NCBI GenBank assembly: GCA_020444065.1
Contig: JAHLLQ010000001.1
Location: forward strand, 124,001 to 188,000
Direction: 5' to 3'
DNA: 64,000 nucleotides
DNA from: a bacterium
GTDB lineage: Bacteria; Sumerlaeota; Sumerlaeia; SLMS01; JAHLLQ01
The notes under the pieces were generated by a model. That model was given only the letters and a program-made list of their open reading frames with translations, was not told the origin of the DNA and ran no database searches. The stretch's first letter is position 1, and every line of letters starts with the position of its first letter. Below, piece after piece: positions 1 through 64,000 of this stretch. A program made the translations under genes and the position numbers.

Positions 1-1
1 C

Positions 2-607
2 CTTCCGCTATTTCAGAACAAACCCATGAAGTTCCCTCCGGGCGAGCGATTCGACTACAACGACGCCGGCTTCATCCTGCTGGGCCTTGCCGTCGAGAAA
101 GCCGCCGGGATCCCGTTCGCTCAATACATTCAGAAGAACATCTTCGACCGAAGCGGCATGGAGGATTCGGGTTACTTCGCCCTGGACTGTTTGCCGAAAG
201 GAACTGCGTCCGCATACATCCCGAACGGTGACGGGACCTGGCGAACCAACATTTTTGCCGTACCTGCTGTGGGGGCGCCAGATGGAGGCGCATTCACGGC
301 TGCCCCGGACATGCAGCGCTTCTGGCGCGCCCTGGTCAGCGGTGAACTCCTCGGCCCGAAGATGACGGAACGGATGCTCCACCCTCACGTACAGGCCGAC
401 TCTCCCACGACGCACTATGGTTATGGAGTCTGGCTTGATCGGTCCGGGGGCCAGACTCGCCGCCTCTTCGTCGTGGGCAGCGACCCCGGAGTTGCTCTGC
501 GATCGGAATACTGGATCGAGGAAGGCCTGGTTGTCACCATGCTCGGAAATACCGGCGAGGCGTTGTGGCACCTGTATCCGAGAATCGAGAACGCTCTCGG
601 GCTTTGA
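2..607 (+). CDS. Beta-lactamase-family (class C-like) serine hydrolase, C-terminal part
   Basis: The frame is open to the left edge, so the N-terminus, with the catalytic SxxK, lies outside the window; about 200 residues are visible. The segment FDYNDAGFILLG matches the second motif of the class C beta-lactamase/D-alanyl-D-alanine carboxypeptidase fold (usually Y-[SA]-N followed by GY-x-LLG), but here it reads Y-N-D. Further on, GYGVWLDR and the LGNTG segment fit the family C-terminus. Members hydrolyse diverse esters and peptides, so the substrate cannot be assigned. It converges on the acyltransferase gene 18 bases downstream. The family call is fairly secure; drug resistance is not implied. 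Confidence 0.7.
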   Translation, partial: LPLFQNKPMKFPPGERFDYNDAGFILLGLAVEKAAGIPFAQYIQKNIFDRSGMEDSGYFALDCLPKGTASAYIPNGDGTWRTNIFAVPAVGAPDGGAFTAAPDMQRFWRALVSGELLGPKMTERMLHPHVQADSPTTHYGYGVWLDRSGGQTRRLFVVGSDPGVALRSEYWIEEGLVVTMLGNTGEALWHLYPRIENALGL

Positions 608-625
608 CCACTGAGCCGATGGCTT

Positions 626-1147
626 CTACTTCATCGCCACCTTCGCGGGATCCAGTGTGCGGATGACTCTTGCGGGGTTGCCGGCGATGACGGCGTAGCC
701 GTCGGGGAAGCTCTTCGTCACAACCGACCCCGCGCCGACGATTGTGTAGTCGCCTAATTGCACGCCGGGCAAGACGACCGCGTTCATGCCGAGCCAGCAG
801 TGTGCCCCCAGGCGAATCGGCTGTCCCTTGATCCACTTGGTGTTGTCGTAGACATCGTGATTCGCGCTGATCAGGCCGACACCCGGGGCGAGGTTGCAGT
901 AGTCCCCCACCTCGATGCCGTTGAAGGCGTTCAGGTAACAATGCGGCGAGTCGCCCGGATACGTCGCGCGGCCGATCTTCACGCGCTGGGGATGGTTGAC
1001 CTGGCTGGTGAAGTGCACCGGCCAGGGCACGCGACGGTTGATGCCGACCCACTGACCCATTCGATACAGGACGTAGAATCGCGTCGGGCATCCACTGGGG
1101 ACTCCGAGGAGATTGCGAATACGCGAAGGAACCGGGCGACGACTCAC
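626..1147 (-). CDS. Hexapeptide-repeat sugar O-acyltransferase (WcaF-like)
   Basis: The 173-residue protein carries left-handed beta-helix hexapeptide repeats in its second half (for example GDYCNLAPGV, GAHCWLGMNAVVLPGV, GDYTIVGAGSVVTKSF) and the family ending GNPARVIRTLDP. The motif ISANHDVYD supplies the His expected to act as catalytic base in xenobiotic/serine-type acetyltransferases. Proteins of this type acetylate sugars of exopolysaccharide or lipopolysaccharide in the cytoplasm, using acetyl-CoA. Its start codon overlaps the stop of the upstream same-strand gene (ATGA), so the two are probably translated together. The acceptor sugar is unknown. Confidence 0.85.
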   Translation of the reverse strand: MSRRPVPSRIRNLLGVPSGCPTRFYVLYRMGQWVGINRRVPWPVHFTSQVNHPQRVKIGRATYPGDSPHCYLNAFNGIEVGDYCNLAPGVGLISANHDVYDNTKWIKGQPIRLGAHCWLGMNAVVLPGVQLGDYTIVGAGSVVTKSFPDGYAVIAGNPARVIRTLDPAKVAMK

Positions 1148-1767
1148 TTGTGCAGCTCCTGCAGCTTATTTTCGGGAATCTTGCCTTCGTCTTTGATCTG
1201 GATGTAGCCCGGAACCGGAAAGGACTGGATCAGGGACTGGTAGTCGATCTGTTTTGCCATCCCACTGACGCGAAGAGTCAGGAACGTTCCCTCCGCCGAA
1301 TCGAAGAGCTTCACACCACGCAGACCGATCTCGACAAGGCTCTTGCCGATCAATTCGCCGAAGGTCGGCGCATCATGCACGGCAACACCGATCGGGCGAA
1401 TGAAACGACCATCCTTCTCCTCGACCTTGCCTGGGTAGAACGCATCCTCCGTGGCGCCCATTTTCCGCGTCTGGGTCATGAAGTGCTCGACGCAGGCATC
1501 CACGCCCTCGGAGGAGTTCGCTGACAGAGCAATCCGGCGGTCAATCCATTCGAATTCGAACTGCGGGTCGATTTCCCGCTGCTCCGGATGATCGCAAACC
1601 AGGCGAAGAGCTTTGAAGACCTGCTCCGGCCCAAAGGCGGCCTGAATGCGGTAGATGTGTACGAGCGACGGCAACTGGAGCCCTCCGTGGATTGACTGGA
1701 CTCTTGATCGCCCGCCCAGCGAATCGAGGCAAGTGGAGTTCGGCTCCGATTCCATCCATTCCAGCAT
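1144..1767 (-). CDS. Conserved-looking protein of unknown function
   Basis: No family is recognised. The product is about 207 residues from the first good ATG at 1767, soluble and mixed in charge, with no signal peptide or membrane segment. The frame stays open to 1941, and the residues just upstream of the ATG (LRIHLCHNKQYPPGRGF) look like real protein. The true start may therefore be a rarer codon near 1820, where it would run into the start of the divergent ATPase gene. The stop overlaps the start of the acyltransferase by 4 bases, pointing to a two-gene operon. Confidence is for coding status, not function. Confidence 0.6.
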   Translation of the reverse strand: MLEWMESEPNSTCLDSLGGRSRVQSIHGGLQLPSLVHIYRIQAAFGPEQVFKALRLVCDHPEQREIDPQFEFEWIDRRIALSANSSEGVDACVEHFMTQTRKMGATEDAFYPGKVEEKDGRFIRPIGVAVHDAPTFGELIGKSLVEIGLRGVKLFDSAEGTFLTLRVSGMAKQIDYQSLIQSFPVPGYIQIKDEGKIPENKLQELHK

Positions 1768-1840
1768 GTCGATTCTGGTTGAGAAGCCACGGCCCGGCGG
1801 GTATTGCTTGTTATGACACAGGTGGATGCGGAGGTCGCCT

Positions 1841-2587
1841 TTGCCAGAATCTTTAACTCCCCAGCCTCTTGAGGCGCTGGCGCACGCCAGCGTTATCGGT
1901 CCCGCGGAAATCGCGGCGGACAACCGGATTCGCGTCTTCATCGGGCACTACGGCAGCGGCAAAACGGAAATCGCCGTCAATTACGCCCTGATGCTCGCCT
2001 CCACGGGGCGGAAGGTCGCCCTTGTGGATCTGGACGTCGTGAATCCGTTCTTCCGTTCGCGGGAGAAGCGCGCGCTGCTCGAGGCTGCGGATATCTGGGT
2101 GATAGGCAACTCTCTCGGTATCGATAAAGGCGTCGATTTACCAGCCATCCCCGCGGAGGTCACCGTTCCGCTCCAGGACATCAGTTGGGATGTGATTCTG
2201 GATGTGGGAGGCAATTCCGCCGGGGCCAGAGCCCTGGCCCGATACCGGCGGTTCATGCAGCCGGGCGATTACGATATGTTCTGTGTGGTCAATGCTTTCC
2301 GTCCCGAGACCCGGGATCCGGAGGGCGTCGTTGCCCACGCTGAAGCCATAGCCGAAACGGTCGGGGCACCCCTGACCGCTATGATCAACAATAGCCACAT
2401 TTTATTGCAAACGTCCGTTGACTTAGTGCTGCACGGTCAGCGAGTTTGTAAACGCGCTGCTGACAAACTGGGTCTGCCCATTCGCTATGTCAGTGTCATG
2501 CAGCGCCTGGCCGGGGACCTGCCGGCCAAGGATCTTGAGGGGGCGATCCTCCCAATACAGATCCACATGCGAGAGGACTGGATGTAG
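1841..2587 (+). CDS. MinD/CobB-like P-loop ATPase beside the oxidoreductase operon
   Basis: The core begins RVFIGHYGSGKTEIA, a Walker A P-loop, followed by VALVDLDVVNPFF (the strand 2 Asp region of SIMIBI ATPases) and DVILDVGGNSAG (Walker B-like). An ATG at 1826 is in frame, but the TTG at 1841 has a GGAGG six bases upstream (1830-1834), so TTG is preferred; the product is 248 residues. Relatives are annotated as cobyrinic-acid synthase-like or ParA/MinD proteins and, to my knowledge, often sit beside 2-oxoacid:ferredoxin oxidoreductase genes. A role in assembly of, or coupling to, that enzyme is inference. The ferredoxin subunit follows 45 bases downstream. Confidence 0.75.
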   Translation: MPESLTPQPLEALAHASVIGPAEIAADNRIRVFIGHYGSGKTEIAVNYALMLASTGRKVALVDLDVVNPFFRSREKRALLEAADIWVIGNSLGIDKGVDLPAIPAEVTVPLQDISWDVILDVGGNSAGARALARYRRFMQPGDYDMFCVVNAFRPETRDPEGVVAHAEAIAETVGAPLTAMINNSHILLQTSVDLVLHGQRVCKRAADKLGLPIRYVSVMQRLAGDLPAKDLEGAILPIQIHMREDWM

Positions 2588-2632
2588 CGATCCTGCATCC
2601 CGTCGACAACTCCACATAGGGAGGAAAGAAAC

Positions 2633-2887
2633 GTGGCAAAGTTTCACGGTGTTCTGCATTTCGACGAGGATCGGTGCAAAGGCTGCGGCCTGTGCGTCAA
2701 CGCTTGTCCCAAGGACCTTCTGTTCCTGGACAAGTCCCGGTTCAACATGAAGGGCTACAATCCCGTAGCCATTCGTGACGAGGAGTCCTGCACCAGTTGC
2801 GCCTTCTGTGCGCTGATGTGCCCGGACGTCGTCATTTCCGTCGAGCGCGTAACCAGCGACCACCTCGCCGGCGCACTGGTTCACTGA
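2633..2887 (+). CDS. korD: 2-oxoacid:ferredoxin oxidoreductase, delta (4Fe-4S ferredoxin) subunit
   Basis: The 84-residue protein has two CxxCxxC...C clusters (CKGCGLCVNACP and CTSCAFCALMCP), each binding one [4Fe-4S] centre. It passes electrons from the TPP site to external ferredoxin. The start is GTG, preceded by a strong GGAGGAAAG. It is the first gene of the delta-alpha-beta-gamma set, but a terminator-like hairpin with a T-run lies between it and the alpha subunit. The family covers 2-oxoglutarate and branched-chain 2-oxoacid enzymes; the delta subunit alone does not decide the substrate. Confidence 0.9.
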   Translation: MAKFHGVLHFDEDRCKGCGLCVNACPKDLLFLDKSRFNMKGYNPVAIRDEESCTSCAFCALMCPDVVISVERVTSDHLAGALVH

Positions 2888-2891
2888 GTCT

Positions 2892-2915
2892 GCTCCCGCA
2901 TGCGGGAGCTTTTTT
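2892..2915 (+). terminator. Intra-operon terminator or attenuator hairpin
   Basis: GCTCCCG (2892-2898) and CGGGAGC (2903-2909) form a perfect 7-bp stem with a CATG loop, followed at once by six T residues (2910-2915). It begins 4 bases after the ferredoxin stop and precedes the alpha subunit, so it should lower downstream transcription or define a 3' end of the delta mRNA. Confidence 0.75.
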
Positions 2916-2951
2916 CTTCAACCCACCACATAAAGGAGGGGGGTATTCCCT

Positions 2952-4016
2952 ATGTCCAAAGTTTTGATGAAAGGCAACGAGGCCGTCGGTGCCGCCGCCA
3001 TCAAGGCGGGATGTCGGTTCTTCTTCGGCTATCCGATCACGCCTCAGAACGAGTTGCCCGAGTACATGTCGCGCGAGTTGCCGAAGGTTAACGGCACGTT
3101 CCTGCAGGCGGAGAGCGAAGTCGCCGCGATCAACATGGTCTATGGTGCAGCAGGAGCCGGCGCGCGCGTGATGACATCATCGTCGTCGCCCGGCATCGCG
3201 CTGAAGCAAGAAGGCATCTCGTACATCGCCGGCGCCGAACTGCCCTGCGTCATCGTCAATATGATGCGCGGCGGTCCGGGACTTGGCGGCATCCAGCCCA
3301 CACAGGCCGATTACTTTCAGGCGACTCGCGGCGGCGGAAACGGCGACTATCGCACGTTCACATTCGCACCTGCGAGTATCCAGGAAGCCGTCGATCTTCT
3401 GATCGAAGCGTTCGACATCGCCGATCAGTATCGCATCCCGGCATTGGTGCTCGGCGACGGAATGATCGGCCAGATGATGGAACCGGTCGAGTTCAACGAG
3501 CCGAAGCAACGTCCCCTTCCAAAGAAGGATTGGATCACGACAGGCACCGGCGGAAAGCGGAAGCCGAACATCGTGAATTCGCTCTACCTGGATCCGGACG
3601 AACTCGAAGAACACAACATGCGTCTCGACAAGAAGCACAAGGAAATCGAGGCCAACGAGATTCGCTACGAGCTCTACAACATGGAGTCGCCGGAGATCGT
3701 CCTGGTCGCCTACGGCACAACGTCGCGAATCGTGAAGAATGCAATCGCGATACTGAAGGAAGAAGGAATCGAGGCGGGCCTGATTCGACCGATCACACTC
3801 TGGCCATATCCCTACGGGGTCTTCCGGGAACTGCCAAAGAGCGTGAAGGCGCTCCTGACGGTCGAAATGAGTCTCGGCCAGATGCTCGACGACGTGAAGA
3901 TCGCCAATGAGGGCCGCTTGCCAGTGCACTTCTATGGACGCGCCGGCGGTGTGATCCCGGTGCCGAAAGAAATCGTCACGAAGGTCAAAGCTATTATGGG
4001 AGGTGAGCAGCCATGA
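2952..4016 (+). CDS. korA: 2-oxoacid:ferredoxin oxidoreductase, alpha subunit (VorB/KorA type)
   Basis: The 354-residue subunit opens MKGNEAVGAAAIKAG, then GYPITPQNELPEYMS, the pyrimidine-binding domain signature of the alpha subunit. QAESEVAAINMVYGA and MMRGGPGLGG are also typical. The enzyme makes acyl-CoA, CO2 and reduced ferredoxin from a 2-oxoacid and CoA (or runs in reverse) in the cytoplasm. The start has an AAAGGAGGGG ribosome-binding site. The sequence is closest in style to the proteins called VorB (3-methyl-2-oxobutanoate) or KorA (2-oxoglutarate), so the substrate is uncertain. Its stop overlaps the beta subunit start by 4 bases. Confidence 0.92.
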   Translation: MSKVLMKGNEAVGAAAIKAGCRFFFGYPITPQNELPEYMSRELPKVNGTFLQAESEVAAINMVYGAAGAGARVMTSSSSPGIALKQEGISYIAGAELPCVIVNMMRGGPGLGGIQPTQADYFQATRGGGNGDYRTFTFAPASIQEAVDLLIEAFDIADQYRIPALVLGDGMIGQMMEPVEFNEPKQRPLPKKDWITTGTGGKRKPNIVNSLYLDPDELEEHNMRLDKKHKEIEANEIRYELYNMESPEIVLVAYGTTSRIVKNAIAILKEEGIEAGLIRPITLWPYPYGVFRELPKSVKALLTVEMSLGQMLDDVKIANEGRLPVHFYGRAGGVIPVPKEIVTKVKAIMGGEQP

Positions 4017-4771
4017 GCGTCGTCTTCGAGAAAACCCATGCGCTGACCGATGCGCACTTCCATTATTGCCCGGGCTGCACGCACGGCATCATTCATCGTC
4101 TCGTCGGCGAATGCATCGAGGAACTCGGCGTCCTCGGCGATACGATCGGCGTCGCGCCGGTTGGGTGTTCGGTTCTGGCCTATAATTACTTCGACTGCGA
4201 CATGAGCGAGGCCTCTCACGGCCGCGCGCCGGCCGTTGCGACGGGCATCAAACGCGTGCTGCCGGACAAGACCGTGTTCACCTACCAGGGCGACGGCGAT
4301 CTCGCCTCGATCGGCACAGCGGAGATCGTTCACGTCGCTCATCGCGGCGAGAAGATCACAACGATCTTCGTCAACAACGCGATCTATGGAATGACCGGCG
4401 GGCAGATGGCACCGACAACGCTGATTGGGCAGAAGGCCACAACGTCGCCCTATGGCCGCAGCGCTGAACATTGCGGCATGCCGCTGCGCGTCGCCGAGAT
4501 GCTCGCGACAATCGATGGCGCGGCCTTCGTCGAGCGCGTTTCAGTTCATGATCCGCGCCACGTGAAGAAGGCCAAGAAGGCCATCATGAACGCCTTCAAG
4601 TGTCAGTTGGAAGGCCACGGCTTCGGAATCGTCGAGGTGCTCTCCAGTTGCCCGACCGGCTGGGGCAAGACGCCGGAAGAGGCCCTCGAGTGGCTCGTTG
4701 AGAACATGATCCCGTACTATCCACTCGGCAATCTTCGCGATCCGTGGAAGGAGAAATCCGATGAGCACTGA
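4013..4771 (+). CDS. korB: 2-oxoacid:ferredoxin oxidoreductase, beta (TPP-binding) subunit
   Basis: This 252-residue protein carries the thiamine pyrophosphate site: YCPGCTHG near the N-terminus, then GDGDLASIG with NNAIYGMTGGQ about 30 residues later (the GDG-N-N Mg/TPP motif). ATGA coupling joins it to the alpha gene and an 11-base overlap joins it to the gamma gene, so expression should be stoichiometric. Together with alpha, gamma and delta it forms the complete four-subunit enzyme. Its presence implies ferredoxin-based central metabolism, typical of anaerobes. Confidence 0.92.
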   Translation: MSVVFEKTHALTDAHFHYCPGCTHGIIHRLVGECIEELGVLGDTIGVAPVGCSVLAYNYFDCDMSEASHGRAPAVATGIKRVLPDKTVFTYQGDGDLASIGTAEIVHVAHRGEKITTIFVNNAIYGMTGGQMAPTTLIGQKATTSPYGRSAEHCGMPLRVAEMLATIDGAAFVERVSVHDPRHVKKAKKAIMNAFKCQLEGHGFGIVEVLSSCPTGWGKTPEEALEWLVENMIPYYPLGNLRDPWKEKSDEH

Positions 4772-5324
4772 GAAGATCATCTGCGCCGGTTTCGGTGGCC
4801 AAGGCATCATGTCGCTCGGCCAACTGATTGCCTACGCTGGTATGCTTGAGAACAAACACGTCTCGTGGGTTCCTTCCTACGGACCGGAAATGCGAGGCGG
4901 CACGGCAAACTGCCATGTCCTGATCTCCGACGATCCCATCGGAAGCCCATTGGTCTCGCACGATGCAACCGCCGTGATCGTGATGAACCTGCCGTCGCTG
5001 GTGAAGTTCGAGCCCGAGTTGCAGAAGGGCGGGCACCTGCTGATCAATTGCTCGCTGATCGACAAGGAAGCCGAACGCAAGGATGTCGCAGTCCACTACA
5101 TCACAGCCAACGATATCGCGATGGAACTGGGCAACGTGAAGGCCGCCAACATGGTGATGCTTGGCGCGTACCTGCACCTGACTCACATCGTGAAGGTCGA
5201 GACGGTTTCTGAAGCCCTGAAGAAAGTGTTCGGGCAGAAGAAGGCGGAGTTAATTCCGCTCAACCTCGAAGCTCTGAAACGCGGCGCCGAGGCCGTTCAC
5301 GGATCGGAACTGGCGAAGCACTGA
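4761..5324 (+). CDS. korC: 2-oxoacid:ferredoxin oxidoreductase, gamma subunit
   Basis: The 187-residue protein has the gamma-subunit fold, with FGGQGIMSLGQLIAYAG near the start and VPSYGPEMRGGTANCHVLIS, both hallmarks of the pyruvate/ketoisovalerate oxidoreductase gamma family. It contributes to CoA binding. It is the last gene of the operon; an imperfect hairpin without a clear T-run follows about 50 bases downstream. Length is normal for a separate gamma chain, and no lesion is seen. Confidence 0.92.
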   Translation: MSTEKIICAGFGGQGIMSLGQLIAYAGMLENKHVSWVPSYGPEMRGGTANCHVLISDDPIGSPLVSHDATAVIVMNLPSLVKFEPELQKGGHLLINCSLIDKEAERKDVAVHYITANDIAMELGNVKAANMVMLGAYLHLTHIVKVETVSEALKKVFGQKKAELIPLNLEALKRGAEAVHGSELAKH

Positions 5325-5371
5325 TCCCGGAGAAGCCGGCGACTTGCTGGCAGATTCTCATCTGACTATTG

Positions 5372-5401
5372 CGGGGTGCGGCGGAATATCGCTGCACCCC
5401 G
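5372..5401. terminator. GC-rich hairpin after the oxidoreductase operon
   Basis: CGGGGTGCGGCG (5372-5383) pairs with CGCTGCACCCCG (5390-5401), 12 bp with one G-T wobble and a six-base loop. No T-run follows, so it is either a weak or Rho-assisted terminator or an mRNA 3'-stabilising stem. Confidence 0.4.
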
Positions 5402-5528
5402 TCCGCATTGGGGAGACCCACGGTTCCAGTCATCATGTTCGATTCCCTTTGCAGTCGTTCGGGGCACTCGTTCAAATTGCAGGTTATTCTTGAGGATTGG
5501 TGAATGATCGCGTTTCAGGAGGTCCATC

Positions 5529-6863
5529 ATGGCTAAACTGCAGCCTGGTAAACAGATTCCCGACTCCAAGGCGGTTCCGAAGGAGTTGCTGGCGGAGGAC
5601 TCCTGGGGGGAGATTTGGCGCGCCGAACATGACAAGCACGGAACGGTCATCCTTGTGGCCTTCACGACGCCGAAGGGCGCCGAGATGCTCATGGACGGAC
5701 GCGACGGGCTCGTGAATTGGAACAAGATGGCCGGCGCGGAAGTTCCACAGTTGGCACGTGTGCTCCATGTTTCGCCGACCGAACCGCTCCCCCACCTGTT
5801 GGTCGAAGATCCCGGGGGACGTACACTGCGCGCGGCGTTGCCTGATATGATCGATAATCCCGTTTCGCAGGGGAGCTGGGCATACTCGATCGTGCGTGGC
5901 TTACACCAGGCGGACGTGTACGAGATGGCGCCAGTCGGAATCACGCCGGACAACCTGATTCACTGTCCGGGGAGCCAGGAGGCCCCATGGAAGATTATTC
6001 CGATCGCGCCGCGCTCCTTGTTGGCATCTCGAACGATCGCCGGCGGCCGGTATCACGCGAAGGAGCTTGATACGTCCGGAAAACCGCATGATATCCACGC
6101 AGATTTGTACTCCTTCAGTTGGCTGTGGTTAGAACTGCAGGCCGGAAACTTCAACATTCCGCACGAGCCGAATGCGCTGAAGCAGTTCGTCCCGCACAAG
6201 CGCCTCGCCACGGTGATCGCCAACAACCTGCAATCGCGGAACGGCGAGTTCTCCGAACCTCGCCTTGCGGAGTTGGGCGTCCAGCGTTGGGTAAAACACG
6301 ACATCAAGGAAGACCTGAAGGAATTCAAAGAGAAAACGGACGCGGCGAAGCGATCGAATTTCCAACAATACATGTTCGAGAATCGAAAGTGGCTCATTCA
6401 GATCGGACTTTCGCTGTTCATCATCATCTGCGTGCTCTTGTCGGTGCTCGCCGTCAAAGGCCTGTTCACCACGTCTGGATCGCGCGACACACCTTATGGA
6501 ATCATGACGCTCTATCTGGATGAGTTTGTCGGTCAACGCGATGTGACCGGCGCACAAGCCTACACCACCGGACAAGCGACGACACAGACCGAGAGACTCT
6601 TTGCCGAAATTGAAGACATGGAGCAGAACGGCAAAGCCAGCCACATGACCGAAGCGATGCCGGTTGTTCGTGGATCCGGCAATGCGCGAACCGTGAAGGT
6701 CGACTTCAAGGGTGTGAACAACGATGTCTTTATGATCGCGGAGATGAATATCCGAGCAAATGATCGAGGCCAGTGGGTGATCGAAGAGATCTACTACAAG
6801 AACAAGCGCGATTACGACAAAGACAAGGAAGCAACTCGTGAAATGGGCCAGGAAGGCCAGTAA
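5529..6863 (+). CDS. Membrane-anchored protein-kinase-like (pseudokinase) protein
   Basis: Residues about 15-255 read as a degenerate protein kinase fold. GEIWRAEHDKHGTVILVAF fits the glycine-loop/VAIK region but lacks the Gly-rich loop and Lys. VGITPDNLIHC (136-146) stands where HRDLKPxN should be, and ADLYSFSWLWLEL (191-203) matches the subdomain IX helix. A single transmembrane helix spans about 289-309, followed by a 135-residue charged C-terminal domain with no recognised family. Catalytic Lys and Asp are missing, so it is probably a scaffold or receptor. An AGGAGG precedes the ATG. It is monocistronic and faces the metal-transport operon. Confidence 0.7.
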   Translation: MAKLQPGKQIPDSKAVPKELLAEDSWGEIWRAEHDKHGTVILVAFTTPKGAEMLMDGRDGLVNWNKMAGAEVPQLARVLHVSPTEPLPHLLVEDPGGRTLRAALPDMIDNPVSQGSWAYSIVRGLHQADVYEMAPVGITPDNLIHCPGSQEAPWKIIPIAPRSLLASRTIAGGRYHAKELDTSGKPHDIHADLYSFSWLWLELQAGNFNIPHEPNALKQFVPHKRLATVIANNLQSRNGEFSEPRLAELGVQRWVKHDIKEDLKEFKEKTDAAKRSNFQQYMFENRKWLIQIGLSLFIIICVLLSVLAVKGLFTTSGSRDTPYGIMTLYLDEFVGQRDVTGAQAYTTGQATTQTERLFAEIEDMEQNGKASHMTEAMPVVRGSGNARTVKVDFKGVNNDVFMIAEMNIRANDRGQWVIEEIYYKNKRDYDKDKEATREMGQEGQ

Positions 6864-6875
6864 CATCGCCTCGCA

Positions 6876-7772
6876 TTAGTGCTCTGGACAGTACGTGCCA
6901 TCGTCTTCGGTACGGTGGCGAGATGGTCTGCGGTACTTGCTCAGCAGGCCATGCTTCGGGCTCAGGAATGCCGAGACAAAGAAGACGATGCCCAGCGTGA
7001 TGACCACGCAAGGTCCGCTCGATACGCGCAGATGATAGCTGAGCAGTAGGCCGGTTGTGCTGCCGACGACGGCAACAACCGTCGAGAAGGCCAGCATCGT
7101 TCCCCAACGCTCGCACCAGAGATACGAAGTTACAGCCGGCAGAAGAAACAGGCCCAGCGCCAAAACGATTCCCATGGCCTGGAGCGCCGCTACGAGATTC
7201 ACAACAATCAGCGCCAGCAGTCCCAGGTGAATCGCGCCGTGCGGCAGACCGGCCGTGCGATAGAACACAGGATCGAAAGATTCGATCAGGATGTCACGAT
7301 AGAAGAGAGCGAATGCGAGCAGCGTCAGCGTACTGACGCCCGCCGCAAGCCACAGATCCTGTGATCCGACTCCGAGAATATTCCCAAACAGGAAGTGCAT
7401 CAGATCGACATTCACGCGCGCGCGTGCGCTGCTGATCAGTGCGATACCAAGTCCAAACGAAATCACAAACAACGCACCGAAAGCCGCATCGTCCCGCAGC
7501 CGGGTCAGGCGGCTAATGATGCCACTGCCGAGAGCAGTCAGCAGTCCGGATACAAGTGCACCCAGAAACAACGACCAGATGCCCGAGCCAAAGAGAAGGA
7601 AGGCGATACCCATCCCCGGCAGAAGGCTATGAGCCAGCGCATCGCCCATCAGCGCCATCCGTCGCAGCACAAGCGTGCAGCCGAGCAGGCCTCCACTGAT
7701 TCCAAGAAAGATGGCGATCAGCAGCCCGCGCCACATGAACTGATACTGAAATGGCTCGAAAAACTCAGTCAT
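6876..7772 (-). CDS. Metal ABC transporter permease (ABC-3 family, ZnuB/MntB-like)
   Basis: This 298-residue, strongly hydrophobic protein has the ABC-3 family start (GISGGLLGCTLVLRRMALMGDALAHSLLPG), where the DALAHS element contacts the ATPase, and about eight membrane helices. Such permeases import Zn, Mn or Fe. It is the last gene of a five-gene operon read leftward from the regulator at 10110; its start overlaps the ATPase stop by 4 bases (ATGA). The tail after the last helix is basic and of no known role. Zinc is the best guess from the His-rich binding protein and the zinc-ribbon regulator. Confidence 0.88.
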   Translation of the reverse strand: MTEFFEPFQYQFMWRGLLIAIFLGISGGLLGCTLVLRRMALMGDALAHSLLPGMGIAFLLFGSGIWSLFLGALVSGLLTALGSGIISRLTRLRDDAAFGALFVISFGLGIALISSARARVNVDLMHFLFGNILGVGSQDLWLAAGVSTLTLLAFALFYRDILIESFDPVFYRTAGLPHGAIHLGLLALIVVNLVAALQAMGIVLALGLFLLPAVTSYLWCERWGTMLAFSTVVAVVGSTTGLLLSYHLRVSSGPCVVITLGIVFFVSAFLSPKHGLLSKYRRPSRHRTEDDGTYCPEH

Positions 7773-8500
7773 GTGCCCGCCTCCACGAAGGATGACCCGT
7801 AGGCTTCGCGCACGTGCTCGGGAGAGAGAACTTCATCGATCGTGCCTGCAGAAATCAGATGTGTTCGCAGGAGAAGCGCGCTCTGGAATCCGCGCCGCGC
7901 AAGGTCGAGATCGTGCACGACGGCAAGCACCGTGCGATCGAGTGTCGGCCATTTCGCCAGCGTTTCCATCAGGTGGTCGCGTGCGCCTGGGTCGAGTCCG
8001 GTGAAAGGCTCGTCCAGAAGGAAGATATCCGCACCTTGCGCCAATGCGCGCGCAAGGAAGACGCGCTGCTGCTGGCCGCCGGATAATTCTTGAATCTGGC
8101 GCTCTGCCAGATCCTCGATTCCCATCTCGACGATCGCAGCTTCTACCATCTCGTGATCTTCCGGTCGGAAGCGCCGCCAGCTTCCAAGTGAAGGGTATCT
8201 CCCCTGCCGCACAATCGTCCGCACCGTCACCGGGAAGCTCCAATCCACTTCGCTGCGCTGCGGCAAATACGCAATTCGCGGCAACTGATGATGCGCATGA
8301 TCGTCGCCGATCAGAATCTTTCCCGTCGTCAGCGGCAGCCAGCCCAGGATCGTGCGAATCAGTGTGCTCTTCCCGGCGCCGTTCGGCCCCAGGAGAGCCG
8401 TTAGAGCTCCACAATGAACTGTCGCGGTGACGTGATGCACGGCCGGCGAATCACCATAGCAGACTGTGACGTTCTGGAATCGAAGGATCTCCTCATTCAT
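7769..8500 (-). CDS. Metal ABC transporter ATP-binding protein (ZnuC/MntA-like)
   Basis: The 243-residue ATPase shows Walker A (GPNGAGKST), the Q-loop region YLPQRSEVDWSFP typical of Zn/Mn importers, the ABC signature LSGGQQQR, Walker B (DIFLLDEPF) and the switch His (VVHDL). The frame is open upstream to 8581, but the ATG at 8500 starts at the conserved first strand and overlaps the preceding gene by 8 bases. It energises uptake through the partner permease. Confidence 0.9.
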   Translation of the reverse strand: MNEEILRFQNVTVCYGDSPAVHHVTATVHCGALTALLGPNGAGKSTLIRTILGWLPLTTGKILIGDDHAHHQLPRIAYLPQRSEVDWSFPVTVRTIVRQGRYPSLGSWRRFRPEDHEMVEAAIVEMGIEDLAERQIQELSGGQQQRVFLARALAQGADIFLLDEPFTGLDPGARDHLMETLAKWPTLDRTVLAVVHDLDLARRGFQSALLLRTHLISAGTIDEVLSPEHVREAYGSSFVEAGT

Positions 8501-8942
8501 CGGGCGCGACCTCCGTCCCCACTTTGCGAAGGATTGTGATTTCGCCCTTCCCCCAGTGTGTCTCCTCAGTCGCGTGGCCATCCTGCTCGATTCTCAGATG
8601 CACAGCCTGGCCGAAATCCGAGAAGAAATCATCACTTCGCGCCTCGACCAGCAATTGCGCATTGGGAGCCACTTTCACGGCGCCGGTCCACGTCGATTCC
8701 GAAGTAGAGTCGGCTGCGATCGGCTTGCCATCGAGCGTCACGGTCCATTCAGAGACGGCGAATGTGCTCTCGGCTTCGATGTGAATCAGCCTAATTGCCG
8801 ACGGTGTCTTGGCCGTCGGTTCCGGTGACGTAGCAACGGACTTTGACTCGACGGCCCACACGGCAATCGAGGCGATTGCCGCATAGGCTGCGACGCCCAG
8901 GACGCGAAGCCATGCCGATCCTGTAAAACCGAATCGCCTCAT
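8493..8942 (-). CDS. Small membrane-anchored protein inside the metal-transport operon
   Basis: The 149-residue product has one N-terminal hydrophobic segment (about residues 10-30), then a mostly beta-rich soluble domain with no Cys; the only His in that domain are scattered. I recognise no family. It sits between the binding protein and the ATPase and overlaps both neighbours (4 bases upstream, 8 downstream), so it is made together with the transporter. A periplasmic or outer-leaflet accessory role for metal handling is inference from position alone. Confidence 0.65.
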   Translation of the reverse strand: MRRFGFTGSAWLRVLGVAAYAAIASIAVWAVESKSVATSPEPTAKTPSAIRLIHIEAESTFAVSEWTVTLDGKPIAADSTSESTWTGAVKVAPNAQLLVEARSDDFFSDFGQAVHLRIEQDGHATEETHWGKGEITILRKVGTEVAPDE

Positions 8943-9844
8943 TGAAGACTCCCGACGATCAGGCGCACATCGTGACGAATCATCGCGATGTAGGAGTCCA
9001 CGGGCTGACCCGGAGGCTGGAGAGTTCCCACGTAGAGGTCAACGGTCTGCAGATCGCCCAGTTCGTCCTTCAACTGCCCGAGTGAGCGTGGGCGCTGCCC
9101 ATCCTGCGTGAAGATAGTCGAAACCCCGTGCGCCCGCAAGTAGTCGACGAGTTCTGCCATCGCCTGCGCATCCGGTTCGTCGCGCGTTGTGATGCCGCGC
9201 AGCGAGCGCGTTTCGAATCCATAAGCCTTCGCGAAGTAATGCAGCGTTGCATGTTCCGTCACGAGCACCTTACGCGCGGTCGGGATCTTCGAAACTTCGC
9301 GCTTAACCCATCCATCCAAAACTCGCAATTGAGCGATGTAGAGATGCGCGAATGACTCGTAGTCCGGCTTCCCTTCCGCATCCACGGCGACTAGGCCAGC
9401 GCAGATATTCTCCGCGTAGCGCATCGCGTTGCGCGGATTCATCCACGCGTGCGGATCCGACGCGCCGTGCTCGTGTGCGTGGTCATGATCGTGGTCTTCT
9501 TCCATCGCGGTCGACAACACTTCGATGCCGTCGGAGGCGGTCACCACCTGACCTTTGAAACCGGAGTTCGCGATCAGCTTCTCAATCCAGCCTTCGAGTT
9601 CAAGTCCGTTGATGATCACGAGGTCAGCGTTCACGAGCGCTTCAACATCCGCGGCAGATGGCTCGAACAGATGCAGGTCGGCCGAGGGCGGCACCAGGCA
9701 ATCGACCTGGACTCGCGTGCCGCCGACATTGCGGGCGATGTCCTGCAGAAACGGCGTCGTCGCCACGACGTAAACCGACGGTTCTGCCGCTGCGATTCCA
9801 GCCAGGAGAGTTGTGAAGATCAGTGAAGAGAAAAACCGAATCAT
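8939..9844 (-). CDS. Periplasmic metal-binding protein of the ABC importer (ZnuA-like)
   Basis: The ATG at 9844 gives a clean signal peptide (MIRFFSSLIFTTLLAGIAAAEP). The 301-residue protein has the cluster A-I binding-protein pattern: VPPSADLHLFEPSAADV (first His ligand region), a His/Asp-rich loop EEDHDHDHAHEHGASDPHAW and the following DPHAWMNP motif, then TEHATLHYFAKAYG. His-rich loops of this type are known in zinc binding proteins. The upstream start in the same frame would destroy the signal peptide and is rejected. It overlaps the regulator by 4 bases. Confidence 0.9.
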   Translation of the reverse strand: MIRFFSSLIFTTLLAGIAAAEPSVYVVATTPFLQDIARNVGGTRVQVDCLVPPSADLHLFEPSAADVEALVNADLVIINGLELEGWIEKLIANSGFKGQVVTASDGIEVLSTAMEEDHDHDHAHEHGASDPHAWMNPRNAMRYAENICAGLVAVDAEGKPDYESFAHLYIAQLRVLDGWVKREVSKIPTARKVLVTEHATLHYFAKAYGFETRSLRGITTRDEPDAQAMAELVDYLRAHGVSTIFTQDGQRPRSLGQLKDELGDLQTVDLYVGTLQPPGQPVDSYIAMIRHDVRLIVGSLQ

Positions 9845-10110
9845 GCGTCGCAGTCCGGGGACGAGTCGCACACGATGTGGCGCTCGTGGCAGTCCGGACA
9901 CTCCTCCAGATGATGATGGGTCGAGAACTCTTGCCAATGGTCCGCCTGCCGCGGGGTCAGCACGCCCGTTCCGTTGCAGAGCGGACAGGTGTTGTCGAGA
10001 GCCGACAGGATCGCCGAACGAATGAATGCGGATCGATTAGAGATTCCGCTCATCGCCTCGGCCAGCGCTCGGTCGACCTTGAATGTGATGACTTCTTCCT
10101 TCTTGGCCAT
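9841..10110 (-). CDS. Ribbon-helix-helix regulator with C-terminal zinc-ribbon-like domain
   Basis: The 89-residue protein starts with an RHH/CopG-type segment (VITFKVDRALAEAMSGISNRSAFIRSAIL), followed by CPLCNGTG, HHHLEECPDCHERH and a C-terminal CDSSPDC. That is two CxxC pairs plus a His cluster, a likely zinc site. The ATG at 10110 follows GGAGG by five bases. It is the first gene of the importer operon, coupled by ATGA to the binding protein. A palindromic site lies 11-37 bases upstream of its start. I infer a metal-sensing autorepressor; RHH metal sensors such as NikR are known, but this zinc-ribbon layout differs from NikR. Confidence 0.75.
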   Translation of the reverse strand: MAKKEEVITFKVDRALAEAMSGISNRSAFIRSAILSALDNTCPLCNGTGVLTPRQADHWQEFSTHHHLEECPDCHERHIVCDSSPDCDA

Positions 10111-10120
10111 CTCAGCCTCC

Positions 10121-10147
10121 GTATTCCTTCGTAATACCGAGGGTATT
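10121..10147. promoter_or_regulatory. Palindromic operator candidate for the metal-importer operon
   Basis: AATACC-GAG-GGTATT (10133-10147) is a perfect 6-3-6 inverted repeat. The same AATAC half-site also pairs with GTATT at 10121-10125, giving three half-sites. It lies directly upstream of the regulator's ribosome-binding site, the place for an autoregulatory operator. RHH proteins usually bind short palindromes as paired dimers. Confidence 0.6.
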
Positions 10148-10173
10148 GAGGCGATCACCCCCTCCGCGGGCAA

Positions 10174-10211
10174 GGGAAAAAAAGCCCGCCCGAGCGATTC
10201 GGGCGGGCTTT
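10174..10211 (-). terminator. Rho-independent terminator of the pyrophosphatase gene
   Basis: A perfect 13-bp stem (10181-10193 with 10199-10211) and a five-base loop are followed on the minus strand by seven T residues (three in the stem end, four beyond). It sits 25 bases after the pyrophosphatase stop. Confidence 0.92.
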
Positions 10212-10235
10212 ACCATTTGATTGAGTCTCTGGGAA

Positions 10236-12419
10236 TTAGCTGCTGATGAACAGCGGGGCCAGGACCAGGGAGATAACAGCCATCAGCTTGATCAGAATGT
10301 TGATCGAGGGACCGACCGTGTCCTTCAGCGGATCGCCGACGGTGTCGCCGATAACGGCGGCCTTGTGGGCCTCAGAGCCCTTGGCCTGCACGTTGCCGTC
10401 CTTGTCCGTGACCTTGCCTTCTTCGATGTACTTCTTGGCGTTGTCCATGGCGCCGCCACTGTTGGCGCTCATCAGGCCGAGCATCACGCCGGTGATCAGC
10501 GCGCCGATCAGGAAGCCGGCCAGCGCCTCGCCACCGAAGAGGAGGCCGACGACCGGTGGGGCAAGAATGGCGAGTCCGCCGGGGAGTAGCATGCCCTTGA
10601 TCGCGCCGTCGGTCGAGATGTCGACGCAACGGGCGTAGTCTGGCTTGTTCTTGCCTTCCATGATGCCGGGGATTTCGCGCAACTGGCGACGGACCTCGTC
10701 GATCATCTTGAACGCAGCCTTCGAGACCGCGTCGAACAGAAGCGCGGAGAAGAAGAACGGCATCATTCCGCCGAGCAGCAGACCGAACATGACCCTCGGG
10801 CTGCTCAGGTCGGCACCTTCGATCCCCGCGGCCGCCATGAAGGCGACCAGCAGCGCAAGTGCCGCGAAAGCCGCCGAACCGATGGCGAAGCCCTTGCCGA
10901 TGGCCGCCGTCGTGTTGCCGACCGCGTCCAGGTTGTCGGTGATCTCGCGAACGCCCTTATCCAGATGAGCCATTTCCGCACAGCCACCGGCGTTATCGGC
11001 GATTGGGCCATAGCTATCGACGGCGACGATCATGCCGGTCGTCGCCAGCATACCGAAGGCCGCCAGGGCGATTCCGTAGAAGTTGCCGCACCAGAAGGCG
11101 ACCAGCATGGCAATAGCGAGGGAGATGATCGGGAACATACAGCTCTTCATGCCGACGGCCAGACCGTCAGTCACGGTGATTGCGGGACCCATCTGGCAGT
11201 TCTTCGCCATCTTCTGCACAGGCGAATACTTCGCAGAGGTGTAGTATTCCGAGAAGAAGCCGACAAGCGAACCGGCGACAACGCCAACGGTCGCACTGAG
11301 GGCAATCTGCCACCAAGTGTATGTAATGATATCTTTGTCGGCAACTGAGGCGATCGAGAAACCATCGGGAAGGAGAATCTTGGTGGCGACGAATGTTCCG
11401 ACGATGGCCAGGATGGCGGCCACGTAGGTGCCGTTCATCAGAGAATTCTGAACCTTCTTGCCGGGTGCGAATTTCACCGTCGCGACACCGATGATCGAAG
11501 AAACGATACCGACCGCGGCGAGAACCAGAGGCAGGACCTGCATCGACATCCTGATATCGCCAATGCCACCCGTCAGATTGTCAGCGAGGTTCGGCGCAAC
11601 GATGTTCAGCCCAACGGCCAATGCCATCGCGGCGATCATGGACTCGATGTAGGACTCCATCAGGTCGGCACCGAGGCCGGCCACGTCGCCGACGTTGTCG
11701 CCAACGTTGTCGGCGATCGTCGCGGCGTTACGGGGATCGTCTTCCGGGATGCCGGCTTCGACCTTACCAACAAGATCGGCGCCCATATCGGCACCCTTCG
11801 TGAAGATGCCGCCGCCGGAGCGCGCGAACAGGGCAACGAGCGACGCGCCCATAGCATAACCATTAATCCAGCCGGAGTGATTTCCCCAGCCGGCATCGCC
11901 GGAGAGAATATCAACGATGAAGATCACAACGATCAGGCCAAGCAGGCCGATGCCCACGACGCTCATGCCCATCACCGCGCCGCCGGAGATGGCGACGGAG
12001 AGGGCGTTCTTCAGACCGGATTCTGGATCCTTGTCGTCCTCAACGCCCTTGCGCGCGGCTTCCGTCGTACGGCTATTGGCGCGAGTGGCGATGTTCATTC
12101 CGATAAAGCCCGCGGCGCTGGAGGCCAGGGCACCGATGATGAAGCTAAGGCCCGTCTGCCAGCCAAGGCTGTCATGAATGGCCTCGCCCTTGGCAATGAA
12201 TGGGGCCGCCGTGATCAGGACGAAGATGACGGCGACAAAAATTCCGATGTACATATATTCGCGACGCAGGAATGCCTTCGCGCCCAACTGTACGGCGTCA
12301 CTGATCTCGATCATCAGTTCGTTGCCACGAGGGGCCTTTAGGACGTCTCTTACGAGATAGACGACGAACAGCAGAGCCAGAATGGCAGCGACCGCTGCGA
12401 TGACAATTTCGATACTCAT
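10236..12419 (-). CDS. hppA: Membrane-bound ion-pumping pyrophosphatase, K+-dependent type
   Basis: The 727-residue, about 16-helix protein couples PPi hydrolysis to pumping of H+ or Na+ across the inner membrane. The catalytic loop [12 protein letters not shown] and the DNVGDNVGD motif are intact. The segment [10 protein letters not shown] has Ala where K+-independent enzymes have Lys, so the enzyme should need K+. Ion choice (H+ or Na+) cannot be settled by eye. The ATG at 12419 has AAGGTGG upstream; the longer frame to 12638 adds a non-membrane stretch unlike the family and is rejected. A strong terminator follows. Confidence 0.95.
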
Positions 12420-12833
12420 AAGTTCCACCTTGCTCCAATGAATGGATTCGGTAAAAAATATCCTGGGTGTTTCCTCAAATGTGTCCCAGCTTTCGTCCCG
12501 GACGTTGGAGACGGACTTGGCTGAGCCGCAACCGTAAAATTCTGGACTCTCCGCCATCTGTGGCAGCCCGTGAGGCATGGAGAGGGCGAATCCCTGTACT
12601 TTGTTGCCTAGAAAACGCTTGAAGCGGCAAGGGACCATGGGGTCCGATGGGTCAAGTTGTCGCGACGGTCGCGAAGCTCCCCCGGCTTCGCGGGGTCAGC
12701 TTGGATTGATCCCCGTCGTTTCCGGCAAACCGATGCTTGATACAGGCACGTCTGGATCCGCCGGTTTTGCGCTTTCTGCCCCTGGCGGAAGCAGCAGCAT
12801 GTCCCTATTCGACGAGAAAGGTCGTAAGCAGCT
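12420..12833. other. Divergent intergenic region, 414 bases, with small hairpins
   Basis: It separates the pyrophosphatase and zinc-ribbon genes. An 8-bp hairpin (12670-12677 with 12685-12692, CGCGAAGC/GCTTCGCG) overlaps an alternative palindrome CGCGAC-G-GTCGCG (12661-12673). Short open frames cross the region but have no coding look. No RNA gene could be identified. Confidence 0.5.
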
Positions 12834-13577
12834 ATGTACCCAGAAGTCCGAGTGCTCTTGGAACTGCAGGAATTGGATCGCGAGATGATCGAGCTGCAAG
12901 AACAGCTCAATCAGTATCCGGGCATCTGGGAAGAGGTCAAAGCCACCCTGCGCGCCAAGCAGGACGAGTTCGACCAGGCCGACGCCGCTGCGAAGAGCTA
13001 TCATGGCGACCGCCGTCGTATCGAGCAGGAGCTCCGCCTGAGCAGCGAGAAGCTGAAGAAATACCAGGTTCAGCAAATGCAGGTAAAGACCAGCAAAGAA
13101 TACGGGGCCATCTCGAACCAGATCGAAGCGCTGCGCAAGAACATCCAGCGGCTCGAGGAGCAGGGCCTGGAGCTGATCAATCAGGAACAGGCGATCAAAG
13201 ACAATCAGGGCGTCACCGAGAAGGCCCTGGGCGAAGCCAAGGCGGATGCCCGCACCGAGCGCGAGCGCATCCGCGAACAGGTCAATGACAAGAAAAAGCG
13301 CCTCAACAGCCTGCAGAAGGACCGCGACAAGGTCGCTGCGAAGGTCGATGATGAAGCCCTGAGGCTGTATGAGCGTATAAGAAACCGCTGGCCCCTGGAC
13401 CCGGTGGTCGGCGTACGTAATGGAAGCTGCATGGGGTGCCACTACGCCATTCTGCCGAATCCGCTCGTTGCGCTGCACAAAGATGCAGGAATCGAAACCT
13501 GCGAAAACTGCGGCCGCATTTTGAGTGAGGATGAGACTTACGAGGCAGAAAAGGCGGAGGCAGAAGCGGAAGCCTGA
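12834..13577 (+). CDS. Coiled-coil C4 zinc-ribbon protein (CT398/DUF164 family)
   Basis: Residues 1 to about 185 are a long charged coiled coil (LLELQELDREMIELQEQL at the start). A C-terminal zinc ribbon follows with CMGCHYAI and CENCGRIL, two CxxC pairs about 22 residues apart. This layout is that of the widespread CT398/YbgI-neighbour family, of which some members are implicated in protein secretion or regulation; the role is not settled. Length (247 residues) is normal for the family. A lipoprotein gene follows within 45 bases, so they may share a transcript. Confidence 0.85.
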   Translation: MYPEVRVLLELQELDREMIELQEQLNQYPGIWEEVKATLRAKQDEFDQADAAAKSYHGDRRRIEQELRLSSEKLKKYQVQQMQVKTSKEYGAISNQIEALRKNIQRLEEQGLELINQEQAIKDNQGVTEKALGEAKADARTERERIREQVNDKKKRLNSLQKDRDKVAAKVDDEALRLYERIRNRWPLDPVVGVRNGSCMGCHYAILPNPLVALHKDAGIETCENCGRILSEDETYEAEKAEAEAEA

Positions 13578-13620
13578 GGCACCCGGGCCGCTCATCCTTC
13601 ACCTGGAGCCCCCAAACATA

Positions 13621-14763
13621 ATGTGCCGGCAGTTCCTCCTACTGATCGCGATTGTTTCAATTCTCCCCCTGACCGCGTGCACTCGGCTGAAGGTAGAGTC
13701 GACGCCGCCAGGGGCGACCGTCCTTTGGTCCCCTGACGGACTGCAGGATTGGCGTCCGTGGCCTCCCCGTGTCTGGTCGTCTCAATCCACCGGCAAATCT
13801 CAGACTCCCCTGAGCGAATACGGCCGATACGGCGATTCCGTCTGGATCACTGTCCAGAAGGATGGATTCTATCGTCCTCTGCCGCAATTGGCCCAGCTCT
13901 ACCCCGCCCGAAATGAGAAACTCTCCTTCGAACTTGTCGAGACACCGGAGGCACTGCGCGAGCGCATGATGGCTCAGGGGCTTGTCTACTTTGGTGGTGA
14001 ATGGGTCGAACCGAAGTCTGTCGGACTCGTGAACTACGAAGGCGAGTGGCTTCCGGCCGCAGAGGCCTTCGCGCGTGAGCAATCCGCCAAGGGCCTTGTC
14101 GAATACAATGGCGAGTGGATGACCCCGCAGCAGAGAGGCGAGAAATTCGCCGCCGATCAGCGCGCGAAGGGTTTGGTTCTCTTCAAGGATCGCTGGGTCA
14201 GCACAGAAGTCCGCGACAAAGAGGAGGCACTCGATTCGACTGTCCGCGATCTGGCGGGCCAGGACACGATCCTGCTCTCTCCACCCAAGGTCATCGGTCG
14301 CATCGACGCCGAGACGGCCCAGGTGCAATTGCTCAATGCAACCGGACATCCAGTCCGCTTCCTGGTCAGTGGCCCCATGAGCCGCGAGTATCTGCTGTCG
14401 CCATACGACAGCTACGGCATGACAGGCACCGGACGGATCACCCTGCCGGCCGGTCGCTACATCGTCGCGGCCATCCCGATGCCCTTGACTTCCACCGCAT
14501 TGCAGATGCCTGACGAGGCTCCGGAAAGCGAACTCAAGCCTGCCCTGTCGGAACAACCCCTGGCGGGCGGTTTCCAGTATCTCTTCAGCTACGACGGCGG
14601 CCGGGACCTCAACATCGGCGATCTCGAGAGCTATGAATTCCAGGAGCCCGAGATGCCGTACGATCTGCCGGAAATCGAGATCCCGGAAATTGAACTCCCC
14701 GAGCGCCCGAACAACAATCGCGGCCCGCGCGGTGGTGGCGGCGGACGTCCTCCCGGTCGCTAA
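13621..14763 (+). CDS. Lipoprotein with PEGA-like segment and tandem G-x-W repeats
   Basis: The ATG at 13621 yields a lipoprotein signal ending LTAC (Cys20). Residues 23-36 (LKVESTPPGATVLW) look like a PEGA segment. Four short repeats of the form GLVxYxGEWxxP occur at about 120, 135, 158 and 184, the last more divergent (GLVLFKDRWVS). The C-terminus is Pro/Glu-rich and ends in a Gly/Arg-rich tail. It is probably anchored in the outer membrane; binding to cell wall or polymer is a guess. The frame opens earlier, but a start there would ruin the signal peptide. Confidence 0.75.
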   Translation: MCRQFLLLIAIVSILPLTACTRLKVESTPPGATVLWSPDGLQDWRPWPPRVWSSQSTGKSQTPLSEYGRYGDSVWITVQKDGFYRPLPQLAQLYPARNEKLSFELVETPEALRERMMAQGLVYFGGEWVEPKSVGLVNYEGEWLPAAEAFAREQSAKGLVEYNGEWMTPQQRGEKFAADQRAKGLVLFKDRWVSTEVRDKEEALDSTVRDLAGQDTILLSPPKVIGRIDAETAQVQLLNATGHPVRFLVSGPMSREYLLSPYDSYGMTGTGRITLPAGRYIVAAIPMPLTSTALQMPDEAPESELKPALSEQPLAGGFQYLFSYDGGRDLNIGDLESYEFQEPEMPYDLPEIEIPEIELPERPNNNRGPRGGGGGRPPGR

Positions 14764-14788
14764 GCTCCTGATAATGTCGATTGATGTT

Positions 14789-14814
14789 GGGCTCTCTGCT
14801 TCGGTAGAGAGCCC
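14789..14814 (+). terminator. Hairpin terminator after the repeat lipoprotein
   Basis: GGGCTCTCT (14789-14797) and AGAGAGCCC (14806-14814) form a perfect 9-bp stem with a UUCG-type loop (GCTTCGGT). The tail ATTCTATT is only moderately T-rich. Confidence 0.65.
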
Positions 14815-14853
14815 ATTCTATTGAACCCAAACGAGAGTGGCCGAGCACTCCGC

Positions 14854-16555
14854 ATGAGAGTCGAGAGTCCAACTTCGCACGAGACCGACGCAGCGCTCGA
14901 ACGCTGGCTGCTGCCGATTATTGCGGTCTTTGGACTCGCGGTGGCGTTCCAGAGCCTGATCCCACCTTGGAACTTCGTCATCGACGATTACTACATCTCC
15001 GCGCGCTATGCGAAGATGCTGACCAGTGGGCATGGCCTCACCTACAACTCGATGGGTGAGATGGTCGAAGGATACAGCAACTTCCTCTGGACCCTTCTGC
15101 TGGCGGTTATTCAGTTGCTTGCGGGCGCGACTCGCGACATCACTCCGATCGTCAAGTTCATTGGTGCGGCGAGTTTCCTGGGAATGATTCTGGGGGCAGC
15201 CTTCATTGCGAAACAACGGTGCGAAGAGCCGCCCGAATTGCTTCGCGCTATCTCTCATCCAGCCCGGCGTATTCTGTGGATCGTGCTTCTTGCGACCTAC
15301 ACTCCTTACGCCTACTACGCGGTCAGTGGAATGGAGACGATCTTCGTCAGCCTCCTGGTCGCCATGGGCGTCTTCTTCTGGATCAGACGAGGAGAGCCCA
15401 ACTGGATCACGATGATGTTCTTCATGCTGACGGCCCTCGCCCGGATCGATGGTGTACTGATATTCGGGCTTTGCGGTCTGGCAATGCTGTTCCAATGGCT
15501 GTGGCTGAAGAAGAAGTTCTGGGCCTACGTGAAACTGGCAGCGATCCCGACGATCATCTACATCCTATATCAAGCAGGGCGAATCGCATATTATGGCGAA
15601 CTCCTTCCGAATCCTTTCTACGCAAAGATCAGCAGCACGGGCGCTGAGAGACTCACGCCCTACTCGAGCTTTGCAGGTTTCCTGTAAGGGCTTCCCGGCC
15701 TCTTCGTGATCGCCTTTGGGTTCGTTGTCGATGCGTGGAAGCGCAATGCAGTCCCGATCCTTCTCCTGCTCATCTACACCGGATTCCAAACGTATTTGCT
15801 GAGGCTTCCGCTGGACTGGATGCCATTGGGGCGCATGGAAATGCCTGTGATGAGCATTTATCTCTATCTGCTTGCTGGCGGCCTGTTTTCGATGGGCGTG
15901 CTCCTGATCGAAGGTGCGCGACGCTTCCTGCCTCCCAACCGCGCCAACCAGGTTGCTGCGAGTATTCTGGCCGGAGTCCTGATCGCAGTCGGCACTGGGC
16001 ACATTCACCGACGAAGAGGACATCGTCTACTCCGACGTGGCAGGGGTGATTTCCTACTTCTCCGACGCGTATACGCTGGACGCATGGGGATTGAATGACA
16101 AGGAGACGGCGAGAGAGGGAAAAGTCAAGCTGGGCAGGAGGGGCAACCCCATCATCTGGGGACGCGTGCACTCAGGACGGGTGGCCGCGCTGATGCCTGA
16201 GTACTTGATGCTTGCCGAACCCGGCCGATGGGAGTTGCTGCCGTGGGATCACTTTCCTGAGAGAGTCTTCAATTCCAGAGACCTGGCCCGCGAGCCGAGA
16301 TTCTTCGAGCAGTACCGTGCCGCGTACATCAGAACAAGCGGCAAGCCTCCGCTCTACATCTACTTTATGCAGCGCAGAGACCTGCCGGATATCGAACTCG
16401 ATCCGGAATTGGATCTAAAGCTGGTGTACGAACCCGAAGGCTCGAATGTCGCAAAACACTTCATCGAGGTTGTTCATGCAGTGGATGAGGCGACATCGCT
16501 CAGTAGCACTGCCATCCCTCTACCGACGAAGCGGGATAATCGAAGAACAGAGTGA
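14854..16555 (+). pseudogene. Broken GT-C membrane glycosyltransferase (in-frame stop plus frameshift)
   Basis: The first part encodes a membrane protein with the GT-C signature region: FVIDDYYISARYAKM, then EGYSNFLWTLLLA, as in mannosyl/arabinosyl-transferase-like proteins using polyprenyl-phosphate sugars. A TAA at 15685-15687 stops the frame, yet the same frame continues as membrane protein to about 15985. There the coding sense shifts to the +1 frame (ALGTFTDEEDIVYSDV onward) and runs to 16555 with the family-like segment DVAGVISYF. Two lesions suggest a real pseudogene, though assembly error is possible. Its 3' end overlaps the convergent carboxypeptidase gene by 56 bases. The TTG at 14821 is an alternative start. 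Confidence 0.8.
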
Positions 16556-18245
16556 ACGTTTCGTCTGTGCCGCCGGAATCGCCATTGCCGGTGGAATCCT
16601 CGTAGCCGATCCAGCCGCCATCGAAGTCCGCAACCGTCGCGGGCTGTGCATCCAACTCGTGCCCGTAGAGATCCTGTGTGGTAATCTCGAGCGCAACCGA
16701 TTGGGGATTCGTTTCGCCGATACCGACGCTGCGCAGATCCAGGTAGCACATCCATGTATCGTACTTGTAGCGCTCGAAGCCCGGCGAGCTTGGGGTGGAA
16801 GCGACTGCCTGCCAACCATCATCGACCGGCTGAAGAATCTGAGTCGTCGTCGCGCGATCGTTTGTCTGCAGAGTCAAACGCGCGGTTGGATGAATCCCGA
16901 TGGCCTGGCCGGGCCAGTTTGCGGGAACACCACCAACCTGCTGGCGCATGGGCTTGTTGAACTGAACGAGCACCTTGAACAGTTTGCCGTATTCGACTTC
17001 TTCATTGGTGGAGACCATTCGCGAACGCGTCGTGCCTCCGGCAGAATCGGGGCTCCAGTTGGAGTGATACACGATCTCTCCAACGTCGATCTCCCCATCG
17101 GAATTCGCATCCTGCCAGACCTTGAGGTCTTCGACAATCGGAGGACCGGAAGTATACATCATGGCCAGCAGCAAAGCCTGGATGTTCTCGTGCGTGACCT
17201 CTTCAACTTCGTCGTCAGGCAAGACAAAGGTTGGCCCAGAGCCAGGAACGCGATAGCGCGGTGTCGGGTACTCGATTGTGTAGCTCGGAATGTTGTACGT
17301 GTGGCTGAAGTACTCGTCGGTCGCGCCGATTTCATCGCCGGGATAAACAACGAGCGTCTGGTAGCTGTTTGAGATGCCATTGATCGCGCGATACGTGTTC
17401 TGCATGCGCCCCAGCAGTTGCGCAGCGGCGCTTTCGACTTCCGTGTCGCCATTGTAGATGATGTAGATTGCAGGGATCGCCCCGTGCATGTCGGCATAGA
17501 ATCGCAGATTCGGCTCGGGGCCAAGTAATCCAACCAATGCCTGCAACGCCTGAGCCTCAGGTTCGGAAGAGGCCGACGTGCCGTGGTAAGAGGAACTGGA
17601 TGGATTGCTGCTCGAGTTCGCCCAGCCAACGGGGAAGTTGCGGTTTACGTCGACGCCAAGATAGGCATCCGATGTCGTGCCCGCCAAATCCTCGTCGACG
17701 CCATTCATGTTCTTGCGACGCTCGCGGCCATCCGTCGAGTCGATGTATTGACTCGGATAGCGCTGCGTCTGCAGGAACCCATCAACATTCAAAACTGGGA
17801 CCATCGCGAGGTTGTTCTGATCAACGAGATAGGTCGCAATCGGATCTGTGCCGTACCCATCTGCGAAGTACTCCAGCAGCCGCGTCACAATTTCCGGCGA
17901 TGCCCACTCTCGGGCATGGATCGTCCCGTTGACCGCCGCCGAGGCCTCGATCGTGCCATCCACGCCGACACTGTCGCTGTCGCCAATCACATAGGCGTAA
18001 ATGGTGCGGCCATCGATTGTGGTACCAAGCTCATACTCAGTAATGAAGTCGTTCGCCAGCGCCAGGTCGCCCGTGCGTGTGTTGAGCGACGAATACGAAC
18101 GGAAGCCTTCCACCGGCGTTGTCGAGTTCACTGGGATCGGCACGGGATAACCAAGGCCGGCTTCGGTGTAAGTGGAAACCTGGGCCGAGGCGAACCCCGC
18201 AGCCAATATCATGCAGGCCGCGAGGCCGATCAGTTTGCGAGCCAT
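16500..18245 (-). CDS. Secreted M14-family zinc carboxypeptidase
   Basis: A signal peptide (cleavage after about ASA, residue 21) precedes an M14 catalytic domain: HAREW (His110, Glu113, zinc ligands), GVDVNRNFP (substrate-binding Asn-Arg), DMHG (His254, third ligand) and YTIEYP (Glu325, catalytic). The tail has a Ca-binding-like loop (DANSDGEIDVGE, about 379-390), a beta-rich domain, and ends GWQCY. It removes C-terminal amino acids from peptides outside the cytoplasm. Its start overlaps the upstream helical-repeat gene by 16 bases. The C-terminal W-x-x-Y ending is shared with two other secreted proteins in this window. Confidence 0.9.
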   Translation of the reverse strand: MARKLIGLAACMILAAGFASAQVSTYTEAGLGYPVPIPVNSTTPVEGFRSYSSLNTRTGDLALANDFITEYELGTTIDGRTIYAYVIGDSDSVGVDGTIEASAAVNGTIHAREWASPEIVTRLLEYFADGYGTDPIATYLVDQNNLAMVPVLNVDGFLQTQRYPSQYIDSTDGRERRKNMNGVDEDLAGTTSDAYLGVDVNRNFPVGWANSSSNPSSSSYHGTSASSEPEAQALQALVGLLGPEPNLRFYADMHGAIPAIYIIYNGDTEVESAAAQLLGRMQNTYRAINGISNSYQTLVVYPGDEIGATDEYFSHTYNIPSYTIEYPTPRYRVPGSGPTFVLPDDEVEEVTHENIQALLLAMMYTSGPPIVEDLKVWQDANSDGEIDVGEIVYHSNWSPDSAGGTTRSRMVSTNEEVEYGKLFKVLVQFNKPMRQQVGGVPANWPGQAIGIHPTARLTLQTNDRATTTQILQPVDDGWQAVASTPSSPGFERYKYDTWMCYLDLRSVGIGETNPQSVALEITTQDLYGHELDAQPATVADFDGGWIGYEDSTGNGDSGGTDETFTLFFDYPASSVEGWQCY

Positions 18246-19384
18246 TGAGTCACCTTCTTCTTGAGGGCTGCGTCCGCGGCGGCTTCCGCGGGTCGATTTG
18301 CGTATTCAGAGAGTGCTTCACGGGCGGATTCGGTATTGTCCCGCATCAGCAGAAGCACGGCGCGCCGTTCGGCGACACCTCCAGCCGAATCTGCAAGCAC
18401 GTCGAATGCGATCTGGCGGGCAACGGAATCATCCATGCGCTGCAAGGCGGCTACGGCGTCCGCGCCAAGGTCGGCATCGCCGAGGTACTCCTTCAATCTT
18501 CCCTGCACCTCTGGCGTTGCATCGTTGGCATGCAACGTCCCGAGGGCGACCGCGCCCAGGACCTGCGGCCGTTCGTCGATCATTCTCAGTGTGTCCTCTG
18601 CTCCTACGCCCACAACTTCTCGAACGCGTCCGTAGGCCAGCATTGCCAGTTGAGCGTGAGACGTATCCAGCGTGCGAGCCAACTGCACCAACACATCACC
18701 GCGGTTCTGGCGCTCGGCGGAGACAATCAGTGCCCCCAACACAGGTCGCGACTTGCCGGCCGCAAGTTCCGGCGAATCGATCAGCTTCTGCCATGCAACG
18801 TCCGAATCTTCCAGCGCGTCCAGGGCACCCCGAACGCGTGCGGGCTCGTCCTGATCCAGGGCGGCCTGGAGGACCGCCGCGGGAGCATCCTGGCTCAACC
18901 GTGCGACAAACTGTGCCTTTGCGTCCCGGTATTCGATGTTGTCGGCCGCGATCGCCGCCGCTCTGGGGAAATCGTAGTAAGCCAGAGTCACCGGTTCGCG
19001 CTCGTCGGGGATCGTGAACGTCGCCTCAGCCGGCTGGCGCGACAGCTCCCGCAGCGTCGGAACGGCATCGGTGGTTCCGGCGTCTCCGAGAAACTGCGCG
19101 GCCTCAAAGAGCAGTCTCTCCTTCGCCACAATCGGCAGTGTAGACTTCTGTATCTCTTTGATTTGTAATACTATTCTGGAAGTGCTTTTTTGAGGGCTCT
19201 CGTCCTCGACAACGGCCTGCATTTCTACCGAGCGCGCCTCGACGTCAGGGGCCGTCGCCGCGGCGGGCAACTCGACGTCCGGCACTCGCAGCCGGGCGGG
19301 CTGTGCCCCAACAGCCGAGAAAAGGCCCGCACCCAGCACCGTGCTGAGCACATAGGCCCCAATCCGCTTCTTGATTCGCTTCAT
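18230..19384 (-). CDS. Exported helical-repeat protein of unknown function
   Basis: MKRIKKRIGAYVLSTVLGAGLFSAVGA is a signal peptide-like start. The rest of the 384 residues is Ala/Leu/Asp-rich amphipathic helices resembling HEAT-type repeats (for example AVLQAALDQDEPARVRGALDAL). No catalytic motif is seen. It overlaps the carboxypeptidase start by 16 bases and the pseudopilin-like gene stop by 4, so all three are probably one transcript. A protein-interaction role is the only reasonable inference. Confidence 0.7.
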   Translation of the reverse strand: MKRIKKRIGAYVLSTVLGAGLFSAVGAQPARLRVPDVELPAAATAPDVEARSVEMQAVVEDESPQKSTSRIVLQIKEIQKSTLPIVAKERLLFEAAQFLGDAGTTDAVPTLRELSRQPAEATFTIPDEREPVTLAYYDFPRAAAIAADNIEYRDAKAQFVARLSQDAPAAVLQAALDQDEPARVRGALDALEDSDVAWQKLIDSPELAAGKSRPVLGALIVSAERQNRGDVLVQLARTLDTSHAQLAMLAYGRVREVVGVGAEDTLRMIDERPQVLGAVALGTLHANDATPEVQGRLKEYLGDADLGADAVAALQRMDDSVARQIAFDVLADSAGGVAERRAVLLLMRDNTESAREALSEYANRPAEAAADAALKKKVTQWLAN

Positions 19385-19824
19385 TCGTGCATTCCTTTCA
19401 CGTCGGAACGGGAGAAGAACAGATCGCCCGTCGAATCAATCCCATTGGTCGGGTCATAAGAGAGCAGAATCAAGTCCATTGCGTCCAGAATCGTGCCTTC
19501 TTTCCACACTGGCGACAACTGCTCATCAGGCCCACGACCAATCAGAAGCCAGTCTTGTTCCGTTGCAATGTACCCATAGGGGGCCCGCATTGGATCCCTC
19601 GAAGACGGATCGTAAGGCATGTCCTGCGAGTACGCCACCGGCGTAGTGAGCTCAGGAGTCAGATGTGCCGTATTCACACCGTGGTCTTTCCGATAGGCCT
19701 TCACTTGGATACTCATGGTCTCCAGTCCCGCCAACACCAACAGCGGAGGGTAAGACTCCACAGAGATTGCCGCCACTGCGGCGACAAAGGCGGCAGCCGA
19801 GTAGATCAAGGGATCATTCTTCAT
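19381..19824 (-). CDS. Pseudopilin-like membrane-anchored protein (DPTNG family), paralogue 1
   Basis: The 147-residue protein has one N-terminal hydrophobic helix and a C-terminal domain containing TPELTTPVAY, DWLLIGRGPD and SYDPTNGIDSTGDLFF. The same pattern recurs in the gene at 20049 and partly in that at 30716. Domains of this kind end type II secretion/pilin-like proteins in related uncultured bacteria, from memory. No prepilin peptidase site is present. The ATG at 19824 is chosen; an in-frame GTG at 19836 sits almost on top of a GGAGGA and is an alternative. Confidence 0.65.
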   Translation of the reverse strand: MKNDPLIYSAAAFVAAVAAISVESYPPLLVLAGLETMSIQVKAYRKDHGVNTAHLTPELTTPVAYSQDMPYDPSSRDPMRAPYGYIATEQDWLLIGRGPDEQLSPVWKEGTILDAMDLILLSYDPTNGIDSTGDLFFSRSDVKGMHE

Positions 19825-19878
19825 CTGGACAAGCACTCCTCCCGCGCCCGGTACTTGAAGCCTGGGCGCCCGGATAAG

Positions 19879-20029
19879 GCCTGTCAGGGGAATTGTGGAC
19901 AGGAGGACAAGATTCCAAGTGAAGGGACGGAATGGAGGTCGGCTCGTGCCGTGCAGTCGGTGGAGCCGGAGGAAGGTTCTTCTACTTCATACTTCACCTG
20001 CCTCAAATTCTGTTCATCCTGTGAATCCT
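19879..20029. repeat. Intergenic inverted-repeat unit, copy A
   Basis: The left arm (19879-19904) has an internal inverted repeat CCTGTC/GACAGG and matches the left arm of copy B at 24 of 26 positions. The right arm (20010-20029, CTGTTCATCCTGTGAATCCT) is identical in copy B over 20 bases. Arms are in opposite orientation around about 105 bases of unrelated sequence. It lies between two paralogous genes. Confidence 0.75.
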
Positions 20030-20048
20030 ATCCAATACATCCTCAAAC

Positions 20049-20741
20049 TCATCGCGTGGAACGTTTCATTTCCATGCTGCTGAAGATCAAGTCGCCCTCC
20101 GAGATGCTCCCATTGGTCGGATCATAGGAGAGTGCGTTTAACTCATGGAGGGGTAGAATCTCTCGATCTCGCCATACAGTCGATAGGTTCCTGTCCTGCC
20201 CCTGTCCGACAAGGACCCAGTCCGTATCAGTATGAAGATACAGGAATTCGCTTCCCTCGCGAGAAAACCCGTCCCGTGGAGGCTCTTTGAGATACGATAC
20301 TGGCGTCGTCAGTTCAGGGGTGAGTAAGAGGGGGAGTGTTTCATTGTCGCGTCGAAAGGCCTCGATGGCCTGGCCGATATCGCGCAGACGTTGCTTTTCG
20401 ATATTGGTTTTCGCCCTATCGCGCGCCTCATGGATCTCCGGCCAGACTGGGCCTTGAATCACGGCGTTAGCCGAGAAAAGTAACGTCAGAACCGACATCC
20501 CAGAGACCTCTGCCCTCTGCCTCTTGGAGATCCGCCCGTACACAAGAGCAATGATCGCAAGAACCAGCGCCACGAGAAGGAGAATCAACATCATCCCGCG
20601 GCTGTAACCAATAACCGGCGCCACCAATGCCAGCAAGAACGCTCCCAAGGCGAGAGATAGAGGGGTCTTGAAGGTCCATCTGGACACCCTGAGCGTCTCA
20701 ATCAAGTGGCGAAGTACCGGGTGTATCCAGAATCTCATCAT
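20049..20741 (-). CDS. Pseudopilin-like membrane protein (DPTNG family), paralogue 2
   Basis: Two adjacent hydrophobic segments (about residues 25-70) precede a helix RDRAKTNIEKQRLRDIGQAIEAFRRDN, typical of the pilin stem, and a C-terminal domain closely similar to the 19381 gene: TPELTTPVSY, DWVLVGQGQD, LSYDPTNGSISEGDLIF. The start is the first of two adjacent ATGs after GTAGGGGT. It is flanked on both sides by copies of the intergenic repeat unit. Function unknown; a cell-envelope location is likely. Confidence 0.65.
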   Translation of the reverse strand: MMRFWIHPVLRHLIETLRVSRWTFKTPLSLALGAFLLALVAPVIGYSRGMMLILLLVALVLAIIALVYGRISKRQRAEVSGMSVLTLLFSANAVIQGPVWPEIHEARDRAKTNIEKQRLRDIGQAIEAFRRDNETLPLLLTPELTTPVSYLKEPPRDGFSREGSEFLYLHTDTDWVLVGQGQDRNLSTVWRDREILPLHELNALSYDPTNGSISEGDLIFSSMEMKRSTR

Positions 20742-20793
20742 ACCCCTACCAATTCAAAGCGACAACCCCTTCACATTGTCACGCTGAAGCGAA

Positions 20794-21011
20794 GCCTGTC
20801 AGCGCAATTGTGGACAGGATTTACAAGATGGACAAGATTAGAGATAAGGGGGAGTGACTCCGGCAAATCTCGGGGGGGGGGATAGTACATGGGGAAGTGA
20901 GTGCGGTCCTTCATCGGCTTCGATTCTTCACAATACAGGAAGGATGCCGGACGGGTCGTACGGCCGACATGAGTCTCTTCTTCTGAATCCTGTTCATCCT
21001 GTGAATCCTGT
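20794..21011. repeat. Intergenic inverted-repeat unit, copy B
   Basis: Left arm 20794-20840 carries the CCTGTC/GACAGG inverted repeat followed by a segment whose 26 bases (20814-20839) match the reverse complement of the right arm (20986-21011) at 22 positions; all differences are transitions. The interior includes a run of nine G (20873-20881). The arms could fold into a long hairpin. It ends 5 bases before the MazG-like gene stop. Confidence 0.75.
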
Positions 21012-21016
21012 CTACT

Positions 21017-21373
21017 TCAGAGCGGCAGCCCCTTTTCCTTGTCCCTCAGACGGCGGCGTTCGATTTCGTGGAGCTTGTCGGCCACGGCCTGCGCCAGGTC
21101 GATCCCGCGGGCGTTCGAGTAGTTGACCGCGGCGATCACGACATCGGCGGCCTCGTCCGCCAGGTCTTCCAGCGGGATGTCGCGCCCCTTCCAAACCTTT
21201 TTTTCCTTGTTGGCGATCTCCCCTGCCTCGCCTGCCAGTTCGAGGGCGAAGAACTCGGCGGGGCGCTCGGGGAAGGCCGCGCGATTGTAATCCCGGAAGC
21301 CCTGTTGCGCGGTCGCTAGCGCGCGGCGCAGGTCCTCGACGAAATCCATGCTTGGTTTCTGGGCGTCGGACAT
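21017..21373 (-). CDS. MazG-like nucleotide pyrophosphohydrolase
   Basis: The 118-residue helical protein has the metal-binding pattern of the all-alpha NTP-pyrophosphatase superfamily: ELAGEAGEIAN (ExxE-like) followed by DEAADVVIAA (ExxD). Members hydrolyse (d)NTPs or related nucleotides to monophosphate and PPi. Length fits a single-domain MazG-like protein. The ATG at 21373 is preferred; 11 codons upstream another start exists. It is divergent from the polyamine genes. Confidence 0.82.
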   Translation of the reverse strand: MSDAQKPSMDFVEDLRRALATAQQGFRDYNRAAFPERPAEFFALELAGEAGEIANKEKKVWKGRDIPLEDLADEAADVVIAAVNYSNARGIDLAQAVADKLHEIERRRLRDKEKGLPL

Positions 21374-21495
21374 GAAAAACTCCTGGAGTTCCCTCGGCGG
21401 CGGCACGAATTTCTCTCGCCTCCGAAATGAGTCTTCGAGACAAGCACAGCCGGTGCCTCGACACGCAAGCTGATTTCCCTCAAGGAGCCCCGCGA

Positions 21496-22374
21496 ATGCC
21501 TAAAGATCCCGCCCGCAAAGTCATCCTCGGCCTCGTTCAGATGGCCTGCTCGGACAACGCCGAGGAGAACGTCGACAAGGCCATCGCGAAGATCCGCGAA
21601 GCCGCCAATGACGGCGCCCAGGTGGTCTGTACGCAAGAGCTCTTCCGCAGCCCGTACCCGTGCCAGAGCGAAGACCACGACTTTTTCGCGCTTGCCGAGC
21701 CCCTGCCCGGCCCAACCACGGATCGCATTGCCGCGGTGGCCAAGGAGAAGGGCATCTCAATTGTCTCTTCGCATTTCGAGCGCCGCGCCGCGGGCGTGTA
21801 CCACAATACGGCCGTGATTTTCGAAGCGACCGGCGAAGTGCTCGGGCTCTACCGCAAGATGCACATTCCGGACGATCCGAACTATTACGAAAAGTTCTAC
21901 TTCGCGCCCGGCGATCTGGGATTTCGGGCGTGGGATACGAAGTTCGCGCGGCTCGGCGCGCTGGTGTGCTGGGATCAATGGTATCCGGAGGCGGCCCGCC
22001 TGACGGCACTGCGGGGCGCGGAGATTCTCTTCTACCCCACTGCGATCGGTTGGCTGCTGGAGGAGAAAGAGAAGTACGGCGAAGTGCAGCACGATTCCTG
22101 GGAAACCATCCAACGCGGCCACGCGATTGCGAACGGCCTATACGTCGCGGCGGTCAATCGAGTCGGCATCGAGGGCAACATCCAGTTCTGGGGCCAGTCC
22201 TTTGTCGCGGATCCGCAAGGCCGCATCATCGCGCGGGCCGATGCGGAGAAGGAAGAGAACCTGATCGTGGAAGTCGACCTCGCGCGTTGCGAACGTGTGC
22301 GCCAGCACTGGCCGTTCCTGCGCGACCGGCGCATCGACGCTTACGGCGATATCACCAAGAGATTCGTGGACTGA
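21496..22374 (+). CDS. aguB: N-carbamoylputrescine amidase
   Basis: This nitrilase-superfamily enzyme (292 residues) has the catalytic triad Glu48 (CTQELF), Lys121 (YRKMHIPDD) and Cys158 (LVCWDQWYPE). The sequence closely follows known N-carbamoylputrescine amidases (FGPGD-like FAPGD, FYPTAIG, WETIQRGHAIANG). It converts N-carbamoylputrescine to putrescine, CO2 and ammonia. The ATG at 21496 follows AAGGAG; the in-frame ATG at 21427 is rejected since the conserved domain starts at KVILGLVQ. The partner agmatine deiminase is two genes downstream. Confidence 0.95.
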   Translation: MPKDPARKVILGLVQMACSDNAEENVDKAIAKIREAANDGAQVVCTQELFRSPYPCQSEDHDFFALAEPLPGPTTDRIAAVAKEKGISIVSSHFERRAAGVYHNTAVIFEATGEVLGLYRKMHIPDDPNYYEKFYFAPGDLGFRAWDTKFARLGALVCWDQWYPEAARLTALRGAEILFYPTAIGWLLEEKEKYGEVQHDSWETIQRGHAIANGLYVAAVNRVGIEGNIQFWGQSFVADPQGRIIARADAEKEENLIVEVDLARCERVRQHWPFLRDRRIDAYGDITKRFVD

Positions 22375-22378
22375 CGCC

Positions 22379-22816
22379 GTGAAGTCTCTCGCCGATGTTG
22401 CAACACGGGAGCTTGAATTCGCCATCGATGAAGTAGATTCTCGCATCGTCGAGGTCCGCGCAGGCGAGGATCGAATCGGCGAGATGATCTGGCACGACGC
22501 GGCCGGCGCGTTCGTCGAAGTGCGATCCTCCCGCAACAGTTGGGGCTTTCGCACATCCGAAGCCGCCGTCGAAATCCGCGAAGTTGGGTGCGATTGCCTG
22601 GTGGGAATGCTAGACCGTGCCACGAAGGAGGCGAGCGTCGCAGCTGCGAGACCTCTGACGTGGCTGCCAAATGAAGACCGGTTCGTATTCTCCGACGGCG
22701 ACGAGGCGCTGCAAATTGAAGGAACGAGTATTCGGACTTCCTCCCGTCTCTGCGAACATCCGGATGGGACATTGCTTGTCATGCTGGCGGTTCATTTGAA
22801 AGCGATCGAAGGATAG
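22379..22816 (+). CDS. Unknown small protein between the two putrescine-pathway genes
   Basis: The GTG at 22379 lies 4 bases after the aguB stop, and the stop lies 3 bases before aguA, so it belongs to the operon. The 145-residue product is acidic, soluble and beta-rich by eye, with no motif recognised. The reading frame extends upstream inside aguB, but a start there is unlikely. A role in polyamine synthesis is only suggested by its position. Confidence 0.6.
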   Translation: MKSLADVATRELEFAIDEVDSRIVEVRAGEDRIGEMIWHDAAGAFVEVRSSRNSWGFRTSEAAVEIREVGCDCLVGMLDRATKEASVAAARPLTWLPNEDRFVFSDGDEALQIEGTSIRTSSRLCEHPDGTLLVMLAVHLKAIEG

Positions 22817-22819
22817 CAC

Positions 22820-23908
22820 ATGGTTCCGTATGCGCTGAAGCACTCTGAACTCCCCGCTGGATTGGGATACTCGATGCCGGCCGAATGGGAGCCCCAGGAG
22901 GCCATGTGGCTGGCGTGGCCGCACCGCGAGTCTTCGTGGCCCGGACTGCTGCCGGTGATTCCAAACATCTATGCACAGATCGTGAAGGCCCTGATGCCGC
23001 ACCAGAAGGTTCGTGTTCTCGTGCGCGACGAAGAACTGCGTGGCCAGGCCGAAGAGACACTGCGCCACTTCAGTGCGTACAACGAGAACGTGGAACTGAT
23101 CGTCATTCCGACGGATGATTCGTGGATGCGCGATTGCGGACCAATCTTTGTTCGCCGTCCGGCGGCCGATGGAGGTTTCGAACTTGCTGCGATCGATTGG
23201 GAGTTCAACACGTGGGGCGACAAGTACCCGCCGTATGGGCTCGACAATCAGGTCCCCACAAAAATCGCCGAGATGTACGGATTCCCGATGTGGTCGCCCG
23301 GGATCGTAATGGAAGGCGGCTCGATCGATGTGAACGGTCGCGGAACTCTGATGACCAGCGAGGCGTGTTTACTGAACCCGAATCGCAATCCGCACCTGAC
23401 GCGAGAGCAGATCGAGGAGTACCTGAAGGCCTACCTGGGAGTGCGACACATCCTCTGGCTCGGCGATGGAATCGTCGGCGACGATACGGACGGGCACATT
23501 GACGATCTCACTCGCTTCGTCGACCCCACGACAGTTGTAACCGTGATCGAGGAGAATCCCGCGGATGAGAACTATGACATCCTGCAGGAGAACCTGCGTC
23601 GACTGCGCGGTATGCGAGACCAGGACGGCCGCCCGCTGCTCGTGGAGACGCTGCCCATGCCTTCGCCCGTCATCTACGAAGACACGCGCCTGCCGGCCAG
23701 CTACGCGAATTTCCTGATCGCAAACGACGTCGTCCTGGTGCCGACTTATGAATGTGCGAATGATGTGCGGGCGCTGCAGACGATGAAGCGCCTCTTCCCG
23801 CATCGAGAGATCGTCGGTATCCCGTGTTCGGAACTCGTGTGGGGACTCGGCGCGCTACACTGCATCTCGCAGCAGCAGCCTCGGGCGAAAGTGGCGAGTG
23901 ACAAGTGA
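22820..23908 (+). CDS. aguA: Agmatine deiminase
   Basis: The 362-residue enzyme of the peptidyl-arginine-deiminase-like fold has the family motifs MPAEWEPQEAMWLAWPH, DDSWMRDCGPIFV, GGSIDVNG, DDTDGHIDD and the catalytic Cys348 (GALHCISQQQP). It hydrolyses agmatine to N-carbamoylputrescine and ammonia, the step before AguB. With aguB it gives the arginine-decarboxylase-dependent route to putrescine; no arginine decarboxylase is in the window. AAGGA lies ahead of the ATG. Confidence 0.96.
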   Translation: MVPYALKHSELPAGLGYSMPAEWEPQEAMWLAWPHRESSWPGLLPVIPNIYAQIVKALMPHQKVRVLVRDEELRGQAEETLRHFSAYNENVELIVIPTDDSWMRDCGPIFVRRPAADGGFELAAIDWEFNTWGDKYPPYGLDNQVPTKIAEMYGFPMWSPGIVMEGGSIDVNGRGTLMTSEACLLNPNRNPHLTREQIEEYLKAYLGVRHILWLGDGIVGDDTDGHIDDLTRFVDPTTVVTVIEENPADENYDILQENLRRLRGMRDQDGRPLLVETLPMPSPVIYEDTRLPASYANFLIANDVVLVPTYECANDVRALQTMKRLFPHREIVGIPCSELVWGLGALHCISQQQPRAKVASDK

Positions 23909-23919
23909 CGAGTTCGAAG

Positions 23920-24411
23920 TCATGTGTTCAGATGCCCCAGGACTTCTTCCACGGCAGCTTCAACTGAGGAGAGACACGACACTCGAATAGCGTCGCGCGG
24001 CGGCTCCAGATCGCGGAATTGCCCCTCGATGATTCGGTCGAATCGCCCGACCAGACTGTGTCCCTTCCGATGGCGAAGTCGCGCATCGATCGTTTCTCTC
24101 GTACACTCGATGTAGACAAGATGAATATGTGAATCTGCTTCGCGCAGGACGTTGCGGTACGCTTCCTTCAGGGCGGAACAGGCCAGCACGGCTCCCGCGT
24201 CGGCCTTCCACTCCGCGATATGGCTCGCGACTATGCGCAACCAATCCTCCCGGTCTGCATCATCGAGAGGCTCATCGCGGCGCAACTTCTGGAGGTTGGT
24301 TTCTGGATGGTGATCGTCGGCGTCGTGAAAGGGAATGACCAGCCGCGCTGCTAACGCTCGACCAAGCGTGGTCTTGCCGCAACCGGTCACTCCCATCACA
24401 ACGATGATCAT
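23920..24411 (-). CDS. gntK: Gluconokinase (thermoresistant GntK type)
   Basis: This 163-residue P-loop kinase starts VVMGVTGCGKTTLGRALA and carries HDADDHHPETNLQKLRRDEPLDDADREDW-type signature residues (shown here as the segment near residues 29-57), then ACSALKEAYR and the lid HSLVGRFDRI. It phosphorylates D-gluconate to 6-phosphogluconate. It follows the cyclic-diphosphoglycerate-synthase-like gene after 2 bases, so both are one operon. Length is normal. Confidence 0.92.
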   Translation of the reverse strand: MIIVVMGVTGCGKTTLGRALAARLVIPFHDADDHHPETNLQKLRRDEPLDDADREDWLRIVASHIAEWKADAGAVLACSALKEAYRNVLREADSHIHLVYIECTRETIDARLRHRKGHSLVGRFDRIIEGQFRDLEPPRDAIRVSCLSSVEAAVEEVLGHLNT

Positions 24412-24413
24412 GC

Positions 24414-25736
24414 TTACTTCAAGAAGTCGCCCAGGACATCTTCCAGATCTGGCTTGCCGATTTCCTGCAGTTCATAACGAACGCGGACAGCGGGCTTATT
24501 AATCTTGATGATACGGCGCAGATCGATCGGGGTGCCGATCACGACGATCTCTGCGTCGGATGCATTAATCGTTTCTTCCAGTTCCTTCATCTGCTTCTGG
24601 CCGTAGCCCATTGCCGGCAGAACATGTTCGAGGTGACTGTACTTCGCGAACGTGTCGACAATCGAACCCACGGCGAAGGGGCGAGGATCGATGATCTCGC
24701 CGGCGCCAAAGCGCTGTGCCGCAACGTGACCGGCGCCAAAACGCATCTCACCATGCGTGACGGTCGGACCATCTTCGACCACTAGAACGCGCTTGCCCTT
24801 CAGGGTGTGTGCATCGTCCACGAGAATCGGCGACGCACCGTCGATGACGACTGCGTTGGGATTGTATTTTGCAATGTTCGCACGCACTTCCCGAATCGCG
24901 TCGTAGTCCGCTGTGTCTTCCTTGTTGATCACGATCACATCGGAGGCCAGTAGATTCACCATGCCCGGGTAGTAGGTCAACTCATGGCCAGCACGATGCG
25001 GATCGACGACGGTGATCCACAGGTCTGGCTTGTAGAAGGGGAAGTCGTTATTGCCGCCGTCCCACAGGATCACATCGCAGCCTTCCTTCTCGGCTTCGCG
25101 AACGATCGCCTCATAATCCGCGCCCGAGTAAATCACGGCCTGGCGATCGATGTGCGGTTCGTATTCTTCGCGCTCCTCGATCGTGCACTCGTGCTTATCG
25201 AGATCGGAGTAATCGGCGAACCGCTGGACCTTCTGCTTCTCCAGGTCGCCACCGTACGGCATAGGATGGCGAATCGAGATCACCTTCTTCCCACGCTCGC
25301 GTAGAATATCGAGAACGCGGCGCGTCGTCTGACTCTTGCCGCAACCTGTGCGGACCGCGGTGATGGCGATCACGGGCAGTTTCGACTTCACCATCGTGTG
25401 GCGCGGCCCGAGCAGCACAAAGTCCGCTCCGCAGGCATTCACCAACGACGACTTCTCCATCACGTACTGATGCGGCAGGTCGCTGTACGAGAGAGCCACG
25501 AGGTCGATATCGTGCTCGCGGATCAGCTTCGGCAGGTTGGCCTCGGCCTCGATCGGGATGCCCTTGGGATAGAGTTCGCCGGCCATCGACGGCGGATAGA
25601 CACGCCCATCGATATCGGGAATCTGGGTGGCAGTGAAGGCGATGACTTCGAAATTGTCGTTGTTGCGGTAGTACGTGTTGAAATTGTGGAAGTCGCGTCC
25701 GGCGGCTCCCATGATGATAACCTTCTGTTTACGCAC
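24414..25736 (-). CDS. Cyclic 2,3-diphosphoglycerate synthase-like GTPase-fold protein
   Basis: The 440-residue protein opens with a Rossmann-like start (VIIMGAAGRDFHNFN), then a P-loop region AVRTGCGKSQTTRRVL and WDGGNNDFPFY. This matches proteins annotated as cyclic 2,3-diphosphoglycerate synthetase, which in methanogens makes the thermoprotectant cDPG from 2,3-DPG and ATP. In bacteria the role of these homologues is not proven. Coupling to gluconokinase suggests carbon-phosphate metabolism. No truncation is seen. Confidence 0.75.
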   Translation of the reverse strand: MRKQKVIIMGAAGRDFHNFNTYYRNNDNFEVIAFTATQIPDIDGRVYPPSMAGELYPKGIPIEAEANLPKLIREHDIDLVALSYSDLPHQYVMEKSSLVNACGADFVLLGPRHTMVKSKLPVIAITAVRTGCGKSQTTRRVLDILRERGKKVISIRHPMPYGGDLEKQKVQRFADYSDLDKHECTIEEREEYEPHIDRQAVIYSGADYEAIVREAEKEGCDVILWDGGNNDFPFYKPDLWITVVDPHRAGHELTYYPGMVNLLASDVIVINKEDTADYDAIREVRANIAKYNPNAVVIDGASPILVDDAHTLKGKRVLVVEDGPTVTHGEMRFGAGHVAAQRFGAGEIIDPRPFAVGSIVDTFAKYSHLEHVLPAMGYGQKQMKELEETINASDAEIVVIGTPIDLRRIIKINKPAVRVRYELQEIGKPDLEDVLGDFLK

Positions 25737-25835
25737 GGTTTCCCTCCGTCAGTTGTGTCATAATCAACCAACAGGAGTCCTCCTTGTCCGATTAGGAGTC
25801 AAGGAAGATCGTGGCCCCGTGTTGCTCAAATGGTA

Positions 25836-26939
25836 TCAGTGCCCCATCCAGCCACTCGGAGCGCCCGGAGGAGTCCCGGACGCATCGATGATGGTCACCG
25901 TGTAATTGAAGTTCCGTGTAGCTCCGTATTGATCGACCACGTTCGTGATGTGGATGTTGTACTCCACGTCCGTGGAGGTCGTGAAGTCGGTCTCCGAGAA
26001 TTCCCACACGATTGTGTTATCACCGACGATCGTGCTCGAACCGAATTCCGGATAAATTGGCTGAACGGTCACCGGGACGTTTGTGCCCTCCCGGTCCATC
26101 ATCACACCGGCGTTTGTGAAGTCGGCGGAGTACATTGAAAAGGACCAGCGCGATGTGCTTCCATTCTTCGCGTTGATAACCTGGTACGGGACGTATCCCG
26201 GCGGTGGCCACGAGACCCACTCTGGAGACGCGGGACGCGAACCGAAGTCCTCCGGCACAATCACCCAAAGACAACCTGCGCGCGGTGGAGATATCGTCCC
26301 GGTCGGCGCATCTCCGACTCCCATCGTCAATGAACGGGGATACAGAGTCCATCTGCGGTGCCCGACGTAGGTATTGCCGGCGCCGTGATCTTCCATATAT
26401 CCATCAATGGCGGCGACCCCGTCGGCACCTCTGACGAGATTGGAACGTTGGGCGGCGTCGTAACCGTCTTGCGTCCAGCAGGTCCAGGATGTAGGCGGCG
26501 CATGGTTGAGTGGCTCATTCTCGTTCGCGCTGATCATCACTGCCATGTCGTCGGCCTTGGAACTGAGATCCGAACGCAGAGTGACGTTTCCAGGCAGGCC
26601 GACCATCGCACGATAGTAGTTAATTCGTTTCATCGTTGCATCCTGGTAGGCCGCATCCACGGTTCCCGGATCGCAGGAAGCAACGCTGCCCGTCCAATTG
26701 GCGGGGACGTCTGCCGTTCCGACGTAATAGGTGTAGTAGAATTGGATGACGGCCGCACGATTCTGATTGTCGACGGAGATTCCTCCATCGCGGGCAATGG
26801 AATCTGCGGCGGAGGCTTCGGGGGGATTCTCGATGATTGGCGCCGACCCGAGAATCACATCCGGTGCTTCGGCTGAAACAACAGTCGCTGCAGCAGCAAA
26901 GAAGATCGTGCAGATTCGGCCCAATGGTCGGAAAGTCAT
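25836..26939 (-). CDS. Secreted CAP-domain (SCP/PR1-like) protein
   Basis: A signal peptide (MTFRPLGRICTIFFAAAATVVSA) is followed by a CAP-like domain: RINYYRAMVGLP, LSSKADDMAVMIS, LNHAPP and YVGHRRWTLYPR, equivalent to the cavity His and helix motifs of the SCP/PR1 family. A beta-rich C-terminal domain of about 130 residues follows, and the protein ends SGWMGH. CAP proteins bind lipids or act as proteases in various hosts; the role here is open. The ending resembles those of the carboxypeptidase at 16500 and the repeat protein at 59586. Confidence 0.8.
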   Translation of the reverse strand: MTFRPLGRICTIFFAAAATVVSAEAPDVILGSAPIIENPPEASAADSIARDGGISVDNQNRAAVIQFYYTYYVGTADVPANWTGSVASCDPGTVDAAYQDATMKRINYYRAMVGLPGNVTLRSDLSSKADDMAVMISANENEPLNHAPPTSWTCWTQDGYDAAQRSNLVRGADGVAAIDGYMEDHGAGNTYVGHRRWTLYPRSLTMGVGDAPTGTISPPRAGCLWVIVPEDFGSRPASPEWVSWPPPGYVPYQVINAKNGSTSRWSFSMYSADFTNAGVMMDREGTNVPVTVQPIYPEFGSSTIVGDNTIVWEFSETDFTTSTDVEYNIHITNVVDQYGATRNFNYTVTIIDASGTPPGAPSGWMGH

Positions 26940-27009
26940 GGGAGCGCCTTTCTTGCTCGGATTAGAGCCCGTGTGGCGTTGTCTAGCAAGCTCGATTCCC
27001 GACAGAGGA

Positions 27010-29628
27010 CTAGCCGATCGTGTCGCCTGGACCGCCTTCGTAGGGCACCTTTGGATCGGTCATGCGCAGCAATGCGGGAAGAATCGTCAGAGAGGCCAGC
27101 AGCGTAAAGCCAACTCCTACGATCGAGAAGACACCGAGCTCTCGGATGCCTCGGAAGTTCGCCAGCGCAAGCGACCCGAATCCAAAAATCGTCGTCATCC
27201 CGGTAATCAGCACAGCGCGCCCGGTGCGCGTAACGGTCGCCCGCAAATCGCGGCGATTGCGCTCATAGAAGCGCTGCAGCAAGTGCACGCCGGCGTCCAC
27301 GCCGATACCGACAACCATCGGCATGGCGATGATGTTCAGATAGTGAAGATGCATGTTCAGCAGCTTGATGGTGCCAAGCATGCACAGGAGTCCCAGAAGA
27401 ACTGGTGTGATCGCCAGCAGGGCACGCACGAAACTCTCGAAGTAGATCAACAGGTAGAGAAAGACCGCGCCAATGACGACCAGGACAGCGATCGCCAAAT
27501 CACCCATGATGATCGTGCGGAGTTCCTGTTGAAGAATCGCCGACCCCGTAATCTGAGGGGGAGGCTCGACGCCGACGCCCAATGAATCGATGAAGGCTTC
27601 GGGAACGGAGCTCACCCATTCGCCCTCCGGCGGGTAGATCTGCGTCGCGATTCGCCAGCGCTCCTTGCCTTCTTCTCCTACACGCTGCTCCGACTTGTAG
27701 ATGTAGCGCTGGGCGATTTGCCCGAGCGCGCGGTTCTCCTGGCGCGCGAGACTGGCCAGATTGATTGGCATCGAATTCTTCTGCAAGGCGACCTGTGCCG
27801 CTTCCTGGAAGCGGGCCAATTGCTCCATGAATGGATCAAATGCTGCAGGCGCAATCTGGAAGTCGGCACCGATAGCATCAAGTCGAGCTCTAATGCCTGG
27901 AAGATCCTGCCGGGCCATACGTTCCAATTGCACCTGCTGCGTCTTGGCGGACGGAAGGAAGTACCGCAGCGAGTCCTTCGCAACGAGCGGAAAGAGCGTC
28001 TCCGCAGCGTAGATATTACTGAAGAGCTGATCGTTCTTCTCCAGCGCTTCCTGGATCGTGCTGCCCTCAATGATCGCGACGATCTGGTTCGAAGGGACCT
28101 CGAAGTGTTGTTCGATTCGTTCACGCAAGTCGAGGTACTCGTCGCTCGGCTGCTTCAACATTCGGAAGTCGTCCTCGAACGTCACGCCACGCCCCTGGAA
28201 TCCAAGGAACAGGCAAATCGTCAATCCGCCAACAACGGTGATCCGCGGGTACGCCATCACCATGAAGTAGAAACGACGTAGCCCGAGCGTACTCATCGGC
28301 CGCTGCGTAAACACGCCGACTGGTCCCTGTCCAAAGTACAGGAGCAGCGCCGGCAAGACGAGAAGGACGGAAGCCAGGCAGCAGAGAATACCCAAACCTG
28401 ACACAAGACCCAGTTCGCGGAACCCGACAAAGCTGGTCACCATCATGCCGAAGAACGCGATGGCCGTCGTCAGTGCGCCGGCGATGATGCCCGGACCGGT
28501 TTCCTTGACGGCGTGGCGGATTGCTTCACGGTTTGGATGACCGCGACGGATCTCCTCGAGATAGCGATTGTATAAGTGGACAGAGAAGTCGATACCTAGG
28601 CCAAATAGGATCGCCGAAAAGGCCATCGTGACCTGCGTCAGGCGACCAACGAGCACACTCGTCAACCCAAGCGTCCAGAGCACGCCAAGCAGTAGCGGGA
28701 TCGCGACGAATACCAGCGCTTCTGGCCTGCGGAATGCAACAATGAACAGCAGACAGACCGCCGCAAACGACGCGATCGAGGTGCGAATCAGGTCGCCCTT
28801 GATGACTTGTGCATCGGAGATCGCCTCGTAGTGGGATCCAAAATACCGAACGCGGAAATTCTTGCCGACGGGCTTGTCCGGCCGTGCCCACTCCGGGTTG
28901 CGCAGGAAGATTCCGCGTCTCGAGCCCTCCAGGAAGTCCTGGAACTTGTTTGCGAAGGCCAGATCGGTAGCCGGCCGCACGGGCCAGATCACCATCAGCA
29001 ACATCTCGCCGTCATTTGACATGAAATAGCTGTCGCGGAGATTGACCTTCAGCGGACCGCTCTTGATTTTGATCCGCTCGCGAAGGACCTCAGTGAAGTT
29101 CAACGGATCCTGCAGCAACTTCTCGCGACTGCGCCTTGGCAACGGCGCGTTCAGCAAGCCACGCAGGCGCACCATCGAACGCTCGATTTCCTCGGGCGAG
29201 AGCTTCCGCTCCATCACCGCCCAGTCCTCGTCGGTCAGCACGGCGATCGCGCGCGCGTCACCTTCGAGTGTGCCCATCTCCAGGGTCTCGGGAGTAATCC
29301 GGTAAGTAACGCTTCGAACGAAGCGTCGATCCTCCAGCGCGACGGCCAGTTCCTCGGCGGCGGCTTTCAATTCAGGCTCGTGCCCAGGTCCATCAGCTTC
29401 CAAGACCGCAAACATGAAGTCGAACGACTCGAAGTCCCGCAGTGCCGATTGAGTAATCTGGGCGACCTTCGACTTCTCCGGCAACAGCGCCGTCAGGTCC
29501 ATCTCGATGCGCAGATACGAACGGATGGCAATGATCGAGGCCACGGAGAAGATCGCCGCCAACAACAAACACCAGTTCGGGTGGCGCGAAACGAAGCGGG
29601 ACAGGTGGCGAACGGAAAACTGGGTCAT
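27010..29628 (-). CDS. RND/MMPL-family exporter (HpnN-like)
   Basis: The 872-residue protein has two RND halves: a first transmembrane helix near residue 20, a large periplasmic loop, a helix bundle containing FGLGIDFSVHLYNRYLEE, a second loop, and a final bundle containing MVVGIGVDAGVHLLQRF and GFGSLALANFRGIRELG. The GhGhDFSVHL-type motif marks the MMPL/hopanoid-exporter-like subfamily, which moves lipids to the outer membrane using the proton gradient. It is preceded by a LolA-like lipoprotein gene 42 bases away on the same strand, supporting lipid or lipoprotein transport. Confidence 0.88.
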   Translation of the reverse strand: MTQFSVRHLSRFVSRHPNWCLLLAAIFSVASIIAIRSYLRIEMDLTALLPEKSKVAQITQSALRDFESFDFMFAVLEADGPGHEPELKAAAEELAVALEDRRFVRSVTYRITPETLEMGTLEGDARAIAVLTDEDWAVMERKLSPEEIERSMVRLRGLLNAPLPRRSREKLLQDPLNFTEVLRERIKIKSGPLKVNLRDSYFMSNDGEMLLMVIWPVRPATDLAFANKFQDFLEGSRRGIFLRNPEWARPDKPVGKNFRVRYFGSHYEAISDAQVIKGDLIRTSIASFAAVCLLFIVAFRRPEALVFVAIPLLLGVLWTLGLTSVLVGRLTQVTMAFSAILFGLGIDFSVHLYNRYLEEIRRGHPNREAIRHAVKETGPGIIAGALTTAIAFFGMMVTSFVGFRELGLVSGLGILCCLASVLLVLPALLLYFGQGPVGVFTQRPMSTLGLRRFYFMVMAYPRITVVGGLTICLFLGFQGRGVTFEDDFRMLKQPSDEYLDLRERIEQHFEVPSNQIVAIIEGSTIQEALEKNDQLFSNIYAAETLFPLVAKDSLRYFLPSAKTQQVQLERMARQDLPGIRARLDAIGADFQIAPAAFDPFMEQLARFQEAAQVALQKNSMPINLASLARQENRALGQIAQRYIYKSEQRVGEEGKERWRIATQIYPPEGEWVSSVPEAFIDSLGVGVEPPPQITGSAILQQELRTIIMGDLAIAVLVVIGAVFLYLLIYFESFVRALLAITPVLLGLLCMLGTIKLLNMHLHYLNIIAMPMVVGIGVDAGVHLLQRFYERNRRDLRATVTRTGRAVLITGMTTIFGFGSLALANFRGIRELGVFSIVGVGFTLLASLTILPALLRMTDPKVPYEGGPGDTIG

Positions 29629-29670
29629 CGGGCTCGCAGGCTCAAACGAGGGCTCAAACCCCTGAGTGCA

Positions 29671-30567
29671 TCACTCATCGGTTTCGATTGCATCCCGCTG
29701 GCTCAACATCTCCATCGGGAAGACCTTCTCTGCCTTCGGCGGCAGGAACACGGCATCGACCAGCGCTGGATTGATCTTGTACTTGTCGATCTCCACGTCG
29801 AAGTTCAACTGGTCCTCATAAAGGCCGATCACAAATTCCTCGGGCAATGGCTCCGTCGCATCGGATTCGAGAGCATAGTCCCAGTAAGAGACGCGCATCT
29901 CGATTCGATCTTGCGGACCGCGCAGAACGACTTCGCGAACCAGCCCATCGCTGCGACGGAGACGCCAGATCAATTGGCGCCCGTCCTCGATCGACTTCGC
30001 CAGCAGCACATCCTTTTGCGTCGGCAACACCGTCCAGCGTCCGCCTTCGTCCAGACGACGCAGCAAGTCCTGATTCACAAGAATTGCCGCCATCATATCC
30101 TGCAGCGAAAGGGCGCCGGTAACGCCGGACACCTTGCTCAGGTCGGCCCGCTGACCGGCGTAGAGTTCTTTCTCTCGGTTCAGATACACCCACGCCGAAT
30201 CGCCATTCATGATCACTTCGAACAACGTCCCGATCGGTATGCGGGAACCCCGCAAGCGAATCGCGTCCGGCGATCGGAACAGCAGCGTCATGTCAAACCA
30301 CTGCTTCTTCCGTTCGCCCTGCACGCTGATCACAATCTTGCCGCCAGACCAGAGCGTCGGATGATCGACTGCACGTTCGCGCATGAGGGCATGCACCTCC
30401 GCAATCGTCCCACGCTCCAGCGTACGCGGCTGGTCTTCAATATCATACGGCGAATGGAATGTCCGCTCTGCCCGACAGCCAGCCATCAAAGCCACAGCCG
30501 TCGTGAGAGCAATCAGAAGCAGGATTCGGCGCACAAACAGGCGTCCTTGGCGGGAATTCATCCTCAT
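29671..30567 (-). CDS. LolA/DUF4292-like lipoprotein partner of the RND exporter
   Basis: The 298-residue product has a lipoprotein signal ending ALMAGC (Cys31). The mature region has the half-barrel style of LolA/LolB-like proteins: WSGGKIVISVQGERKKQWFDMTLLF (a long beta pair), SPDAIRLRG, and DSAWVYLNREKELYAG. Such proteins carry lipid-bearing molecules or lipoproteins across the periplasm. Its position next to an RND gene suggests a transport pair. The exact cargo is unknown. A second ATG two codons in is an equal alternative start. Confidence 0.7.
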   Translation of the reverse strand: MRMNSRQGRLFVRRILLLIALTTAVALMAGCRAERTFHSPYDIEDQPRTLERGTIAEVHALMRERAVDHPTLWSGGKIVISVQGERKKQWFDMTLLFRSPDAIRLRGSRIPIGTLFEVIMNGDSAWVYLNREKELYAGQRADLSKVSGVTGALSLQDMMAAILVNQDLLRRLDEGGRWTVLPTQKDVLLAKSIEDGRQLIWRLRRSDGLVREVVLRGPQDRIEMRVSYWDYALESDATEPLPEEFVIGLYEDQLNFDVEIDKYKINPALVDAVFLPPKAEKVFPMEMLSQRDAIETDE

Positions 30568-30715
30568 CGCCCCGACTTCTCCCCGGCCGAGCCCATGAAT
30601 GTCAAGCCGCCTGGGAGGACATTCGCCGAATTAGACCCCTGGCAATTCAGATTGCCTGAGGGAGGGCTGGGTTGAATCGTGGATGTGTCCAATCCGATGG
30701 AAGTGAGGGAGTCAA

Positions 30716-31324
30716 GTGTCACGGAAATCCGAAGACTACCAGGGCGCTCCAGCACTCCGCTGGATGGGCGGACGCGCGCTTGCGATCCCTGGGCTTGGAT
30801 GCGCCTTGATCCTCCTGGCTATATTGCTGGTAGTGCTCTGCGCGCTCTTCCCGGACGACATCGGAGAACTCCTGGGAACCGGGAGCCGGAACGCCACCCA
30901 GAGGGCCAGATCGGATATGCGATCCATCGCGACTGCGATCGAGTCCTATTGGGTCGATCACAGGTCATACTTCCCCATCGTTGATGGGGAGGACTTTCCT
31001 CTTCAGCGGCATTTCGTAGAACCCTACCTCGACTCCGATCTGCAGTTCTTTCTGGATCCGTATTCCGACAAAGGCCGCTTTCGCCTCTACCACAACGGAC
31101 GGGTCTTCACGCGTTCTCACGATAAAGGAACGCTCCCGTATGGATACTGGAAGAATGGGAATCTGTGGATTCTCGTTTCTCGAGGGCCGGACCTGGACTT
31201 AGATCTCACCCCAGAGGTCCTCGAACAGAATCTCTCCTCAGATATCAGCACGCTCTCAACATGGACCTTCGACCCTACAAATGGGGCCGCAAGCAGCGGC
31301 GATGTGTTTCGCCTGAAGGAGTAG
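30716..31324 (+). CDS. Pseudopilin-like membrane-anchored protein (DPTNG family), paralogue 3
   Basis: The GTG at 30716 follows GAGGGAG. One hydrophobic helix (about residues 25-45) is followed by a pilin-stem-like helix RARSDMRSIATAIESYWVDHRSYFP, a globular part, and the ending TFDPTNGAASSGDVFRLKE. This stem and ending are those of type II secretion/pilin-like proteins, but the N-terminal prepilin peptidase signature (G/F-T-L-x-E) is absent. It is related to the genes at 19381 and 20049 mainly at the C-terminus. Confidence 0.68.
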   Translation: MSRKSEDYQGAPALRWMGGRALAIPGLGCALILLAILLVVLCALFPDDIGELLGTGSRNATQRARSDMRSIATAIESYWVDHRSYFPIVDGEDFPLQRHFVEPYLDSDLQFFLDPYSDKGRFRLYHNGRVFTRSHDKGTLPYGYWKNGNLWILVSRGPDLDLDLTPEVLEQNLSSDISTLSTWTFDPTNGAASSGDVFRLKE

Positions 31325-31358
31325 GAAACAGGAATGCGGACCTGTCGCCGTGAAAAGC

Positions 31359-31388
31359 ACTCGCCCGGAGCCGTGGCCCCGGGCGAGT
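31359..31388. terminator. Hairpin between convergent genes
   Basis: ACTCGCCCGG (31359-31368) and CCGGGCGAGT (31379-31388) form a perfect 10-bp stem with a 10-base loop. No T-run follows on either strand, so termination is possible but unproven. The remaining 200 bases to 31588 hold nothing recognisable. Confidence 0.45.
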
Positions 31389-31588
31389 ACCCCACTGCGT
31401 GCGAGCACACTCCTACCTCGGCCCTACTCGCACATGCTCTCGTTAGAGAAGACACACCAACTCGACCAAGAGTGCCTGCAGTCTCGAACGCCAATGCTCG
31501 AGTGTAAAGCCAAATGTGACCATGCGTAGAACCTATACGTGTCTATGACGCACGCGCATCTGGCGCAGCAGTCAGGATTCCCGATTCG

Positions 31589-32059
31589 TTATGCCAGGAG
31601 AAGGCGCAGAAAGCGCATCGCTTGATCCGCGATTCCGGGCTGCCCGGATTCACGTGGGCCTGCGATATTCAGGGTATGGATCTCATTCTCCTCGATCCAG
31701 GCGCATACTTCGTTCAACGCCCAATCAGCCGAAAGATCCATGACTAGGCAGGGGCGATCATAGCGCCTCGCCAGTTCTACGGTCAGGGCCGTCCCACCGG
31801 TCAATTCCCCCCGCGCCAGAATCAGTGTCCCGCCGGAATCGCGCACGTTCCATTCCGTGCGTTGAGCGTACTCCTCAGACGGAGTTTCGTGCAGGGGATA
31901 TCGCTCCGGTAGCGGCCCATCCTCCGCGCACCGTCCCTTCGGGCACCACCCGCCACAGGGGATGCCCAACTCCAACGCCACATCCAGCGCCGCGCGGTCC
32001 ACGCCGGTCTGGCCGCCGGAGACGATTCTGATCGGTAGACTGTGGGACGAACCGCTCAT
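31589..32059 (-). CDS. Putative molybdenum carrier / LOG-like Rossmann protein
   Basis: The 156-residue protein (start ATG 32059) begins IRIVSGGQTGVDRAALDVALELGI, the signature of the putative molybdenum-carrier family with a Rossmann-like fold, followed by GGWCPKGRCAEDGPLPERYPL and RGELTGGTALTVELA. Structural relatives include the MCP of Chlamydomonas and LOG phosphoribohydrolases, so a nucleotide or oxyanion ligand is likely. Function in bacteria is not established. It is divergent from the gene at 32222. Confidence 0.8.
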   Translation of the reverse strand: MSGSSHSLPIRIVSGGQTGVDRAALDVALELGIPCGGWCPKGRCAEDGPLPERYPLHETPSEEYAQRTEWNVRDSGGTLILARGELTGGTALTVELARRYDRPCLVMDLSADWALNEVCAWIEENEIHTLNIAGPRESGQPGIADQAMRFLRLLLA

Positions 32060-32221
32060 GATAGGGGCAGTTATTCCATGACAGACATCGATCACCCAAG
32101 CCGAATTGCCCATCCGGCTTTGCGATTGACCTCTCCGCCGAATGCGAAACGATGGAGCGAACTCGCACAGACTGAAACGCGATCAACGCAATGCCGGCTG
32201 ATGGGGATTGGAGGCGGCGGG

Positions 32222-33190
32222 ATGCGAGCGAATCGCCAAACGATTACTCAGTGCTTTGATGAATTTCGGCGCGGCGGAGGAGTGACTTCGCTTCTGCGTT
32301 TCTTCTGCATGGTGATTCGACAGGGGCGCGTCCTGGAACTGTTGCACGGGCTCTATTCATTCATCCGCTTCCGTCCCTCCCCGCTGGTCGAGCGCGAAGT
32401 ATCCTTCGTGGCCGACGATATCCGTCGCGTAGCGCAAGATCTCATCGATTCTCATCGTCGAAACCGAATCGGCATTCACGTGCTGTTTCGCGAAGATCTC
32501 GTCGCGCGCTATGGGGACCGTTATGCGATCGATCGAATCCCTGAGGACTTCAAAATGTGCCGCCGCCAATCGATCGTCGAGCAGGACGGCTACCTGATCC
32601 TCGGCGAGTACGGCGATGCGTCCGGGCGCCTTGCAGTCGTGACGCAGGAGGACTGCACGATTGAAGACTACTACAATCGCATCAAAGGCCTGCGCCACAT
32701 CCACCTGATCCATCCCACCGGAGTGCGCGGCCTGTTCTACGTCACGACGGGCGATTCCGTTAAGCGACTCGATATTTGGGAACTGACGGACGACGGCACG
32801 CTGCAGTTCCGCGGATGCCAGGAGAAACGCCTGGCTGGCTATACAGACTGTGTTCGATTGAACGGGTGCGTGTTCTTCGGTTCCGACTTCAGCAGCCGCC
32901 CTAACTTTCTGAAGGAACTGAATGCCGCGCGCCACTTCCTTCCTGCGCGAGCCTTCAAGACGTACGTGGCGTCATTGGATGTGGTGCAAGATCGCTACAT
33001 CCTGATTTGCAGCAAGAACGTCACGCGCCACGATCTGGGAGGCTGGTTCCTGACAATCTTCGACACCGAGCGAAGAGAGTTTATCGCGTGCCACTCGATA
33101 CCTGAAGTAATTGGCGCATTCCAGATCAACGCGCCCGCAATATCACCCGAACTCCCGGCTGATTCAACAGCCGAGGCGATTTCGGCGTAA
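32222..33190 (+). CDS. Conserved-looking protein of unknown function (322 residues)
   Basis: The ATG at 32222 follows GGAGGCGG; the frame is open further upstream but without a good start. No family is recognised. The product is soluble and mixed alpha/beta, with VRGLFYVTTGDSVKRLDIWEL and RYILICSKNVTRHDLGGWFLTIFD suggesting repeated beta-strand blades that end in W/D residues. No signal peptide. It stands alone between divergent and convergent neighbours. Confidence 0.6.
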   Translation: MRANRQTITQCFDEFRRGGGVTSLLRFFCMVIRQGRVLELLHGLYSFIRFRPSPLVEREVSFVADDIRRVAQDLIDSHRRNRIGIHVLFREDLVARYGDRYAIDRIPEDFKMCRRQSIVEQDGYLILGEYGDASGRLAVVTQEDCTIEDYYNRIKGLRHIHLIHPTGVRGLFYVTTGDSVKRLDIWELTDDGTLQFRGCQEKRLAGYTDCVRLNGCVFFGSDFSSRPNFLKELNAARHFLPARAFKTYVASLDVVQDRYILICSKNVTRHDLGGWFLTIFDTERREFIACHSIPEVIGAFQINAPAISPELPADSTAEAISA

Positions 33191-33234
33191 CAGCTCGGCA
33201 GGCTTCCAATCGAGTTCTTGGGAACTTCATTGGT

Positions 33235-34137
33235 CTACTCGAGCGAGACTTTCTCCCAGCCACGCGCAATCAGATCGATTTGGCCTGCATTATTGTCGAT
33301 CATCCGGAAGTGAATCACATCTCGCCTGGAGAGACCGGCTGACTTCCATTTGTTCAAGACATCCTGGAGCAGATCTGAGTGGCCAATGAGGCCTGCGCTC
33401 TGAATGGTTACTGGGTGGGCAAGATTGCCGTGAAGAGCACACCGGCACTCGAGACATTCCTTGAAGATGAATCTCCATCGAGTTCCTCCATCGATCGCTC
33501 CGTAAAGATTAACGTCGATTTCTACGCACTCGATCCAATCGCGTCCTCCGCAGATCGAGATACCCAGCAATATCCCGTCGTGCCAGTAGTATTCGTTCAT
33601 CCCTTCGTACTGATCCTTCCCTTTTGCGCCGGCAACGAGTTCAACGCCTCGCACTATTGCCGCAGCGCTTCCCTCGGCCCAGTGATGCGCATCCGGACCA
33701 GTATGAGTAGAATCATCCAACATCTCGCAGTACTCGAACATCCATTCTAACAGCGAGTCTGCCCATTGAACAAACTCAGGGCTCTTCGAATTGAATTCGC
33801 TGCCTTGGGGGCTCGTATAGACGGAATCGAAGGACATCCTCCCCCTCCGGATCGATGTCTCGGTCAGAGGGGATGGGCAAAATCCGACGGCTTCAATCGC
33901 CGAACAAGGATCGTCATCGATCACCCAGCATCCCTCATTGGGGAGGCATTTCAGCTTCACGGTCTTCAGGAACGGCTTCCTCGTCAGGAAGCGTGCTTCC
34001 TTGATGTCATCGACCGGAACAACAGCATCCTCATCAAATCGATCCGGCAGGAAGATCCCGTCGTCCCATTTCGCAAGGAACCTGCGGAACTCCTCGATGT
34101 CCTTCGCAGTCATGAAGTAGTCGATCTGACGTCCCAT
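33235..34137 (-). CDS. Unknown acidic protein, lower-GC than its surroundings
   Basis: The 300-residue product begins MGRQIDYFMTAKDIEEFRRFL and is rich in aromatic and acidic residues, with no recognised domain and no signal peptide. Cysteines cluster in KECLECRCALHG (about 233-244). Codon use includes more AT-rich codons than the neighbours, which may indicate acquisition. The start resembles small cytoplasmic proteins often found in immunity or accessory gene sets, but there is no toxin partner nearby. Confidence 0.6.
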   Translation of the reverse strand: MGRQIDYFMTAKDIEEFRRFLAKWDDGIFLPDRFDEDAVVPVDDIKEARFLTRKPFLKTVKLKCLPNEGCWVIDDDPCSAIEAVGFCPSPLTETSIRRGRMSFDSVYTSPQGSEFNSKSPEFVQWADSLLEWMFEYCEMLDDSTHTGPDAHHWAEGSAAAIVRGVELVAGAKGKDQYEGMNEYYWHDGILLGISICGGRDWIECVEIDVNLYGAIDGGTRWRFIFKECLECRCALHGNLAHPVTIQSAGLIGHSDLLQDVLNKWKSAGLSRRDVIHFRMIDNNAGQIDLIARGWEKVSLE

Positions 34138-34437
34138 TGGGTGAGGCCTTCCGGTTGGCTCAGGAGTTGATCTCTCGAAAATGAGTGATATCGAAAAAGG
34201 ACCTCAAGACAGGTCTCGTGGAAGCGTATCGAGCGATCGCAGGATAGCGATGGCCCGCGTGGTGCGGTCGTGAAAATCGGTCAGAACCATGGCATTCTCC
34301 CCTCGTTGCCTCGCCAACTCCTGCGACACCTGTAGCGATGAGGCAATCCAAACAGGTGTCCCGTCCCGCGGTATGTTCCGTTGACGGCCAGTCATAAACA
34401 GATGTAGCCAGGGAGTATCTCCGAGGGAGGATACCAG
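34138..34437. other. Intergenic region of 300 bases, nothing recognised
   Basis: The stretch lies between two divergent genes and is of mixed composition. Open frames cross it but none has a start with a ribosome-binding site or a protein-like product. The only site noted is GGGAGGATACCAG just before the ATG at 34438, the ribosome-binding site of the next gene. Confidence 0.5.
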
Positions 34438-34767
34438 ATGTCCAACGAATGTCCAACACCGCCGCCGACCCCGTTGCCGCCCCAGCCGGGGATGGAAGAG
34501 CAGGCGCCACCTGCTCGGCCGAAGTCTACGTTGCAGGCCATCGAGGATGAGTTGGAGCCATTCCACAAGGCGACCGAGAAGGTTGGTTTCAATTCCCGCC
34601 TGACGGACCATGCCCTTCAGTTTGGCCTCGCCGTTGCGGGGACGATTCTCCTTGGCGGGTACGGCCTTCTGACGGGGGGCTGTGGCGGCGCCATTGGTTT
34701 TGGTCTGTTGGGGTTCATCGTGTTCGCGTTCATCGGCGGCTTCATCATCATGATTCGCCGGCGCTGA
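34438..34767 (+). CDS. Small proline-rich protein with C-terminal membrane segment
   Basis: The 109-residue protein has a Pro-rich N-terminus (PTPPPTPLPPQPG), an amphipathic middle, and two Gly-rich hydrophobic segments near 60-80 and 85-105 that probably span the membrane as a hairpin, ending in IMIRRR. A GGAGG precedes the ATG. No family is known to me. It is just upstream of bamA, so co-transcription is possible. Confidence 0.55.
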   Translation: MSNECPTPPPTPLPPQPGMEEQAPPARPKSTLQAIEDELEPFHKATEKVGFNSRLTDHALQFGLAVAGTILLGGYGLLTGGCGGAIGFGLLGFIVFAFIGGFIIMIRRR

Positions 34768-34933
34768 TTCGCATACTATGCCCATCAAATCGAGGCATTG
34801 CGACTGCCCAGAGCCGAATTCCCATTGCTCTCCAGGGGCGCGACGGCCTACCCGGTTCTGTTCGGCGCCAAGGGGCGTCGAGGGCTGGGGATATTTACGC
34901 CCGGCAATTCTTGGACAGAGGCTTGGCCTGATC

Positions 34934-37243
34934 GTGCAGCAGAGACGCTTCTTTGCGTGGTTCATCATGATGGTGTTGGGGTGTTTGTTTGGGGCGCTCT
35001 CCCCTGCCGTGGCCCAGGACAACCTGCCTCCGGATGGCACGCGAATCATCCGGATCGAGATCACCGGCCTGGAACGGGTGGCGGAACACGAAGTTGCCCG
35101 CGTCATGGAACTCAAAGAAAACCAGCCGTTTATGGCCGAGTCCTTCCGGCGCGACCGGGAGGCCGTCTATCGTCTAGGGTACTTCGATCCCCTCCGTTCG
35201 GAATTCACCGCCGAAAAGACCGACGAAGGCGCGGTCGTCCGGATCAAGCTCACGGAGAACCCGATCGTCGACCGGATCTCCATCGTCGGCAATCTGAAGT
35301 ACGACGAAGAACGCCTGAAGCGCGAACTCGATTTCGGCGAAGGCGACATTCTGCCGCTGGGCGCCCGTGGAACCGTTCCGCGTTCGATCGGCGATTTCTA
35401 CGCCGACGGCGGATACAAGACCACCGAGGTTCGCCTCGAGGTCAATCCGGCCGATGAGCCTGGCCACGTCGACGTGTTGATCAACATCGACGAGGGCGAG
35501 AAGATCCGCATCAAGGACCTGATCATCCGCGGAAACCACCACTTCTGTGACATCACCCTGAAGATGTTGGCGGTCAACTCCGGCAGTTGGCTGTTCTTCA
35601 ATAACTACTACGACGACCGCGCGTTTGCCGATGACCTCGGCGCGATGGAAGCGAAGTACCACCGCGATGGCTACCTGGATGCGACGGCTCGCCCGGGCGA
35701 GTTCATCTACGATGCCAAGGAAGCCTGGGTCTCTCCTGTTGTCATCATCACAGAGGGTCCCCGCTACCGCGTCGGCGAAGTCCGAATCCTTGGAAACACG
35801 CTCTTTACGGATGAAGAGGTCAACCGCCCCTTCAGGCACGTGGTCGGCGATTACTTCAGTGGAATCGAGTTCGATGAGGCCCTGAGGAAGTTGCGCCTCC
35901 TTTATGGGAACCAGGGCTACGTCAATGCCCAGTTCGAGCCGCAGTTCATCAAAGATCCCGAAAAGGGCCGTGTCTCGATCGAGATTTCCATCACCGAGAA
36001 CCAGGTCGTGTACGTCGGCCAGGTGATGGTTGAGAAGCAGGAATACGAATACCAATTCGACCTGAACCCGCTCGAGGAGTTCATCAACTGGACCTCGCCC
36101 GGCGTTTCCGAGGAAACCATCCGGCGCGAGTTGAAGCTGAAGCCTGGCGAGAAGTACCGAACCGCGGACGAGGTCCGTTCAGCAGAGCGCCTTCGCCGTC
36201 TTGGCTTCTTTGATACCGTGAACATCAATCGCCAGCCGACGCGCGATCCGCAGGTCAACGATGCGGTTGTCCAGGTGAAGGAAGATCCGGGCGCTGGGTT
36301 CTTTGCCGTGACTGCCGGCGTCGGCGAGCAATCCGGACCAGCCGTCGGGTTCAACTACATCAACCCGAACCTGTTCGGCGAAGCCCGCGTGCTAAAGGCG
36401 AACGTGACGCTCGGCAAGAGCACGACGTTCTTCAACATCGGCTACCTCGAACGCTACATCGGCGACTCGGAAGACTCTCTGGCCCTCGATCTCTATCGCA
36501 GTTATTCGCGCTTCGAAGGCTATGCATGGCGTAAATACGGCGCTTCCGCAGAGTTGGAACATCCCTTCAGCGAATACGTCAGCGGTGCGGCGCGCCTGCG
36601 CGTCGAGCAAGTGCGTCTGGAACGTCATGATGACGACCTGCGAGAGTCCATGTCGTCCTACGGCGTTGTTGCGTTGCGCGGTATGCTGAAGAAGGATCTG
36701 CGCAATTCGATTCGGTGGCCAACGTCGGGCTATCTGCTGTCCGGCGGCGTTGAGACCGGCTATGCCAGCGGCGCAATGCTGAAGTTCATGCATGAGTTCG
36801 AGTGGTACAAGGAGTTGGCTGAGGACTGGGTCTACATGTACGGTCACCGGGTCGGAATCCAGCCTTACGATGCGGATCACATCGGCATCTCCGAGCGCTT
36901 CTTCATCGGCGGCTCCTCGACGCTCCGTGGATTCAAGTACCACGGCGCTGGGCCAAAGGATAAGGGCGAGGATGACGTCGTGATCGGCGGCTCGACAATG
37001 CTGACACAGCGTCATGAGCTGCGCCATCGCTTCAGTCGCGTCGTCAGTGGCCGCGTCTTTGTCGACGCCGGCATGTTGGAGTTTGACGCCTTAAGTTTCG
37101 GCAAGCCCCGCGTCGGTGCGGGCGCCGGTGTGTCGTTCAACATGGGCGCGATCGTGATCGACATCGATCTGGCCGGCGCGGTTGTGAAGAAGAGTCACGA
37201 TCAGACGCGCGTGCTGCACTTCCAGATTCGCTCTGCGTTCTAA
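34934..37243 (+). CDS. bamA: Outer-membrane assembly factor BamA (Omp85 family)
   Basis: The GTG at 34934 gives a signal peptide (VQQRRFFAWFIMMVLGCLFG... cleaved after AVA-Q); longer starts would not. About five POTRA domains (residues 30-430, each with a G-x-x-x-[FY] pattern such as RLGYFDPLR, LYGNQGYVNAQF, RRLGFFDTV) precede a 16-strand barrel with VGTGIGL-like and FIGGSSTLRGF motifs. The last residue is Phe (SAF), the beta-signal for Bam-mediated insertion. BamA folds outer-membrane proteins. It heads an envelope operon with an OmpH/Skp-like gene next. Confidence 0.95.
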   Translation: MQQRRFFAWFIMMVLGCLFGALSPAVAQDNLPPDGTRIIRIEITGLERVAEHEVARVMELKENQPFMAESFRRDREAVYRLGYFDPLRSEFTAEKTDEGAVVRIKLTENPIVDRISIVGNLKYDEERLKRELDFGEGDILPLGARGTVPRSIGDFYADGGYKTTEVRLEVNPADEPGHVDVLINIDEGEKIRIKDLIIRGNHHFCDITLKMLAVNSGSWLFFNNYYDDRAFADDLGAMEAKYHRDGYLDATARPGEFIYDAKEAWVSPVVIITEGPRYRVGEVRILGNTLFTDEEVNRPFRHVVGDYFSGIEFDEALRKLRLLYGNQGYVNAQFEPQFIKDPEKGRVSIEISITENQVVYVGQVMVEKQEYEYQFDLNPLEEFINWTSPGVSEETIRRELKLKPGEKYRTADEVRSAERLRRLGFFDTVNINRQPTRDPQVNDAVVQVKEDPGAGFFAVTAGVGEQSGPAVGFNYINPNLFGEARVLKANVTLGKSTTFFNIGYLERYIGDSEDSLALDLYRSYSRFEGYAWRKYGASAELEHPFSEYVSGAARLRVEQVRLERHDDDLRESMSSYGVVALRGMLKKDLRNSIRWPTSGYLLSGGVETGYASGAMLKFMHEFEWYKELAEDWVYMYGHRVGIQPYDADHIGISERFFIGGSSTLRGFKYHGAGPKDKGEDDVVIGGSTMLTQRHELRHRFSRVVSGRVFVDAGMLEFDALSFGKPRVGAGAGVSFNMGAIVIDIDLAGAVVKKSHDQTRVLHFQIRSAF

Positions 37244-37288
37244 GACTGCACGAGCGAACACCAACACAGGATCATTGGGAAGACTTGA

Positions 37289-37927
37289 ATGAATAAGATC
37301 GCTTCGCTCGCCCTTGTGGCGCTCGTTTGTCTGCTGACCGTCGGGGCAAACGCACAGACACAGAACCAGAAAGTCGGATTCGTCGATGTGGAATTGATCA
37401 TCGAGAACAGCCGTGCCATTGGCGCAGCCCTCGATGCCGTAGATCGCGAACTGGCAGTGATTGCACGTGAGATCGACGAAAAGCAGCGCGAGTTCCGGCG
37501 CCAGCGCTTCGATTTGGATCGGCAGGAGCGGGTGCTTGCCGAATCCGAACGCGAATCGCGTCGTGCGGACCTTTCGGCCCTGCAGGAAGAAATCGATCGC
37601 CTGCAGTTCGAGCTCGAACAGGAAATGCGCGTCCGCGAACGCCAGATCGAGCCAGTGCTTCAGAAGATCATGCAGATCGTCGCCGACGTGGCCGAGGAGC
37701 AAGGCTACGCGATGGTCCTGCGCGGCGAGGTCGTGATCTACGGCAACAAGGCCGTCGATCTGACGCCTGCCGTCATCTCCGAGGTCGACGCACGCGAAGC
37801 TGAGATTATGGAACTCTTCGGAACGGAAGTTCAGTCCGACGACGAGGAAACTTCCGGCATCCGTGAACGGGTCCCCGGGCAGCGGCCCGTGCAAACCCCA
37901 AGAGCTGAATTGCCGCTGATCCCATGA
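37289..37927 (+). CDS. OmpH/Skp-like periplasmic chaperone
   Basis: A signal peptide (MNKIASLALVALVCLLTVGANAQ) precedes VGFVDVELIIENSRAIGAALD, the OmpH/Skp N-terminal pattern, and a long charged coiled coil (residues 60-140) followed by VVADVAEEQGYAMVLRGEVVIYGNKAVDLT, the family C-terminal core. It escorts unfolded outer-membrane proteins to BamA, encoded just upstream. The last 35 residues are an extra acidic/Pro-rich tail. The stop overlaps the lpxC start by 4 bases. Confidence 0.9.
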   Translation: MNKIASLALVALVCLLTVGANAQTQNQKVGFVDVELIIENSRAIGAALDAVDRELAVIAREIDEKQREFRRQRFDLDRQERVLAESERESRRADLSALQEEIDRLQFELEQEMRVRERQIEPVLQKIMQIVADVAEEQGYAMVLRGEVVIYGNKAVDLTPAVISEVDAREAEIMELFGTEVQSDDEETSGIRERVPGQRPVQTPRAELPLIP

Positions 37928-38793
37928 GCAAATCGAAGACGCACAAACCCCTCGCACGCCGAACGGTGGCGGAGAAGTTGACGTTTGAAGGCGCCGGCAT
38001 CCACACAGGTGCGCCCTGTCGGCTGGAGATTCACCCGGCCGAGGCGAATGCGGGCATTACATTCGAGCAGGCCGGCGCGGATTGGCCATCGCTGCCTGCG
38101 ACGATCGAGCACGCCGTCGCAGAGGAATGCGATCGCCGCACGGTCCTTCGCGGGCCGCAGAAGCAGTTGTTCCAGCAACTCGAGCATGTCATGGCCGCGC
38201 TGGCCGCGATGGAGATCACCGATGCCCGAGTCATCCAGAACGGCCCTGAGCCGCCTTTCCTGGATGGCGGCTCGAAGAAGTACATGAAGGGACTGACGAA
38301 GACCGGCAGCACGAAGCTCAAAGCTGAGGTCGCTCCATTCGTGATCGATAAGCCGATCGCCGTGACCGACGGGGATGCGGAACTGGTTGCCACGCCTCAC
38401 GACGGCCTGCGGCTCAGTTGCTTTGTAGAATTCCCGGGCACGGTTGTGGGCTCGATGGGTTTCAGCCTGGAGATCACGCCGGAGAGCTTCCTGAAGGAAG
38501 CCGCCCCGGCTCGGACATTTGCGTTGGAGCGCGACATCGAGGGTCTGAAGCAAGCCGGGCTTGCCAAAGGCGGAAACCTGGATAACGCTGTCGTCTTCAA
38601 CGGCGAACGGTATTTGAACGACCGGCTGAACTTCCCGGACGAGGTCGTTCGCCATAAAGTGATCGATTTGCTGGGCGATCTGGCATTGATCGGCCGGCCC
38701 CTTCGGGGGCACTTTTGGGCCTGGCGCGCCGGACACCGCAGCCATATTCGATTTGCGCAAGCGCTTGCAAAGGAGCTGAATCGTGACGCTTGA
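37924..38793 (+). CDS. lpxC: UDP-3-O-acyl-N-acetylglucosamine deacetylase LpxC
   Basis: The 289-residue zinc enzyme performs the committed step of lipid A synthesis. The start region FEGAGIHTGAPCRLEIHPA is characteristic, as are LEHVMAALAAM (Glu and zinc-ligand His), FLDGGS, RTFALERDIE, RHKVIDLLGDLAL (His and Asp zinc ligands) and AGHRSHIRFA (catalytic His). It overlaps fabZ by 11 bases. In many bacteria lpxC is fused to or next to fabZ, as here. Neither lpxD nor lpxA is in the cluster. Confidence 0.94.
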   Translation: MSKSKTHKPLARRTVAEKLTFEGAGIHTGAPCRLEIHPAEANAGITFEQAGADWPSLPATIEHAVAEECDRRTVLRGPQKQLFQQLEHVMAALAAMEITDARVIQNGPEPPFLDGGSKKYMKGLTKTGSTKLKAEVAPFVIDKPIAVTDGDAELVATPHDGLRLSCFVEFPGTVVGSMGFSLEITPESFLKEAAPARTFALERDIEGLKQAGLAKGGNLDNAVVFNGERYLNDRLNFPDEVVRHKVIDLLGDLALIGRPLRGHFWAWRAGHRSHIRFAQALAKELNRDA

Positions 38794-39256
38794 TCCTGCC
38801 TTCACCCCGCCATTCGGGGTAGAAGTCATCCAGAAGATTATCCCGCATCGCTATCCTTTCCTTCTCGTAGATCGCATCACCGACATGGGCGAGGACTACA
38901 TCGCGGGGATCAAGAATTTGACCGCCAATGAGGCGCTCTTCACGGGGCACTTCCCTGCGCACGCAGTTTTTCCCGGCGTCCTTCAGATTGAAACGATGGC
39001 CCAGGTCGGCGCGTGCTGGATTCTGTCGCGCGAAGAGAACCGCGGCAAGATCGCCTACCTGATGAGCGTCGAGTCGGCGAAATTCCGTCGTCCCGCTGAA
39101 CCGGGCGACCAGTTGAAGGTTTGGGGCAAGATCACAAATCTGAAGTCGCGGACGGGGAAGTTCATCAGCCACATCAAGGTGGACGAGAAAGTCATCTGCG
39201 AGTGCACGCTGATGTTCGCGTTCCAGAAACAGAACAACGACGCTAACGGTAGTTGA
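38783..39256 (+). CDS. fabZ: 3-hydroxyacyl-ACP dehydratase FabZ
   Basis: A 157-residue hotdog-fold enzyme starting at GTG 38783: IIPHRYPFLLVDRI, FTGHFPAHAVFPGVLQIETMAQVGA contain the catalytic His (GHFP) and Glu (QIETMAQ). It dehydrates 3-hydroxyacyl-ACP in type II fatty acid synthesis and competes with lipid A acylation for the same substrate. It overlaps lpxC by 11 bases, so ribosomes probably re-initiate. Confidence 0.94.
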   Translation: MTLDPAFTPPFGVEVIQKIIPHRYPFLLVDRITDMGEDYIAGIKNLTANEALFTGHFPAHAVFPGVLQIETMAQVGACWILSREENRGKIAYLMSVESAKFRRPAEPGDQLKVWGKITNLKSRTGKFISHIKVDEKVICECTLMFAFQKQNNDANGS

Positions 39257-39273
39257 GGATAGCAAAGAAAATC

Positions 39274-40143
39274 GTGGCTCTCACTTCGAATACATCACCG
39301 GAACCGATGCCCCAGCGAATCGGCCTGATCGCCGGCCAGGGTGACTTTCCGCTGCTCCTGGCCCAGGGCGCACGTGGTTCAGGCGTGGAAGTCATTGCGA
39401 TCGGCATTCACGGTCTGGCAAGCGATCGGCTCCAGGCCCATGCATCCCACGTCTATACGCTCAAGCTGACGGAGCTTTCGCGTCTCTTTGAAGTTTGCCG
39501 CGAGCACGACATCCGCCACCTGATCATGGCCGGCCGTGTGCCGCACAAGGTGCTGCTGCGACAGATCAGTCTGGATCCCCGCATCTTCAAGATCATTGGC
39601 AATCTCCGGAACAAGAAGGCTGACTCGCTGCTGCGTGCGGCTACCGAGGAAATCGAGAAGGAAGGCATCCAGGTATTGGACTCGACGATGTTCCTCAAGT
39701 CCTGCATGCCCGAGCCGGGGATATTGACAAAGAATGAGCCGCTGACCGATGAAGTCCGGCGCGATATCGAGTTTGGCTATCCGATCGCAAAGGAAATCGC
39801 TCGCCTCGACATCGGCCAGACGATCGCCGTCAAGAATCAGATCGTTGTGGCCGTTGAGGGAATCGAAGGCACGGACGAGTTGATCAAACGCGCCGGTGAA
39901 CTGGGCGGCCCGGGCATCGTCATCGTCAAGGTCTCGAAGCCTCGCCAGGATATGCGTTTCGATGTGCCGGTCATTGGCATCACAACGATCAACAACCTGG
40001 CCCACGTGAAAGCGGCGGCACTGTGTGTGACGGCCGGCAAGTCTCTCTTCTTCGATCGCGCGCTGGCCGTGGCCCAAGCCGAGAAGAACGGCATTTCCAT
40101 CTACGCCCATGATGAAGACGCCGATCGTGAAACTGTCTTCTAA
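39274..40143 (+). CDS. lpxI: UDP-2,3-diacylglucosamine pyrophosphatase LpxI
   Basis: The protein shows the LpxI pattern: RIGLIAGQGDFPLLLAQGAR (N-terminal), AGRVPHK, and in the C-terminal DUF1009 domain DIGQTIAVKNQIVVAVEGIEGTDE, ending KSLFFDRALAVAQAEKNGISI. LpxI hydrolyses UDP-diacylglucosamine to lipid X, replacing LpxH. Start choice is unclear: GTG 39274 (chosen, weak GAGGA upstream), TTG 39253 overlapping the fabZ stop by 4 bases, or ATG 39307. It ends 22 bases before glnD. Confidence 0.9.
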   Translation: MALTSNTSPEPMPQRIGLIAGQGDFPLLLAQGARGSGVEVIAIGIHGLASDRLQAHASHVYTLKLTELSRLFEVCREHDIRHLIMAGRVPHKVLLRQISLDPRIFKIIGNLRNKKADSLLRAATEEIEKEGIQVLDSTMFLKSCMPEPGILTKNEPLTDEVRRDIEFGYPIAKEIARLDIGQTIAVKNQIVVAVEGIEGTDELIKRAGELGGPGIVIVKVSKPRQDMRFDVPVIGITTINNLAHVKAAALCVTAGKSLFFDRALAVAQAEKNGISIYAHDEDADRETVF

Positions 40144-40165
40144 CGGCAACTGCGAGCCTGTCTGA

Positions 40166-42877
40166 ATGACGACAAAAAAAACGGAAGAAGCCACCACCCT
40201 CGAAGCACGCCTCACACGAGCACGCGATCGTCTTGCTCAGCAGCACGGGCATCGCTCCGGTAAAGAAGTCGTCCGCCGCTACAGCGAAGACATCGATCGA
40301 CTGATCCAGACACACATCAACGACCTGATCCGTCAGAATCCCGAGTTCAAGGAAGTGACGGAACGGTGCGTATTGATCGCGACCGGCGGATATGGCCGCC
40401 GCGAACTCAATCTGCACTCCGACATCGATTTGCTGTTCCTCTTCCGTGAAGAGCCCACCGAGGTTTGCGAGGAGTTCATCCGCGCATTCCTGTATCCGAT
40501 GTGGAATCTGAAGATCGATCTCGGGTACGGGATCAAGACGCTGGAGCAGGCCTACGGCGAGATTTGCTCGGATCTCGACTTCACAACCTCGATGACGGGC
40601 ATTCATCCAATCTGGGGCAACGAGGAGATTGCGCAGCAGTTACAGGACCATTTGCGAATCGAGACCGTGACACGAAAGTCATCCAAGGTCATGGATCAGA
40701 TCCTCAGTCGGATGTACGGCCGACATCTGAAGCATTCGGACACGCTGCTGCTTCTCGAGCCGAACATCAAGGATGCACGGGGCGGGTTGCGGGATTTCCA
40801 CGTGATCCTCTGGGCGGCGTTCTGCCATTTCGGCCAGGGAACTCTCTCGATTCTGACGAACAAGGGATTGCTGACTACGCGCGAGGAACGATCCCTGCGC
40901 CGAGCCCATTCCTTCCTGCTGGAATTGCGCAATGGATTGCACTTGATGGAAGGACGCAAGACCGACGCGCTGAACTTCGAGCGCCAGATGAAGCTGGCCC
41001 CCGAGTTGGGGCACGATCTGAAGGCACACGTTCTTCCGGAAGAGCAGTTGATGCGCTCGTACTACGAGCATGTCGGCGCGATCGATCGGTTGTTGGGCCG
41101 ACTGCTCAAGCGCCTGTCGAGCGAAGAGTCACAGTCTGAAGCCGGACGTGCCGGCAGACTCCGTCGCCGCCGCATCGAAGGCGAGTTCTGGACGCGCGAC
41201 AACCTGGTGTGGGTCGATCCGCGCGAAGTAAACACCGTGGTCCGCAATCCGGACTGGATGATGCACCTTTTCACGGTCTGCGCCCAACGCGGGTTGCTCG
41301 TGGATGATTTCACCCTGAATCTCGTCGAGCAGCATCTGCATGAGATCGATGAAGCCTATCGTCGCTCGCCGCTGAATCGCGATCGCTTCCTTGGGATTCT
41401 GCGCAACCCGAAGCAATGCATCGCGACTCTGAGGCAGATGCATGCGTGCCGGTTCCTCGACACATACCTGCCGGAATTCGCACTCGTCCGTAACTTGCCT
41501 CGCATCGACTACTACCACCAGTTCACCGTCGACGAGCACCTGCTTCGCTCGGTTGAGTGTGCCGGCCAATTGGTCGACCATGAAAACGGCTTCTATCGAA
41601 GCCACGCTGGCAGCGTCGCGCGCGACCTGCTGCGCTGGGATCTACTTGTCTTTGCGCTGCTCTTTCACGATGTCGGCAAGGGCGAAGGCCGCGGTCACGT
41701 TATCCGCGGATCGCACATGATCCAGCGCATTGCCGAACGTTTGAGCATGACGAAGAAAGAGACTGAGATTCTCTACCAACTCGTGCTTAATCATCAGCGC
41801 ATGAGCTTCATGGCGCTTCGGCGAAATCCGGAAGATCCAAAGGTCCCCGAAGAGCTGGCTAAAGACATCAGCGATCCCGAACTGCTGCGAATGCTGTATG
41901 TCCTGACCTGTTGCGATCTACGTTCCGTCTCCGAGCAATCGTGGAATGACTGGCGGGGATCACTACTGTCCTCGTTGTTCGAGCGCGCGATGGACTTCCT
42001 GCGCGGCGAAGGCGAGAAGATCCGTCGATCCGCGCCGTCGCATCGCTCTGTGACCGAGAAGGTGATGAAGGAAGTTCAGGAGAATCCTGCTACCGGCGAG
42101 GAAGGTTCTCGCGAATTGCGGCGGGAGGAAGTTGAGGAGTTCTTGCGCGACATGCCAAGTCGCTATCGCCGCTCCACTCCGCCGCAACTCGTCGCTCGCC
42201 ACGTTCGCATGACGCAGCGCCTGAATGAGCAGGAACTCGTCACCTGGGAATTGGAACAGGCGCCCGGCAGCAGCTATGCAATTCTGCACTGCGTGGCATC
42301 GGACAACCCCGGCCTTTTCTGCAATCTCTGCGGCGCACTGGCATCGCGCGGTTTCAACATCCTGTCCGCGCAGATCTACACGGCAAAGAACGGCGTCTGC
42401 GTCGACGTGTTCCAGATCCAGGATGCCGATCGTCAGCCTCCCAGCGACATCGGTGCCCTTGAGCGCTTGCGCGTTAAACTGAACCAGGTCCTCCTCGGCG
42501 AACGCCCGGGGAAGTGGAAGGATCTTCTCCCCCGCCGGGCACAGCCGATTTCCGCGGCGCGACTCGATCAGTTCCCGCCGTCCGTCTCCATCTCGAACGA
42601 CGATTCGACGGAGAACTACACGGTCCTCGAGGTTAAGGCACCCGATCGCCCTGGGCTCCTGTACGATATCACATCGCTGTTGGATCAGCATCGCCTGAAC
42701 ATCCACCTGGCCCTGATCGCGACGGAAAGCTACCAGGGCGTCGACGTGTTCTACATCACCGACTGGGAAAACAACCGCCTCGAAAAGGACGCGAAGACGG
42801 AAGCGTTCCGCGAGGAGTTGCTTGAGGTCGTTTCTCCCGACAGCACCATCGGAGCCGAAGAAGAGAGCGCGTCGTGA
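40166..42877 (+). CDS. glnD: Bifunctional PII uridylyltransferase/uridylyl-removing enzyme GlnD
   Basis: The 903-residue protein has the GlnD layout: nucleotidyltransferase domain with GGYGRRELNLHSDIDLLFLF (about 68-87), a GlnE-like helical region, an HD domain (FHDVGKGEGRGHVI, about 503-516) that removes UMP, and two C-terminal ACT domains (about 705-780 and 813-890) sensing glutamine. It sets the PII uridylylation state and so nitrogen assimilation. All catalytic motifs are intact. Its position next to lipid A genes has no obvious functional link. It overlaps the next gene by 4 bases. Confidence 0.95.
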   Translation: MTTKKTEEATTLEARLTRARDRLAQQHGHRSGKEVVRRYSEDIDRLIQTHINDLIRQNPEFKEVTERCVLIATGGYGRRELNLHSDIDLLFLFREEPTEVCEEFIRAFLYPMWNLKIDLGYGIKTLEQAYGEICSDLDFTTSMTGIHPIWGNEEIAQQLQDHLRIETVTRKSSKVMDQILSRMYGRHLKHSDTLLLLEPNIKDARGGLRDFHVILWAAFCHFGQGTLSILTNKGLLTTREERSLRRAHSFLLELRNGLHLMEGRKTDALNFERQMKLAPELGHDLKAHVLPEEQLMRSYYEHVGAIDRLLGRLLKRLSSEESQSEAGRAGRLRRRRIEGEFWTRDNLVWVDPREVNTVVRNPDWMMHLFTVCAQRGLLVDDFTLNLVEQHLHEIDEAYRRSPLNRDRFLGILRNPKQCIATLRQMHACRFLDTYLPEFALVRNLPRIDYYHQFTVDEHLLRSVECAGQLVDHENGFYRSHAGSVARDLLRWDLLVFALLFHDVGKGEGRGHVIRGSHMIQRIAERLSMTKKETEILYQLVLNHQRMSFMALRRNPEDPKVPEELAKDISDPELLRMLYVLTCCDLRSVSEQSWNDWRGSLLSSLFERAMDFLRGEGEKIRRSAPSHRSVTEKVMKEVQENPATGEEGSRELRREEVEEFLRDMPSRYRRSTPPQLVARHVRMTQRLNEQELVTWELEQAPGSSYAILHCVASDNPGLFCNLCGALASRGFNILSAQIYTAKNGVCVDVFQIQDADRQPPSDIGALERLRVKLNQVLLGERPGKWKDLLPRRAQPISAARLDQFPPSVSISNDDSTENYTVLEVKAPDRPGLLYDITSLLDQHRLNIHLALIATESYQGVDVFYITDWENNRLEKDAKTEAFREELLEVVSPDSTIGAEEESAS

Positions 42878-43845
42878 AGACCTTGCGGTTGAGCACGAGC
42901 ACAGCCGATCTGAGCCGTGCGGCCGAGCTACTTCGTGGTGGTCGCCTCGTGGCGTTCCCGACCGAGACGGTTTACGGGCTCGGCGCCGATGCGACAAACG
43001 ATGAAGCTGTGCGATCGATCTACGCCGCAAAGGGACGCCCCTCCCACAATCCGACAATCATCCACGTCAACCACAGCTCCGCTGCTCAACGATTTGCGGC
43101 AGCCTGGCCCGATGCGGCCGAACGGCTAACCGAGAGGTTCTGGCCGGGCCCGCTGACGATTGTTGTGCCTGCCGGGCCGGATCTCTCCTCAGCGGCACTG
43201 GCCGGAGGAAAGACTGCTGGATTCCGTGCACCGAATCATCCCGCCGCGCTGGAGTTGCTCGCGCAGTGCGGGCGGCCGATCGCGGCACCAAGCGCGAATG
43301 TCAGCGGACACCTCTCCCCCGTCGACGTTGATCATGTGATCCACGATCTCGATGGACGCATCGATGCCGTGATCGCCGGTGGCCCCTGTCGGATCGGTAT
43401 CGAATCGACTGTCATTGACTTGTCACAAGATGAGCCGCGAATTCTCCGCCCCGGTATGATCGATCGTGCCGCATTGGAATCGGCGCTCGGCACTGCCGTC
43501 GCAGAGGGCGTTGCCGATCAACAGTCCGAGCTACGATCGCCTGGCCTTCTGACGAAGCACTACGCCCCTCGCATTCCACTGCACATCAAGTCGCGGGACG
43601 AGATGCTGACTGCTGCGACGGAAGTCTCTCGTGTCTTCCTTGACTCCGTCCCCACTTTTTCGGGAGATCATTCACTGGTCGGGATTCTGCCTGCAGATCC
43701 GGCCCGATTCGCGTCCTCTCTTTATCGTGTCCTGTGGGAATGCCAGGCCAGCGGTGCGCACGAGATCTGGCTTGAGCGACCTCCAGTGACAGACGACTGG
43801 ACCGCCATCCACGATCGCCTTCGCCGCGCCAGCGCAACCGACTAA
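42874..43845 (+). CDS. tsaC: L-threonylcarbamoyladenylate synthase (Sua5 type)
   Basis: The YrdC domain (about residues 10-200) shows GGRLVAFPTETVYGLGADA, KGRPSHNPTIIH, FWPGPLTIV and RAPNHPAALELL, then SANVSGHLSP. A C-terminal Sua5 domain follows a linker with the typical SPGLLTKHYAPRIPL. The enzyme makes threonylcarbamoyl-AMP for the t6A37 modification of ANN-decoding tRNAs. The start is GTG, coupled to glnD by GTGA. The 323-residue length matches the two-domain Sua5 form rather than the short TsaC. Confidence 0.93.
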   Translation: MKTLRLSTSTADLSRAAELLRGGRLVAFPTETVYGLGADATNDEAVRSIYAAKGRPSHNPTIIHVNHSSAAQRFAAAWPDAAERLTERFWPGPLTIVVPAGPDLSSAALAGGKTAGFRAPNHPAALELLAQCGRPIAAPSANVSGHLSPVDVDHVIHDLDGRIDAVIAGGPCRIGIESTVIDLSQDEPRILRPGMIDRAALESALGTAVAEGVADQQSELRSPGLLTKHYAPRIPLHIKSRDEMLTAATEVSRVFLDSVPTFSGDHSLVGILPADPARFASSLYRVLWECQASGAHEIWLERPPVTDDWTAIHDRLRRASATD

Positions 43846-43889
43846 AAAGAAAGCCGCTCCACCGGAGGGGATCGCCGATGGAGCAGCTT
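43842..43889 (-). terminator. Terminator of the secreted M43 protease gene
   Basis: AAGC-C-GCTCCA (43851-43861) pairs with TGGAGC-A-GCTT (43879-43889), 10 bp with one mismatch. On the minus strand it is followed by TCTTTTT, so it is oriented to end the protease transcript. It may also stop tsaC read-through. Confidence 0.75.
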
Positions 43890-43924
43890 AGTGGGTCCTG
43901 CCCAGCTCAGTCAGGTGTTGCGAA

Positions 43925-46213
43925 TCAGTTGACTGTTGCCGTCAGACTGATACTCGAGGCGTTGTAGCCGTAAACCGAGATGTAGTACATCGTGCCCGGG
44001 ACAAGCGACGGGCTGCTGCTGCTGTTTACCGTCACCGTCTCAGCGGAGCCCCACTTGTAGGGACGGAAGTCCCAGGAACTCGACGTTGGCTGGCTGCCCT
44101 GCTTCACGTACAGGTCGCCGTCACCGGTGCCGCTCATCACGACCGACAGTTGGCCGGAGCCGGAGGGCACGAAGATCGAGTAGTGCACCCACTCGTGGTA
44201 CGCGATCGAAGCGGAGACCGTCTGGCCACTGGTCAGCGAGCCGGAAGGAGTCGGTTCGGGCGTTGCCGTGGCGGTCGGGGTCGGCGTTGGCGTAGAGCTG
44301 CCGCTCGTCGTGACCGATGCGGTCAGGTTGTAGGACGAGGCCGAAGAGCTGTAGCCGCACACCGAGATGTAGTAAGTCGTGCCGGGAACAAGCGCGGGGC
44401 TTGAGCTGCCGCTGACCGTAACGGACTCACTGGAGCCGCTCAGGTAGGGACGGAAGTCCCAGGAGCTCGAGGTCGGCTGGCTGCCCTGCTTGATGTACAG
44501 GTCGGCGTCGTTTGTGCCGGTCATCACAACCTGCAACTGCGTAGCATTCGAAGGAACGAAGAGAGTGTAGTGATCCCAAGCGTTCTTGTTCACGCTACCG
44601 CTCACGTTCAGGTCGCCACTTGAGGGCGTCGGGCTCGGAGACGGGCTCGGGCTGGCCGTGGGGCTCGGGCTTGGAGACGGGGACGGAGAAGGCGTCGGCG
44701 TCGGGCTCGGGGACGGCGAGGGGCTGGGGCTCGGGGAAGGCGTCGGGCTTGGAGTCGGGCTCGGCGTCGGCGAGGACGTCGTGATCGTCGGCGTCAGGTT
44801 GTAGGACGACGTCGAGGAGCTATAGCCGCGCACCGAAACGTAATAGGTCGTTCCGGGAACCAGGGCCGGGCTGGAGCCGCTGTTGACCGTCACCGTCTCG
44901 CTGGAGCCGTTGACGTACGGACGGAAGTCCCAGGAGCTCGTCGTCGGCTCGCTGCCCTGCTTGATGTAAAGGTCGGCGTCGTTCGTGCCGGTCATGACGA
45001 CCTGGAGTTGAGAGGCATTGGACGGAACGGAGATCGTGTAGTGATCCCACGCGCCCTGAGCGACACTGCCGCTAACCGTCACGCCGCTGCTGAGCACGTT
45101 GCTCGAGGGCGTCGGTGTCGGGCTGGCAGTCGCTGTGGCCGTGGCCGTCGGTGTCGGATTGCTGCCGCCGTCAACCCAACCGCTGAGTTCCGAGGCGATC
45201 CAGCAGCGCATACGGCCGGCCTGCTGCGGCGTGAACTCCGAATAGCAAGCGTCGTCGGCGTAACCCATATAGTTTTCCGGAGCGGTGGCGCCCCAGGAAG
45301 TCCCACTGCACGAATCCGTCCCCCCAGGAGGAGCGCAGTTGTAATTCACCGGCGTCGGCGGCGTGTCGGAACAGAAGTCACCCGTCGTGTCGCCGTTCAC
45401 GCCATCGGCGCGTTCCCAGCATGCGGAGCAGGAAGTGACTTCCGTCACACCATGATGGGTGTGCCAAAGACCAAAGCAGTGACCGATCTCGTGGGTCGCT
45501 GTCTTCTGGCCGGAGCCAAAGTAGTTGTCATCGACAATCAAGCCGCCGCCGTTGCTCGTGGCGTCCGCTTCCCAAGCGAACGTGCCAACGCCCAGGTAGC
45601 CGGACTGGATATTCACGACGTAGACGTTCAACTGCGTCCCGGGGCTGTCGGCATACGCGTTCTTCATCGCTGACTCTTCGGAGTCGGCGAAATCGCGATA
45701 CAGCGAGTCGTCGATAAATTCGTAAGTGTAGGTGAACTGAATGCCGCTGGGGCCGTAGTCGTTATTCAACTGGGAGACCTGGGCAGCGATATCCGACGTC
45801 GTGGCTGTGGCGCCCGATCCATTGGATCTGCGGAACACGTTGAACTTCAGCCGGACGACCTGAATCGGATCGCCGGAACCCGGGACGTAACCGTCACGCG
45901 TCGAGGGCGTATCGCAGGGGCCTTCCGTCGCGCATGCGCGGGAGGAGTAATAGAAGGGATTGTCGAGGGCGAACTTGACTTCCGTCTGGCACCAATCGGT
46001 CCCGTTATCACGGGCGATCTTTTTCGAGTCCTGGGGACGAGCGAGCATTTCCTGCACCCATGCCGGGCTTCCTTCATGGTCGTGCTGGATGACACTCGGA
46101 CCAGCGAGATCGAGATCGGCGGCCTGGCTGGGAGCCGAGACGAATCCCAGGGCTGCGGCAAGAGCCGAGAGGGCGGCAACGCGCCCCATGCGAATTGTTC
46201 GGGGGAAGATCAT
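43925..46213 (-). CDS. Secreted M43-like metalloprotease with three PPC domains
   Basis: A signal peptide (cleaved near SQA-A, residue 31) precedes a metzincin-type catalytic domain: [11 protein letters not shown] (241-251, three zinc His and the Glu base) and Met-turn NYMGYADD (Met316), as in pappalysin/M43 enzymes. Three beta-sandwich pre-peptidase C-terminal (PPC) domains lie at about 372-479, 533-640 and 660-762, joined by Pro/Ser/Thr linkers; the second linker is a 53-residue run of mostly SP pairs. The PPC copies are nearly identical in places ([18 protein letters not shown]), implying recent duplication. It is probably released or surface-bound and degrades protein. Confidence 0.93.
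44618..44776 (-). repeat. Low-complexity Ser-Pro linker coding repeat
   Basis: About 160 bases of GC-rich 6-base-like units encode an almost uninterrupted Ser/Thr-Pro chain between PPC domains 1 and 2. Such repeats are prone to length change by slippage, so the copy number may vary between strains. Confidence 0.85.
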
Positions 46214-46754
46214 ATACTGCGGGCCTCCTTGGGGGGTGGTTCCGGAAACATCGGCCGAAGACGAGCGAGAATCGGAATAAGATGGTGTATGTGCTCCAAG
46301 CTCGGTCGGATGTCAAGACGCAAAATACGAATTTTTAACTTTTTTTCCACCCAAACCGCTCCAAATCAGCATATGGCAGAATGAGAAAGGACCCAAAGTC
46401 TTGTTTATCAATAATCTAGATTGGATTTACTTCTTCGCATTTTTTTGAACCTTAGACAAGACGAAGCATCCCATCCGCATTTGGGAATGCATGTTTAGCA
46501 CGGAATATCCGGAAAATTTTTCAGACAGCGATCTTTTGTTCAATATTTCGAACAGTCTAATTCTCGGCGTAAAATTCATCCCACCAGCAAATTCAACGTC
46601 CTGGCACACAAAGATCCGTGTGGCTTTGGAACCACACTTCTCTTGCCCCAATGCGGTTCTTCTGAAAAACTCACGCCGTTCAGATGAACTCAAAATGCGT
46701 CACGCTGGAGGATTGCGCTCCAGCGCGTCATTTCCTTATGTGAGGAGAGGGAAG
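46214..46754. other. AT-rich divergent intergenic region (541 bases)
   Basis: It lies between the M43 protease and the dockerin-like protein, with clearly lower GC than the coding regions (for example T-run at 46338-46346). TGTTC (46537-46541) and GAACA (46550-46554) form an inverted repeat spaced by 8 bases. An open frame from 46491 joins the downstream gene but its product upstream of 46755 does not look real. It probably holds the promoters of both surface-protein genes. Confidence 0.55.
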
Positions 46755-48515
46755 ATGGTGAAGAAATTCGCAGCAGGTATCCTGTGCGTGGCAGCCGCTG
46801 CAACGCTCAGCGCTCAGCCCTACGGCTGGATGATGGGATCTACGGCGGATACTCCAAAGACAGGCAACAGGCTGGTGGTCGTCGACCTGAAGACGCAGAG
46901 CGTTGTGGGCCCGGCGAGCGGTTGGCAATACACCAACCACAGCGCCGGCGCAGACCCTACGGCGCCTTCCTTCAGCCCCAACGGAGACGTCGCATACGTC
47001 ATCGTCGGCGGGGACGGAAACGCCAGCCTGCCGACAGGCTACATGTATTTGTACGACACGGACGACGTGATCACGAAGCTCGGAAACAGTCAGACGCCCG
47101 ATGCGCCATTCCAGACACTCAGCTATCCCTCTTCGGACGAAGACGCTGTCGAACCAGTTGGTGTCACTGTGGCTGAGCAGGGCGATCGCGTTTATGTCAT
47201 GGAGGGCAAAGAACAGAACCTGTTCGTCTATGATGTGCAGCCCGATCGCACCCTGACACAGGTCACAGTCATCGATACAGGCAGCGGCCCCGGTCCCTTC
47301 TGGCTGACCGAAAGCGGCGACTACGGCTACTTCGTGAACTTTGAAGACTTCACGGTCAAAGCGGTCAATTGTCGGGCGAATCCGCCGGCGGTGACGCACA
47401 CAATCAACGTTCCCCCACCGACGCAGAACGATTCAGCCAGCCAGCCTGGTACGTTCTGTTCGTTCCCCTACCCTGACGGAACCAGCATGACGCTGCTGCC
47501 TCCCCCGGGAATTGCGCCGACCGATTCATCCAAGTTGCTGATCTACTCGGGCTATTACGGATTCCAAACGTACACAACGATTCCGTTCCCGATGTACATC
47601 CTGATCAATGATGCTTACCGGGTCTACTCGCTGGACACGGCAACGAACACGCTGGACAATTCTGGAAGTGCTATTATCAGCGTGAATCCGAGCAGTTCCG
47701 AGATTACTTTCCCCCCGACTCTTCTCTCGTTCGAAGATTCCAACGGCGACACCATCACGCACACTGCCGGCTCGCTTGTTGTCGGCACGAACGGGGCCCA
47801 GCAACACCTCTCGTTCCCGGCGCAAGACCTGATGCCGATCTTCGGACTGCGGCCACAGGGTGAAGATGCTCTCTTCATTGGTTCCATCCCCGCCGCGAAT
47901 GCCCTGGATCTTGCCGGCGGAACCTACACCCCGGTCCGCAATACATCCATGGTTCTGAAGTATCAGCCTCCCTCCAGTCGATCCGCACTCGTTGCCACCA
48001 CAAATGAGTACGACGTCGATCGGAACATGACGATCCCACTCGGCTTCTATAATGGGAAGCTCGTCTTCGGCGCGACGGATGCCTATGGCTTGAAGGGCCT
48101 CCCGGTTCCGTCCGGGACACTTCGAGATACGAAGATACTTGTTTACGATCCGGTTGCCGACAGCGCGGTCGAGATCCCGACGGAGATTGTCGGCGGCGCC
48201 TATGCCGAGCAGCCCCTCCCTGGATACGATCCCACCGACACGGATGGGGACGGGTTTACCGATCAGATCGAGGAGAAGTTGGGGTCCCTCCCTGGCGATC
48301 CCAGCTCGCGACCCGACTTCGGCGATTACGATGGCGATGGTCTCGTGAATGCGTTTGATGGCATTTCCATGTACCGTGCCGCGAAGAGCAACGGCGGCAC
48401 TCTCACCTACGACGAGAAGTGGGACATGGATCGCGACAACGATGTGGACTTCCTGGACGCCCAACTTCTGCTGCTTTGGTCCCACGACCGCCATCGCGTC
48501 ATCCCAACCGAGTAA
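46755..48515 (+). CDS. Secreted protein with beta-propeller-like region and dockerin-like C-terminus
   Basis: The ATG at 46755 follows GAGGAGAGGGAAG and gives a signal peptide ([20 protein letters not shown]). The 586-residue protein has a long beta-rich body with blade-like repeats ([29 protein letters not shown]) and a Ca-binding C-terminus: [36 protein letters not shown] and [19 protein letters not shown]. The last two resemble a dockerin type I pair. It may attach to a cohesin or fold around Ca2+ outside the cell. A terminator follows. Confidence 0.8.
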
Positions 48516-48547
48516 CGCCGGACCGTTCAGATTCGAGAAACCCCAAC

Positions 48548-48580
48548 AGGGCCGCAGCGCACAGAGCGTTGCGGCCCTTT
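48548..48580 (+). terminator. Terminator after the dockerin-like gene
   Basis: AGGGCCGCAGCGC (48548-48560) pairs with GCGTTGCGGCCCT (48566-48578), 13 bp with one G-T wobble and a five-base loop, followed by TTTCTG. A strong stem with a short T tract. Confidence 0.8.
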
Positions 48581-48736
48581 CTGCAAACTCCGTCGGGACA
48601 CTCTCGGTCCTGGTATAGAGTTTGCCCCCAATGGGGAGCTGCCCGACGGGAATCCTTGCGTCCGGCCGCCAAATGCGCACGATGGCCCATGAATGCGCCA
48701 AAACTCGAATCCGAACGACGAAAGGAAGCTGACAAC

Positions 48737-49867
48737 ATGTCACTGCTGAAATCTGTAAGCCTGGGATTACTGTTGTTAGGGCTGAGCTCTGCTCCGGCCC
48801 TGGCCCAGGACGACACCAAACCTGCCGCATCCGCCGAGGCTGCTGCTGAGACGGCAAAGACCGAAACATCCGCCGAACCGACGATGATGCCCCGCGTCAA
48901 GTTGACAACCACCCTGGGCGATATCGTGATCGAACTGGACGGCGAGAAGGCCCCGATCTCGACACAGAACTTCCTCGGCTACGTCGAGGATGGATTCTAC
49001 AAGGGAACGATCTTCCACCGCGTGATGCCGGACTTCATGATCCAGGGCGGCGGCTTCAATGTCGACATGGACAAGAAGGCCAAAGAGGGCGACCACAAGC
49101 CGATTCTGAATGAGTGGGAGAACGGCCTGAAGAACAAAGAGGGCACGATCGCGATGGCTCGCCTCGGTGGCCAGGCCGACTCCGCCACGGATCAATTCTT
49201 CATCAACGTGAACGATAACGATTTCCTCGACGTGCCTCGCGATGGCGCCGGCTATGCCGTTTTTGGCAAAGTTGTCGAGGGGATGGACGTCGTGAAGAAG
49301 ATCGAGAATACCCCCGTGGTGAAGCATCCGAAGTACCCCTCGCCCCAGGCCGTCACCCCGGAAACGCCGGTTGTGATTGAGGACGTGAAGCTCCTGGACA
49401 AGGTGTCCGATGGAGTTCAGGCCGCAGTCGATGCCAAGATGGCTGCTATCGAAAAAGCGAAAGAGGAGGCCGCTATGGCCCAGCAGAAAGAGCTCGAACC
49501 CGTTATCAAGAAGTACGAAGAGGAATTCGGTGGCAAGTTCCAGACGACCGATTCCGGCCTGATGTACCTGAAGGCCAAGGAAGGCACGGGCGCATCGCCC
49601 AAGCCGACCGATGAAGTCGAAGTCAACTACTGGGGCAAGTTCCTCGACGGCGAGCAATTCGACAGCTCGTACGATCGTGGGCAGTCCACGTCGTTCCCGC
49701 TGAATCGAGTAATCGCCGGCTGGACCGAAGGCGTCGGCATGATGAAAGAAGGCGGCAAGTGGATCTTCATCATCCCATCAGACCTGGCCTACGGCGACCG
49801 CGGTCGCCCCGGAATGCCGGGCGGCGCGACACTGGTCTTCCAGGTGGAACTCATCAAGGTGAAGTAA
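48737..49867 (+). CDS. Exported cyclophilin-FKBP fusion peptidyl-prolyl isomerase
   Basis: A signal peptide ([24 protein letters not shown]) and an Ala/Glu-rich spacer precede a cyclophilin domain (about 52-222) with [14 protein letters not shown] (93-106, catalytic Arg95) and DQFFINV. A charged helical stretch (about 223-268) links it to an FKBP domain (about 285-376) with [32 protein letters not shown] and SDLAYGDRG. Both isomerase families thus sit on one periplasmic chain. The ATG at 48737 follows AAGGAAG. Dual-family immunophilins are known but rare. Confidence 0.92.
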
Positions 49868-49896
49868 TTCTTCCCAATTCAAAACGCTCATTCGAT

Positions 49897-49936
49897 CCGC
49901 CGGGACAGCAAACAGTTGTCCCGGCGGGCGCTTTTT
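49897..49936 (+). terminator. Rho-independent terminator after the PPIase fusion
   Basis: CCGCCGGGACA (49897-49907) and TGTCCCGGCGG (49917-49927) form a perfect 11-bp stem with a nine-base loop; GCGC and five T residues follow (49932-49936). Confidence 0.9.
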
Positions 49937-50069
49937 GGGGGGAGTGAGACTTTCCATTGCCTTTGGAACCTCATCTTGTTTTGATTATTCTTGAGTTGGC
50001 GCCGTACAGGTTGGGAAGGGGTCGCAAAGCGACCATTGAAACCCTCACTTGAAATCAGGAGGAATCATC

Positions 50070-50351
50070 ATGGACGAAGTCACGGTCGGCAAGGCGGACG
50101 AAAAACGACTGGACCAGGTGAAAGAACAGGCCCGCGAGAAGATCAACGAACTGAAGGGCAAAGCCCAGGAAGGCTATCACAAGGCCTCCGAGCGCGTGCA
50201 TGAAACCTGGGAGAAAGTGGAGGGCTCCAGCCTGAAGGACGTCGAGGATGCCGTCGGGAGTTACGTGAAAGAAAACCCCGGGAAGTGCATCGCCATTGCC
50301 GCTGCAGCCGGCGTTCTTGTGGGTGCTCTGCTCAGGGGCCGTCGAGACTGA
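50070..50351 (+). CDS. YqjD/ElaB-like (DUF883-type) membrane-anchored protein
   Basis: The 93-residue protein has a charged amphipathic N-terminal helix (KVKEQAREKINELKGKAQEGY-like repeats), then SYVKENPGKCIAIAAAAGVLVGALL and RGRRD: the DUF883/YqjD layout with a C-terminal membrane segment. In E. coli YqjD associates with inactive ribosomes at the membrane in stationary phase. The ATG at 50070 follows AGGAGGAAT. It heads a three-gene run with YqjE- and YqjK-like genes. Confidence 0.8.
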   Translation: MDEVTVGKADEKRLDQVKEQAREKINELKGKAQEGYHKASERVHETWEKVEGSSLKDVEDAVGSYVKENPGKCIAIAAAAGVLVGALLRGRRD

Positions 50352-50360
50352 CGCTCACCC

Positions 50361-50789
50361 ATGGATGACAACCTGCAATCCGATCAGCCTGATCCGCGGG
50401 GGACCGGGCCCGGTACGGACACATCTCAGTCCGCCGCGCCCGACCCGCCGCCGGATGATGGCGGCATGGGCGAGGTGCTCGAATACCTCGAGCGCCTGAA
50501 AGCATCCCTGTTGCCCGTCTGGGAGAATTTCCTGGGCCTCGCGAAGGCCGAGTGGCGATACCTGCGCACAATGACAGTCGAGGGGTCGCGCTATATCTTT
50601 CTGCGCGCTGCACTTACGGTCACGATGCTCGTGTTGCTTATTCTCGCCTGGGTGTTTCTGATCGTGACGATCTGGACCGTCATTGAAACCTACTGCCCGG
50701 TTCCCTGGGCGGCTCCCTTTGCCATCATGATCCTCCACCTGTTGCCGGCCTGGGGGATCAAGATCCACCTGGAGAGGACCCGACTATGA
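50361..50789 (+). CDS. YqjE-like (phage-holin-family-like) membrane protein
   Basis: The 142-residue product has a Pro/Asp-rich N-terminus (40 residues), then LERLKASLLPVWENFLGLAKAEW and two membrane helices (about 75-100 and 108-130). This follows the YqjE/Actinobacterial holin-like pattern in the yqjCDEK operon. It starts 9 bases after the YqjD-like gene and overlaps the next by 4. Function is not known beyond stress-linked membrane localisation of relatives. Confidence 0.7.
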   Translation: MDDNLQSDQPDPRGTGPGTDTSQSAAPDPPPDDGGMGEVLEYLERLKASLLPVWENFLGLAKAEWRYLRTMTVEGSRYIFLRAALTVTMLVLLILAWVFLIVTIWTVIETYCPVPWAAPFAIMILHLLPAWGIKIHLERTRL

Positions 50790-51100
50790 GTCTCGAAGCA
50801 TCTCGTCAGGCGATCCGAGACGCCCAGGCCGAGCGACTCGTGGCGCGAAAAGCACTCAACAGCAGCCTCGAGAAGGCCGGTGGAACGGCTAAGAGCCTTG
50901 ATTTCAAGGACTTCACCTGCCGCCATCCACTGACTGGATTGGGCTTGGCTGCCGGGGCGGGATTCTTGCTCTGCGTGGCCGGCGGATCCGCCATTGCACG
51001 ACGCGGTCTGCGAGTCGGAAGTCGAGTGGGAATCGGGATGATCGCAAAGGCATTGGCCGAGAATCTCGGCGATGTCGCCGGTGGAGAAGCGGCCGAATAA
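50786..51100 (+). CDS. Small membrane protein, YqjK-like position
   Basis: 104 residues: a basic/acidic N-terminal helix (RQAIRDAQAERLVARKALNSSLEKAG), then a central Gly-rich hydrophobic segment (GLGLAAGAGFLLCVAGGSAIA) and a short C-terminal amphipathic part. It is coupled by ATGA to the YqjE-like gene. Sequence similarity to E. coli YqjK is not evident; the assignment rests on operon order. Confidence 0.6.
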   Translation: MSLEASRQAIRDAQAERLVARKALNSSLEKAGGTAKSLDFKDFTCRHPLTGLGLAAGAGFLLCVAGGSAIARRGLRVGSRVGIGMIAKALAENLGDVAGGEAAE

Positions 51101-51189
51101 GGCCACGCGCCGCGTTCTCGCGCTTGACCCCGAGGCTTCCGACTACCCACACTCCCGGCCGAACCCATTTCCGGTAGAAGGACTGCTTC

Positions 51190-52326
51190 TTGTCACCCAC
51201 AGCCGCCTGCGGACTACTCCTCGCTGCCAGCACGCTGATCGGCGTCGTGGCCACTGCACTGGCCCGCGTAATCAGCCATAAGACCGGCATTCTGGACTAT
51301 CCCGATGCCCGCAAGATCCACAGTAGGCCGATCGCCTACCTGGGAGGGCTGGGCATCTGCCTGACCATGCTGATCGGCGTGGCGTTGCTCGGCTGGATGA
51401 ATCCGCTGTACGTGGCAGGCAACCAACAACTGATCTTCGCCTTTATCATTGGGCTTCTGGTGATCTTCCTCGTTGGACTGTGGGATGATGTGGCCGGAAT
51501 GCGGCCGATTGTGAAGCTGGGCTGCCAGTTGGGCGTCGCCGCGGGCTTGTGGTTTGCCGGCGTGCGCATCGAGCGTGTCACGGTCGGATTCGGCGAGCCG
51601 CTCGGCCTGATCGCTCAGGGCAACGCGAGTCTCATCGCAGCCGTCATTCGCAGCCTGCCGAGTTTCTTGCTGACGGTAGGCTGGTTCGCGGCACTGATGA
51701 ATGCCATCAACCTGATCGACGGTCTGGACGGCCTGGCGGGCGGTGTCTGTTTCATCGCCTCGCTCAGTCTCGCCGCAGTGGGATTAATGATCGCACCATT
51801 CGGACAGGGCCTGACTCTCGGGCTCGTGCTGCCGGTCGTCGCCGCGGGCGCCTGCCTTGGCTTCCTCTTCCACAACTGGCACCCGGCAAGGATCTTCCTT
51901 GGCGACAGCGGATCAATGTCGATCGGCTACATCCTGGCAGCGGCCTCGCTCGTGAGCAGCACCAAGGCCCCCGCGCTCCTGACGCTCCTGTTGCCGTTGA
52001 TCGCCTTGGGACTGCCGCTGTTCGAGACGGTATTCTCCTTCACGCGGCGCATCCTGACCGGCAGCCATCCTTTCAAAGCTGACCGCCGCCATCTGCACCA
52101 CCGCCTGCTGGACGTCGGGCTCAGCCAACGGCGCGTGGTTCTCGTCTTCTTGTACGTCACGTTCTTCCTGGGTATCAACTCTGTGCTGCTGGCCCAGGGA
52201 CGCTCCGTCTTGCTGCTAGCGAACGTTGGGGTACTTGGGATTGGCGTCCTGATGCTCATCGAATACTTGAGCTTCATGGAGAAGCGCCGAAACGAGATGC
52301 GGTCCGGCGAAAACGTCAACGGCTGA
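51190..52326 (+). CDS. Undecaprenyl-phosphate sugar-1-phosphate transferase (WecA/TagO-like)
   Basis: This multi-span protein (378 residues) has the MraY/WecA family sites: HSRPIAYLGGLG, DDVAGMRP, NAINLIDGLDGLAGG (Mg-binding Asp), FHNWHPARIFLGDSGSM and HHRLLDVGLSQ. It transfers GlcNAc-1-P or a similar sugar phosphate to undecaprenyl phosphate, starting synthesis of a cell-surface polymer. The start is TTG 51190 with AGAAGGA seven bases ahead. Downstream genes on the opposite strand (WcaJ-like, GT4) make this a polysaccharide locus. Confidence 0.92.
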   Translation: MSPTAACGLLLAASTLIGVVATALARVISHKTGILDYPDARKIHSRPIAYLGGLGICLTMLIGVALLGWMNPLYVAGNQQLIFAFIIGLLVIFLVGLWDDVAGMRPIVKLGCQLGVAAGLWFAGVRIERVTVGFGEPLGLIAQGNASLIAAVIRSLPSFLLTVGWFAALMNAINLIDGLDGLAGGVCFIASLSLAAVGLMIAPFGQGLTLGLVLPVVAAGACLGFLFHNWHPARIFLGDSGSMSIGYILAAASLVSSTKAPALLTLLLPLIALGLPLFETVFSFTRRILTGSHPFKADRRHLHHRLLDVGLSQRRVVLVFLYVTFFLGINSVLLAQGRSVLLLANVGVLGIGVLMLIEYLSFMEKRRNEMRSGENVNG

Positions 52327-52327
52327 A

Positions 52328-53071
52328 CTACTTCCCGTCAGTCGTCACCGGACGAATATCCAGCTTACTCACCAGCGCCGGATCCGGCAGCAATGCCGCG
52401 TGCAGAATCGTCTCGGCGACCTGCTCCGGTGCCACCATCCACGATTGATCCTTCTGGTGACTGCCCGGGTGAGATTCGTGGTGAAAACGCGTATCGACGG
52501 ACCCAGGGCAAACCAGCGTCACGCGAATGCCGTCCTCCCGCACATCCTGCAGCAGGGACTTCGTAAACCCGTGCACGGCGTGCTTGCTCGCGAAATACCC
52601 GCAGCCCATCTTCGCCTGATTCTCCCCCGCCAACGACGAGACATTGAAGATGTGACCCCAACCGTTTTCCTTCATCCGGGGCACGGCCAGGCGCGTCATG
52701 TAGAATGTCCCGAAGACGTTGACGCGGAACTGACGCTCGAATTCGTCATCCTCGAACTTGTCAATCGGGCGGAAGACGCCGACGCCTGCGTTGTTGATGA
52801 GAAAATCCGGATTGCCTGCTGCGTCGATGGCCTTGCTGGCAAACTCCTGGCAATTCTCCCAGGAAGAGACATCCAGTTCGATTGCGGTGGCGGCGTTTCC
52901 TTCTTGCTTCAGGACTTCGACTGCAGTCTCGATCTGCTCGGCATTCCGAGCGCCCAGGACTACATGCGCCCCGGCACGTGCGAAGGCGAGAGCGACTGCT
53001 CGTCCGATTCCTCGGCTGGCTCCTGTGATCCAGGCGGTCTTTCCGTGGAGGTCTCGACTTCCTTGGGGCAT
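52328..53071 (-). CDS. Short-chain dehydrogenase/reductase
   Basis: The 247-residue Rossmann enzyme has GASRGIG (NAD(P)-binding), NNAGVGVF, VSSLAGEN (Ser) and YFASKHA (catalytic Tyr and Lys). The substrate is unknown; a link to sugar or fatty-acyl reduction is possible. Its first 112 bases lie inside the 3' end of the WcaJ-like gene in another frame on the same strand, which is unusually long for an overlap. The convergent WecA/TagO-like gene ends 1 base away. Confidence 0.9.
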   Translation of the reverse strand: MPQGSRDLHGKTAWITGASRGIGRAVALAFARAGAHVVLGARNAEQIETAVEVLKQEGNAATAIELDVSSWENCQEFASKAIDAAGNPDFLINNAGVGVFRPIDKFEDDEFERQFRVNVFGTFYMTRLAVPRMKENGWGHIFNVSSLAGENQAKMGCGYFASKHAVHGFTKSLLQDVREDGIRVTLVCPGSVDTRFHHESHPGSHQKDQSWMVAPEQVAETILHAALLPDPALVSKLDIRPVTTDGK

Positions 53072-54543
53072 GGGGAGTTCTCGCTTTCGTTTTGATCGTC
53101 ATCGTCCAGCCATAACACAGGCGGCGGAGTGTTCCCGCGGCGCACACGGCGGGCTCTGCGCGGGCCCAGGAATGTCATGATCAGGATCTTGATGTCCAGC
53201 CACAGCGACCAGTTTTCGATGTAATACATGTCGTAGCGCAGACGCTGCGAAATCGATGTGTCGCCGCGGAGGCCATGGACTTGAGCCCACCCTGTCAGGC
53301 CGGTGCGAACTTTGTGCCGGGCCATGTATCGGGGAATTGCCTCGCGGAACTTGTCGACGAAATACGGGCGCTCGGGCCGCGGTCCAACAAGGCTCATGTC
53401 TCCGCGCAGGACGTTCCAGAGTTGCGGCAACTCGTCGATGTTCCAGCGCCGCAGGAATCGGCCGATAGGCGTAGCGCGCGCGTCATCTTGACTCCCCCAC
53501 TGCGGGCCTTCAGGCTCCGCCGTCAGCGGCATCGTGCGGAACTTGTAGATCGTGAATTCCTGGCCATCCACGCCAAGCCGCGCCTGACGGTAAACGGCAG
53601 GCCCCGAAGAGCTGCGTTTGATGAGGAACGCGAGAATCGGATACACGGGAATCAGAACACACAGGCCAATCATCGAAACGGCGATATCGAATCCGCGCTT
53701 GATCAGAATATTCCAGCCCTGGAGAGGCGTCTCACGCAGCGTGTAGATGGGAACAGAAGCGATCTCGTCGTAGAAAATCTGCGTGCGCATCATCTCCGTC
53801 AGCGTGGGAATCACGTTCACGCGGACCGTTTCCATTTCGCTTTCCATGAAGAGACGCAGCAGGCTGTCGTGAGGCAGTTCGCTTTGCGCGACGAAGACTT
53901 CCTGGATGTGATGCTCGCGCAGCAAACGGCGGATGTCCTCCGTTGTGCCCAGCACGGGAACGCCACCGATCGTTTGACCAACGCGTTTCGCGTCCGACGC
54001 GACGAAGCCGACCTGCTCGTAGGCGTACTCGGGACGCCAGCGCAGGCGTGCGGCGAGCCGAATCGCCGTCGTCCCCAGGCCGATGATCAGAACCCGCGTC
54101 CGCGGAAGGCTGCGCCCCATGAAGTAGCGCACGATGATGCGTTGCAGGAGGAATCGCCCGATCAGGAGACAGGCCGTCACCGTAATGAGTGTGTACGGAT
54201 ACATCAGGCGAGCAATGTCAGGCACGCGCCAGAAGTAGTTCCGAACGACAATGAGCGCAATCGCCAGCGCCGATCCCTTGAAGAGCCGCCGAGCGCGGTT
54301 GAAAGAGATCACGCGCGGGTGGTTCTGGTAATTGTGCGTCAGATTCAGAGCAAGGAACCAAAGCCCCATGGCCCATGGAAGCTGCTCCATGTAGAGCCAT
54401 GGATCCCAGCCGCCGGACGGCGCGATGGGCCCGGCATGGAATCGCAGCCAATAGGCACACGATAACCCCACGAGAACCGCCATCAGGTCGGCCACGGTCT
54501 GCAGCAGAAGGAATTCGGTTCCCTTGGACCGATGGTTCAGCAT
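52960..54543 (-). CDS. WcaJ-like polyprenyl-phosphate sugar phosphotransferase
   Basis: Four to five N-terminal membrane helices, a Rossmann-like central CoA-binding-type domain (RVLIIGLGTTAIRLAARLRWR), another membrane segment near residue 280 (KRGFDIAVSMIGLCVLIPVYPILAF) and the C-terminal catalytic domain with IKRSSSGPAVYRQARLG, WNIDELPQLWNVLRGDMSLVGPRPERP and KVRTGLTGWAQVHG. It attaches the first sugar phosphate of an exopolysaccharide to undecaprenyl phosphate. The start ATG at 54543 overlaps the GT4 stop by 7 bases; 54570 is an alternative. The last 37 residues overlap the SDR gene. Confidence 0.92.
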   Translation of the reverse strand: MLNHRSKGTEFLLLQTVADLMAVLVGLSCAYWLRFHAGPIAPSGGWDPWLYMEQLPWAMGLWFLALNLTHNYQNHPRVISFNRARRLFKGSALAIALIVVRNYFWRVPDIARLMYPYTLITVTACLLIGRFLLQRIIVRYFMGRSLPRTRVLIIGLGTTAIRLAARLRWRPEYAYEQVGFVASDAKRVGQTIGGVPVLGTTEDIRRLLREHHIQEVFVAQSELPHDSLLRLFMESEMETVRVNVIPTLTEMMRTQIFYDEIASVPIYTLRETPLQGWNILIKRGFDIAVSMIGLCVLIPVYPILAFLIKRSSSGPAVYRQARLGVDGQEFTIYKFRTMPLTAEPEGPQWGSQDDARATPIGRFLRRWNIDELPQLWNVLRGDMSLVGPRPERPYFVDKFREAIPRYMARHKVRTGLTGWAQVHGLRGDTSISQRLRYDMYYIENWSLWLDIKILIMTFLGPRRARRVRRGNTPPPVLWLDDDDQNESENSPCPKEVETSTERPPGSQEPAEESDEQSLSPSHVPGRM

Positions 54544-55676
54544 CGCAGTTGGGCTTCCTGGAGTATCCACTGGGCGAGCTCATGACGGAAATTCGCGGGA
54601 GAGAATTTACACGCGTGCATTCTCGCCTCAGATTGACTATAGTCCTCTTCCTGAAACCCCGTCAACAATTCGGCCAAAGATTCTGCATCTTCTCCTTCGA
54701 AGAACCGCCCCGTCTTGTCCTCCACGACAGTTTCAGTCACGCCGCCTGCCCGCAAGGCAAGCACCGGCCTGCCGCAGGCCTGGGCCTCGAGCGCGGCGAT
54801 TCCATAGTCCTCCACGCCGGGATACAGCAGCGCCCGGCAGTGCTGATACGCGTCCCGAAGGTCTTCCTGCGGGACCCAGCCTCGAAAGTCCACGCCTTCG
54901 TGGGCCGAAGCCTGCAGAGCCTCCCGTTCCGGACCGTCACCGACGACGACAAGCTTCACATCGGCCAGCCGGGCGGCCTCGACGGCGCGCTCGACGTGTT
55001 TGTAGGGCACCAGTGCAGAGACCACGAGGAAGTAATCGCCCGGAGGATCTTCGGAGGGGACAAAGAACTCCAGATCCACAGAGGGGTAAATCACGCTTGC
55101 GCGGCGGTCCCAAAACCGCTCGATTTTCCGCGCGATATGGGCGGAATCGGCGGCAATCGCGTCGATGGATTGAGCCGTCGCGGCATCCCAACGCTGCAGT
55201 CGGCCGCGAAACAGCTTCAGGGCCGTATCCTGAATGGCTTTGCCCGATAGATAGTCCTCGAAGTGATCCCACACGTATCGCATGGGCGTGAAGACGTAGG
55301 CCATCATGGTGCCTCGCCGGGGCGGCGGGGCGCCCTTGGCAACGCAGTGCGAGGTGGCGACCACGAGGTCGTAGTCGGCGGTCGGGAACTCCCCCACCGC
55401 CCGCGGCATCATCGGCAGAGCCTTGCGATAGTGGCGTCGCAGCGCCGGGAGACGATCGGCCCAGCGCGATTCGATGACGTTCATTCGACGGATCGTGCGG
55501 CTGACCTTGCCCGGCTCGTACAGCAACGTGTACACATCGGCGTCGGGCAGGAGCTCGCAGACATGCTCGAGCACCTTCTCGCCGCCACGCATGCCATTCA
55601 GCCAGTCGTGGACCAGTGCCACGCGCCGCCCACACGCAAAATCCTGAAGCTGCTCGATGCTTGCCCCGTTCGTCAT
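54537..55676 (-). CDS. Family 4 glycosyltransferase
   Basis: The GT-B fold protein (379 residues) starts RVALVHDWLNGMRGGEKVLEHVCELLP, a common opening of polysaccharide GT4 enzymes. C-terminal motifs: YPSVDLEFF, FLVVSALVPYKHVERAVEA, VVVGDGPEREAL and PGVEDYGIAALEAQACGRPVLAL (E-x7-E donor-binding). It adds a sugar to a lipid-linked intermediate. Overlap with the WcaJ-like gene suggests one transcript that runs through GT4, sugar phosphotransferase and SDR. Confidence 0.92.
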   Translation of the reverse strand: MTNGASIEQLQDFACGRRVALVHDWLNGMRGGEKVLEHVCELLPDADVYTLLYEPGKVSRTIRRMNVIESRWADRLPALRRHYRKALPMMPRAVGEFPTADYDLVVATSHCVAKGAPPPRRGTMMAYVFTPMRYVWDHFEDYLSGKAIQDTALKLFRGRLQRWDAATAQSIDAIAADSAHIARKIERFWDRRASVIYPSVDLEFFVPSEDPPGDYFLVVSALVPYKHVERAVEAARLADVKLVVVGDGPEREALQASAHEGVDFRGWVPQEDLRDAYQHCRALLYPGVEDYGIAALEAQACGRPVLALRAGGVTETVVEDKTGRFFEGEDAESLAELLTGFQEEDYSQSEARMHACKFSPANFRHELAQWILQEAQLRC

Positions 55677-55769
55677 GAGATGGAGGAAAGCCGCGGATGG
55701 CCGGGAAGGTCAAGAGGGACGGTTCGCCAAGCCAATAGAGAAGGGCGCAATAGCAAGCTGCCAACACCG

Positions 55770-56834
55770 ATGAACGTCAGCGATTTTGACTACACCCTGC
55801 CGGAAGAATTGGTCGCCGCGCACCCGAGCGAGCGGCGCGATGAATCGCGTCTGCTCGTGGTTCCGCCCGGCGCGGGCTCGGAACATCGCCAGTTCCGTGA
55901 CCTGACCGAGTATCTGCGCCCCGGCGATCTTCTGGTCATGAACGACAGTCGCGTGATTCCGGCGCGCCTGTTCGGACATCGTGAGCCGGGCGGCGGCAAG
56001 TGCGAGGTGCTTCTGCTCGAGCCGGCCGGCGATCTGAAATGGCAGGCGATGGTCCGGCCTGGTAAGAAGTTGCGAGTGGGTTCACGGATCGTTTTCGGCG
56101 AAGGGCTCGCCGCGGAAGTCGAGGAAGATCTGGGAGGCGGCGAGCGCCTTCTGCGCTTCGAGTGCGGAGGCGAATTCCGCGAGGCCCTGGATCGGCTCGG
56201 GCACATGCCGCTGCCGCCGTATATTCTCGCACGACGTGGAGCGCGCGAATCGCTGCCCCAAGATCGTGAACGCTACCAGACCGTGTACGCCGATCGCGAA
56301 GGCTCTGTGGCAGCGCCGACCGCCGGGTTGCATTTCACCGACGAGATGCTCGCCGCCATGAACGACATGGGAGTCGAGACGGCGCGGGTGACGCTTCATG
56401 TTGGCGCCGGGACCTTCCAGCCCATTGCCGTGGATCGCATCGAAGATCATCCGATGCACGCCGAGGAATATGAGATTTCCCCCGAGGTCGCGGAGACGAT
56501 CAACCGCGCAAAATCGGAAGGGCGTCGAGTCATTGCCGTCGGTACCACTTCCGTTCGAACAATTGAGAGCGCCGGCGCGACTGGAGAGGTTGTTCCAGGT
56601 TGCGAGAAGACGCGCCTGATGATCCTTCCCGGTTACAAGTTCCACATCGTCGATGGGATGATCACGAATTTCCATCTACCCCGTTCGACGCTGCTCTGCC
56701 TCGTGGCCGCAATGATCGGGCGCAAACGCCTGCTCGATCTCTATGAAGAAGCGATCCGCGAGCGCTATCGATTCTACTCCTACGGCGACGCGATGTTGAT
56801 TCTACCGCAAGGGAATGCCGATGCTGTCGAATGA
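55770..56834 (+). CDS. queA: tRNA preQ1(34) S-adenosylmethionine ribosyltransferase-isomerase
   Basis: The 354-residue enzyme has the QueA pattern: DFDYTLPEELVAAHPSERRD, VMNDSRVIPARLFGHR, HMPLPPYI, ERYQTVYADREGSVAAPTAGLHFT, GAGTFQPI and TNFHLPRSTLLCLVAAMIG. It transfers the ribosyl moiety of SAM to preQ1 at position 34 of tRNA, giving epoxyqueuosine. The long frame starting at 55263 is cut to the ATG at 55770. It is followed, with a 14-base overlap, by a queuosine-precursor transporter gene. Confidence 0.96.
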   Translation: MNVSDFDYTLPEELVAAHPSERRDESRLLVVPPGAGSEHRQFRDLTEYLRPGDLLVMNDSRVIPARLFGHREPGGGKCEVLLLEPAGDLKWQAMVRPGKKLRVGSRIVFGEGLAAEVEEDLGGGERLLRFECGGEFREALDRLGHMPLPPYILARRGARESLPQDRERYQTVYADREGSVAAPTAGLHFTDEMLAAMNDMGVETARVTLHVGAGTFQPIAVDRIEDHPMHAEEYEISPEVAETINRAKSEGRRVIAVGTTSVRTIESAGATGEVVPGCEKTRLMILPGYKFHIVDGMITNFHLPRSTLLCLVAAMIGRKRLLDLYEEAIRERYRFYSYGDAMLILPQGNADAVE

Positions 56835-57537
56835 AGCTCTTTGGTTCCTGTTTCTGATTCTGGATCTCGGCGTGCTGCTCGTGCTGTTTCGGTTCTTCGG
56901 ACGCACGGGCCTTTACATCGCCATCGCGTACAGCATTTTACTGTGCAACATCCAGGTGCTCAAGACCGTCGAACTCTTTGGCATGACGGCGACGCTGGGG
57001 AACATCCTGTACGGCAGCCTGTTCCTGGCGACGGACATCCTGGGGGAAGTCTACGGCAAGTCGGCGGCGCGCAAGGGCGTCATCATCGGATTCGTCGTGC
57101 TGCTGATCATGACGGTCTACATGCAACTTGCGCTGCAGTTCCAGCCAGACAGTTCCGACTTCGTCGATCCGCACCTGCAGGCGATCTTCGGATTCCTGCC
57201 CCGCGTGGCCGCCGCCAGCTTCATCGCGTACATGGTCAGCCAGTTCCATGACGTTTGGGCCTTCCATTACTGGAAGGCCCGGTTCAAAGGTCGTCATTTG
57301 TGGCTGCGGAATAATCTGTCGACGATTGTCAGTCAGGCGATCGACTCGGTCGTCTTCTGCTCGATCGCTTTCATCGGAGTTTTTGAGACATCAGTCGTTG
57401 TGAGCATCTTTGTGACGACCTATGTCCTCAAACTCGTCGTCGCAATTCTCGACACGCCGTTCATTTACCTGGCATGCCGAATGGCGGGTCACTCTCGCGG
57501 TACAGGTTCAGGGGCCGGCGCTTCCTCGGCCGGCTGA
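56821..57537 (+). CDS. Queuosine precursor transporter (YhhQ/DUF165 family)
   Basis: A 238-residue protein with about six membrane helices and the family signature TDILGEVYGKSAARKG, plus VSQFHDVWAFHYWK and LRNNLSTIVSQAIDSVVF. YhhQ-type proteins import queuine-pathway precursors (preQ0/preQ1). Pairing with queA suggests salvage of a precursor. ATG 56821 is preferred, since AAGGG lies 7 bases upstream, rather than ATG 56815 which abuts it. The 3' end overlaps the convergent nucleoside transporter gene by 49 bases. Confidence 0.93.
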   Translation: MLSNEALWFLFLILDLGVLLVLFRFFGRTGLYIAIAYSILLCNIQVLKTVELFGMTATLGNILYGSLFLATDILGEVYGKSAARKGVIIGFVVLLIMTVYMQLALQFQPDSSDFVDPHLQAIFGFLPRVAAASFIAYMVSQFHDVWAFHYWKARFKGRHLWLRNNLSTIVSQAIDSVVFCSIAFIGVFETSVVVSIFVTTYVLKLVVAILDTPFIYLACRMAGHSRGTGSGAGASSAG

Positions 57538-59108
57538 CTGAGTTCGCCCGGCACCTTGAATTCTTCTCGCTGGCTCTTGAAAGAATCCGGCTGATCTTTG
57601 ATCCTTCCGACAACGTACCAGTAGTAGGACGCGCCGGGCTTCAGCGGCGTGTCGAGCACCGTGGAGAAGCCTTCCACCACGGTTGTCGGCTGGTCCGGAT
57701 GATCAGTCCCCTGCTCCCAGACATAGACTTCGTACTTCATTTCCTTGTCGCCCGACCAGGAGAGCAGCGGTGTTAAGTCCGTCGCCTCGGGCACCTCGAA
57801 TGAGACGGTCAATTCGGAGGGGTCTTTCGCCTCATCGTAGAGAATCGCGGCGACGCAGGCCGTGGAATTCGCCGCGAACGTTCCGGCAATCAACGCCACG
57901 AAGCCAAGTCGCGCAAGGTCCGCACGACGCTGCGGCGCCATGATGACGAGGCCACCGATCTGGATCCCAATGGAACCGATATTCGCGAACCCGGCCAGCG
58001 CGTAAGTCATGATCACGCGCGTCCGGGGGCTCAGTACTTCACCCATGCTTTGCAGATCGGCAAACGCGACGAACTCGTTTGCGATCGTCTTCAAGCCCAT
58101 CAGGCGGCCCGCTTGAACCATCTCCTCTTTGGGAACGCCCATCATGAATGCGAGCGGGGAGAAGATGTAACCAACGATGGTCTTCAAGTTCCAGGCTTCC
58201 TGCAGGTGGAATCCACCGTCGCCAAACGGGAACATGATCGCGCCACCGATCAGGCCGATCACGAGATCCAACACGGCGATCAACGCCAGGAAGGCGATCA
58301 GCATGCCGCCAACATTCAGAGCCAGCTTCACGCCTTCGCCAGCCCCGCCGGCCGCTGCATCGACGACGCCGTCGTACTGCTTCGGCATATCGATGTTTAC
58401 CTTGCCGAGCGTCTCTGGTGTTTCCGTTTCTGGCACAATCAATTTGCCAAACATCAGCGCGGCCGGAGCCGACATGACGCTGGCCGCAAGAAGGTGGCCC
58501 GCAATGCCTGGGATGTCCTTCGACAGCATCCCTACGTAGGCCGCCATCACACCGCCTGCCACCGTGGCGAAACCGCCGGTCATCACCGTCATCAGTTCGC
58601 TGCGAGTCATGGTCGGAACGAACGGCCGCACAATCAGCGGCGCTTCGGTCTGTCCCACGAAGATATTGCCGGATGCCGACAGTGTTTCCGCACCACTCGT
58701 CTTCATCGTGACGGCCATCACCCAGGCAATGCCCTTCACAACAAGCTGCATGATGCCCAACTGATAAAGGATGGCGGTCAGTGCGCTGAAGAAAATGATC
58801 GTCGGCAGGACGTTGAACGCGAAGTAGAATCCGAACTTGCCCTGACCGCCTGGCTTCGCGAGTTCGCCAAAGACGAACTCCGAACCGGCCTGCGTCGCCT
58901 CGATGACCTTCATGAAGACGTTATTCATGAGAGTGAAGAACCACTCGCCGGGCGTCGTGCGCAAAATGATCAGCGCGAAGATGAGCTGAAGCCCCAGTCC
59001 CCAAGCCATCAGCGGCCAGCGCTTCAGCGCTGCCTTGCGATCCTTGCTCATGGCCAGACAGATCGCCATCATGACCAGGATGCCGAAGAACGGAATAATC
59101 CGAGACAA
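57489..59108 (-). CDS. NupC-family nucleoside transporter with C-terminal FN3-like domain
   Basis: The TTG at 59108 follows AGGAG by seven bases and starts at the first helix (LSRIIPFFGILVMMAICLAMS). The core has the concentrative nucleoside transporter signatures GNIFVGQTEAPLIVRPFVP, GLKTIANEFVAF and ALAGFANIGSIGIQIGGL. After the last helix (about residue 425) comes a roughly 90-residue FN3-like domain: VSFEVPEATDLTPLLSW, YEVYVWE and GASYYWYVVGRI. NupC proteins normally end at the membrane, so this is a fusion; a periplasmic or surface-facing domain is likely. The locus upstream carries LacI-type operator pairs. Confidence 0.9.
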   Translation of the reverse strand: MSRIIPFFGILVMMAICLAMSKDRKAALKRWPLMAWGLGLQLIFALIILRTTPGEWFFTLMNNVFMKVIEATQAGSEFVFGELAKPGGQGKFGFYFAFNVLPTIIFFSALTAILYQLGIMQLVVKGIAWVMAVTMKTSGAETLSASGNIFVGQTEAPLIVRPFVPTMTRSELMTVMTGGFATVAGGVMAAYVGMLSKDIPGIAGHLLAASVMSAPAALMFGKLIVPETETPETLGKVNIDMPKQYDGVVDAAAGGAGEGVKLALNVGGMLIAFLALIAVLDLVIGLIGGAIMFPFGDGGFHLQEAWNLKTIVGYIFSPLAFMMGVPKEEMVQAGRLMGLKTIANEFVAFADLQSMGEVLSPRTRVIMTYALAGFANIGSIGIQIGGLVIMAPQRRADLARLGFVALIAGTFAANSTACVAAILYDEAKDPSELTVSFEVPEATDLTPLLSWSGDKEMKYEVYVWEQGTDHPDQPTTVVEGFSTVLDTPLKPGASYYWYVVGRIKDQPDSFKSQREEFKVPGELSQPAEEAPAPEPVPRE

Positions 59109-59300
59109 TTCACTACTCCTGCGGCGGGTGCCCGCCTCGTAACGTTTCCTGAACAAAGCCAGCCTGTTTGACTGCCTTCCTCGGCGTACGGGAGCAAGCA
59201 AAGTCTTGGGTTTTGAATGGAACGGGGAACGCAGGGGGTGTGCACTCGTGATGATCGGGCAAAACCTGAATGGGTGCAATTGCAAGGCCAAATAGTAATA

Positions 59301-59314
59301 GTAAGCGCTTTGAC
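59301..59314. promoter_or_regulatory. LacI-type operator candidate, distal site
   Basis: GTAAGCGCTTTGAC contains the palindromic core AAGCGCTT typical of LacI/CcpA-family sites, and is the exact reverse complement of the site at 59534. It lies about 190 bases upstream of the nucleoside transporter start. Confidence 0.6.
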
Positions 59315-59533
59315 TTAATTCACGCACGGCTGCATTGCCGGTGGAAGCGAATCTATCTGCATCTTGTTTCGCGTTTTGCCCGGATTAGTTAAAGCACTTT
59401 TACACTTGACCTGGGAGCGCAATGCGGTCCAAATGAAATCGCTGTCTGCCGAGTTTCTCAGGCCATTTCGGACAATCAACCCCTCCAAGGCTATGCGTCA
59501 AAGAACCGAGCAGCAGAGAATCACGAGGAAGTT

Positions 59534-59547
59534 GTCAAAGCGCTTAC
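59534..59547. promoter_or_regulatory. LacI-type operator candidate, proximal site
   Basis: GTCAAAGCGCTTAC, the exact reverse complement of the site at 59301, about 38 bases before the start of the secreted repeat protein and overlapping where its promoter or leader should be. Two sites 233 bases apart could allow looping. Confidence 0.6.
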
Positions 59548-59585
59548 ACTTCAAGAAAGGACCTCCAGAAAGGACAAGACGAATT

Positions 59586-61055
59586 ATGATGAAACGTACA
59601 CGCAAGACTCTCGCTATGGCGCTGGGCTGTGGGCTGCTTGCCGGCTCCGCATCTGCTGCCCTTGTCGTCAGTAATTCCGCCGACAACTCGGCCTACGATG
59701 GTGGGTTCAGTGATGGAATCTCCGCAGGCACTGGTTGTGGCGCCTGGACCGTTGTGACCGCCACGAATGCTCTGGCATTCACAGGAAACTCGCGCGCCAA
59801 TGGGTTCGCGGCCGGCATGGGCATCAATACGCCAGGTGGCGACACCGGGCGCGCCTTTGGCCTGTCGGCTTCCGACGGCGATGCCAGTTCCGCGGTCCTG
59901 CCATTCAATAGCGCCGTGCAAGTCGGACACACACTTCGGTTTGGTATGGACTACGGCTTCATCGAGAACGGCGGCGTGATCGGTGCGCGTTTGCAGAACG
60001 CAAGCGGCGAAGAGGTGATGGCACTGACGTTCACAGGCGGCGGCGGCTTCGATGCAGTGGACGCTGGCGGCACAACAGCCACCGGAATCGATTACTCCTC
60101 CGACGGATTCGAGGTTGAGATCACGCTCGACAGCGCGTCCACCTATTCTGCGTCTATTCTGCGCTTGAATGATGGCTCGGTGACCGATCTGTCGGGCACG
60201 CTCGCCTCCCCTGCCGGAGGTCAGTCCATCAACCAGGTCGCCTTCACGTGCGACAACGTGGCGACATCCGGTTCCAGCGGCGATCAGGGCTGGTTCTACT
60301 ACTTCAATAGCATCGAAGTGGATGATAACACGGACACTCCGACGATTGTTGCGGCAGATGACGCAGACGACGCGGCCTACGACGGTGGCTTCTCAACGGC
60401 GCTGAATGGCGGAAGTGGCTTTGGTGCCTGGGTGCTTTCGACCGGAACCAATGCGCTCGCCTTCACAGGCGATTCTCGCGCAAACGGCAGCACTGGCGGC
60501 CGTGGAATCAATACGCCCGGTGGCGATCTGGGAACAGCGTGGGGCATCTGCGCATCAGACAGCGAAATCGCCGAGGCGGTTCGCCCGCTGAGCACCGCGC
60601 TGGCTGTCGGACAAACCGTGAGCTTTGAGATGGACTACTCCTTCGTTGAGAATGGTGGATTGGTTGGTGCGGCTTTGCGGAACGCAAGCAATGAGAAACT
60701 GCTCTCCATCGAATTCCTCGGTGGTGGGAGCGGATTCTACGTCAGCGATGGTGCCGGCCAGACCGATACCGGATTGGGTTGGTCCCAGGAGGGGTTCCTG
60801 GTCGAGTTCACACTCGACACAGCGTCGACGTACACCGCGGTCGTGACAAGCTATCGGGATGGAGCCGTCTATACAGTCTCCGGATCGCTCGCCTCGCCAT
60901 CGGGCGGCCAGGTCATCGACAACCTGGCATTCTTCGCGGATAACATTGCACCGAGCGGCAGCGCGTCCGATGCGGGCTGGGCGTATTACTTCAACAGCCT
61001 GGAAGTCACTGGAGCAGCAAGTGGCAGCGCTGTGAGCGACTGGATGCAGTACTGA
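59586..61055 (+). CDS. Secreted protein of two tandem about 220-residue beta domains
   Basis: The ATG at 59586 gives a signal peptide (MMKRTRKTLAMALGCGLLAGSASA). Two homologous domains follow: each opens AYDGGF, then GFGAW/GCGAW, NALAFTG-SRANG, INTPGGD, and repeats MDY-F-ENGG and ALRNASNE/RLQNASGE, ending YYFNS-EV. The domain occurs in various secreted bacterial proteins but its function is not known to me; lectin- or adhesin-like beta-sandwich is a guess. The C-terminus is SDWMQY. A strong terminator follows. Confidence 0.8.
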   Translation: MMKRTRKTLAMALGCGLLAGSASAALVVSNSADNSAYDGGFSDGISAGTGCGAWTVVTATNALAFTGNSRANGFAAGMGINTPGGDTGRAFGLSASDGDASSAVLPFNSAVQVGHTLRFGMDYGFIENGGVIGARLQNASGEEVMALTFTGGGGFDAVDAGGTTATGIDYSSDGFEVEITLDSASTYSASILRLNDGSVTDLSGTLASPAGGQSINQVAFTCDNVATSGSSGDQGWFYYFNSIEVDDNTDTPTIVAADDADDAAYDGGFSTALNGGSGFGAWVLSTGTNALAFTGDSRANGSTGGRGINTPGGDLGTAWGICASDSEIAEAVRPLSTALAVGQTVSFEMDYSFVENGGLVGAALRNASNEKLLSIEFLGGGSGFYVSDGAGQTDTGLGWSQEGFLVEFTLDTASTYTAVVTSYRDGAVYTVSGSLASPSGGQVIDNLAFFADNIAPSGSASDAGWAYYFNSLEVTGAASGSAVSDWMQY

Positions 61056-61101
61056 GAAGGCTTCGGCTTTACAGTCCGAGCAATAGGAAGTTCTAGGGGG
61101 C

Positions 61102-61144
61102 CCTCCCGATCCAGCGGCCACACTGGATCGGGAGGTTTCTTTTT
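61102..61144 (+). terminator. Rho-independent terminator after the two-repeat protein
   Basis: CCTCCCGATCCAG (61102-61114) pairs perfectly with CTGGATCGGGAGG (61123-61135), 13 bp, 8-base loop, then TTTCTTTTT. The stop of the convergent glycosyltransferase gene (61143) lies in the T tract. Confidence 0.92.
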
Positions 61145-62819
61145 AGGGGACACGAACTTCTACGATTGAAACCCACCGATCGCCTTCTGGGGTATCAAGG
61201 CTCTGAACAATCTTTGCCGCTACATCTCCAATGCTCAATGGGGCAACTGGAGGCCACGGAGATTGGGGCGCGACAACCCAGATGCGTCCGTGAAGATCGG
61301 TGGGGATGTCTGCATCCGAACGCGTCGCGGATAATGCGAGCGTCTCGAACTTGAAGGTTGGGGAATTGAGAATCCAGTCCGGCACGATGATCATTTCCGG
61401 CGCGTCATCTGCTGAACGAAGTGCCCGTGCCAGTTCGGCAAAGGTATTGTTGAATTCGTGATCGGTCGCCGGATGGTCCGGCCAGGTTCGGAAGTAGCGC
61501 AGCATCTCCCCCGCTGCGAACCATGCGAGGAATACGAGGAGGATGCCCGCGGCCAGGTGCCGATTTGTTCGGGTCTCTGCGAAGGCAAGGATGGCCTCGA
61601 GACCCAGCGCCAAGACGGCTGCCACGGCAGGAGTCAGAAGCAGCAGTCGCAGCATATTCGGCGCGCCGAACGAGAGAACCGATGCGAGCGACCCCACGAT
61701 AAGCCAGACGATCAGAAAGGCCTCCGGCCATTGTCGGCGCCAGGCTCGTTTGCAGGCGACCGCGAATCCGAAGTAGAAGAGAAGTCCGGTGACAATATCG
61801 AAAACGGGGATGCCTGTGCCGTGGGGATCCATCTCGGGGGCACCGGAACGCTTCCGATCAATCCAACGCGCTGCGGAGTCGGGTCCGTCCGAAGACCAGA
61901 GAATGCTCTGCACGAACCGCGGTGGCCCAGGGATGTTGTGCTTGCCAACGTGATCGCCTCGAAAGGCCGGCATGAGCGCAACATCGCGCGCCTGCCGAGC
62001 AATCCGCGCCCAACCCTCAGGCCCTTGGCTGATTAACGAGACTTCCTTCTCGCGTCCACTGAAGTGCTCGGGATTCGCGATGTAGTCGATGCCGAGCGGA
62101 AGAAAAACAATGATCGCGGCCAGAATCCCCGCAACGGATGCGCGCCGGCTGCAGTGGGCGCCATCTACTTTGAGCTTCCAGACAATTCCAAGAACGATCC
62201 CAATCAGCGCAGCAACGACAAACAGTCGCATCGACAGGTACGTGTACAGCGACAGACTGAGCAGGGCTCCCGTAGCAATCGCATCGAGGAGCTTGCGCTT
62301 CCTGATTGTCCGATACAGAAAGCCTGTGATCAGCGCCGCAAAGAACGGCGTCAGAATCGTTCGGAAAGCCAGGCGGGAGAAATGAACATGCCAACGCATG
62401 AACGAGAACACACAAGCAGTGGTGAGCGCATCCCGCGGCCCCATGAATTGTCGCGACATCCACCAGACCGCCGGGATTGTCAGCGTGCCGATCGCTGCGC
62501 TGACGGCTCGAATTGCCGTCGCATTGGGCCCGCCGACCAGAATGCCGATCGCCTCGAGATACATGTACAGCGGCTCGCGGGGGTGCCCTTCCGTCATGAA
62601 GAAGATCGGGAATCCATGACCGTGAATGACCCCCCATGCATCGAGTCCATTGATCGCCTCGTCGTACCACAAGCCCGGCGGCAGGACATCAAGATGCCAG
62701 AAACGCAGGAGCCCTCCCACGAGTGTGATCACAGCAAGCGCGATCCACTCCCAACGGGCGATCGGGGGCGGTGTGGCGGTTGGCGAATTTCGTGGCTCGT
62801 CCGTCTTCATGCCCGGCAC
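61143..62819 (-). CDS. GT39/PMT-like membrane glycosyltransferase
   Basis: A 558-residue protein with about 11 membrane helices. The first periplasmic loop has GLLRFWHLDVLPPGLWYDEAING, the Asp-Glu catalytic motif of PMT/ArnT-type GT-C enzymes, followed by EGHPREPLYMYLEAI, and an ArnT-like pattern of helices. It uses a polyprenyl-phosphate sugar to glycosylate a protein or lipid outside the inner membrane. The broken gene at 14854 belongs to the same broad class. It converges on the two-repeat secreted protein. Confidence 0.85.
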   Translation of the reverse strand: MPGMKTDEPRNSPTATPPPIARWEWIALAVITLVGGLLRFWHLDVLPPGLWYDEAINGLDAWGVIHGHGFPIFFMTEGHPREPLYMYLEAIGILVGGPNATAIRAVSAAIGTLTIPAVWWMSRQFMGPRDALTTACVFSFMRWHVHFSRLAFRTILTPFFAALITGFLYRTIRKRKLLDAIATGALLSLSLYTYLSMRLFVVAALIGIVLGIVWKLKVDGAHCSRRASVAGILAAIIVFLPLGIDYIANPEHFSGREKEVSLISQGPEGWARIARQARDVALMPAFRGDHVGKHNIPGPPRFVQSILWSSDGPDSAARWIDRKRSGAPEMDPHGTGIPVFDIVTGLLFYFGFAVACKRAWRRQWPEAFLIVWLIVGSLASVLSFGAPNMLRLLLLTPAVAAVLALGLEAILAFAETRTNRHLAAGILLVFLAWFAAGEMLRYFRTWPDHPATDHEFNNTFAELARALRSADDAPEMIIVPDWILNSPTFKFETLALSATRSDADIPTDLHGRIWVVAPQSPWPPVAPLSIGDVAAKIVQSLDTPEGDRWVSIVEVRVP

Positions 62820-62862
62820 TATGAGGAGACGGGCGAACGAGGGAAATCGGAAATGTGAGAGG

Positions 62863-64000
62863 TCAGTGCAAACTTGCGCGGTAACTCTGCAACGCAGCGT
62901 TCAGTTCGTCGATTGTAATGATCCCATTCCCATCCAGGTCGGAGGACAGTGGAGCAGAACGAAGACCGCGAAATGCCAGAACGGTTTGATTGAACTCTGA
63001 GAGCACGACTTCTCCGTCACCATTCTGATCTCCGGCCAAAGCTGCAATCAAAGTGAGTCTCGTCGCCCCATAGGATGGAATCAGGTAGAGATTCCCACCA
63101 AGATTGCTCCCGAGGATGCTGGAATGAGAGCCCGAGTGGGAGCTGTACGTTGCGACCGTGAATTCATCGCCTGAAGCTGGCACGAAGCCATCGATGACTT
63201 GGACATGCAGGTTTCCGGCGAAGCCCGCGTTCCCTGTGATTGCCATCAAGTCGTGCTCGAGCCCGGGAACGTAGCCGCCGATCTCGATTTCGAGTGCCGA
63301 CGCTGCAGTTTCCGAGTAATCCCCGTCCACTGTCAGAGTTCCCGCTGACAAGCCTGGCGCCGCAGTTCCTCCTGCAAGCTCGAGAGTTCCCTGGACATTA
63401 CCATTCCCGCCAATTGTGCCGCCTTGGATCAGGAGGCTTCCAGCAGGAGCGACCACAGCCCCTTCCACGAGCATCGAACCTGATTCTTGAGTGGCTCCAG
63501 CCCCGACAAACTCAAGGACTCCGGCGGAAGAGACCTGCAGCACGCCCGCGTTCACGAATCCTTCAGCGCCCGGCTGAACGGTCATCGTCCCCCAATCGAC
63601 GACGATCTGCCCTTCGTTCCGGAAGCCGCCCGCACCATGAAGGATTGCCCCGTTGCCCTGGATCCGATGAGAGGATGACTGAGTCAGGATGGCTCCAGGG
63701 GCGGCATCAATGCTCATGCCTCCGTCCATCAGGATTTCTCCGAGGCCATCGAGCGTTTGAGTCGCGTTTGCCAGCGTCAAACCCGTGAGTCCGGACATCA
63801 TCAGTGTGCCATTGTTTGTAACGCCACCATCGAGAACCAGCGTTCCCCCATCCGGGACTTCATTGGTGATCTCCAGTGCTACGGAGTTGAGAGTTGCGCT
63901 CGTGAACCGGCCTCCATTGGCGATCACACCTCCTGCAACGATAGCATAGATATTAGCCGGCCCATCGATAGTTCCCGAGTTGTTATCGATGGTGCCCTCC
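62863..64000 (-). CDS. Surface beta-helix-like protein with C-terminal EF-hand pair (5' end outside window)
   Basis: The frame stays open past the right edge, so only the last 378 residues or so are seen. The body has repeated beta-strand units (GGTLVLDGGVTNNGTLMMSG, GAGGFRNEGQIVVDW, LTVDGDYSETAASALEIEIGGY) as in autotransporter passenger/large adhesin proteins. The C-terminus has two canonical EF-hand loops, DQNGDGEVVLSE and DLDGNGIITIDE, and ends LH. It is likely a cell-surface or secreted protein with Ca-dependent folding. No membrane barrel is seen. Confidence 0.82.
   Translation of the reverse strand, partial: EGTIDNNSGTIDGPANIYAIVAGGVIANGGRFTSATLNSVALEITNEVPDGGTLVLDGGVTNNGTLMMSGLTGLTLANATQTLDGLGEILMDGGMSIDAAPGAILTQSSSHRIQGNGAILHGAGGFRNEGQIVVDWGTMTVQPGAEGFVNAGVLQVSSAGVLEFVGAGATQESGSMLVEGAVVAPAGSLLIQGGTIGGNGNVQGTLELAGGTAAPGLSAGTLTVDGDYSETAASALEIEIGGYVPGLEHDLMAITGNAGFAGNLHVQVIDGFVPASGDEFTVATYSSHSGSHSSILGSNLGGNLYLIPSYGATRLTLIAALAGDQNGDGEVVLSEFNQTVLAFRGLRSAPLSSDLDGNGIITIDELNAALQSYRASLH

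Follow-up and report, generated by a model that had tools for sequence, protein, structure and literature searches.

The 64,000-nt stretch of bacterial DNA analysed here (the window) contains two similar intergenic units with inverted arms on either side of a minus-strand gene, which raises the question of what these units are, whether they move and whether they duplicated the gene between them. Both units noted in the initial annotation are present: copy A spans 19879–20032 and copy B 20794–21012, and the gene at 20049–20741 lies between them. Their common plan is a pair of inverted arms built of tandem 9-nt units, each consisting of a core ACARGAT and 2 nt, such that a full arm has three cores separated by 2-nt spacers. 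A pattern of two units in a row (ATCCTGTNNATCCTGT) occurred at six sites in the window at ≤2 mismatches, compared with a mean of 0.32 in shuffled windows, and none of 100 shuffles reached six.

In copy A, the left arm (GGACAGGAGGACAAGATT, plus strand, 19897–19914) is degenerate and shortened, and an interior of ~91 nt (19915–20005) separates it from a right arm of three 9-nt units (plus strand, 20006–20032), which gives a 27-nt BLAST match to copy B at 92.6% identity. In copy B, the left arm (plus strand, 20813–20839) reads GACAGGAT TT ACAAGAT GG ACAAGATT and the right arm (plus strand, 20986–21012) reads AATCCTGTTCATCCTGTGAATCCTGTC, with 146 nt between them (20840–20985). Measured over 30 nt each (20810–20839 and 20986–21015), the arms of copy B are 83% complementary, with five mismatches, all of them transitions and four of them within the inner 27 nt, in agreement with the earlier description of a 26-base pairing with four transitions. 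The left ends of A and B have 26 nt in common (92% identical), including the motif CCTGTC-12 nt-GACAGG (plus strand; 19880–19903 in copy A, just outside and into the left arm, and 20795–20818 in copy B, at and outside the left arm), which resembles the junction between tandem units in a relative (loci L171 and L175, see below).

Finding only these two copies in the genome would have spoken against the reading of the initial annotation, but counting the arm sequence across all 14 contigs (5.2 Mb) revealed one more complete copy and a solitary arm. The triple unit matched six sites at ≤2 mismatches (reversed-pattern control, 0), namely the right arm of A, both arms of B, both arms of the third copy, C (C3:244156-244344), which lies beside other genes, and the lone arm (C1:988624). 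Copies A, B and C have only their arms in common; their interiors resemble one another no better than shuffled sequences do (93, 118 and 221 of 300 shuffles were equally good).

The gene between the copies (230 aa) is a paralogue of the adjacent minus-strand gene at 19381–19836 (151 aa); both are neighbours that lie outside the element, and the two proteins are 46% identical over 103 aa. The proposal that the element had a part in duplicating them found no support and we reject it: the C-terminal domain of the paralogues was matched in 37 of the 39 class genomes, and some genomes lacking the exact triple unit carry it as closely spaced tandem pairs or triples (G017:C96, G019:C286, G025:C45 and G026:C115), so their duplication needs no element. 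The converse explanation, that tandem gene duplication alone copied a gene together with its upstream hairpin, would account for A and B each lying upstream of a paralogue and for the common 26-nt left end, which is absent from copy C. We consider it the least credible of the explanations weighed here, because further copies adjoin unrelated genes, relatives have tandem paralogues without arms and the arms are far more alike than the genes. Two adjacent genes further along the window (21427–22374 and 22820–23908) read like N-carbamoylputrescine amidase and agmatine deiminase.

Beyond this genome, exact matches to the triple unit were found in 10 of the 39 genomes of the class, with no control hits in any of the 39, and a compact hairpin form was found in at least 117 stretches in a scan of 84,980 species. 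Its plan is G-ACAGGAT-NN-ACARGAT-NN-ACARGAT, a loop of 4–34 nt (the range set by the search pattern) and then the inverse. The analyses of compact elements use 80 of these stretches, and the 80 matches listed come from many bacterial phyla as well as archaea. No recurrent gene was found beside them when the 1,933 reading frames within 1.5 kb were clustered, the largest family being present at 6 of 80 loci. Copy B itself had no match among phage and plasmid records; a compact element matched three plasmid records, and six stretches of viral contigs carry a compact-type element. Loci L398–L401 are overlapping pieces of near-identical viral contigs carrying two ACARGAT hairpins.

Hairpins of this kind might be structured RNAs or bidirectional terminators retained for host gene regulation, a reading that we regard as very improbable. 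Consistent with it, copy B as minus-strand RNA has a better fold than shuffled sequences (z −2.90; 2 of 200 as good), compact elements are flanked by T-rich sequence on the left and A-rich sequence on the right, and the arms of 74 compact elements show partial covariation (second core, 71.6% vs 52.5%; first spacer base, 75.7% vs 62.1%). However, complementarity at both bases of a spacer is limited to 39% and 31% of these 74 elements, presence is patchy and the neighbouring gene is not conserved, there was no Rfam match in 15000–26000 of the window, and no terminator was called on the arms by a scan that admits loops of only 3–8 nt. Compensatory pairing as the main constraint on the arms was likewise rejected, the covariation being only partial. 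As single-stranded DNA, copy B folds unremarkably (z −1.54; 18 of 200 shuffles as good).

Genes of the GxxExxY family (PF13366/TIGR04256), which encode a PD-(D/E)XK-fold protein, occur near such repeats. The family was chosen for testing for this reason and because one member stands between arms in genome G013; in the passages available from the open-access literature searched, no function is assigned to it. GxxExxY genes were present in 44 of 48 genomes with compact elements, in 3 of 14 well-known control genomes and in 31 of the 39 class genomes, the family being widespread in the class in any case. For flank analysis, we compiled 158 domains (the first per reading frame, ≥90 aa, one per identical sequence, flanks ≥60 nt). 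An inverted arm pair lies within 300 nt of 109 of them, and 96 of these 109 pairs are built on one of five 7-nt words, that is, they contain the word at least twice; ACAxGAT, the word of A and B, flanks 13 of the 109. At the threshold used, no arm pair was detected for the other 49 domains. By eye, three units per arm are common.

The two flanks of GxxExxY genes matched each other as inverted repeats at 44 of 76 class loci, compared with 13 of 608 cross-locus pairs, and at 26 of 30 loci from other phyla, these being from genomes picked for carrying compact elements, compared with 15 of 240; for ParE control genes the counts were 0 of 25 and 0 of 200. This comparison excluded repeated genes and loci with a flank shorter than 150 nt. 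Direct-orientation matches were fewer than inverted ones (18 of 76 and 11 of 30, respectively) and suggest that a whole hairpin or another arrangement is present on some sides. The unit length of A and B recurs in these flanks: counting ≥15 of 18 self-matches at a given lag within 300 nt of distinct class genes, lag 9 was found upstream of 12 of 77 and downstream of 12 of 79; the corresponding counts were 6 and 8 at lag 8, 4 and 4 at lag 10, and no more than one at each remaining lag in the range 4–15. Among the 30 genes from other phyla, lag 9 was found in 8 and 7 and lags outside 8–10 in at most two, and ParE flanks gave at most one at any lag. A and B have inverted arms of tandem 8–10-nt units, as expected of a family armed in this way, but neither they nor copy C nor the lone arm has a GxxExxY gene between arms, and a six-frame profile search found no GxxExxY remnant in any of the three copies (the interior of B included) or next to the lone arm (best E 2.4). 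We therefore place A and B in a gene-less class.

The arm word goes with the protein clade across phyla. On a tree of the 109 armed domains, the five words, or dialects, require 21 changes compared with 56.1 when shuffled (13 rows labelled other are omitted from the dialect counts), and ACAxGAT requires 3 compared with 12.4. After relatives at ≥65% were removed, leaving 76 rows, the values were 20 vs 38.5 for the five dialects and 3 vs 7.6 for ACAxGAT; CRCNGAT and CRCNAAT were still clustered, and the clustering of CRCNAAG and CRCNGAG was no longer significant in the thinned tree (269 and 32 of 500 shuffles, respectively, scored as low). The ACAxGAT members belong to a relative in the class of the window genome and to Spirosoma, Acidobacteria, Planctomycetota, Saprospiraceae, Bacteroidales, Kiritimatiellae and Muproteobacteria genomes.

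Within Spirosoma, homologues at ≥67% identity had ACAxGAT arm pairs at 7 of 7 loci and the more distant ones examined at 0 of 23, the 30 loci compared being a subset of the homologue places found; among the 23, L439 has one ACAxGAT core per arm and L437 has four scattered cores. At L421–L434, GxxExxY genes at 40–55% identity to that of L312 often have another, less regular style of arm (for example, GCTGATTTTTATGATT). Arm sites number 0 to 45 per Spirosoma genome (45 in G050, 41 in G065) and occur in 18 of 36 genomes, including 7 of 7 with a close partner compared with 11 of 29 without one (Fisher P = 0.008). We caution that this correlation lends weak support, because the counts include the partners' own arms and several partner-less genomes are rich in arms (30 in G107, 22 in G093, where the single control hit also fell, and 13 in G114).

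The GxxExxY protein has a nuclease fold. A structure model (pLDDT 95.6) had its best PDB match in SSO0001 (Foldseek E 1.8e-4; Z 10.3), a Cas4; lambda exonuclease was also a top match, Holliday-junction resolvases and restriction enzymes ranked lower, and a search of PDB by sequence gave one weak match (E 0.093). RecB/Cas4-type nucleases carry D, ExK and QxxxY motifs. In 75 of the 158 domains, which were aligned, D66 is invariant and E27, Y30, E76, K78, Q90 and Y94 are nearly so, and the conservation of D66, E76, K78, Q90 and Y94 fits these motifs. It is therefore plausible that GxxExxY is an active nuclease, with the arms as its presumed substrate.

Gene-bearing and gene-less forms stand side by side in relatives. 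The same ends as in A and B surround a gene at L171, L175, L312 and other loci. At L175, a gene-less unit lies head to tail with a gene-bearing unit, with partial units on both sides (L175 1230–2000), and it matches the gene-bearing unit of L171 in the same genome at 90.6% over 85 nt covering the arms, the junction and the right inner edge. The left edge of its 58-nt interior matches the gene unit over ~26 nt (of 500 shuffles, none did as well against L171 and 14 against the gene unit of L175 itself), and the right edge does so more weakly (31 of 500 for L175 and 110 of 500 for L171). Since the left edge resembles the gene unit clearly and the right edge less so, the gene-less unit is, judging from these alignments, probably an internal deletion of a gene-bearing one. 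Head-to-tail arrays also occur at L081 8–219 and L064 1882–2045.

Elements also appear to lie within one another. Inverted matches just outside compact elements (score ≥13) were found in 10 of 78, a count that includes L403, which was added after nesting there was noticed, compared with 8 of 780 controls. At L116, L068, L101 and L403, compact ACARGAT hairpins are apparently nested, by eye, in arms of other dialects (CACGAAG, CACAGAG and CGCTAAA).

Together, these observations favour, with a probability that we put at roughly 0.6, the interpretation that A and B are worn, gene-less copies from a hairpin family of mobile elements, moved in trans by a clade-matched GxxExxY nuclease. The matching arms around the gene suggest that the protein probably recognises the arms and spreads both gene-bearing and gene-less forms. 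In the mechanism that we propose, a GxxExxY protein of a given clade would read its own core word in the arms, or the cruciform extruded by them, and would cut at the arms, and repair or rejoining elsewhere would then move the unit, with or without the gene. The protein could thus mobilise its own element and, in trans, shorter gene-less copies, much as a transposon moves its MITEs. The call for a transposase acting in trans has to this extent yielded a candidate, although GxxExxY is not a known transposase.

The same arms could instead be operator or protection sites of GxxExxY, serving autoregulation or the immunity of a selfish nuclease and spread by ordinary recombination, in which case the protein would not be the mover. 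We consider this unlikely: binding alone would explain why the dialect follows the protein clade, and no target duplication was found (see below), but this reading would not by itself explain the dozens of arm sites in some Spirosoma genomes, nor the probable deletion copy and the nesting.

If A and B belong to such a GxxExxY-mobilised family, their partner may have been lost from this genome. Six GxxExxY matches are present, and no double ACARGAT unit was found near any of them in the stretches examined; the four that were placed on the tree group most closely with CRCNGAG or CRCNGAT members rather than with ACAxGAT ones. No gene-bearing parent with the ends of A and B was found in the genome. 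Because none of the six matches has ACARGAT arms nearby, the four sites (A, B, C and the lone arm) are probably remnants, and the missing partner together with the worn arms suggests that A and B are probably relics. The genome also has four Y1_Tnp (RAYT-like) matches (C3:664520, C3:432128, C2:632024 and C2:666672), which, together with the intergenic position of the palindromes, would suit REP/BIME-like palindromes moved by a host RAYT (Y1 transposase). RAYT genes, however, are usually flanked by their own REPs, and no double ACARGAT unit was present at the two of the four loci that were examined (3.3 kb), while the arms track another protein, GxxExxY; this is therefore an explanation to which we attach very little weight. 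The elements resemble REP/BIME sequences in being intergenic palindromes with high copy number in some genomes and differ from them in that one core word spans bacterial phyla and archaea.

The initial annotation had suggested a MITE- or REP-like element, and it was right as to kind, given the further genomic copies and the very wide family. Like prokaryotic MITEs, A and B are short, non-coding and dispersed, with terminal inverted repeats, and in relatives the same ends enclose a gene; unlike MITEs, they have arms of tandem 7-nt words and are linked to a PD-(D/E)XK protein of the GxxExxY family, which is not a known transposase. Target-site duplication, which had been proposed as a check and was sought in 78 compact relatives rather than in A and B, showed no excess over controls: exact direct repeats of ≥7 nt occurred at 1 of 78, a tandem array, compared with 25 of 780 mismatched controls, and no duplication of fixed length was seen. 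Palindromic extension of ≥5 nt at the element ends, by contrast, was found in 15 of 78 compared with 38 of 780 controls, and the two results together hint at dyad-symmetric insertion sites and speak against a standard DDE transposase. Nor did an empty site come to light: in Spirosoma, the flanks of one copy match separately but unjoined among the matches listed (≤15 candidates scored per genome), and a full counterpart to the neighbourhood on a Prevotella nigrescens plasmid was not found. Movement of the element is thus inferred.

In the genomes searched, GxxExxY genes are common and often present in several copies. No viral relative of the protein was found. If these proteins do cut and move the arms, an enzyme would be in hand for a dispersed hairpin that is very common in environmental genomes; the arms offer a directly testable substrate, with a predicted DNA word of its own for each GxxExxY protein.

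A protein family unrelated to GxxExxY, PF05635 (S23, a four-helix bundle), shows the same gene-between-arms plan with 7-nt units. Lag 7 was found in 14 of the 30 flanks upstream and 16 of the 29 downstream, in a tally that counts some genes twice, and in other phyla (n = 28) in 16 and 11, with lag 8 in 4 and 2. The flanks matched as inverted repeats at 18 of 29 loci compared with 0 of 232 cross-locus pairs, and in other phyla at 21 of 28 compared with 10 of 756. We tentatively extend the interpretation, at what we judge to be somewhat under an even chance, to a previously unrecognised class of mobile elements of bacteria and archaea in which a small protein is encoded between inverted arms of short tandem words, the protein family sets the unit length (~9 nt for GxxExxY, 7 nt for S23) and the clade sets the word, and of which gene-less hairpins, 23S rRNA intervening sequences (IVSs) and perhaps heptamer repeats would be products.

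If GxxExxY proteins cut and move their arms, the parallel PF05635 pattern would bear on how rRNA intervening sequences originated. In the passages available from a study of Coxiella, the open reading frame of 23S rRNA IVSs belongs to the S23 family PF05635, and the Coxiella IVS is described as selfish and horizontally acquired, with the origin of IVSs called unclear (PMC4990558). The IVS resembles the elements described here in its small open reading frame between inverted ends, but it lies in rRNA, is excised by RNase III and encodes a protein other than GxxExxY, and tandem-unit arms do not appear in those passages. A and B, for their part, are intergenic between protein genes, with no rRNA match in 15000–26000 of the window. 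Heptamer repeats such as TAACTGA in Beggiatoaceae are, in the portions available of their description, likewise short words of fixed length that are repeated in tandem between genes and whose origin is uncertain, but they are mostly direct repeats of 7 nt; the paper makes no mention of S23, four helix or GxxExxY (PMC4679880). At the PF05635 loci L244–L273 and L459–L488, the 7-nt arm word varies from locus to locus.
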